Positions 1 through 64,000 of a stretch of DNA of 64,000 nt are shown here, one piece after another. Each line of letters begins with the position of its first letter. The stretch's first letter is position 1. Made by a program: the position numbers and the translations under genes. The notes beneath the pieces are model-generated. The model saw only the letters and a program-made list of their open reading frames with translations. It did no database searches and had not been told where the DNA came from. This DNA is from Branchiostoma floridae (Eukaryota; Chordata; Leptocardii; Amphioxiformes; Branchiostomatidae). The stretch covers positions 458,942 to 522,941 of the forward strand of contig NC_049996.1 in the NCBI RefSeq assembly GCF_000003815.2. The letters run 5' to 3'.

Positions 1-656
1 CTATGCTTATGTGACGTTGACAACTTGTCATATGCTTTGACTTCAGTGAAACGCATATTTTTCAAGCCCCAACATGCAGAGTTTCAGTTTTGTGATTCAA
101 ATAGGCTTTGGTCTCTTGACTCTTGTCTAAATTCTTTCTATTCTATAGAACAGAATACAATTTGTTATAAGTAAACATTCTACACAATGACAGATTTACA
201 TATGTGAAGGTAACAAACATGGTCTCTGAATGGGGTAATTGGGTATCAAAGGTACTGAGGGCAGCAATGCCACATACCTATACCCAACACCCCCATAAGA
301 GACATAATTTTACCCAGACCTGAAAACAGACTTCTAGATGATAATAATATGCCATCTTCAATGAATAGTTATCAACTAGGTTATGTTGGTGATATCTTAA
401 ACACCATACGAGCTAGCCTAGCCACAGTTTTTGCACACTACCATCAAACATTAACAAGGTATTTTCCACCTACCTGATTGACATGTTTTGGAAGCGTGGC
501 TTGGCTAGCTCGCATACATGTGTGATTTTCGACATTTTCACCTTCTTTCCTGCGATCTCTGTCCACCTAGGCAAATCTATCCCTTGTTTAGGATCTTACA
601 AGACAGGTGTACCTTTGTGTAACAGAGAGGTGTAGTATTTAGAATATAATACTCAC
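1..656. other. No gene recognised; left edge of window
   Basis: AT-rich non-coding DNA. If the minus-strand first exon at 657-694 is real, this is the start of its first intron, with a GTGAGT donor at 656. No downstream exon could be fixed here. Confidence 0.4.
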
Positions 657-694
657 CCTGTTGGACTTTCGGGGTTGTAGTAGTGATCACTCAT
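657..694 (-). CDS. Putative first coding exon of an unidentified minus-strand gene (partial)
   Basis: On the minus strand an ATG at 694-692 opens a 38-nt coding stretch reading MSDHYYNPESPTG. It runs straight into a consensus donor (GG, then GTGAGT at 656-651) in phase 2. The ATG lies downstream of a relatively CpG-containing segment with a YY1-type motif near 911-926, a common layout for a first exon with its 5' UTR and promoter. No family is recognised from 13 residues, and the next exon would lie at or beyond the left edge. The 120-residue plus-strand ORF over the same DNA has no protein-like features and is probably a shadow. The call rests only on the ATG-to-donor arrangement and could be chance. 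Confidence 0.33.
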
Positions 695-699
695 GATTC

Positions 700-1050
700 C
701 AAATTTGCCTTTTCGCGGGGAAAGCTTTCTCGTGTACCACCCAGTTTTCTTGTCACCTGGCCGCTGTCTCTCCAGCCTACTCCAACAAAACACCACAGAT
801 CAAACGCCTAATTACTTCATAAGACACACATGCTCGAAAGATTGGAATACCTGTCTGTGTAAGTCACAAACGCCGCCGATTTCGGGGATTTTTAAACATT
901 TTCAATGGAAGCGACAGCCATCTTGGACCTCCCTCATTCCTGCTTCTACATCCGGGATATTGACTAGTCGACAACCTGATTTCCCAAAATCGTGTCGAAA
1001 TATGTTCGTTTGTAGATGTTGCACTACTCACATTGTTGTCTGTGTTCAGC
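700..1050 (-). promoter_or_regulatory. Putative 5' UTR and promoter of the left-hand minus-strand gene, with YY1-like site
   Basis: The segment is less AT-rich than its surroundings and contains several CpGs. At 911-926 the minus strand reads CCAAGATGGCTGTCGC, a good match to the YY1 core (AAGATGGC), which in animals often sits just downstream of transcription starts. It is 220 bases upstream of the proposed ATG at 694. No TATA box was noted. The transcription start is not determined. Confidence 0.3.
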
Positions 1051-2930
1051 TATAAAAAGAAATCCATATGGAAATAATGCGTCAAGATTGTATCACGATC
1101 ATCATATTCCAAATTTCAGTATTATAACGTTACTTATAAGGAATTAATCATCAGAAATGAGTTGACATTTTGATGTAACTTTTATAGTGCATTTCAATGG
1201 GAGGGTCAAATAGAGTTTTGGAGCATTATATAGGGCTACATTACACTGGTACATTCCGTACATTTGTTTACCGGGCTTTTCATTGTTGTCATATTTGTGA
1301 ATGTTGTTAAAATTTCTGCCTTGTTGATCCGGGGTTAGTGGAAGATACCGGGTCATCAGAGGACATATACCTTTACCTTATATATGGAGGACATATAGCC
1401 AGGTGTTTTGTATTGAAAATAGCACTAAAGTAGCAATGTAAATTTTATCTCATGTTCATATTATCGGCTGTACTGTTGAAGTATTTCACGATAAAAGACA
1501 AAACATCTAAAGATTTTTTAAAAATTATGAAAGTTGTGTAAATATAACTGTAGCCAGGTATTAAAGAATGGTTAAGTTATAATATTTATATACAAGTTAT
1601 GATAAACAAATGCACCAACTAGGTATGATAAACGAATGCGAATCATTTGCTAAAGAAAGGAATGTTAAGAATGCCACCCGAACGGTTGCATGAAGTCATT
1701 AGCCTAAACGCTAATCAACATCTTGATCATATCTCAATATCTCAGAGCACAATCTACTTTATAGGCAGGCTGAGGAATTGAAATCAGTCCTTACAAGCAG
1801 TACTGTGGCAATCCTACCGGAGTACAAAGGAAATGCAGCTCTATACTCGTTACAATGTTATTGTATGAAAAAAAAATAGACAGTGGACAGAACGTAGTTT
1901 ATAGTAACGTGACTAACGTTAGAGTCATGTTTTGAAATAAAGCAAAGAAAACGAAAAATATCAAATCATGAGCTTTGAATATATCTTGATTAGATGAACT
2001 GTAAATATTAAACTGCGATGAACTGTAAATAAAGAACTGTAAATAATGAACTGTAACTAGTAGTTGTATTGTTACATCGTATGTTCGTATCTTCACATGT
2101 CATTTGTCGAGGAAGATTAGCTGAGCACAATTTGTAAAGTTTGTAGTTTGTCAGCCAATGGACTAATAAAGTATCCAAGTGTCCAAAAATACAAAGGGTT
2201 GAGTCTTTATTGCAAATACGTGAATGGGAAAATTCCAGAAGGGATCCCGCCAGTTAAAACAATAGGACCCATGTGCCATCTGTCTACCGTTAACTACCCT
2301 ACTGATCATTATCAGTGGCATTGTTCTTGCCAACTGGACTTTTAAAATGCAGTATAAGTGTTCATACTATGTTTACTTATGATTAAAAAATGCACATCCC
2401 ATTTTCGATTGATGCAGTTTAGTTGTTTAGAAGATATTACATAAGTTATAATGATACTACCAACTGTAAATGACCATTAACTAACATTGAAAACTAACAA
2501 TCACTGTCAATCATGTAATAAAAATGTTAACTGGGGCTTTTATAAACACTTGATTTTTCAGGAAAATAAGGTAACGAATGAATAAATGTACGTGCTTGAA
2601 ACAAGACGATGTGTATGTTTTTAAAATCCAGAAATACCCTTAATTAAAACGCCGGCGTTTTTGTGGTGTGTATTCTGTCCATGTGGCCAGACAATGGCGA
2701 CGAAAATGCCCCAAAACAACAGGCCGTTTCGTCACTTTTGTTTCATTAAATGCGGAGAATTCTGCGCGATCGGGGCCAAGTGTTCTGAATAAACACCTCC
2801 ATATTCATACATGTCTACGTGAAACGTCGGACAGAATGCCCAGATGATACTAATCATGGAATGTTTTTATAACGATCAGGGGGAGTCGTAAGAAAAACAC
2901 GGATCAATTAGCACGAAAAACTCCAATGAT
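1051..2930. other. Intergenic DNA upstream of Frizzled; no gene seen
   Basis: AT-rich sequence with only short ORFs lacking family resemblance. Small direct repeats of the type gaactgtaaat occur at 1990-2060. No transposon termini or RNA genes were recognised. Confidence 0.5.
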
Positions 2931-2934
2931 AGCC

Positions 2935-3189
2935 TAATGCCCACGTGATGGTAAAGCTACGCGGTGATTGGCTCGAGGTCCGCCATGTTCATGACGTCAC
3001 TGCTTGTCTGGCCGAGTGCTGGAGGCCTTTGTTGGAATGTGGCGGAGCTGAACATTGATTCTGACAAATTGCGTCCCTTTCCTGAGTCAATTTCGCCGAG
3101 AAATCCTCATATTTCCTGATCACTCGAGTTCTAGATTGGTCCAAGGATTCCCCGTGATGATCCTGAGGTGAGGAAGGCGCGTAGAAAGG
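2935..3189 (+). promoter_or_regulatory. Frizzled proximal promoter and 5' UTR
   Basis: Three classic proximal elements lie within 60 bases: an E-box CACGTG at 2942-2947, an inverted CCAAT box (ATTGG) at 2967-2971, and a full cAMP-response palindrome TGACGTCA at 2992-2999. They end about 190 bases before the ATG at 3190. There is no obvious TATA box, and GC content rises toward the first exon. The exact start site cannot be set from sequence alone. The proximity of the three sites to a developmental gene makes this a credible core promoter. Confidence 0.45.
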
Positions 3190-22272
<19,083 letters not shown>

Positions 22273-24751
22273 GCGGACATTTTGTCGTAGCGGCGTAGGA
22301 AGAAAGCTCCGTAGCTTTTTCACAACCCGAGGTGTCCCTTCTCTCTCCCCCCGACAATTTTTTAAAAGAAATTGTACAGTTTTGTGACTGACCAAAGAGA
22401 ATAGTTTTGTACATAAGTTTTAACGCTCGGTTGGTGGATTTGGTAGTGAGTGTGAAGTGTAGGTTAATTTAGTAAAATTGGACCATGGATAGACAATATA
22501 TTATGAATTGCTTCTTAAAAATGTTGAATTCTTCTAAAATGTGCTGGTGTATTTGTCGTCAAGTGTAAAAAAAGACAAGTAAAACCCAGTAAAAAAGATA
22601 ATTTGTTTTGACTGTATAGGAATAAGAGAGTGTGCAGAGACTATAGGAAGCCTCTGATTTTGTACATTTGCATTCATTGCAGTTGTTTCTTGGAAATGGT
22701 GTCTTCTTCAGGGAGCAAGGCCTGTTTAAATTGTGAAATGGCCGACTTGATGTCTTGGGAATACGTACATGTAAAGTGTCTGAATTTTAATAATTGAAGG
22801 TCATAAAGTATACGTCTTCGAGTTATTGTTATGGTCAACGAAGAAATTGTGATGTTGATCGGCCTATATAGTGTCTGCCTGTACTTAGCACACAGAAGCT
22901 CTGAAGTTGAAATTTAGAACAAACACGGTTGTTAGGGTAAAGTCAGTGCTGCTGTGTCGCGAAAACAAAGTGCCATTCTCGATTTCTACGTCCTAGTCCG
23001 TAGGGTACATAGCGTAACAGTCACAGTGCCTTACTTAAACAGTGGACCAGGTAAAAGCAAAACGCACACGCTGACAACTTACTGACACATCCACCCTACA
23101 GCCCTTTTCTGTACCAGCTCAAATTCAGGACTCCAAGACTTCAAAACCAGAGGAAAGACAGACACAAACAAACAGAGTTGTTAAGGTAGTCCATATGGCC
23201 AAGAAGTGGACTTAACGCAGAGCAGGGCTTGACAAGTAATGTCCGGAGCACTTAGAATAGGCTGAAGAATTACAGCCAAAAGCCGTGATGCCTTTAAACC
23301 TTTCCATCGGTGCGCTGTATGTCATGGTCACTGTCAGCACTTTTGTACAAACATCATTGTCAAGAAAGGAAAATGGCTTGTCACTTACATAGCTCACTGG
23401 CATCTTCACAGCGTATTGTCAAGTTTTTCATGAAAAAGATGGATTGTAAAGTCATTGTCTGCACTCAAGAGCTACAGCAAAACTGCAAAAAGCCTGCATT
23501 TGGTAACAACATTTGTAAGACTATTAAGAAGACTGGAGAATATTTTGTATTTGCTACGAAGATTGTATATCTTTTTGGCAACGTCGCCTTTTGGATGTTA
23601 ATCGTTAAAAGAAATTATGTGTTGATGAAGTATAGAAGAGCTCATGGGTTGACTTCAAAGGACTTTGTCAAATTGTTGCTCGTAATGTATGTAAAAATGT
23701 ACAAGTTGCATAATAAGCTATTTTCTATGTCAGTAACAACAGTATATTTTGTACATTTGAACAGATGCATTTTGCACACCGTAACAACCCATCCCTTCCC
23801 CATAATAGAATGGTCCAAAGTTCAGTCTTTCTGTACACGAAGTGGACTGTCTTATCATAGTTTTAGGGGAGGAAAAAAGGTTAATGTTTGTCTTCTCTGT
23901 GTTATTTCTGTGGTGGTGTAGTTTTGCTCCGAACTTCTCAGTTTTGTCAAGTTAGTAAAACTCAGTTCAGTACAAAATCCATGGCACATTACATGCATTC
24001 ATTTTATTGTTATTAAAAACCATGGGACATATTTGTACAGATTATATTCTGAGTGGATATAGAGCATCATTGACACAGTATGATATAAGTTTGCGATTTT
24101 TCACAAATGCGAACAGAACCTGTACCTGCTTCTACATGTAATGTGCCATTGGTAACAATTCCTTCCATAGTGTACGATCTTTCACCCCCACTGTCAAATG
24201 TTGTAGTCCTGAATTCTGTGCATTGTCGTCTTCCACAGACTATACCATTTCTGAGATAGGGGTGTATACTGTTTTTTTCTGCTTCCTCACACTTGGGTTG
24301 AAAAGCAATAAGGAATCATATTTGCTTCAAAGTGTACGATGTAGCTCGCTCCCAAATGCCCTATTTATAGTTGTATATTTTGTAAATGAAAATTTTGTAG
24401 TATTTTCGTAGTTCTAGTGGCTAATAAGAATAATAATGATGAAGTCTTCTCAGATAATACTGTTTGTAACACTTTGTGTATCGAAAANNNNNNNNNNNNN
24501 NNNNNNNNNNNNNNNNNNNNNNNNNNNNNNNNNNNNNNNNNNNNNNNNNNNNNNNNNNNNNNNNNNNNNNNNNNNNNNNNNNNNNNNAACTTAAAATCCC
24601 CCTGACCACCCCTGATATATTATGCCAGTAGAGCGGTCCATGATTTGGACTGTTAGATTTCGAGCGGGGGGTGGTCAGGCTGGTTTTATCAGTTGTGAGA
24701 AAACGTTACGACTAAAGCAGGAGAAACCACTAATAGATGTTGGACAATAAA
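22273..24751 (+). other. Probable Frizzled 3' UTR with polyadenylation signal
   Basis: A long AT-rich tract follows the Frizzled stop. It contains a Pumilio-type site TGTACATA at 22409-22416 and repeated ttttgtacatttg strings. The best polyadenylation signal is AATAAA at 24746-24751. A 203-codon ORF at 23310-23921 lies inside and shows no domain, signal or conservation clue, so it is treated as chance. A 100-base N gap interrupts the tract. The true end of the transcript is not proven. Confidence 0.45.
24488..24587. other. Assembly gap, 100 N
   Basis: Exactly 100 N, the usual placeholder for a gap of unknown size. Translations across it are meaningless. Confidence 0.98.
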
Positions 24752-26534
24752 AGTTATACAAGAAGAATGCAAGACGCTGTCTCTTTTACGTTTATTTCTT
24801 TGTATCATACATATAAACCTGTACCTTCTAGTATAGTATAGTGACAAACTCTACATGAGGACCAACATGCCATTGTGGCCATGTTTTTTGTTGTCCATAG
24901 ATGTCTGCCATTGACTAGTATATAGTAATACAGGCATATAAATTCAGAGTCTGGTAAGTCCAGATGTTTGTAACCTAACTGACGAAAGACACCGGAGGCT
25001 GTCTGAAATGACTGACCATTTCCAAATTTTGTAACTGTTACCTCGTAAATCCTGTGTATTTTGGCCACCTGTCTACAGTGGTCATTTTCTTCCAGTGCTA
25101 TGAGCAGTCATAGGTTTGACTGCACTGTGTCATGGTTTTAGATCAAACCCAATACATGGACATTTATTAGCTGTCAAAAACAAATTTTTACCCAATGGCT
25201 AAACCATTATGCCAAAAGGATCAGACCCGTGTCTTTTTGTCAGTTTGATGGCACTTGAACCCCACTGTTACACTGTTCCCCATTTCTTTTTGAGATTCGT
25301 CCTCGAATCTCCTGAGTTCAATTTCCTTGTGTGGCACATCTTTAGCCTGTTACTCACACCCCCTACGTATTACGCTAAATCAAGGAAGGCAATTACGCTA
25401 AATTTGGTCGCCTCGCTAGGATTTACGTAGATAAGATGGTTTTCCCTACGAATTACGGGAAATAAAATAGGCTTCCTACGCCTTACGTAAAAGAGCATGC
25501 AGACCCTCAGAGAAGGTGCATGCAGGCAGGCCCACAGAAGAACCCTCTCCATCATCCCAGGCTTGTTTTCCCAGCAAACATGACCTGGATGTGACTCAGG
25601 GGCAGGGACCTGTGGAATTCCTCAGTGGCAGGAGTGGCCAGCCAGGGCACTGGAGCAAGTCATCTTCATCAACGTTTAGTTTTCCTTTATCAGGCCACTC
25701 CAAGTTGGTTTCTTGTTTGGGGATTTTGTGCAGCAAATCTAATGGGCAAGGGGGACAATGCTAACCTTCATCAGGCCTTCCTATGGGGGTGCAGCAGGGC
25801 TTTAGCCAGCTCGAATTTTTTTTCCGTCAGCCAATTACAATCATCGTGAAAACCGCGAAAATTAATTAGAAGGACTGTACTGAGACCTTGAAAAACGGGT
25901 TTTAATGAGATTATCGTATGCGAAAGGGCGCCAACACATATTGTCAACAATCATAACAATAGCAAAACAAACAGTGTGTGGCTTTTACGGCCGTGGACGG
26001 CGTCCCCAAGCCGCCTGTAGCTTCCAACAAGGATTTTTGTCCTTCAAGGTTGACGGATTGGTTTTAAAATTTTTCCGTCAGACGCAGCAAATCGACGGAA
26101 AAATGGACGCTGGCTAGAACCCTGGGGTGCAGGGATAATAGAATTCTAGAAAACAAGTTGGGAAATTGGTCAGGGGAGTCAGTCCACGTTAGGATCATGT
26201 TTCCTCTCTCGAGTTGCTGACCAAATCATCTGGTAGCAAAACTCCCCAGGTAAATTATTCTCTCTATAACAGCCAGTGTAGTCTGGTAGAGACTAAGAAA
26301 ATGTAAAGATGAACAAAAATAACACACACAGACAACATGTTAACCTTTTAAAGACTGAGTAATATGGAAGCTAAATGCATTCAATGTATAGTACATACAT
26401 GTAACAGAAGATAGAACAAGAATTTTTGTGGTGGTTTTGAGTTTGTGGTCAAGAGGTCCCTGAAAAAAGCACCACATGTAAAGTTTTATGTTCACTATAT
26501 AATAAAATACACCTGTATACAGATACATACAGTA
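24752..26534. other. Intergenic, repeat-bearing; no gene seen
   Basis: Contains a block of tacgaattacg/ttacgtaaa-type strings at 25360-25500 (a related string is at 16125-16150) and a dispersed repeat at 25800-26125. A ggccacctgtctacagtgg string at about 25063 recurs near 33672. No coding exon recognised. Confidence 0.5.
25800..26125 (+). repeat. Dispersed repeat, inverted partner of 33285-33480
   Basis: Landmarks are aacaatcataaca, gacggcgtccccaagccgcc, then ggtTGACGGATTGGTTTTA, TTTTTCCGTCA and gctggctaga. The same landmarks occur in reverse complement at 33285-33480 inside LIPT2 intron 3. The two copies therefore flank the mariner/foldback insertion in inverted orientation about 7 kb apart. 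Confidence 0.65.
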
Positions 26535-26607
26535 CGAGGGGCATTCAATAAGTAATGTCCCTGACCCATTTCCCATAGCAGGAGATTAATGAAACTTGGC
26601 ACAGTTA

Positions 26608-26726
26608 TTAGTCTTTCTCTTCATAGGAACCACCCAGAGTTTTGCATTTCTCCCATCATTTGATGTAGCTCTGGACACCGTTCTTGTAGGACATCCCAGG
26701 TTGGTCCTCCGACAGATGCCTCAATA
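26608..26726 (-). pseudogene. Mariner transposase C-terminal remnant with in-frame stop
   Basis: On the minus strand the frame ends in a recognisable mariner C-terminus (WEKCKTLGGSYEEKD, stop at 26610-26608). An in-frame TGA at 26658-26656 stands just before the Trp, where related proteins have a basic residue. The catalytic domain that should precede this is absent. Non-functional. Confidence 0.75.
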
Positions 26727-26751
26727 CAGGTATATCCGAAGACCGTGGATT

Positions 26752-26931
26752 GATGAATTCCACAGCTGTGATATTCATCACTTAGATGATGAATTCCACA
26801 GCTGTGAAAATGATGAATTCCACAGCTGTGATATTCATCACTTAGATGATGAATTCCACAGCTGTGAAAATGATGAATTCCACAGCTGTGATATTCATCA
26901 CTTAGATGATGAGTTCCACAGCTATGGAATT
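26752..26931 (+). repeat. Outer-domain 60-bp tandem repeat, left arm, three copies
   Basis: Three head-to-tail copies with exact 60-base spacing (26752, 26812, 26872). Each contains the palindrome CACAGCTGTG twice and the paired motifs GATGAAT and ATTCATC. The third copy has small changes near its end. The short acidic ORF across it is a repeat artefact. Confidence 0.92.
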
Positions 26932-26936
26932 AATCA

Positions 26937-28152
26937 ATAGTGCTGTGGGATTCATCGATCTACTGATGAATCCAACGCCACTTCCGTCCCTAATACTGAC
27001 GATCGGCCGTGGGATTCATCGATCTACTGATGAACCCAACGCCACTTCTGTCCCTAATACTGGCGATCGGCCGTGGGATTCATCGATCTACTGATGAATC
27101 CAACGCCACTTCCGTCCCTTATACTGGCGATCGGCCGTGAGATTCATCGATCTACTGATGAATCCAACGCCACTTCCGCCCCTTATACTGGCGATCGGCC
27201 GTGGGATTCATCGATCTACTGATGAACCCAACGCCACTTCCGTCCCTTATACTGGCGATCGGCCGTGGGATTCATCGATCTACTGATGAACCCAACGCCA
27301 CTTCCATCTGTAATACTGGCGATCGGCCGTGGGATTCATCGATCTACTGATGAAACCAACGCCACTTCTGTCCCTAATACTGGCGATCGGCCGTGGGATT
27401 CATCGATCTACTGATGAACCCAACGCCACTTCTGTCCCTAATACTGGCGATCGGCCGTGAGATTCATCGATCTACTGATGAATCCAACGCCACTTCCGCC
27501 CCTTATACTGGCGATCGGCCGTGGGATTCATCGATCTACTGATGAACCCAACGCCACTTCCGTCCCTTATACTGGCGATCGGCCGTGGGATTCATCGATC
27601 TACTGATGAACCCAACGCCACTTCCGTCCCTTATACTGGCGATCGGCCGTGAGATTCATCGATCTACTGATGAACCCAACGCCACTTCCGTCCCTAATAC
27701 TGGCGATCGGCCGTGGGATTCATCGATCTACTGATGAATCCAACGCCACTTCCGTCCCTTATACTGGCGATCGGCCGTGAGATTCATCGATCTACTGATG
27801 AATCCAACGCCACTTCCGTCCCTAATACTGGCGATCGGCCGTGGGATTCATCGATCTACTGATGAATCCAACGCCACTTCCGTCCCTTATACTGGCGATC
27901 GGCCGTGAGATTCATCGATCTACTGATGAATCCAACGCCACTTCCGTCCCTAATACTGGCGATCGGCCGTGAGATTCATCGATCTACTGATGAATCCAAC
28001 GCCACTTCCGTCCCTAATACCGGCGATCGGCCGTGGGATTCATCGATCTACTGATGAATCCAACGCCACTTCCGTCCCTTATACTGGCGATCGGCCGTGG
28101 GATTCATCGATCTACTGATGAATCCAACGTCCATTCTGTCACTAATACTATA
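26937..28152 (+). repeat. 64-bp satellite array, left arm, about 19 monomers
   Basis: The anchor gatcggccgt recurs every 64 bases from 27001 to 28089 without a single indel. A hybrid first monomer at 26937 joins it to the 60-bp repeats, and the last monomer decays after 28120. Each monomer contains GATTCATC, 8 bases, GATGAATC (a hairpin) plus CGATCG and CGGCCG palindromes. Variation is limited to a few positions (gtggga/gtgaga, gaatcc/gaaccc, cctaat/ccttat). Repeated short ORFs such as the GFIDLLMN string are artefacts. Confidence 0.97.
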
Positions 28153-29043
28153 AAACCTTTGGTCGTCGGATTCATCTATGTAATGATAAAATCTACTGTC
28201 TATGGCAGTGCGGATGCTTCTACAGAGAGCTTTGTAATATTTCTTGTACTATTCTTTGTTGTGGGACTCACAAATTCTAGCACTTATCGACAGCTGAATG
28301 AGCAAGAAAAAAAGTGTACTGAGAACTTTGCATTTATTGGTCACATATTCATATTAGCACACATTTGAATAAAGTTACAATCAATCATCAAACCAATGAT
28401 CATCTGGAAATTCCTGCAAGGAAGATTTTTTTTGCTGATTTTGGAGTTTTGCGCTTCGAGGCATAAACATTTCAACTTGTAATTCAAATGAATTGCTAAC
28501 CATGTTGTGAGCTGTCCAGTACAGTATAATTGATATAAATCTTTATCTGCATGTTTTTTTTCTGTTTGATTACATGTATAACACACTATTTACATTGACT
28601 CCCGCAAAAAAGCCACTTGGCTGACACATGTAACAATGTCGCTGTTTCCTAGAATAATATTGATTGTTTATTTGCAAAATAATACTCCTGAGGGCCTGCA
28701 GGACCCACCTGTTACCAAGTAATTAATGGCTGGATAGCTTTTCCTAGGTAATAACATTCCAAACATTACCGTGGCGTGAACTAGCATTCCTGTGGACACA
28801 TTCCTGTACAAATGGAGCTGACAAATGCTAGAATTGCACACAATACTAATTAGTAATAGAGTTGCACTGCTCCTGTTGCGTGACCAATAACAAAAGTTGC
28901 ACAATATACACAAAACACCCTGCACTTACAGTCATCAATATGTAGTGATAATATCCACGGGCATTCCGTCGCTAATACTGACAATTGACTGTGGACTTTA
29001 TCAATATGTTGTGATGAAGTCGAACGCAGCGTAGAAAGAAAAA

Positions 29044-29147
29044 AATCACTCAAATCTTTAATACCACCCGCTACCGCAATGACTGATGGGATAGCTTGTG
29101 TTCCATTTTGTTCCTTTGTTTTCAGTCACATGCTGAAGATTTTTGTT
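29044..29147 (+). repeat. Left copy of a 104-bp inverted repeat within the spacer
   Basis: Runs from aaatcactcaaatctttaat to gaagatttttgttc and matches 30930-31033 in reverse complement with a few mismatches. Its inner end contains a separate perfect hairpin at 29125-29158 (GTCACATGCTGAA, 8-base loop, TTCAGCATGTGAC). Confidence 0.85.
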
Positions 29148-29318
29148 CAGCATGTGACATGGGGTGCACTGGAAGAGTAAATTCTTGCACTGGGAATTTT
29201 GGGCTAAAGTGTCATTAGTAGAAGTGACTTTTAAAGAAAAGTGTTCCATTTTTGCACATGGGTGATTTTGGAATAGTCTATTGTTGCATGGGGAGGGAGA
29301 TGGCTGAAATATGCTGTA

Positions 29319-29480
29319 CTGTAAATGCAGAAACGTTCTCGGTGGATTAAATGAACTTCGCGGTTTTCACGGCGGCCACTTCACTGCGAACTTAAAACCG
29401 CCGCGAACATTTTTCCATAACAGTAAGAGACTATAGTGCATGTTGCTACAGTGAAATAAAAAACACCGCAAAAAGTCCAT
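29319..29480 (-). repeat. Partial TACTGTAAATGC-family MITE, copy 3
   Basis: Begins tactgtaaatgcagaaacgt and has the ttcgcggttttcacggcggc and gaacttaaaaccgccgcgaa blocks of the family. It fades before a clear right terminus, close to the N gap. Confidence 0.6.
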
Positions 29481-29582
29481 GTTATCTGTTGATATGATAA
29501 ATTTTTCAGGCCATTCTTGAGCAGCATGTTGAGTAAAGTCTTTATTTGGCTCCCTATTATCAACAAAATTGTTTAAAGTTTT

Positions 29583-30009
29583 NNNNNNNNNNNNNNNNNN
29601 NNNNNNNNNNNNNNNNNNNNNNNNNNNNNNNNNNNNNNNNNNNNNNNNNNNNNNNNNNNNNNNNNNNNNNNNNNNNNNNNNNNNNNNNNNNNNNNNNNNN
29701 NNNNNNNNNNNNNNNNNNNNNNNNNNNNNNNNNNNNNNNNNNNNNNNNNNNNNNNNNNNNNNNNNNNNNNNNNNNNNNNNNNNNNNNNNNNNNNNNNNNN
29801 NNNNNNNNNNNNNNNNNNNNNNNNNNNNNNNNNNNNNNNNNNNNNNNNNNNNNNNNNNNNNNNNNNNNNNNNNNNNNNNNNNNNNNNNNNNNNNNNNNNN
29901 NNNNNNNNNNNNNNNNNNNNNNNNNNNNNNNNNNNNNNNNNNNNNNNNNNNNNNNNNNNNNNNNNNNNNNNNNNNNNNNNNNNNNNNNNNNNNNNNNNNN
30001 NNNNNNNNN
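29583..30009. other. Assembly gap, 427 N
   Basis: A run of 427 N. The non-round size suggests an estimated gap. It lies in the centre of a large inverted repeat, where misassembly is a real risk. Confidence 0.98.
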
Positions 30010-30929
30010 CAGTAAACTTTTGTAAGATTTTTTTTATATCGGAGGATCCTGTAATGCCTCTGTAAATTTGAGTTTGGAGTTATCATCCCAAATGTACTTA
30101 GTTGGTAATGGGTTTGTTGGGGCTTTAGCTTGTTTTACATAAGGTGAATAGTTAGTTGAGATAGAGCATCAATTAAACAGTAGTCTGTTGGTTTAGTATT
30201 GTTTGTGATTGATTGAAAAACAAAGGAGCATTGGTCAAAACAAGTCATAATCCCTTACCACCCAAGCCACAAAGCACAACATTGGGAAGCAGTGAAATTT
30301 TCTTGCATACAGTCTGTTGGTTTAGTATTGTTTGTGAGTGATTGAAAAACAAGCTTGGCCTTTTCTGGCTGGGAAAGTTCGTCTTGTCATTGAAGGGAAA
30401 CTTGAGAATTCTCACCTACCTGTATAGGCCCAATTTCTGACAAGAAAGACTTCAGACAGTGTAACGATCTCAATCGTTGAATTATTGAGAGAGTTTATTT
30501 TAGCAATAGAAGGGAGAGTTGAATCCAATGAGCTTTTATAAAACTTTAAAAGCTTTTATAAAAGCTCCTTGCTAGAAAAACCTCACGGCCCACTGAATAA
30601 TATCAACATACGTGTGGCTTCTTTGCTGCGTGGGACACTTTAGTGATCATGGGACCCCGGGACTAAATGGGCAGCCATAAGCATATCGTTAGTTTATTTA
30701 CGCATTTTGATCGCAAGGTATACTAGTGCCCAAAATTTTAATAGCATATAACGACAAGAATGGTGTCGCTTATATCTTTTCGATGATAAAACTGTCCTAA
30801 TTAGTCTACCATCGATATTTCAAAACAGGGCTAATCTGCTACACATATTGAATTCCTAATTTACCATATTGTTCGCTACTTTTGAGTAACATATGTCTGC
30901 ATATTAAGAGGGAATTTCGTTTGTGAACA

Positions 30930-31033
30930 AAAATCTTCAGCATGTGACTGAAAACAAAGGAACAAAATGGCACCCAAGCTATCCCATCAGTCATTGCGGT
31001 AGTGGGTGGTATTAAAGATTTGAGTGATTTTTA
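30930..31033 (-). repeat. Right copy of the 104-bp inverted repeat within the spacer
   Basis: Reverse complement of 29044-29147 with minor differences. Contains aatcttcagcatgtgactga and ttaaagatttgagtgatttt. Confidence 0.85.
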
Positions 31034-31186
31034 TGTATGTGTATGTAAGTTTTAAATTTTAGAAATGATTCCGGCCATGCAATTCATCAAGCCTCTGTTA
31101 AATCCATCCCTGTGGAGAGACTAAAAATTAAAAAAATTGATGACATAGAGATCATTAATTAACCTAAGTAGTAAAATCCAAGACTG

Positions 31187-32042
31187 TATCGATGAATCCC
31201 ACGGCCGATCGCCAGTATTAGGGACAGAAGTGGCGTTGGATTCATCAGTAGATCGATGAATCCCACGGCCGATCGCGAGGATTAGGGACGGAAGTGGCGT
31301 TGGATTCATCAGTAGATCGATGAATCCCACGGCCGATCGCCAGTATTAGGGACGGAAGTGGCGTTGGATTCATCAGTAGATCGATGAATCCCACGGCCGA
31401 TCGCCAGTATTAGGGACGGAAGTGGCGTTGGATTCATCAGTAGATCGATGAATCCCACGGCCGATCGCCAGTATTAGGGACGGAAGTGGCGTTGGATTCA
31501 TCAGTAGATCGATGAATCTCACGGCCGATCGCCAGTATAAGGGACGGAATTGCGCGGAAGTGGCGTTGGATTCATCAGTAGATCGATGAATCCCACGGCC
31601 GATCGCCAGGATAAGGGGCGGAAGTGGCGTTGGATTCATCAGTAGATCGATGAATCCCACGGCCGATCGCCAGTATAAGGGGCGGAAGTGGCGTTGGATT
31701 CATCAGTAGATCGATGAATCCCACGGCCGATCGCCAGTATAAGGGGCGGAAGTGGCGTTGGATTCATCAGTAGATCGATGAATCCCACGGCCGATCGCCA
31801 GTATTAGGGACGGAAGTGGCGTTGGATTCATCAGTAGATCGATGAATCTCACGGCCGATCGCCAGTATAAGGGGCGGAAGTGGCGTTGGATTCATCAGTA
31901 GATCGATGAATCCCACGGCCGATCGCCAGTATAAGGGACGGAAGTGGCGTTGGATTCATCAGTAGATCGATGAATCCCACGGCCGATCGCCAGTATAAGG
32001 GACGGAAGTGGCGTTGGATTCATCAGTAGATCGATGAATCTC
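31187..32042 (-). repeat. 64-bp satellite array, right arm (inverted), about 14 monomers
   Basis: Same monomer as the left array in opposite orientation. The anchor gatcgatgaat recurs at 31251, 31315, 31379, 31443, 31507, 31581 and every 64 bases to 32029. The only length change is a 10-base insertion in the unit beginning at 31507 (around ggaattgcgcgga). Sequence variants are those of the left arm. Confidence 0.97.
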
Positions 32043-32160
32043 ACAGCACTATTGATGATTCCACAGCTGTGGAATTCATCATCTGATGAATATCACAGCT
32101 GTGGAATTCATCATCTAAGTGATGAATATCACAGCTGTGGAATTCATCAATCCACGGTCT
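32043..32160 (-). repeat. Outer-domain repeat, right arm, shortened
   Basis: Reverse-complement copies of the 60-bp unit (CACAGCTGTGGAATTCATCA motifs) between the 64-bp array and the element end. The right arm has fewer and less regular copies than the left arm. Confidence 0.85.
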
Positions 32161-32180
32161 TCAGATATAGCTCCTCAATA

Positions 32181-32404
32181 ATGGCAGAAGAGGGACGACC
32201 AGGTCTGGGAGCTGTTTCCACAGACTTCCGACCTTGTTTGAATTCAGGATGCCAGCGTTTTACAAGGTCATATGATGGGGCGTCATCACCATAAGTTTTT
32301 TTCATTTCATCAAAAGTCCCCTTTGGTGTGCGTCCTTTCAAATACAAAAACCGGATCACTGCGCGACACTCAACTTGCTCCATTTCACACCTGGTCCATT
32401 TCAC
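32181..32404 (-). pseudogene. Mariner transposase N-terminal fragment (helix-turn-helix region)
   Basis: From 32404 the minus strand encodes about 75 residues typical of mariner N-termini: CRAVIRFLYLKGRTPKG, a YGDDAPSYDLVKRW helix, EFKQGRKSVE and APRPGRPSS. This is the DNA-binding half only. At the target duplication 32173-32180 it runs into the foldback element and stops in a short false tail. The catalytic domain is missing. An inner Met (MEQVE) fits the family start better than the first Met. Confidence 0.88.
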
Positions 32405-32931
32405 ACCTGACTCAGTTCAAACACCAGTAAATCAGTAACCACAATTATTTCAGAGCTGTTTTTTGCAACATAACCCATAGAGATATGACTCATTACACAT
32501 GCAAAATTTCATCTAGATCAGACAACTGGAAGTGGGTCAGGGACATTACTTATTGAATGCCCCTCGTAGGTAGCTACATAGCATGTCTGTCTCCAGGATC
32601 TGTCCTTCTATCCTGAGACCGAAATTTGCTTGTTGGGATGGACAAAATTCCACCATATCTGTCCCAAAAATCTGAACTTCAGATAACATGTTACATGAAA
32701 TTGATCAAAATATGTTTTCATCAGCCTAAAATGGAAGATTTTACAAGGAAAATTAACAACATTGGCTCCCAAAAAATGGGAGGGGCGAAAAAAATTCAAG
32801 CTGGAAACAGCCCTGGTACATAAATAGGCAATCTTCTATCTCATTGACACCCTTCTTCATGTTTTTCTTCACTATTAGTGTTAGGAACTGCTGAGCACAG
32901 AAAGTATATGGATCAAAAGCGTCCTCTTTTA

Positions 32932-35900
32932 TCAGACAGTACTGCAGCTTGCTTCATCCTCACTATTCCTTCCTGTTGGTACATTTTGGTCCAAGTGTAG
33001 AACTTCTGAGCAGTCAAACTGTGCAGCGAATGATGCAACCATTGTGGGGATGGCGTCTTGGATTTTGATGTTATATCCAAGCTCCATGCTCAGCGAGGTC
33101 ACGCCCTTTCCCACAATTCCACAGGGCACGATGTGGCGGAACCAGGTCATGTCAGGGTTACAGTTCAGGGCAAAGCCGTGTGTGGTGATGAACCTGCTAC
33201 CATGGACTCCTGGAATAAAGTGGAAAAAATGTCTGGCTTAGAGAAATGGTAGAAAGGTAAAGGTAAAGATAAAGGTCCCATCAGGACTCTAGCCAGCATT
33301 GGTTTTCCGTCAATTGACGGAAATTCGCTTCATGTGACGGAAAAAATATAAAACCAATCTGTCAACCTTGACGGACAAATATCCTTGGTGGAAGCTTAGT
33401 AGGCGGCTTGGGGACGCCGTCCATGGTCAGAAAACCACACTCTATTTGTTTTTGTTATGATTGTTGATGATTAAACATTAGAGCACAAGTCTTTGTCGGT
33501 GAATTTACCAACATTGCGCATGTCAGTATCAGTCATTTTTGGTAGACTTTGGCAGAGTCAGTTGAATTTTGAGACGATCGTAAACTATGTTACTTGGTGA
33601 GAAAGATCAGTGGGTACTGAAATCATGTATAACTTACTAGTATTGTTTATGGTCAATTGACCAGAATATAGTGGCCACCTGTCTATAGTGGACATATTTT
33701 TTCTATTCTCTTGAGTGGCTGCTATAGACAGGTTTGACTGTACTAGACTCAGTTGTTGTGGTGATTAGGCACGTCCTAACCCAAAAACTAACTCACCATT
33801 GAACTGAAACATATGGACAGTTCCTCTCACCTACAGCACAGATTTTCCTGTCCCCAACCCACACCCCCGTGTCTGGTGACGTCTGTGCCTGGATACCGAA
33901 TGATTGACAGGTGCGGATCACGCTCTTCTCCAGCTGACAGATGTACCACTTCATCGACTTCCTGGGAAGACAAGATTTACACTGTGAAAAATAGTGAAAA
34001 AGATCTTGTACCAGTTTAGCTCAAATGAAATCAATGAACATTTACTAATAGGCTATTCTTCCACTGGTTGTGACTGAGAAGACAGATGCTATGTCTGTAT
34101 TACATGTATATACAGGTTCATTGTACCAGGGAAATTCAAGGACTTCTAAACTGACGATGCCAAATGGCTTTAAGCCTTATGGCCAAACGGTTTAGCGTCT
34201 GGGTTTGTGAGCTGGCAGCCCAGAATCCGTGCAGGTTAGAATCCTGGGAGTCAAGATATTTGTATATATTGTTATCTCCATCTCCATGAAAAATGGAGAT
34301 ATAGTTTTGGGTGTATCTGTGTGTGTGTCTGTCTGTGTGTCTGTGTGTCCGGATCTTTGTAGTGAGCATAACTCAAGAACCCCTTTATGGATTACGATGA
34401 TATTTGGTTTGTGGGTAGGTGTTGGGAAGACAGGGGTCAAGGTCAATTTTGGGCCCCCTGGTATGTGACCTTGGTACTGCAGCAGTAATTCATTTTTTGG
34501 ATATTTTGAACTGAATGTGCTATGGTCTTGATTTTTGGATGGCAGATAGCTTGTAACATAAGAGATATGAGGTGTATATTTGGTCCCCCTAGCAGGTTGC
34601 TCTAGAACTGCAGGGGCATTTTAGTCAAAATCTTCTAAGGAGGATAACTGAAGAAGGGAACGACAAATTTATAAGATATTTGGTATGTAAGCAGATTAGA
34701 CAGAGATGCACATGATGAAGTGCAAATTATGCAAACTGACACTTAATTTGCATATTTAATGAGGAAAATCTGTATTTGCAGTGTTTCCTTTATAGAACTA
34801 AAATACACGTAATATGTGTAGTTTGTGGTAGGTGGAACATTATCAGATACCAATTATGCAAATAAGTCCTTAATTTGCATAATTAAAACGAAATTGCCAT
34901 AATTCATCGATGTGAATGAGAGGACAATCAACATAGTGACCTGCGTAGGTCATTTACAGGTGTACAAAACTAAGCACAGATTATGCAAATGTGGAAGACA
35001 TTTACATAATCAGATTATTTCATGGAGATATGAGGTCTCCGAACTCTTATTTCTGTCTGTTTATACTCCCTTCTTCTCATATTAAACCCCAAGACTTTTG
35101 AGGCGGGTCACTTAAAACCGCTGGACTACACACACTTAGTTGCCAGATAACCATTCTTTTTTTCTATATTTCATAAAACATAAATATTGACAAGCAGAGA
35201 CTTTCCCCACCTGAAATGTGCCAGGTTTATTACTGGATAAACCACCAGTTGCCCTGGGCCATGGTATGTTATCAGTCCCCCTCTGTTAGTTCTGCAACGC
35301 AAATATCATACAAATTTAGCTTAATTAACACACTATAACATTAACATCTATTATCATAATACCGGTACGTTTACGACGATTTCTCTAGCCATACTGATTT
35401 GACAAATTGTCAACGCATCATTTTCTCCAGTTACATGTTGCTGTTATAGGTTACCCTTGCCACTTCTTCTGTGTAACTTTTCTGCCACTCTTGTCCTGCT
35501 GAAAGCGTAATATTGTAATTGTAACACGCCGCGGAATTACACGGCGAACGGGCGCGTGGTTGGGAGGGGGTACAAAATACCGGTAGGAAGAAACACGGCA
35601 CAATTAACTGCCGCTATGTACATTTATACATCCTCTGATGTTCCTTCCTTTTCTGTCAATAAATGCATAAAACATAAACCTGCATGAGCATACAAAATGT
35701 CATGAGAAAACGGACGTATACAGTCAAGAATTTTCATTTAACTTCTGTCCGTCACAACCGCTATGACGTAACACTTCACTGCTAGCGTAGATATAAAAAT
35801 GGCGGGAAAATGGCTGCGTACGTTCAATTTTGCCCATTCAGTCGTAGATCCGGGCTATTATGCAACGGTTCTTCACACTTTTACATGAGTTGTAGGTCAC

Positions 35901-36753
35901 CAACAGAAATTCAAGATTGTTGTTGAATCATGTTCGTCTTGTGCCGTGAGCATGTGTAATTATGATCTATATAAATTTGGCAATGAATGTGACAGTGTGT
36001 TCGTCCCACGACGAGCTGCCTACCCCGAAATTAAAAAAAAAGTATACTGAAAACTTTTGGCCTTGTTGTCTTCGAATGCATTGTTATCGATGCTTTGTAA
36101 ATGGTGTATTGGACACCTAGATGTCTGAAGTGTGCACAGCTCAGAAATAACTATTGTTGCATGTGTAGATCTCTTTAAGTTCCAGTATTTTTAATCTACC
36201 GGTATAAGTCTTACTACCGGTATTATGCCAATGCATGTTACATTATTGAATGTGAGTGATCGAATGACCGATTGCTGACATCACATATAGCAAGGGTGTT
36301 ACACATCCTTGCATGTACTTAAACAATTTTCCTTTTACATGATAAAAGAAAAATGTACGGGAAAGAGTGATGAAAGTTTGGATGAGATTTAATAGGTTGA
36401 AACAAAGTTCACAAATGTTACACCACAACAAGAGTAGTGACAGCTCACGCGCGCCGCCTAGCGGTTTATCTGAGAACCTACCTACCTAACTATTACCTAA
36501 CATCCTAACCTTACCTATGAAACTCGGCGCCTAATTTCTTGAGTCTGTCCTCCTCAGAGTCCGAATACTGCCCTGTCCTGTGCCCTGTGGTATAAACCGG
36601 GTGATGTTCACACAGAAGTAACGTGTCTTTCGCTGGTTCCGATGTTTTGCCGGCCAGTCCGTCCAAATGTTGCCGCTGAAGTTGTTCCTGCGCCCGCAAA
36701 CCCTCAGAGTACGAAATTCTCCCCAAATTCCTCACGTAAAGAACCCGATTCAT
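32932..36753 (-). CDS. LIPT2: Octanoyl-[acyl-carrier-protein]:protein N-octanoyltransferase, mitochondrial (four exons)
   Basis: Transfers octanoate from mitochondrial acyl carrier protein to lipoyl-domain proteins (GCSH first), the entry step of lipoate synthesis before LIAS. Minus-strand exons: 36753-36515, 35291-35211, 33961-33831 and 33209-32932. Phases 2, 2 and 1 join cleanly to 242 residues (human about 231). Exon 1 gives [19 protein letters not shown] and HPVYTTGHR. Exon 2 gives the conserved [18 protein letters not shown]. Exon 3 gives [14 protein letters not shown], whose Lys is the expected catalytic lysine of the LipB fold. Exon 4 gives THGFALNCN, then [15 protein letters not shown] with the conserved Cys, and GVTSLSMEL. 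The N-terminus is short and only weakly targeting-like, as in LipB-type proteins. Introns 1 and 2 carry repeats, and intron 3 holds the 33285-33480 repeat. A mariner/foldback insertion ends 365 bases past the stop. Confidence 0.96.
33285..33480 (-). repeat. Dispersed repeat in LIPT2 intron 3, inverted partner of 25800-26125
   Basis: Shares tctagccagc, ttttccgtca, ccaatctgtcaaccttgacg, ggcggcttggggacgccgtc and tgttatgattgttg with the copy at 25800-26125, read in reverse complement. The paired TTCCGTCA and TGACGGAA strings make small internal hairpins. Confidence 0.65.
34150..35060 (+). repeat. Composite tRNA-headed repeat in LIPT2 intron 2
   Basis: A tRNA-like head at 34172-34250 has an A-box-like TGGCCAAACGG and a B-box-like GGTTAGAATCC. 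It is followed by a ctccatgaaaaatgg tract, a (gt)n stretch, gagcataactcaagaac, caaggtcaattttgggcccc and gctatggtcttg. The non-tRNA body recurs in SAT gene 2 intron 4, split there by a hAT-type MITE, so this is a dispersed family. The rest to 35060 is rich in ttatgcaaat and taatttgcat strings. Confidence 0.6.
35764..35815 (+). promoter_or_regulatory. Promoter-like cluster within LIPT2 intron 1
   Basis: TGACGTAA at 35764-35771, a TATAAAA string at 35792, then two YY1-like AAAATGGC sites, the second continuing AAAATGGCTGCG, all on the plus strand. The direction would suit an antisense or upstream SAT transcript. Suggestive only. Confidence 0.2.
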
Positions 36754-37780
36754 GACTCAAGATAAGTTTCTGATATTCTAAACCACAGCTTTCGCTCAAA
36801 AATATCTACAATGTTCATAAAATCGACTTTTTTGATGATCAAAACAGCAGACGACCTATTTTTCTACCGGGGGCAGCCATCTTGAATTACAAAGCGTAAA
36901 GGGAAGGAATGAGCTAAAGGGGTAGTTCAATAACAAACATAATGATGAATCATATTCAAAGAAATCTAAAGGTTCAAGGGAGCCTTCATTACATCAAAAT
37001 ATGTCAATAAAAGTATGTGTATGGAAAACATTAGTAATTATTTTGTCTATTTGTTCCATACTGTTGAAAATTTGGATCCAACAGTCTCTAATGGATTGTC
37101 CCTTTATTTGGGTTAAAGGTCATAATTTAGAAGTGGCGGGAACCATTTCTCACAGGGTTTTAGAGTAGGGTAGAGTTCATTCGCCCAGGTAGGAATTCTG
37201 GTTTCCATTTTGGGCCGCTTTTTAAGAAAAATTTCCTGTCATTTCTGGTCTGTGTGTGTTGTAGTTGTGTCTGTAGTTATGTATAACTCGGATGTCTTTC
37301 CTTGAATAATATTTACGGTTCTAAAATCTGGGCTTGTTTGCACAAAGGTATGTCATCTTCTGGCGTAACATTAACAGATCATGGGATAGTTTGGCCCATT
37401 TTTCTCGGGGCTAGACCCAGTGCTCAACCTATGAATGTACAATCATAGCAAAAGACATGACACCATAAAAGATGATAAATTATTAGATTTCAAATGATTA
37501 TGTTATGCAATGAAATTGATAAAGTGGCTAACGTTACGAAAAATGATGTACGAAAATCAAGCTTTTTGTGTAAGTTTAGAAAGGGGTGTATTGGGGCCTT
37601 GATAAACTTAACTATGGCATCCAAGTTGATATTTGATTGTTCGTCATATTCTATTTACCTCTATTAACTTGATTTTAATACATTGCAGACGTTAAGATCA
37701 TAATCAATTCTATTGCTTGTGGCAGTATTTTTTCAGTACAACTTTCATCGAATAATGTATTCATTCCTATGTCGACCTTA
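36754..37780. other. Intergenic region between LIPT2 and SAT gene 1, with LIPT2 promoter
   Basis: At 36873-36884 the minus strand reads CAAGATGGCTGC, a strong YY1-type site about 120 bases upstream of the LIPT2 ATG, and is the likely core of its promoter. LIPT2 and SAT gene 1 diverge from here. The remainder to 37780 is AT-rich with no recognised gene. Confidence 0.5.
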
Positions 37781-38302
37781 GGCCACAGCAAGTAAATTTT
37801 ATGGATGACATCCTATGCAGAGTGCAAAAATAATGAGATAGCGCGAAAAAAAACAAGATGGGTAAAAAAAAACAAGATGGCTAAATTTTCAAAATAGACA
37901 CCATAAACATTGTATAACAAGATTTGAAGTGACAAAATGTGGCATAATTATCACAACTAACTAGGCATTCATTCCTGTATCAAAGAAGTTGAAATAGTGT
38001 AGTAAAAGTGACACTAGTGTGGTACACTGGCATCACTTGCCATTAGCTGGCAACTACAGTGACTGTCATGGCTTCCATATTGGCGGTACTTTCACAACTG
38101 TCCAACAAGCACCTATAGTCATGGCTACCTCCCTAGTGTCACTTCTACAAGTATGATTATTAGGCTACAACACAACATGTTTGCCTATTTTGGTCTATCT
38201 GACCATCCCTGAAGAGGAAAAAAATTCTTGTTTTTTTTTCTGAAATCAGGCAAAAATTAATGCGCACGCTGATGTCATCCATAAAATTTACTTGCTGTGG
38301 CC
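37781..38302. mobile_element. PIF/Harbinger-type MITE abutting the SAT gene 1 start
   Basis: Inverted termini GGCCACAGCAAGTAAATTTT continue to atggatgacatc at both ends (37781 onward, and ending at 38302). They are flanked by TTA on both sides (37778-37780 and 38303-38305), the 3-base target typical of PIF/Harbinger. Length is 522 bases with no transposase. Internal direct and inverted strings (gtgacactagtg, tagtgtcact) occur. The right end is 13 bases from the SAT ATG. Confidence 0.8.
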
Positions 38303-38315
38303 TTACACAGTAAAC

Positions 38316-41300
38316 ATGACATCAGAGAACGTTGTTATACGTGCGGCCCGTCCAGAGGACTGTGGAGAAATCCTCCGCATGATAAAGGTAGGGGAACATC
38401 GTTGAATCATGTCTTTGAAAATGAAACAGCTTCTTGTATTACAAAATGTTATCATTCCATTACTACACTCAGCACAAAAAGTTTGGAATATCAACTTCGG
38501 TTGATCATATTTCTGTTGTTTCTGCATCAATTTCAATATATTATATACCTATAGAAAGCTTGCATGATTTTCTTTCCAATGGTACCAAACTCATTATCAG
38601 TGTTAACTCATGGAACATACACTAGGCCTGCTAACGTGAGTGGGTCACGAAAAAAAAGTGCCCAAATTCCCCCGTTTTTGTTGAAAACTTTATCGTCCGG
38701 TTGTTATGGCCGCGGGTGACAATGATTCAATCAATCCGTTTTTCACCTAACGTTTGGTATACAGAACATCCAAGTGTCTTTTTAGCATATCTGAGTAGAG
38801 TATCTTAAGAGTGTAAATTCATGGAACGAGCACCAGGCCTGCTTACGTACAGGGGGTTCTAAAGATAAAGTGCCAAAATTACCCTACTAAAGTCAATCAC
38901 TCCATTCTGCTCATTTTCTTCTGTCGGTATTGACTTGTGAATGAAGGCAAGTTGAATAAACAGGACATGTCAATCAAAGCTACTGTTACTCTTTATTCAA
39001 GCAAAAAATCCGAACCATGGCAAGAGGTGGTCAATCGAGTGCTAGCCATAAGCCATAGGAAGGCTATTCCACCCTAAGACTGTACTCCAGCATTCAATGG
39101 TCCTTGCTCTGTGTGGACTGGTGTTGTAATCTTGCATTGACATTTAGTCCAATATTGAAAGGGTAGAATATTGCTACTGGATGGAGGATGGTGTCCCTAT
39201 ATCTCACCACATTGGAGTTGCCTGGAATGATGACGAGTCTTGTTTTTCCTATGGCGGTTATACCGCCCCACACCATGACGCTGCCTCCACCACCAAATGC
39301 CGAAAGTTACTCTTGACTTGTCAGCGTGCGGTTCTCCATGCCGCATCCGCGCTTTGATTCTGCCATCCAACTATCGAAAGGGCACATATACTCTACTCAA
39401 CCTTTATGTTCCGTATACCAAGTGTGAAGTGAAAAGAGGATTGATTGAAGCAGTGACACATGCGCCAATATCAACAGGACGATACAGTGTTGAACAGAAG
39501 TAGGGGAATTTGGGCACTTTTTTTCGTGACCCTGGTAAGCAGGCCTTGTGCTCGTTTTCTGTGTATAAAACCATGATAAGTTTGATACCATAGGAAAGAA
39601 AATCACACAAGCTTTCTATTGATATATAATATATTGAAATTGATCCATAGATAACGGAAATATGATATACCAAAGTTGATATTCCAAACTTTTTGTGCCG
39701 AGTGTAGTATACACCTTTCTCACGCGGCGGCCATGATAGATCTAAAACGAGTTCAATGAGGCAAACAAAAGACTATCCATCATAATTAGCAGTTCAACGA
39801 ATGATAGCCCATCAATTAGGAAAGCGACCAATAAGAGATTTGGCTGCATGTCCGTCAAATATTTGCATTACTAATGTTTTTATTTTGCATCTCTTAGGGG
39901 ACTATGGGGTCAGACTATGATACTCTAAATTGCTACATCTTTCGGTGCATAACACTAGTTATTATATTTATTATTTGATCTTATATTGTGAAAATTTGTG
40001 TGGTTTGTGGGAAATCTAAATGGCAGCTGATTTTAGAAATAAGTTTTGTCTGTTTGCCTCATTGACCTCGTCTTCGATCTATCATGGCCGCCGCGTGAGA
40101 AAGGTGTATATAATGCTGGTTCACCTTTATTCGCAGGGTAGCCCATATCCGTTGTATTTAAAAATAAATCATTTAGAGATTTCAAGTTGACTGACTGTGG
40201 TTCGAATTGCAATATTTCGAATACATCACAATTTGAAACCACTGCCCATCGACTTGATATCCCTAGATACTAAAATGTTGAATGCAACGGATATAGGTTA
40301 CCCCACAAATAAAGGTGAACCAGCGTTAGTTTTACTTAAACAGAAATCACTCAAGCAGAAAACAGTACGTCAATACAAAATGTAGTAGTCTTATCATTAG
40401 TGTCTCTTTAAACAATATCATATAGATAATTGTTATTCTAGTAAGTAAAATGACTGATAGTATTCTTTAACTGCAGGAGTTAGCAGTGTATGAACAGATG
40501 GCTGAAAAAGCTACCCTGACTGAAGAATGTAAGTACAGAATTTGTTAAAGCACATTTTGCAATCCCGTTGATTCTTTTCTTTCTTTCTGTGCACATGCCA
40601 ATATTACATTTGTATAAAAATCGATGTTTCTAGAGATTATCATCAATATGATTAAATCAACATGGTCAAAAGTAAAGTAGAAAGCATATCAAGACATGAT
40701 CAATTTACTGATAGTTTAAGAAGAAGACAATACAAGAAGATACTGTAAAGGCATTTAAGTTCACGGGGATTTAATTTCGCGGTAGCGGGAAATAGGACTT
40801 TTCGCGGTGGTTTTAATTTCGCGGTAGCACCATGCACTGTAGTATCTTAATGCCCTGGAAAAATGTTCGCGGTGGTTTTAAATTCGCGGTGAAATGGCCG
40901 CCGCGAAAACCGCGAATCTGAATCCAACGCGAACATTTATGCATTTACAGTAATACAAGAAGACAATCACTAGACATTGTTAACTTCATTTTTACATTGA
41001 GTTATCTATTGTTTCAGCATTGCGAGAAGATGCATTTGGAGACCATCCATACTACAGAGCGCTTGTAGCAGAGACGAGCTCAGGTTTAACAGAGGAGACC
41101 AGGCTGATTGGCTATGCCATGTACTACTTCTGCTACTGCCCATGGTTAGGGAGGGGCATTTATCTTGAGGACTTCTATGTGGAGCCTGCTTACAGAGGTA
41201 TTGTCTTAGACAATTCAGCATTGGACATACAGTCAAAGCTGGCCAAGGAGACTAATGGCTCGTTCTCATTTAAATGTCGAAATGCTGTCGCCTGACTTTA

Positions 41301-44300
41301 CGCCTTGATATGGAGCAAATTATAGACAACATCACTGGTTCCTTCATTTTTCCACAACCCCTGTAATGTTTTACAAAAGATGCACCACAACATTCGTAGA
41401 GGTTGATGAATTAGAAGATTATTATAGCCACGGGTGGGATTTCACACCCTAAAAAAATGGCTGTCGCCTGAGAAGAAACAAAGAATTCAAATAGTAGCCA
41501 AAAATGTAACAATTCAGTTCCCAGAATGATTGTTCGGCAGGTGAAACCAGCTACCCAGGCCCTCTGCCCGATCACGTCAGATCGCTCCTGTCACTGATCT
41601 TGGAAGCTGTGTGAGGTGGTTTATGCCTGTCGCCAGATTCTGTAACAAACGTTACCACCACTAGTACGATGGTTGCCACGGTTATATTATGCACGTATAA
41701 GACTAGAAATGGCCGTTTTTGTGACGCTGTACAGTTTTTCTGGCTTTCTAAAGAAACAAGAAAGGGTTGGTGACTGTCATTTGTATCTCACCATGCTTAA
41801 CAAAATGTTGTACAGAGATGACTGTAACAAACGTTACCATTGTTCGATGCTGTCTAAGCTTTCTATTTGACCTGGTGTAAAAAAGCTACCCACTTTTCAA
41901 ATGTCCCTAGGGACATCCACTTATACCTAAATGATGTAGTCAATAAGGTACGTCCTTTTGAAGAAAACAGGGTAAAGTCTACTGTTGTAACAAACGTTAC
42001 CGGTAACGTTTGTTACATGCCCTGTAATGTATTATCAATGGGACCGAAAATAATAAGTTGCCATTTTTTGGCTATGGTTAAAAGAGGAATTTTCCCAAAC
42101 AACCAAGTAGTTTTCAGTGAAAATAAAGCCGATCTATTTTCGACCAAAAAAATGCCATTTTCGACATTTCAATGAGAACGAGTGTAATAGGATATTTTCC
42201 AGGTGGTCAGGTGGTCATTATAGACAAGGTTCTTAATGATTGACAATGTGTCAATGGGAAAAATAATGTACAAGACCACCATATAGTTGTCACATTGGCC
42301 AGGTGGTCCTTAAGTAATGTATGTTAGAGGTCACAGGTCATCAATGTGCAGGTTTGATTGTACCAGTCTTGTAAGTTTATCAGTACAAATGTTATACAAT
42401 ACACTTTGTATATGACTATGTTAAGATCTAATATGTATGTATGTAAACTTTTATGTATCTTTAGTTGTACAAGACCTTCAGAAGTTCTTAATATATACAT
42501 TTGTTGTGTCAAGATTTGTATTTTTGAAACTTGAGTTTCTAAAGATAGTGCTAGGTTTTCTATGGCCTCTTTGATATTTCACAAGTGAAGACTGTGGCCA
42601 CATGTGACAGACCTCATAATACTAGTAACGGGAGGTGCCCCAACACGGTACGCTTTTTCTTGCGCTCAAAGTCATGGCGCTCCATCGCTAGTTGTCTGAG
42701 AGTGGTCAAATTTTGATGACTGAATTTTTTACACATAGATTTGAACAACATACTTGAATAAGAAATGCATTCATGTGGTTCATGAACCTTTCTCGCTGCA
42801 TGTTACAAGCGGCAAACACTGTGAGACAATTTCGTGTATGTAACCTTCCAATTTTGTGCTACGCTGGACAGTGTGCCTAACTCGGTACGCTTTTTTTTAC
42901 ATTTTGCTCTCTTCAGAAGTAAGTGGTAAATTTAAGTACACAGAAAAAAATTAATAATATGATATTTTAGCTTTCTTTTGACAGTAAAATCGTGACTGTA
43001 TGTACTTCTTGTCTCACATGACGAAGGCTGTACCTAGAACAATCCAGCTCATGTTTTTACGGGCAATGGGCTGAATGCACTGATTGTGAATGCCCGACTA
43101 AAAAAACCATTACGAAAAAAAGACACCGCTAACATCAACAAAACTCGGTCTGATCATATGAAAATATCATCTACATCTCTCTATCAAGTCTTATTTTCAT
43201 AGACAGCACGAATCATTTGTTACAGTCAAATAAATCTTGGAGCGTACTCTAGTCTGTCACCTTCACGGCCACACTCCCTCGGGAGTACAATGGTGGCAAT
43301 GTTTATGTCGCTTCCTTTTGGTTGCTTTTCTACTCAACAGAAATTTGAAGACCCATATTCATGGAGTTTTATGGAGCTTTTGTATTTATGTGTATCATGG
43401 CAGTTGTGTGACTGCTTGAAAGAGTTCGTATAGTTAGCGACACGAGCTGCCAATACGCAGAGGCCGGTGACCGCAGTGATTTAGCACTGTCAACATTACT
43501 GTTAGAATTCTGTTTTTTAAAAAACATGAAGTAAATATGTTAAAGTATACTTGGAATGCAAATTAAAGCTGTGTGCATGGACTTGGTTTATTTACCTTTG
43601 TAATCAGCATAGTCAGTGGCAACAAACACGGTGTACTTATGGATAATAAGATCAGCAAAAAATCCGTTCCGTTTTACGACGGGGACCGTCTTAGGGCGGC
43701 CCCCGTTAATACTGGTCAATCTGATTTTCATACTTGGCAGAGGTAAGGGGCACATGGTTGGAGCTTGAGGTTGCAGGGCCCCTCTTCCCGTCTTTAGGAA
43801 GAAAACTCTTATTGTCATCAATGTATTGTGCATGTATTTATTCAGGGGCTATGATCTTGTGTATTATTTTTACATTTCTCCACCACAGGTCGAGGCATTG
43901 GGACCTCCATTATGAGGGAAGTCGCAAAGGTCAGATGTCAACAAATAATTTTTTGGTGTACAAAAGTAAAAAAACACAATTTTGACAAATTTTGGTTGCT
44001 TTCAATGTCCTATATATCGATTTGTACATTAAGACAAGTGCTTTAATTTTGATTCGTATGAATTTTGATATGTGGAGAATTATTGAGGTCCCCAAGACAC
44101 ATTGGGCATAGCGCAGTGGCAGTGTGTTCGGCTCGGGACCGAGAGGTCTCGGGTTCAAATCCGGCTGTCTTGTTACCGGTCTTGTGCCCTTGGGAAAGGC
44201 ACTTTACACGCCTTTCCTCACTTTACTCAGGTGAAAATGAGTACCCGGTACTTAGCTTCGGCTAGGGCCGTCCCTCGGATAGGACGTAAAATAAATGGAG

Positions 44301-44850
44301 GTCCCGTGTCTGGGGAGAGCCATACCCCAGGCACGTTAAAGAACCCCCACATGTGCGATGGTGCGGTGTGTGATGGTGCAAAATCCTTCCGTCTAGAATT
44401 GGTGATTCTCTACAAATCACCCGGACTCCAGGAAGAATAGTGACATATCAGTCACTAATGGAGATCTGTATAACTAAACCAAACCAAAGCAAACCAAACA
44501 CATTGCAATTTTGGGCCCCCCTAGCAGTATTTTCAGGTACTGCAGCTCTTCAGATGGACACCCCCTTCCTGAAATTAGTTTAGTATAGTCTGTGGACAGC
44601 TTGTCAGCACATCTTTGACATCTAGAGCTCAGGACTAAAATGGCAATAAGAAATTCACAAAAACTTTATTACCTTGTTCTAGATCGGAGTGAAACACAGG
44701 TGTAACAAGATGCAGTGGGTTTGTCTCAACTGGAACGACGTCGCTATCGACTTTTACAAGAAACATGGCAGCAAGGACGTCACTGTGGACGAGAAATGGC
44801 ACCTCTTCAGGATGGACCGAGAGGAATTAGCAGCATTTGCTGGCAAATAG
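38316..44850 (+). CDS. SAT1-like: Diamine (spermidine/spermine) N1-acetyltransferase, tandem copy 1 (five exons)
   Basis: GNAT-fold cytosolic enzyme that acetylates polyamines or related diamines with acetyl-CoA. Exons: 38316-38387, 40477-40528, 41018-41197, 43889-43929 and 44683-44850. Phases 0, 1, 1 and 0 give 170 residues (human SAT1 171). Visible family blocks are IRAARPEDCGEILRMIKELA, LREDAFGDHPYYRALVAE, IGYAMYYFCYCPWLGRGIYL, LEDFYVEPAYRGRGIG (the acetyl-CoA pyrophosphate loop R-x-x-G-x-G) and WNDVAIDFYKKHG. The Tyr in that last block falls at residue 140, the position of the catalytic Tyr of human SAT1. The tail is WHLFRMDREELAAFAGK. Repeats in introns: a Tc1 element, a MITE, a 0.9-kb inverted-repeat element and a SINE. 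SAT1, SAT2 (thialysine acetyltransferase) or their common ancestor cannot be separated here. A polyadenylation signal AATAAA is at 45194-45199. Confidence 0.96.
38466..39704 (-). mobile_element. Defective Tc1-like transposon with long inverted repeats, in SAT gene 1 intron 1
   Basis: The ends CACTCAGCACAAAAAGTTTG (left) and CACTCGGCACAAAAAGTTTG (right, reverse complement) are flanked by TA on both sides. The inverted repeats extend about 205-215 bases (38466-38680 and 39503-39704). Between them a minus-strand fragment at 39295-39094 encodes GGGGSVMVWGGI, GKTRLVIIPG and RYRDTILHP, the hallmark of Tc1 DDE transposases, then degrades. A third decayed copy of the inner repeat end is at 38812-38890. 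Not mobile by itself. Confidence 0.85.
39094..39295 (-). pseudogene. Tc1-like transposase fragment
   Basis: About 65 residues around the second catalytic region are readable (VMVWGGITAIGKTRLV). The following FxxDNAxPH-type block is corrupted (NIGLNVNARLQH). Both ends of the gene are missing. Confidence 0.8.
40741..40952 (+). repeat. Palindromic MITE, TACTGTAAATGC family, best copy
   Basis: A 212-base element in SAT gene 1 intron 2 with termini tactgtaaaggcatttaag and tatgcatttacagta. Inner blocks such as ttcgcggtggtttta pair with gccgcgaaaaccgcgaa on the other side, so the whole unit can fold into a long hairpin. CpG content is still high, suggesting the youngest of the copies here. Confidence 0.8.
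41259..42182. mobile_element. Non-autonomous element with inverted ends and an internal perfect palindrome
   Basis: Left end CTCGTTCTCATTTAAATGTC, continuing gaaatg, pairs with right end gccattttcgacatttcaat, continuing gagaacgag. Inside, TGTCGCCTGA or a variant recurs at about 41284, 41461 and 41626, and TGTAACAAACGTTACC recurs three times plus once inverted. No transposase. Superfamily not identified. Lies in SAT gene 1 intron 3. Confidence 0.6.
41986..42017. repeat. Perfect 32-bp palindrome (two TGTAACAAACGTTACC half-sites)
   Basis: TGTAACAAACGTTACC is followed directly by its reverse complement with no spacer. Single half-sites in the same orientation occur at 41641-41656 and 41823-41838, identical over 16 bases. 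Confidence 0.95.
44097..44505 (+). repeat. tRNA-Pro-derived SINE with 8-bp target duplication, in SAT gene 1 intron 4
   Basis: The head resembles tRNA-Pro: A box TAGCGCAGTGG, anticodon arm TTCGGCTCGGGACCGAG (CGG in the loop), and B box GGTTCAAATCC. The body has cccttgggaaaggcacttta, tttcctcactttactcaggt, cctcggataggacgtaaa and cacgttaaagaacccccac, shared with the copy at 11850-12135. It ends in an (AAACC)n-like tail. ACACATTG at 44097-44104 and 44498-44505 is the target duplication, showing retrotransposition. Not a functional tRNA gene. Confidence 0.85.
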
Positions 44851-47109
44851 CTCAATCTCCAAGCAGATGTTGGGAGCAAAATTGTCACATTTTTAAGCTT
44901 CCCGTTTCTTTTACAAACTGCCTTCCGAACAGTTTAATTAGGTACTCACGGGCAGTTTTTTTTTACATATTTTAAACATTTGTATCAGGCTTCTAGTGTT
45001 AACCGAGTTGGCCGAGTAAACAGCCAAAGCCTAACCTCTGCTTAGAGAGATTAATTAACCATGCACTGTTTGTATCTGAAACAGGTAGCTAGCAAAATGT
45101 GACAATATCGCCTCCCAACATCTGCTTGGATATTAGTAATAGCTACCTTTTCTTTTTTGAATTCCATCGAGATAACACAAAACATGTTGTCCAAATAAAT
45201 TGAGTTAACGTACATATTAAGTTTTAAAAATGAAAAGTAATCTTGAACCAATTTAGCTCCCTGAAGAGCTAAACTTATATTAAATTTCCACTGGTTGTAA
45301 CAGAGAAGACAGATGCCATGTACAGTATTTACAGGTTCATTATGCCAAAGGAATTCCCTTAGCTCTTTTCATCAAGCACAATGAATTATGGACGACTGGA
45401 TGTCACTCAAATTAGTCTGTGTAACACAAACTCCGCTGTCCAGGGCTGTAACTGGCCAGCAATGTCGGGCGGGCTGTATAGAAGCTTGCTTAAATCAGGC
45501 TACACTCAAATGACCCACATAACAGTGCCTACATACCACACTCACACTGCCCTTTTCTACTTCTAGGGTCAAAAGTTCAAGTATGAGTTAGAATGTCAAA
45601 TAGTACATACGAATAAAAGCCAGATACACAGAAGTGCTCATTTCACCACATAATACTATTCCTCATGCTTTAATTTACTAGCCTGGGTACCATCCTATTT
45701 CTACCGGGGTTCCCTACACTCACTTCCCTAAAAAAATATTTTTTAGGGGTAGCGAGTGTAAGGAGCCCCGGTAGAATACGGATGATACTCAGGCTATTAA
45801 TTTACTCTTCTTCTTGACATTCTTAGCTTAAGATTCAAATCTCTTAATTGATAAATAGAGCTGTAACAGCATAATACTGTACTATAGTTCAAAGGGTGGA
45901 CAGGAATGTACCATATGCATGGCAGGGAACGTAGGGTGTAAGTTTGAAGAAAGTGCTAAACATTTTTATCATTGGCGTATAGAGAGATCAAATACAAAGA
46001 TATAATGCAAATAGATATATGCACGAATTCTTAGAATAAACATAACTTGTCAACATTTTTATCAACCTCCTTTGCTACATATATTTCCCTCCCTGGTACA
46101 CCCCCGTTTGTAAGTAAAACTGTCCAATTCAAGTTGCCAGAGTTGGTCTTCTAACGTCTAGGGGAGTGGAATTCCGGAAGTGGTTTTGGAACTTTATTTT
46201 CGGTATCATCAACTCTGACGGTAAGCCATATACAATGCACATCTCACGTAAACTGCCTATCGTGGTTTCATAGGCAAAAGTGTGAAAGTAATAGATGTCA
46301 TATCGGTATCGGTGGTGAATTTGGCCCCACAACTAAGTGTGTATTACTTTACCTTCGCCAAGAAAATTATGTCTTCGGCAGTGGATGTGTGTACGTGTGT
46401 GTTTCCGTATTTCAACACTGATCACTGGAGAATACCTGGATGGATTATCTCTTGATGTGAGGGTAGATCTCTATCAGCTTTCTATGGAACTGCAGGGGGC
46501 GTTTCTGTTGCAGTCTTTGAAACAGGGTAAGGCAAGAGCGGATGCATGAATTTTAATATGGTATTTGACCTGTAGGTAACTGCGATTAAGGCCAACTTAA
46601 TGTTAGATTCGTTATGGAAATCAGGACGTGATTTGCATAATTCATGAGGAGCTAGAGTTTGCTTATACCCTTGTTACACATTATCCACCATCTTCGGGCG
46701 TGTCGATGGAAGATCGGCCATATTTAAGATCGACAGAGGTTTGTGCGTATTTTTCACCTGAAAACCATCCCTGTCACATATAAGCCATACTTGTACCTTG
46801 TACAATTGTTGTGCAATAAAGTTAAGATTATAAGTGAGGCTCGGGCGATTGCCACAGAATCGTCGTCCGATCGATTTTCGCCAAATGTGACTGGTATAAA
46901 GAACTGTTGTGCAACTCACTATTTATGTAGGGTACTATTGCCCAATACCCCCTTGCATGCTATGCCTTATGCAGAATATCAGTATAATCATCGTCTGTTC
47001 ACTATTGTTTCTATCTATGTCATTAGTAGATTCACAGCAAGGCTTGCTTCATTTTAACTTTAGAGAGATCGATTTCATCCAACCCCAAATTCACTTCTTC
47101 TAGGCAAAT
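44851..47109. other. 3' flank of SAT gene 1 and upstream region of SAT gene 2
   Basis: Contains the SAT gene 1 polyadenylation signal at 45194, a 118-bp hairpin element at 45679-45796, and a dispersed repeat remnant at 46340-46540 (ttcgccaagaaaattatgtc, followed by a gtgt tract). No additional gene recognised. Confidence 0.5.
45679..45796. repeat. 118-bp hairpin MITE
   Basis: TAGCCTGGGTACCATCCTAT at the left pairs with atacggatgatactcaggct at the right. The arms continue through ctaccggggttcccta and taaggagccccggtag to an AT-rich centre (aaaaaaatattttttagggg). The whole unit is one imperfect hairpin. Confidence 0.8.
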
Positions 47110-49769
47110 ATGGCGTCCGAAGAGTTCACCATTCGCCCTGCCCGTCCTGACGACTGCAAAGACATGGCGCGTATAATAAAGGTAGTATACAGCACATACA
47201 CGTATCACTGATAGTCTGATGATCATTACAAATCGAAGTACCTTTGATAGACATGTATATGGGGTTTTGCTGACTCTTAAGCTGGTGTCCCTCCGTGCCA
47301 AATTGCGCCAGGCATTCGCAAAGAAGCGTGGGCACTAAAAAAACAACAACCTGCAATTCAAAAAATGTCACAAATGGGCGCAAAAGTTTACCTGTATGAC
47401 TAAACATACATTTGTACTTTTATTGCTACAAATCTCTTTTTGATTCTTTTTAAAAACAATTATGTATTGGTTTTTAATTCAGTGCTGTTTGCAGAAACCT
47501 ACTCATTTGAGCTTCAGACGCAAATGCTAGTGTTGTCGCAATGGGAGAATTTTGCGTGAATTTGCAAACTTGGTGGTGCACATTTCTGGCGGAATTTGGA
47601 GTGGTTCAGTGAGATACCATCTTTAATGTTGATGCTAGCATACTGCAGAATCAAAACTGACTTGATTGTAAAATTGATGAACGGTGTATCAATTCATTCA
47701 TAACGTTACATATAATAATATGTGTGATTTGTTTCAACGCAGGAGCTAGCAGCGCATCAGGGAAAGGGCGACAGAGAGACTGTGACAGAAGAAGGTACAT
47801 GTAGTAGGGAGCTGAAGTTTAAACAAGCTACTGTAATTCTTGAAAGTTTCGCGATGGTTCTAATCTATGTTCACCGCGAACTCAAAACTATTGGTGTTTC
47901 TCTCACTTTATAGTATGTGACTATAGTATGCAACTTTACAGTATTTACAATGTAACTTAAAACTACCGCAAACACTCTATTATCTCCCTACCTCAATATC
48001 AAATCGCAGGACCAGTAAAGTTCGCAACTTTGCAACCTCCATTGTGATTTCAATTTAAGGGTCCTTCAAATTGACCTCTGGGACTGATAGATGTAACATT
48101 TTTTTGTATTTTCAATCCTTCTGTGTTGGTAAATGTATGGAGCTTGTATACATTAATTCACCCCACATGTGTGCAAAGGGTTCAAATGGTTTTCACGGTT
48201 CTCTGTGGTTCTCAGCGTTGCGAGAAGACGCGTTCAGGGACGACCCTTACTTCATGGCGCTCGTAGCGGAAGTTCCGAGTACTGCAGGTGGTGAAGCCAG
48301 GCTGGTCGGCTATGCCATGTACTACTACTGCTACTCTCCATTCGTGCGCAGAGTCATGTATCTGGAAGATTTCTACGTAGAGCCGTCGTACAGAGGTGAA
48401 GTGTATTCTGCATCTACACAGAAACATTATTGATGTACTAACGCGCTAAACATCAATGGCAAATGGCAATCTACCGTCATATGTAAAACAAAACAGGTAT
48501 TTCGGGATATCAATTGACAGTGGTTTCAAATGACATTATTCCTATAACATTCCTAAGTATCCTGCTCTCAGAAATCACGGATATAGGTCACCCCGTGGAT
48601 AAAGGTGATGCAGCCGTACCCATTAATTTCTTGTTAGGCATTTCAGAATAAACTAGATTGTATCATTCTATTGCCCTCAGGTCGTGGTATCGGCACATCT
48701 CTCATGAAGGAAGTAGCAAAGGTTCGTCTATATACTCGTTACCTCCATGAAAAAAAGAAGGTATTGTTTTGGGCCTGCCTGTGTGCGTGTGTGTGTGTGT
48801 GCATGATACCTGTTGTCAGTAGCGGTGCGTACCTAAACTCAATTTCAGGTTCAGGTCCAGATTCAGGTCCAGCAGTTCAGGTTCAGGTCTGGACTTATAA
48901 GTCCGGACCTGAACCCATCACTGCATATTATCTGCATTTTTTTAGGGGGAGGGGGGATGGTGCATATAAAATTGCACGTTAGCATGAATTGAAATGCAAT
49001 GTGAAAAATGCATGAAAATAATATACAGCTAGTGTAAACACAGCAAATCACTGTCTGTGGAAGGTTTTAGATGGTTTAGAACAAAATAAGGGAATGCAAG
49101 TGACAGATTGCTTTTTGCAAGTCCGGACTTGGCTCCGGACATTTAGGTTTTTTTTTGGACTTGGACCTAAACATTTTTAGGTCCAATTCCAATTCCGGGC
49201 TTTAGGTACGCACCACTAGTTGTCAGCATAACTTTAGAACCTCTGGTTATGATATTATTTGGCAAGGGGATAGATCTTGAGAAGATGATTGCCAAGGTCA
49301 ATTATAAGCTTCCTAGCGACTAGCCTTGGTACTACAGCAGGCCTTCTGATTTTTGTATCTTTCGTACTGAGAGCGCTATGGTCTTGTTAATTTTTCGCGC
49401 TCGCACTAGACCATTCCCTGATAGACCGAAAAGTTAATTTTATTATGCACATGTGATTAGTACGTTGCTTGATATGTATTAGCAAACCAAAGATTGAGCT
49501 CAAAGTTGCACCACCTTGCAACTTCTATCAAAACTGCAGTTGCTTCCATTTTTTTGCACATTCAAACTGTGGTTTACAGAACTCTTTTCTCACATCAGAT
49601 CGGCGTGGAAAACCACTGTAACATGATGCAGTGGGCTTGCCTGAGTTGGAACGAGATAGCCGTCAGGTTTTACAAGAGACATGGCGCTAAGAACATCACT
49701 GAGGAAGGGGACTACCACCTTTTTAGGATGGACCGACAAGAGTTGGTGGCATTCACAAACTCAGTGTAA
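47110..49769 (+). CDS. SAT1-like: Diamine (spermidine/spermine) N1-acetyltransferase, tandem copy 2 (five exons)
   Basis: Paralog of the gene at 38316 with the same enzyme role. Exons: 47110-47181, 47743-47794, 48216-48395, 48681-48721 and 49599-49769. Exons 1-4 have exactly the lengths of copy 1 (72, 52, 180 and 41), the phases are the same, and the last exon is one codon longer; the product is 171 residues. Conserved blocks: FTIRPARPDDCKDMARIIKE, LREDAFRDDPYFMALVAE, LVGYAMYYYCYSPFVRRVMY, LEDFYVEPSYRGRGIG and WNEIAVRFYKRHG, with the catalytic-type Tyr again at residue 140. The tail is YHLFRMDRQELVAFTNSV. Exon 2 differs most (HQGKGDRETVTEE against YEQMAEKATLTEE in copy 1), so substrate preference may differ. 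Both genes look intact. The start ATG sits in a YY1-like ATATGGCGTCC context. A candidate polyadenylation signal is at 50558-50563. Confidence 0.96.
47829..48010 (-). repeat. Degraded TACTGTAAATGC-family MITE, copy 4
   Basis: tactgtaattcttgaaagtt, then gttcaccgcgaactcaaaac, tatgtgactatagtatgcaa and taactt-aaaactaccgcaaac follow the family order, with heavy mutation. Lies in SAT gene 2 intron 2. Confidence 0.5.
48820..49218. mobile_element. hAT-type MITE with 8-bp target duplication, in SAT gene 2 intron 4
   Basis: The termini TAGCGGTGCGTACCTAAA and (reverse complement of right end) TAGTGGTGCGTACCTAAA are flanked by GTTGTCAG at 48812-48819 and 49219-49226. The interior is rich in tandem caggttcaggtc and gtccggac strings. 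An 8-base duplication and TAG-type ends fit hAT. No transposase. It is inserted in an older repeat related to 34250-34540. Confidence 0.85.
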
Positions 49770-52418
49770 AGGAAAGGAGAGGTGCATCACAGCACGAAAC
49801 CGTATATTTAAGTAGACTTTCCGAACTACGGAAAGAAAGCTTAAAAGACGGGGAAGTATTTCAGCAGTGTTTACGATGTGTCGTAAAAGTCAATGAAACT
49901 ATGGTTTGACCATTCCGCAACCTTTCAGTAGTCGTTAAGTTGAATACATGTTATACATGTACTTTGCATAACCTTTAAGCATCGTTATATAAGTCGTATA
50001 GATGAAACCGGTATTACAGATGTAAACAAAACATGTACAGACTATACGTTCACTCACAGTCAATCAGAGTTGTCTTTATCATTTCTTAGCTGTAAGTAAA
50101 ACTTACATTTACGAGGAAATATTTTTAGAAGCTTTTACATTAAATGGGGAGACTTACCCTTTTTTTGTATATTTGCTACGGTAGAGAATAGCGCCACCTT
50201 GTGGCCTAACACATAATAGCATATATGTAACATTGACCTTCGTAAGCAACTTCAACTTGCCGTGTCAAAACAGCTCCTGTCACCGTGAGTGTTCTTGTCG
50301 GAAATGAAGGATGTGTGAAGGAATCTCAACTATCTCAAGTGTCTCAAGTGTTTATTCGCTCCCCTTAAGTGTTGTTCAGTGTGAAACGCCTCAGTGGTCT
50401 TGGTTTCAGCGTGTTTGGTACAAAACAACTTGTGCTGATGACGCAATGATAATACTATGTTGCAATGTGTATCTGAATGCACTGTGTATCTGATGGAACT
50501 TTGTTTAACGTTACATAAGAATGACATCCACGAGGGCGTCCATTTTCGTTTTGTGAAAATAAAACGGGTCAATTCTATTAATCATGCAAAGAAATTGTGA
50601 AATGAGTAAATATATGGCGTGATTTTAACGGAAATATCGGAAATTAGATACTGATAAGTAAAGTTTTCCAAAGCAAAAGAAGAATATGTAAAATAGCAAA
50701 GAACAAAAGAATGTATTGCTTGGCAAACCATCTTCAGAAAGGTTACGCAAATGCAACCCTCCTGACCACTCAATTTACAATGACATGAATGAACATTTTT
50801 TTCGCACGCTCTTGTCAGTGTTTGGGTACCTAGAGGATGTCATCCATACAACCAAATCAGTATGAGCACAAAAATTATGACCATATGATTTGAAAATTAT
50901 AAGAATTATATGTGATATTTAATGTGTTTTTGGTTTGTGCCGCGCCCAGTTATATGACCACTTCCCATCAAGCATTGTTCTAAAGCCAGTGTCCAATAGT
51001 GTCCAATACTTGTGTCAAGGACGCATGACGTCATCTCTGAGTCACGTGATTGTTTTTTGTGATCTTCTATTTGTCAAGTGTTTTTAACGGGTCCTTCATT
51101 TTATCATATCCGGTGTCGCAGTAAGTTTGTGCCCACACACAAACAACAACACATCTGAGAAGTCACACACTGGTGGTGGAGGGAGTCTTTTGCGTGCTTC
51201 ATAATTTTCATATTCGTTTCGATATTATTTCATACAACCTGAACCTCGTACACATCGAAAGGTATTGTTTTTCTTTGTTATAAGTAACTTAGATTGTATT
51301 CCACACTAGTTCATATTAGAAGATTGTTTGATCCACTTATCAACATCGTTATTCTGTATTAATAGTAAAAGAATGTGAAAGACAGTGCCGTTCTGTATGC
51401 ATAGAATATACTTTTCTATATACTATTACATACTACTATTGGCCCTCGGAAAGGAACATGTACTTTGTAGATGTAGATTAAGCTATCCACTTATTATTAT
51501 ATCTGCGCTGAGAGATGCTACTTTTATACAACAGCGACAATGACTTACACAACAATTTCTATGACTTACGCAACCAAAAAGTTATAGGGATATAAAACTC
51601 TGCACTGTTGTCAGATATCTTACTTAGAACAATTAGTTTGAACTGGGCAATCATACAACGCTTCGCTGAAGCACGTTAACTTAGCCTTTTCAGGACAGAA
51701 TAGAGTATAGCGGACTTAAGTTACAGCAAGGAGGTTATATTCTGAATATAACCTCCTTGGTTACAGCTTCCATTCTACGGTAAGGTACAATACAGGCGTT
51801 TGTCGTCCTTTTGTTTCATACTTGTGGTACATTTTTTTCGTTCACTTTATCATTTTAAAGGTGTATTAAACTGATATGAACCGTTTTTGTGCATTTTGAA
51901 CATTGTAGTAGCTATTCGGGACGTAAAACTGATTTATCAATCATATATTCAAAGCATTTGGACTTCTCTTGTAGTTAAGTGAAAAAGTATATAATCGTTC
52001 AATACCTTACATTTCCCCACACGGGAATCATAAAGTTTCTTTTTTGTAGCTGTGATTGTCACGTATGCGCGCAAATGAAATTTCTTTACACGGATGCATG
52101 GACGAAACCTAAAACCATGTTTGAATCTTACTTTAAAAGTTATTCTGATTCAGAAAACTTGCATGAAGAATCTAAACTGTTCGCCTACTCCAAAAATTGG
52201 ATTTTCGAATAAGTCTCATAGTTTCAGTCTTCAGTTATCTAACTCATGACTTCATACATGTGTGACGTCACGAATGAGTCAAAGGTTGTCGCAAGTCGAT
52301 ATCACCGCCCATCTTGACTGAGTGAAGGTCAGTTTAAATTTCCCATGACTTTACATGTCTTTTTAGCTTGAAACAAAGTTCTAACATTCATATCAAACCT
52401 TTCACAGACCCTGAAAAC
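49770..52418. other. Region between SAT gene 2 and the unidentified gene
   Basis: AT-rich. Holds the SAT gene 2 3' UTR, a 32-bp foldback insert at 51728-51759, CRE palindromes TGACGTCA at 51026-51033 (with CACGTG at 51043-51048) and at 52263-52270, and a tttcacag acceptor at 52407 that may end a 5' UTR intron of the next gene. No other gene recognised. Confidence 0.5.
51720..51767. mobile_element. Minimal palindromic insert flanked by 8-bp direct repeats
   Basis: AAGGAGGTTATATT, a 3-base loop, then its complement occupies 51728-51759. GTTACAGC stands directly on each side (51720-51727 and 51760-51767). The arm matches the start of a dispersed family (compare the ttcgccaagaaaattatgtc region at 46352). 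Confidence 0.7.
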
Positions 52419-54531
52419 ATGCAGATAAGTCAGACGTTCAGCCTGGTTTCCATGGCAGCACTGCTGTCCGCGTCATTCTGCCTGATCGCCAGCGTGCACC
52501 ACGAGCCGTGGAGTCCCGGGAACGAGGCCTGGGGCCCTGGGGACGTGATGGACTGTTCCAACCACTTCGTGCTACAGAGGGTCACAGATACAACACATGG
52601 CAGGTGGGACATTCTCATCTTGTGGTTTATAGTGTTGTTGACTTCAAAGGTTCCGGGATGGCCCCAATGCTGTGCTTATGAGAGAGGGACGTTACAACTT
52701 TCCCTCAGTACGGAAGCCCATAGCGACACTTGTGTACTAAGTGTGCAGGCAGTGCACACGCTGAGTATGGTACCGGTCCATCCCGCGGTGTGAGTGTATC
52801 AAACCTTACACTACGCTGGGCCAGAAGTACAGGCGCTACAAGGCTTCACTGGGCCAGTTCCAACCCCACCACAACCATTTCTTACCGCACAAAACTGGTG
52901 TGTTGCGAAGAAACAAATAAACAGACAGAGACAATTATGACAAGGTTGGCATCTTTAGCTTCTGACAATATTCCCTTTACAGGTTCAACTGGCATCATGT
53001 TGACACTGAATTTCGTTGTACTAGCCGACCCTGATATGTTGAATAACACATTTGGAAAACATGGGAACTAGGAAATTTTAGGGAATGTCCCTCTCTGTCT
53101 AATCTCGTATTCATGTATGCTCGTGTACGTAAGTGTGTTTGTGTGTGTGCACTGTCGATGCATCGTTTTGCTTTTCTATATTCCGTAGTCAAACTTTTTA
53201 TCTTCATTTTCAGATATTACCAAGACACAGGCCTTGCCGTAAGTGACGTCACTTCCCAGCTGACCGTCCGGACCGTACCACTACCCAAGCCCGTGAGGGT
53301 GGATCCTGTGGGGCGGGGTCACGAGGCTGACGTCACAGGTTTCCAGTATACCTGGCAAGTGTCAATCATCTGTCTGCTTTGATGGAAAATGGTCTCGACA
53401 ATACAACAGTATTAAAGGCAACCTAATTAATATTAGCCAGAGTCTGTGTTGTATAAGTTAAATTATGAAAGTCAATTTTGGGGCCCTTTTCTACAAAAAA
53501 AAAGTCTAATTTCGATTTAGGTCATGGCGTGCCGGCTGTCTAAAAAAAGTATGATGAAGAAACTCTATTCCATTCGGTACCAACATTCAAGAAGCATAAA
53601 TTGAATGCCGCAACGGAGCTTACCGAACAGTGTTAACATATAACATTTAATTCCTGGATCAAGGCGTAATTTTTGTGGGTTAGAATGTTTAGGGAATCCG
53701 TGGCTTGTGTCTGCGTCGTTTTTAACAGCTCAAAGTATGACATAAGGATGTAAATGTGGGAATGTAGTGCAATATGTATCAATTTCATACAGATCATTTC
53801 CACTTCTAACTATAGCCTTCCTTTTACATAGATAAGCGTCAAAGGTCGTTTCTATCGTAGCTTTGATAGAAATTGTACGACAAAAGAAAAAGACGACGAT
53901 GTGTGCAACTACGTGTTACCCTAGGCGTTAGCCTCTCAGGTCAAGTGGGGTCAAACAACAATTGATGCTGAAACACTTGTTTCTGCATCACCCCTGCACA
54001 GTCCTCCCTCTCGATGGGTTCATACTCTTCACACACACAATGAAACACCAACACAAGTGTTAAAATGGGCGCGAGTGCGTGGACACCGCATCGCGTCGAA
54101 TAATGTACCGTAACAGTGTAAACAAGCGACGCGACCGCACCTCCTTGTAAAGAACAGTTTTCTGAACAACCCTTCACGGTACTTATGGTTTGTAGTGTTT
54201 AGAAGATTTTTGGTACAAAACAGGTACGAGAGTGGATACTGGGTGTGGTTGTTTGTCAAGGTCAAGGTGACAGGAGTCACAACTGCAGTTTGTGAACGAG
54301 ACGCCAGGTGGTGTGTCCTCTTCTTTTGCAGACCCGACGTCGTCCCGAGGAGACTGGTTAACAATCAGTTGCAATATATATCTCCAGCTAAGTTTAATCG
54401 TGTTTGAAAGTCGTATTCTCCGTAAAACAGAATTGAAAGTAAATCAAAACTCTTTTGCACTAGGTCTGATGACGTCAGAGCAGCCACACGATCACAACCG
54501 CAAAGGCTCTCGGGACAAACATGACGCATAA
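52419..54531 (+). CDS. Unrecognised three-exon gene for a small, probably secreted protein
   Basis: Not recognised. Exons 52419-52603, 53214-53338 and 54332-54531 join in phases 2 and 1 with consensus GT-AG sites to 169 residues. The first about 25 residues are a good signal peptide (TFSLVSMAALLSASFCLIAS). The next part is Pro/Trp-rich (HHEPWSPGNEAWGPGDV) with DCSNHFVLQRV, and exon 2 reads YYQDTGLAVSDVTSQLTVRT. Few cysteines, no other membrane segment. The ATG lies 12 bases after an acceptor (tttcacag), suggesting a 5' UTR intron. Alternatives: exon 3 may start at 54464 (same phase, 125 residues), or exon 1 may splice to 52983, ending soon after in a 78-residue form. Exons 2 and 3 carry three TGACGTCA palindromes. 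Coding status rests on signal peptide and phase agreement; exon 3 is the weakest part. Confidence 0.5.
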
Positions 54532-56081
54532 GGCAAGTTGTATGTATGTATTTGTGTTTGTATCAAATTGTAACGATTAAGTCATTTTTTTCTAAGAAAC
54601 AAATGAAATATATTTTACTAGATTTTCAAGAAAAATACAAATTTTGTATTTCTTTCTTGAAAGAACTTAATATGTACCACGAATAATTCAGTTATTTTTT
54701 GTTTTGTTTTTAGTGAATGGTTTATTTGATTTGAAATGTTTTCGTTCTTTCCAGACATCTTGCACGCCATGACTGTGACATTATGGACTCATGAACTTTT
54801 AGACACACACTCCACAGCATCGTTTCAAATTAGGGACTAAAATACTTGCGGCTTAGACGTTCGTATGTTGCTATTTTATTGTTGTTGTTGTTTTTTTATT
54901 TGTTTTGTTGTACATACCTCATCTAAGTAGGTTGCATTAATCTTCACTCAACACGAGTCAGTTAACTCCAGCCACCAAACCCATTTGAATTGATTTTGAA
55001 TAAAAGTTTTCTTTTGCTTTTGAGTTTAACAGGGTTCGCGGAAACGATTGGGCTGTCTGTCTAGTCTGTCTAGCCTGTCCTGACATGATAGCCAGGCCAG
55101 GCAGACAGCCCAGTCGTTTCCTCAAACCCAGTTTAAGACTACTACACTCTAAAACAATCCAACCATACAGAAACATGTATATACGGGAGTTTATATCAGG
55201 GTATCGGTGTTTGAAGGAAAAATTAGATTCGCATATGTTAAGATATTTTAAGATATGAAAGTACATTTAAGACGTGTGCAGAATAGTTCTATATGTCCCG
55301 AAAGTTTTCTATTCAGTTTATTTCATCGCTTGTACTTTATATTTTGCCTTATGCGATACTTTGAGTTGTGAGTGGTAATGGCGAATCCTGTGTAGTTTGC
55401 TGATTTTGTACTTTTGTTACGGTTCAATATTTTCTTTGACAACGGGGCAAAGAGCCCTTGAACACACTACATCGTATTACTTTAATTGTTATTATCATTA
55501 AAATCTCGTCGTTTGTTTACGTTTTAATATTTTGGTAATATATTGAAATGCAATAAACTAATAATTCTAGAAGGCTTCAAATGATATGATTGCGTGTCCT
55601 TCTTGTCAGGGGCCGTAACCTTTGACATATCAGCTATAGTACATTTCGCTGCACTGCGTACTTAGAATCGTGGACTTACTTAGACTCGAAATTGTCTTCC
55701 TTTCTCTTTGGTTGATTGTGTTATTCGTAACTGTAAGGCGATATGCACCCTTCTAAAGAAATCAAAGATGGTTGATGTAAATATGTAGCAGTTTTCACAT
55801 CTCGGTCTGTTGTATTTATGTTTTCCCGAAGGAGAAAACATATTGTTTTTGCTGGTGCGTTTTTTCTTTCTTCCTCCTAGCAGGATAGGTTTACGGAAAA
55901 GGCTACGCTGTCTACCTGGGCTGGCTATCTTGTCAGGATACTCGGATACCCCCATTCAAAACCCCAATTCATTTTTTCACTCGCATACACTAATTTTGGA
56001 GATAGCCCAAATTGGTATAGTAAATGTGTATGCGAGTAGAGGGAAAACATTCTGCATTTTTGCAAAAAATGTTCCTTGTTT
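54532..56081. other. Intergenic with hairpin repeats; no gene seen
   Basis: AT-rich. Includes a palindromic element at 55022-55136 and a related half-copy at 55885-55930. No conserved coding sequence recognised. Confidence 0.5.
55022..55136. repeat. Hairpin MITE (GGAAACGAYTGGGCTGTCTG)
   Basis: Left arm gtttaacagggttcgcggaa, then acgattgggctgtctgtc, pairs with right arm cagacagcccagtcgtttcc, then tcaaacccagtttaa. A diverged single arm (ggaaaaggctacgctgtcta) occurs at 55887-55930, so it is a dispersed family. Confidence 0.75.
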
Positions 56082-57250
56082 ATTTGTTTATTTGTTTATT
56101 ACACTTCCCATAAATGGTGGGGAGACAAAACAGGTGATACCACCTCTGCAAGTTGTCTCCCCGAAACAAAATACACAACACAAGTAAATAATAAGAGTCA
56201 ACAATGGTATATACAGGAATAATCGGAAACAAACAATAACTTATATACAATACTCATTCAATTAAATAATAAGAATAATCAAAAATGGTATGCACAGTGA
56301 TAATCGGAAACAAAATATAACTTATATACAAAATGCACAATGTTTATATACAAAGTTGAACGGTTAACGTGCTCTTGTTGCGAAGCACGTCGAACAGGAG
56401 CAGAACGACTTCCAAGTACATGGGGTGTCTGTATTATAAAGCTGTGTGAATCGGTTGTGTAGGTATTTTAACAACTGACGTTTAAATGTAGTTGTGTGTG
56501 ATGACTGAGAGACATAGCGGCCCATGGCTCTAAGGTTCCCATCCAGCCCATTCCAAATACTAATGAGTCTTGGGATGTATGAGATGGCAAACTGTTGAGT
56601 TTTAGACCTAAAAGGTGTTGCCATGTTGGCCCTAAAGCTTCTAGTCCCTCTAGATGAGAAAGAAACATGTCTGAGTCATATATGTTCCCAATAGACTTTA
56701 CAAACAGTAGAACGTCGGCAGCTTCTCTCCTATATGAGAGTGGTAGCATACCCAGAGACGTCAACCTGGATTTGTAGTCAGGATGTTCATGACCAGCACC
56801 CAGTATATACTTAGATGCACGACGCTGTACACCCTCTATAAGACTGATCAGCTTGCGAGACCCGGGGCACCAAACTGGCGAGCTGTACTCTAGCATACTT
56901 CTCACCAGAGTTATGTAGAGGTATTTCCTACTGTCTACACTGGTCGTATAGCCAACTGTGCGTTTTACAAAACCTTGCATAGAGTTTGCTCGAGCTGTAG
57001 TGTTCACAACATGATCGTTCCATTTGAGGTCGAATTGTGCAGTGACACCAAGATCAGGCATGCGACTCACTAGCTCTAGACTTGTACCATTCATGTCATA
57101 ACTGTACATGACTGGTTTCCTAGACCGTGTAAGCCGCAGCACCTACACTTAGAAAGATTAAAGTATAATCTCCAAGTAGTACTCCAGTTATACATTGACG
57201 TAATGTCATACTGAAGTTTAACACAGTCGTCAGTATTATTGCCTTAAATT
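56082..57250 (-). mobile_element. 5'-truncated non-LTR retrotransposon, 3' end of reverse-transcriptase ORF
   Basis: On the minus strand, from about 57240, reverse-transcriptase C-terminal motifs are readable: LYFNLSKC, LGVTAQFDLKWNDHV, ANSMQGFVKRTVGY, LYITLVRSMLEYSSPVWCPG and LIEGVQRRASKYILG. Another frame carries AISYIPRLISIWNGL. The reading shifts frame near 57130 and near 56620, so it is dead. The 3' end is a tandem (CAAATAAA)n tail at about 56082-56102 (minus strand), preceded by a hairpin (56119-56128 with 56153-56162). Tail and motifs fit the Jockey/CR1/L2 side of LINEs; the exact clade is not settled. Confidence 0.85.
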
Positions 57251-58156
57251 TGTACCTTCACGTGCATGCTAGTGTAAGGGATCGCCACCCAGTTTGGATA
57301 ACAAAGTTCTTTATTCATAACCAATGTCTATGTACAATCAGTGCCCACGTTTCGAGATCGCATTGTTAGCAGCGACACCTAGCTGCAGTGTGGACCATAG
57401 CCAGTAAGCCCCGAAGAAGGTGACAGACGGTTATTCATGCATAACAGATGAGCTAATCTTCCACTGACCGTTACATAAAAGACATACGTTATGTACAGTA
57501 TTTACAATTTTTGGCATATCTACAGATTCAATTACATATACTCTATGCAAATCCCCAAATGATTAGATAGGTATTCAATGCAAATTTAAACTGAGTCTAC
57601 TTGTCTACTGTCAGTATGTATTCTGATATGCAAGCGATATATTGAACTACATACGGACATTAAGTTACGCTGTCCAGACGTTTTACTTCTTTGTCACAGG
57701 AATGCAAATATACATTCATTTGATATATATTAAACTTTTTAGCTGTTTTTCAACACAACAAACATACGTTATGTACAGTATTTACAAAATGTGGTATCTA
57801 CAGATTCTATAACATACAGTCTATGCAAATCCTCGAATAATGCGATTATAAGGCTTCAATGCAAATGTACGAGCGTAACTGTCGATATGTTTTCTGATAT
57901 ACAAGTGATATTGAACTATCTGCAGACATTAAGTTATGCCTTACTTCTTTGTCATAGGAATACAAATATACATGCATTTGATATATACTGACGTTTTTAG
58001 CTGTCTGTCAACACGGCAAATTGAATTGCTCACCTCGAATTTTGTTGTGTTTAAAGACAGCTAATAACTTCAATATGGACTATAGCAACATTGATTAGCT
58101 TTCATGCCATTTGATATATATTTTGTCGTTGATCGCGTCTTTCAAATCTATGGTGA
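57251..58156 (-). other. 3' flank of the polycystin gene, with repeats
   Basis: Contains a dispersed repeat copy at 57293-57445 (agcagcgacacctagctgca, then cccgaagaaggtgacagacg), also found in tandem at 63467-63710, and a 280-bp tandem duplication at 57482-58018. Part may be the polycystin 3' UTR. No coding exon seen. Confidence 0.5.
57482..58018 (+). repeat. Tandem duplication, period 280
   Basis: acatacgttatgtacagtat opens both copies (57482 and 57762). Both then share ctatgcaaatcc, ttcaatgcaaat, ttctgatat-caag, gacattaagtta and catttgatatata in order. The second copy has several deletions. Confidence 0.8.
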
Positions 58157-61100
58157 CTACTCTTCAATGAGTTGAACGCTTGTTGTTACTTTGATGACAG
58201 GACAGCGGACACTACGAGTGGCCCATGTTCGGTTGTGTGATACCTCCATCTTGAAACTGTCCCTCTGTCGACTTGAAGGGAGGATGGAGTCACAGATGTC
58301 GAGGCTTTCGTCCAGTTTCTCTCGGACAATGCGTAGGTTGGCATGAAGCTCTTCAATTTTCAACTCACCTGTACACAAAAATTGTACAATAATGTAGGTT
58401 TCGAATAGAACAAGAATCATTCGAGTCTACACTGCTAAGGCTTTACGACAGTTGTGTATAATCTCTAACAAAACTAAATACAGAGAGAGAAAGATAAATA
58501 AACATACACACTCAAGAACACACACAGAGAAAAAGAGAGAGAAATTGCACAATGTACAGAAACAACACTGTTACTGTAAATGCGTTCAAGTTTGCGGGGA
58601 TTTAATTTCGCGGTAACTGGAAAAATGACTTTTCGCGGTGGTTTTAGGTTCGCGGGAGCACCATGCACTGTAGTCTCTTACTGCCATGGAAAAATGTTCG
58701 CGGTGGTTTTGAGTTCGCGGTGAAGCAGCACCACGAAAACCACCGCGAAAGTTTGTTCATTTACAGTGCTTCGCTCCTTTGCGGATGAAGTAACAGAGAC
58801 AGACCTCTAACTTTCTTTCGGTTGTCTTACTTGGTTTGCTCTCTGTAGCCTCTGAGTTGTGTACCCCCAACATTGCTAAGAAGCGTCTCCACATGTGCTC
58901 GGCGAGGTCACGGTCATGGTCGACCTCTACGTCAGCGGAAATGGCGTCACAGATGATGGTCATGAGGAAGTTGACCAGGAGGATGAAGACGAATATCATG
59001 AAGGTGGAGAAGTAAATCGGCCCGAGGAGCGGATTGGTTTCCATCACGTGATCTGTGACGAACCTGTTCAAATGGAGAAATTCACTCAGTGACAATGTTG
59101 CAAATATTGGAGTTTTTGGTTTCAACTGCGCATCAAATGCATCATGGGTAATGTGTCAAAGTTGAAGGCCTCTTTGACATTAACAAAACGAGCTTGGACA
59201 TTAGAGTCAAGTTAGGTCTTTACCATTCATTGACTATTACCCACAATGCATTTCTCTGTGCATGCGCAGTTAGAACTATGAACATTTTCATTCTATGCTT
59301 GGTGTCCTTGATTTACATTTTAATTGCCCATAGCTTGATTATAAATTGCCATTGAAAAGATTTCTGCACTCATCTAGCACGCTTTTCGGTGAGCTATACA
59401 CACCACTGGAGATTATTTCAGTTTCACATTTGAGCCAAGATTCATTGTACTGCAAACAGTTGCGTTTGACATATGACGTCACGTGTAAGCTGCTCCATAC
59501 AATGGCGCAGTGATACTTAATGTATGATTCTGTGCCCTATCTTTCACTGACTTCTACTGATGTCGTTACAAGTTTACATATGAAACTTACGCCCCGAGCA
59601 TCATCTCGAAGAGAGCGAGCGTCGTGCGGTACAGGTCAGTGTAAGACTCCAGATGACACACAAAAATAAGGTGTCCTGACAAGAGAGATAACAACATCAG
59701 CCGTAAGTAACCACCATCTACAACCTGCATGCAATAATACACTATTTGGCTCGCTCCCTGAGAGCGTCGCCAAAAAGAGTGATTTTTCAGTGGCCCTTAA
59801 CTATAGAAATTACCATAGGTGAGGCTTTTTAACGTGCTCGAGCTCAATGTGTGGCTCTCCTAAAACACTGGACTTCCAGTTTTACGACCCATACGAAAAG
59901 ACGTCCCTAACCGAAGCTTGGTACTCACCTGAACTGATGAATGCCACAAAAGCGATACTAGCAACAACCAAGAACGACGTTAGTTCCTTCTTCATGATGC
60001 TTGGGAGAGCCAGAAGCTTGCTGATCGTCTGGCTGAAGCGGACGACGCGAATCAGTGCTATGGTGTTGAAGAAGACACCAGCGCCCAAGATGTGCTTGAA
60101 GACACTATCCCACCATGCAGCAGTTGACAGGTCCACAAAGTTGGCAAACCCAAGTTCACCTGTTAAGTGGAAGTGGCAAAATGTTTATTTTTCTCCTTCA
60201 AGTTATGGATAATGTATTGAGTATATAAGTATAAGAAAACTAAGTGTTAACTCAGGAGAAGAGAGACTGGAAGACCACCTCTTACATAGGCATCTTAAAG
60301 GTTGGATCTCACTGCACTTGGGATACCTGTGCGACACAGCGGGGTTCATTCACTGCGACACTGTTGTGCTATATTACGTAATACGTGAAAGTATAACTTA
60401 GAAGACAAAAAATATGCACAAAACGTAAGAAAATTCCTTCTTTATCTCTGAAAGTCGTTGAGTACTCTTTCTCCGCAGTGCCGCACCGGTGCCCCAGTGA
60501 GATGCCACCTGAAGAGACGCAGGAGGTTTTGGTTCAATTTTTCGGAAGAGAGCTTATTCCATGATGATGAAAGATGATGAAAGAAGCATGTAAGCAAGAT
60601 TTAAGCAACATTGCCATCTCGGTAAATACGTTGAGCCTATTGTGGAGCTTATGGAAAACCATAGTACTTCCATATGATGAAAGAAGCAAGATATAAGCAA
60701 GCTTTAAGCAACATTGCCATCTCGGTAAATACGGAGCCTACCATTGGTTTTAGACACCATGCCCAGTGTAGCCGATGCCACCGTGTATAGCTTGATGAAG
60801 ACAGAAATGATCATCACCGTTCCGATAAGGACGACACATTCGAGAATATTCCAGGGCGAGATGAAATATGTCCATCCCTGTTCTTTCCCCGACTTCATTG
60901 CCTTATAAAGCATAACGAAGAATAGAATAACGAAGACGATATGCAGAAGTAGATGTACATAGTCATTCCCACTTTCGTACTGAAACATTTTGAACGCTGT
61001 GATTGTTGATGTTGCCATGAGGTTCCCTATGTCGGGATGATCCACGGAAATCTTCACCACACTGAACTGCTTTAGGTTGGGGTTATAAAAGTTCATGTCA

Positions 61101-63949
61101 ATTTCCAAGGACTTTGTGTATTTGTCGACGTACTCAAAATCTTTCAGCGTACTGAAAACGGACGCAGACGTACTCGCATCTAAGGGGAAGTCAAGAGAGT
61201 GATGGTTTGTACAGGCTGAGTTGAAGTCTGGGTGGTTCCCAAGGTTTGGAACTGTAAATCGCCAGCAGTTGCTAGACACGTTCCCATGAAGAGAAGTCCA
61301 GCCGAGACCGTTGTGTTTGTCAGTCTTCTTGGTACCTACGTAGATGAAAATATACCATGTTTAAACTTCCCTGTAGATGTAGATATCACAATGTTTCAAC
61401 GTGCACCAACGTTGTGCCAATGTTGCACTGTAATATGATGCATTGTTTTGTTTGCCTCATACCTCTGGAAAAAAGCTTCCTGAAGTCAGGCTAACGTGTG
61501 AAAAAGCACAGACGTGTCGTAATTTGACCATGAAACTTACTCTAATATATAAGATTCCATGGATTTATTCTAAATTGTCTTTAACATGTGTACCTATCGT
61601 CACTCATTTGGATACTACGTAAACACAATTAGACAGACCAAAAGCAATACTTCCCCTTGAATTAAAAAGTAAGCCATTCCGTAGACAAGTCATGCCTGAT
61701 CAATGACTAGTTCTGTCAACTCTGAACTGTACTTCTTGCCATTCGACAGGCAGTGCATTCAGGTAACTACGGGAGAAAAACAACCCAGACACGACGAAAA
61801 CATAGACTTTTTAAAAGGAATGACCTGGAAGTTGTCTAACTTGTACCAAACGCGGAGGGCCGAGGCGGAAGGATTCGGTGTTATGTGCGAACTGTCGGTC
61901 CAAGAACTTCATTTTCCCGCCGTTGTACCAGGCAGCCGGGTAGAGGGTGGGCAAGAGGGCATCTTCAAGCCAGGAGTAAAAGTGGTCCGGCGTTCGGATC
62001 TGTAAACATTATGGGTCAGTCATACTGTCACAAGTCAAAATGTGTGTTTGTTTGTGTGTTTGTTAATATGGTAGGTATTTGCATGAAGATATGACGTCTC
62101 CGAACTCTTGTTTTCACTTGAATCTAGTTACTTACCGCATCATGGTCCTGTAGTATACTGTTAGAAAGTGACTGTGTTTCGTAAAACACCATCTCATCGT
62201 TGCTGGCCTGGGCGATGTAGAAGAGGACCCCCACGAACACAAACAGGAGGAATAAATCCATCAGCACCGAGGCAGACTTCTTACTCAGGTCCTTCTTCTT
62301 TTTAGCCCATTGGCGATTCGCGCTGACAGGAGGATAGACCTTCTTCGGTACTGATATAGAATGCATACCGTGAAGAAGAAAGCTTAATTAATGATAATTT
62401 GATTTTTAATCAAACTTTAAAACGTGCAGTCGTATTTCTAATTAGATGCATATAACTAGCTAAGTTGCACTGCTGACGCAATATATTACACTCAGACAAT
62501 AACAGGTAGACAATACTTTTACTTTATAGTCAACTGTACTTACAACTCATTAACATACACTTCTGAAATACAATTATGACTATGTGTTTCTTTCGTGAGT
62601 TGGAATAAAAAAATTTACGCTACATTGCTTTGTCCGCTTTACCATCTGGTATCAGTGCATTGTTGCACCCCAAAGAATTATATGTATTTCCGTTTCTAAG
62701 ATTCAGATTAAGGTGCATAACTTCCAACCTTTCGTATTCCACAGGTTCAGCTGCATGTCGTCCTTCCTAATGGCCGGTGGTTTGTTGAGGAAGGGTAGGC
62801 CACACACGGTGGCCAGAACCACAGCCATCGCAAAAATCTGTTATATGAGAGAAAGACAATATAAGTATAACTAATATTCTGCACGTTGCCTTTGAGTGAC
62901 TATGAGTTTCAGTTTTCCATAACTTTTTTTAGCACATTCAGTAATCCCCAAATCGTGTAGATCCCTACCGATGTAATCTGATAATTTTCTACTCGGTCCA
63001 GAATACGGTCCACTGATTTTTGTCAGGTCCGTTTTTTTTTTACCGGTCCAACAATTGAAAAACATCGTACCAATACCCACCCCTAATTATGATTATTATG
63101 ATTCTCATACATCCTACAATGGATATAGTTTTCCTTTACACAACCATTTACTCTTGCATCCTACATCACCTGAAGGGTCTCCATGACACAGCTGGACCCC
63201 ATGAAGGACATGATGAAAGCCTTCATCCAGGAGTCGCTCTTCTCCCTCCCCCAGTCCATACTGTACAGGATGACGAAGAACCCGGAGCTGGTGGACACCA
63301 GGAACACGGCTACCCAGGCCACGTACCTGGCCAGGCGAAACACGGATCTCCGGAGGTATCCTGTGGTACAACAGGCAGGTTCGCGGTTTACACTACGCAT
63401 GAGTAAGGTCACTGCAGCTAAGTGTCGCTGCTGCAATGTGAAGAACACGGTTTTAAAAGTGGCTGAGTTTCTATCCCCGTCACGTTTGGGACCGCATTCT
63501 TTACACCACAGCAACGACACCTAGCTGCAGTGCGAAGGAGTAGAGCCAGTGTGCAGCGTGAATAATGCGGTCTCGAATATGACTAAGTTTCTATCCCCGT
63601 CACGTTTGGGACAGCAGATTTCACACTGTAGCAGCGACACCTAGCTGCAGTGCGAAGGAGTAGAACCAGTCAGTATTGCCCTGGGGAAGGTGACAGAAGA
63701 CCGAAACACCAGCAAGTGATCATCTACAAGTGTAGTACAAAGAGCATCTAAGTAAATGTCAACCAGTGATTTAACAACCTCATGAAACTTACTATAGAGT
63801 ATAATACACGCATTTTGCTTACCCTGGGACGCACGGACTACCATCTCCGGTGTGTGGACAGACAGGGAAGCCTCCCAGCGGAACAGCTTCACAATCAGCA
63901 AGTTCACAGGTGCAACAGTCAGGGTAGACATGAGACTGATATACAATTC
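58157..63949 (-). CDS. Polycystin-1-family protein, last ten exons (5' part outside the window)
   Basis: Membrane receptor/channel-type protein of the PKD1/PKD1L/PKDREJ group. Minus-strand exons: 63949-63823, 63360-63170, 62837-62729, 62350-62136, 61999-61825, 61335-60742, 60159-59929, 59675-59591, 59063-58831 and 58368-58157. All phases agree, giving 723 residues with stop at 58159-58157. Exons 1-3 carry early membrane helices of the eleven-pass PKD1 layout (APVNLLIVKLFRW, YVAWVAVFLVSTSSGFFVIL). Exon 4 starts the six-pass polycystin core (LMDLFLLFVFVGVLFYIAQA). Exons 5-6 hold the TOP/polycystin loop (LGPPRLVQVRQLPG, FEYVDKYTKSLE) and S2-S3 (SPWNILECVVLIGTVMII). Exon 7 gives S4-S5 (ALIRVVRFSQTISKLLALPS). 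Exon 8 is the pore region LFEMMLGA. Exon 9 is S6 (FILLVNFLMTIICDAIS). Exon 10 is a short charged helix without EF-hand. The upstream helices make PKD1-type more likely than PKD2. LGA replaces the LGD of PKD2 channels. Confidence 0.93.
58572..58767 (+). repeat. Palindromic MITE, TACTGTAAATGC family, in the last polycystin intron
   Basis: tactgtaaatgcgttcaag to gttcatttacagtg, with the family landmark gagcaccatgcactgtagtc and pairing blocks ttcgcggtggttttgagttc and cacgaaaaccaccgcgaa. CpG-rich, hence fairly young. Confidence 0.8.
63421..63712 (+). repeat. 120-bp tandem repeat in a polycystin intron
   Basis: gtttctatccccgtcacgtt recurs at 63467 and 63587. Each copy continues to cgacacctagctgcagtgcg, then aaggagtag. 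The second copy continues to ggggaaggtgacagaagacc. A related single copy is at 57293-57445 outside the gene, so this is a dispersed family that has duplicated in tandem here. Confidence 0.8.
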
Positions 63950-64000
63950 CTAGGTGAGAAACGGAAATATGATAATTGTTAGGCAATTGAGTCTGGGTTG

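Follow-up and report, generated by a model that had tools for sequence, protein, structure and literature searches.

The insert at positions 26727-32173 (5447 bases, including an N gap of 427) lies within a mariner copy of Branchiostoma floridae, and the best overall explanation for it, which we consider very probable, is a non-autonomous cut-and-paste foldback DNA transposon whose two ends are served by a transposase from elsewhere and whose arms are arrays of a dyad. It was found in a window of 64,000 nucleotides, the whole stretch that was analysed (C18:458942-522941), and the genome searches covered a 513 Mb assembly of 431 contigs. The observations behind this explanation are its ends, the duplications at its flanks, an empty site, further copies and arms of variable length. 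No foldback element of amphioxus or of B. floridae was found in the literature searched, though the element may carry a name in Repbase.

Structure of the insert and its host site

The insert has the build of a foldback element, with long terminal inverted arms of tandem subrepeats (Table 1). The earlier note had described inverted arms of 60-bp and 64-bp repeats inside a mariner and this was confirmed, the 25 longest inverted pairs in the window being 95-98% complementary. Outward of the 64-bp arrays Tandem Repeats Finder places 60-bp repeats on the A side and 36-bp repeats on the B side. The inner 109-bp inverted repeat is separated from the A array by 891 bases and from the B array by 155. 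Because of the N gap in the core, the arms of the window copy are joined across a gap; L010, a 5441-bp element with no N, holds both arms together.

Table 1. Positions of the element, its parts and its host in the window
Feature	Position	Strand	Basis
Host mariner copy interrupted by the insert, TA at both ends, inverted ends CGAGGGGCATTCAATAAG..., HTH_48-bearing transposase remnant	26533..32568	-	
Left target-site duplication CTCAATA	26720..26726	+	Paired-end comparison, joined flanks
A terminus CAGGTATATCC	26727..26737	+	Comparison of copies
Outer 60-bp repeats, A arm, 2.9 copies	26751..26923	+	Tandem Repeats Finder
64-bp array, A arm, 18.8 copies	26945..28149	+	Tandem Repeats Finder
Core, no transposase frame recognised	28150..31187	.	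Aligned parts 99.0% identical to gap-free L010 core
66-bp-type unit in core	28932..29021	.	79-92% identity to second-family units of L018
Inner 109-bp inverted repeat, left copy	29041..29149	+	
N gap within core	29583..30009	.	
Inner 109-bp inverted repeat, right copy	30924..31032	-	
64-bp array, B arm, 13.2 copies	31188..32044	-	Tandem Repeats Finder
Outer 36-bp repeats, B arm	32062..32149	-	Tandem Repeats Finder
B terminus GAGCTATATCT, inward reading	32163..32173	-	Comparison of copies
Right target-site duplication CTCAATA	32174..32180	+	Paired-end comparison, joined flanks

The HTH_48 domain of the host mariner was recognised by Pfam (E 1.5e-8). Removal of the insert and one target copy joins the flanks into a mariner sequence whose frame is open, and 200 joined bases were matched end to end at 99-100% in all 40 scored copies (the best 40 of 1009 candidates). 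The claim that the insert cuts a mariner coding remnant is upheld by these results. The insertion must be younger than its mariner host copy. The genome holds at least 40 near-identical copies of this mariner, and so many copies make for a clear empty site in population work.

Termini and target-site duplication

The 8-mer CCTCAATA flanks the insert at 26719-26726 and 32173-32180. It has 5 matches in the window against 2.12 expected, and since 5 or more were reached in 7 of 100 shuffles, the 8-mer by itself is weak evidence. It is the comparison of copies that makes the duplication strong and sets it at 7 bp: base 32173 belongs to the B end, which opens with G, read inward, in seven of eight pairs, so that the duplication is of 7 and not 8 bp. 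The termini are CAGGTATATCC at A and GAGCTATATCT at B in seven of the eight pairs; in L015 the B end is altered to TCGCTATATCT and there is no target duplication. With the termini fixed, a perfect 7-bp duplication was seen in five of eight pairs (window, L010, L011, L014 and L016), the L012/L013 pair agreed at 6/7 positions and the L009 pair matched 8/8 at 8 bp. The best of 56 crossed end pairings, taken as a control, agreed at 4/7 positions. A ninth pair, L017, with a truncated A end, was left out of this count. By eye, the mini copy L022, about 0.2 kb long, has an 8-bp duplication, and a second-family copy on C180 (10.6 kb) has the 7-bp duplication CCAATAA.

FB of Drosophila and TU of sea urchin have inverted arms of tandem subrepeats, and the amphioxus element is like them in this, the comparison being by description and not by sequence. 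The earlier note counted an 8-9 bp duplication as part of the signature of these elements; this differs from the 7 bp found here and is not supported. The chordate lineage inferred in that note is plausible. FB and TU are named as foldbacks in the available text of PMC4079207. The lengths found agree with the 7-bp duplication of the P superfamily, bar the exceptions among the eight pairs. They do not agree with the 8-10 bp of Mutator, as no pair had 9 or 10 bp, or with the 8 bp of hAT, which was seen in one of eight pairs and, by eye, in L022.

Copies and families in the genome

The search with the left end gave at least 72 matches, with 40 of 85 candidates scored and 20 stretches retrieved. 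Allowing 2 mismatches at most, the end pattern occurs at 81 places (49 forward, 32 reverse), and its reversed control at none. These places were sorted into a first family (27), a second (49) and a third (3), with 2 unplaced; relatives of the element are thus present in at least three families. The same ends were found at loci with different flanks, and the dispersed copies share both ends and target-site duplications, as is expected of a foldback element. The insert had earlier been taken for a foldback-type transposon, and the further loci, with the same ends, duplications mostly of 7 bp and arms of varying length, bear this out.

Nine core sequences from eight loci were 97.9-99.8% identical to the gap-free L010 core over 1400 to 3039 aligned bases. 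No other core matched the interior of L016, though its ends and 7-bp duplication are present. A 171-base piece of the core was matched at 98-100% in nine first-family loci, and its inner repeat at 81-86% in ten further places, five of which lie in or within 10 kb of second-family ends. Counting against the foldback explanation are L015, with no duplication and its altered B end, the unlike interior of L016, and the absence of P-, MULE- and hAT-type transposase matches within 50 kb of the ends.

Nested insertions break the cores of L009, L015 and L013. A core on C5 is interrupted by a 31-kb segment with ADAMTS-like exons. A 42.5-kb composite element was considered at this place and rejected in favour of what looks like an ordinary element with a 31-kb interruption of its core.

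The dyad motif of the arms

Within each 64-bp unit lie GATGAATCCCAC and GATGAATCCAAC, two motifs in inverted orientation with 8 bases between them. For GATGAATYCCACRGC, with at most 2 mismatches, the left arm has 40 occurrences, the right arm 32 and the core 2; it was absent from 30 mononucleotide shuffles of each of the three, which preserve base content only. The unit consensuses of all three families, typed by hand, show inverted motifs 8 bases apart, with matched positions of 11/12 in the first family, 12/13 in the second and 12/14 in the third. The half-sites of the first family are unequal, CCCAC and CCAAC. It is less symmetric because in the A arm of the window CCAC occurs 5+13 times by strand and the other half-site is mostly CCAAC. 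In the second family the half-sites are CCAC, and CCGCG is absent, in all five arms read (CCAC counts by strand: L028 14+18, L033 12+11, L034 7+8, L040 21+26, L018 12+16). In the third family CCGCG was present and CCAC never in the two arms on which this result rests (L052 9+10, L053 12+11 by strand). It is a new observation that one motif forms the dyads of the arm units and that both half-sites are CCGCG in the two third-family arms read, where the second family has CCAC.

To our knowledge, it is unsettled why the arms of foldback elements consist of tandem repeats. A joint change of both halves between the second and third families would be expected if a dimeric protein bound the site or if a hairpin were selected for, and from the sequence pattern we infer that a putative protein-binding dyad is arrayed in the arms. 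DNA hairpins of three units, with z of -3.35, -7.05 and -2.93, count in favour of the preferred explanation. The imperfection of the dyads (11/12, 12/13 and 12/14) and the unequal half-sites of the first family count against a strictly matched site. Array homogenisation or hairpin selection could also be at work, with no binding protein. Going a step beyond the putative protein-binding dyad, the arms might be arrays of one transposase-binding dyad whose families diverge by an arm-wide motif switch, both half-sites passing together from CCAC to CCGCG. This is offered tentatively and falls well short of being probable; the unequal half-sites of the first family led us to lower its odds. If it is true, the satellite-like arrays would be a record of successive rounds in which transposase and arm co-evolved. 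As the dyad is kept while the letters differ in both halves between families of one genome, the binding-site explanation is directly testable.

Listed matches of the 64-bp repeat lie in element loci

The search with a 64-bp dimer gave 187 matches, all 29 candidates being scored. Every match listed lies, by eye, in a locus with element ends, and for all 26 positions tested an end is no more than 6.4 kb away. Among the matches listed there were no free 64-bp tandem arrays outside elements, arrays within assembly gaps not being visible, and arrays of that kind are what would mark the repeat as a satellite. The idea that a 64-bp satellite spreads through the genome as the arm of a mobile element thus finds no support in the assembly. 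Confinement of the listed matches to the element separates a transposon-internal repeat from a transposon-carried satellite.

It could be argued that satellite arrays flank a rearranged locus by chance, with no transposition, as assemblies can collapse or misjoin arrays and the window copy has a gap in its core. Against this stand the fixed ends, the matching duplications, the empty site and the fact that no listed 64-bp match lies outside element loci, and we hold it highly improbable.

Search for a transposase and affinity of the element

The cores of L010, L011 and L017 contain no open frame longer than 204 aa, and the frames compared with Pfam gave no transposase match. A 149-aa core frame resembles what we take to be the LINE endonuclease-RT linker. 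Capture of a LINE was rejected: Pfam gave only a sub-cut-off ApoC-I match for this frame (E 0.003), and three frames, of which two carry reverse-transcriptase domains and the third comes from L024, gave no tblastn match in three cores.

The genome has 3 P-type transposase matches, of which two have 767-aa and 678-aa open frames, together with 27 MULE-type and 33 hAT-type matches, and the nearest of each type lie 577 kb, 50.8 kb and 118 kb from an element end. None was found within 50 kb of any of the 81 ends in these searches, which cover three superfamilies and disregard introns. An autonomous partner was found neither in the three transposase-family searches nor among the frames of second-family copies, inspected by eye; such a copy may be missing from the genome or from its assembly. 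Because no transposase frame was recognised in the cores and no match of the three types lies near the ends, we conclude that the window copy is non-autonomous.

Galileo has arms with internal tandem repeats, arm lengths that change independently within a copy and 7-bp duplications, according to the available text of PMC3573991, and the amphioxus element shares these features. It differs, as compared by description, in that it has no linked transposase and that dyad units of 64 or 66 bp fill most of the arm. A P-superfamily foldback of the Galileo kind would also suit the secondary transposase binding sites reported in the arm repeats of Galileo (PMC3573991, PMC4079207, in the text available) and the P-type matches with long open frames. 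However, the nearest of these is far from any end, the 3562 bases beside one of them have no shared inverted ends and one end-motif match at 2 mismatches, and the CA start is at the A end only; we rate such an origin at somewhat below an even chance.

Tetris of Drosophila virilis, in the available text of PMC4079207, likewise has repeat-bearing foldback arms, no conserved frames and no autonomous copy found. It differs in its duplications of 8-10 bp and in its 220-bp repeats, which are linked to an emerging satellite, whereas none of the amphioxus 64-bp arrays listed lies outside the element. Tm1 of root-knot nematodes, a Mutator/foldback element, is described in the accessible part of PMC3169594 with composite subrepeat arms and outermost motifs unequal at the two ends, both as in amphioxus, and with a putative transposase in some copies; its duplications are mostly of 9 bp and its subrepeats of about 14 bp, against mostly 7 bp and 64-bp units here. 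A Mutator (MULE/Phantom) foldback like Tetris or Tm1, moved by one of the MULE transposases matched in the genome, would explain the composite arms, but it is unlikely in view of the prevailing 7-bp duplications, the single pair with 8 bp and the distance of the nearest MULE match. Since the duplications are of 7-8 bp here and of 8-10 bp in Tetris and Tm1, a P/Galileo-like enzyme fits best and is favoured over Mutator, the superfamily being a provisional assignment.

For the non-autonomous foldback transposon preferred here, transposition would begin when a transposase produced elsewhere recognises two slightly unlike ends, and insertion would follow a staggered cut of 7 bp, at times 8 bp. On the simplest reading a dimeric protein, most likely the transposase, would bind each dyad. 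The arrays would lengthen and shorten through unequal exchange. Transposition itself, its enzyme and the protein-binding role of the dyads are the inferred parts of the explanation.

Variation in arm length and unit order

Arm length varies among copies, the counts being 1 to 20 units for A arms and 8 to 21 for B arms. Mean unit identity was 95.7% within arms, 95.8% between the arms of one element and 95.6% between elements, and element-specific homogenisation of the arms was rejected on these figures. The B arms of L011 and L019 share their unit order (0/100 shuffles). A unit order common to other arms was mostly not found, the weak exceptions being the A arm of the window with those of L010 (0.03) and L020 (0.06). 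L019 lies on an unplaced contig (C386), where its B-side flank is nearly the same as that of L011 and a run of six outer units is identical. Beyond these units the two diverge, with 11 against 20 units, and their cores differ too. L019 is either another allele of the L011 locus or a variant of the assembly.

Related foldback elements in the genome

Elements of the second family, found in nine genome stretches with related ends or arms (L handles; see table), are long in the core and carry, next to N gaps, a 206-bp tandem array; their convergent end pairs are spaced 10.6, 13.0, 13.3 and 13.6 kb apart. In one stretch (L018), the array of a second-family element appears to enclose a truncated first-family element. 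Arms belonging to the third kind of end were read at two of the three loci, each in part.

The core of the first-family element on contig C5 is split by 31 kb carrying ADAMTS-like exons, with no bases lost. No target duplication was seen at the junction of this segment, and the outer target duplication of the element (L012/L013) is 6/7. Two relatives of the B end on separate contigs, L025 (C12) and L026 (C4), have about 180 bases of flank in common and are 97% identical over 420 bases, which include the arm start along with the common flank. The repeat in the core of the window element has four diverged copies elsewhere in the window (73-84%).

Locations of related elements and repeats
Feature	Location
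Second foldback family, 66-bp units	L028, L033, L034, L036-L041
First-family element, interrupted core (L012, L029-L031, L013)	G000:C5:22433426-22475947
Truncated first-family element	L018 400-4062
Third kind of end, CCGCG dyads	L052, L053, G000:C19:17021701
Dispersed repeat in window element core	29317-29478
Its diverged copies	14328-14486, 15418-15515, 40795-40952, 58627-58763
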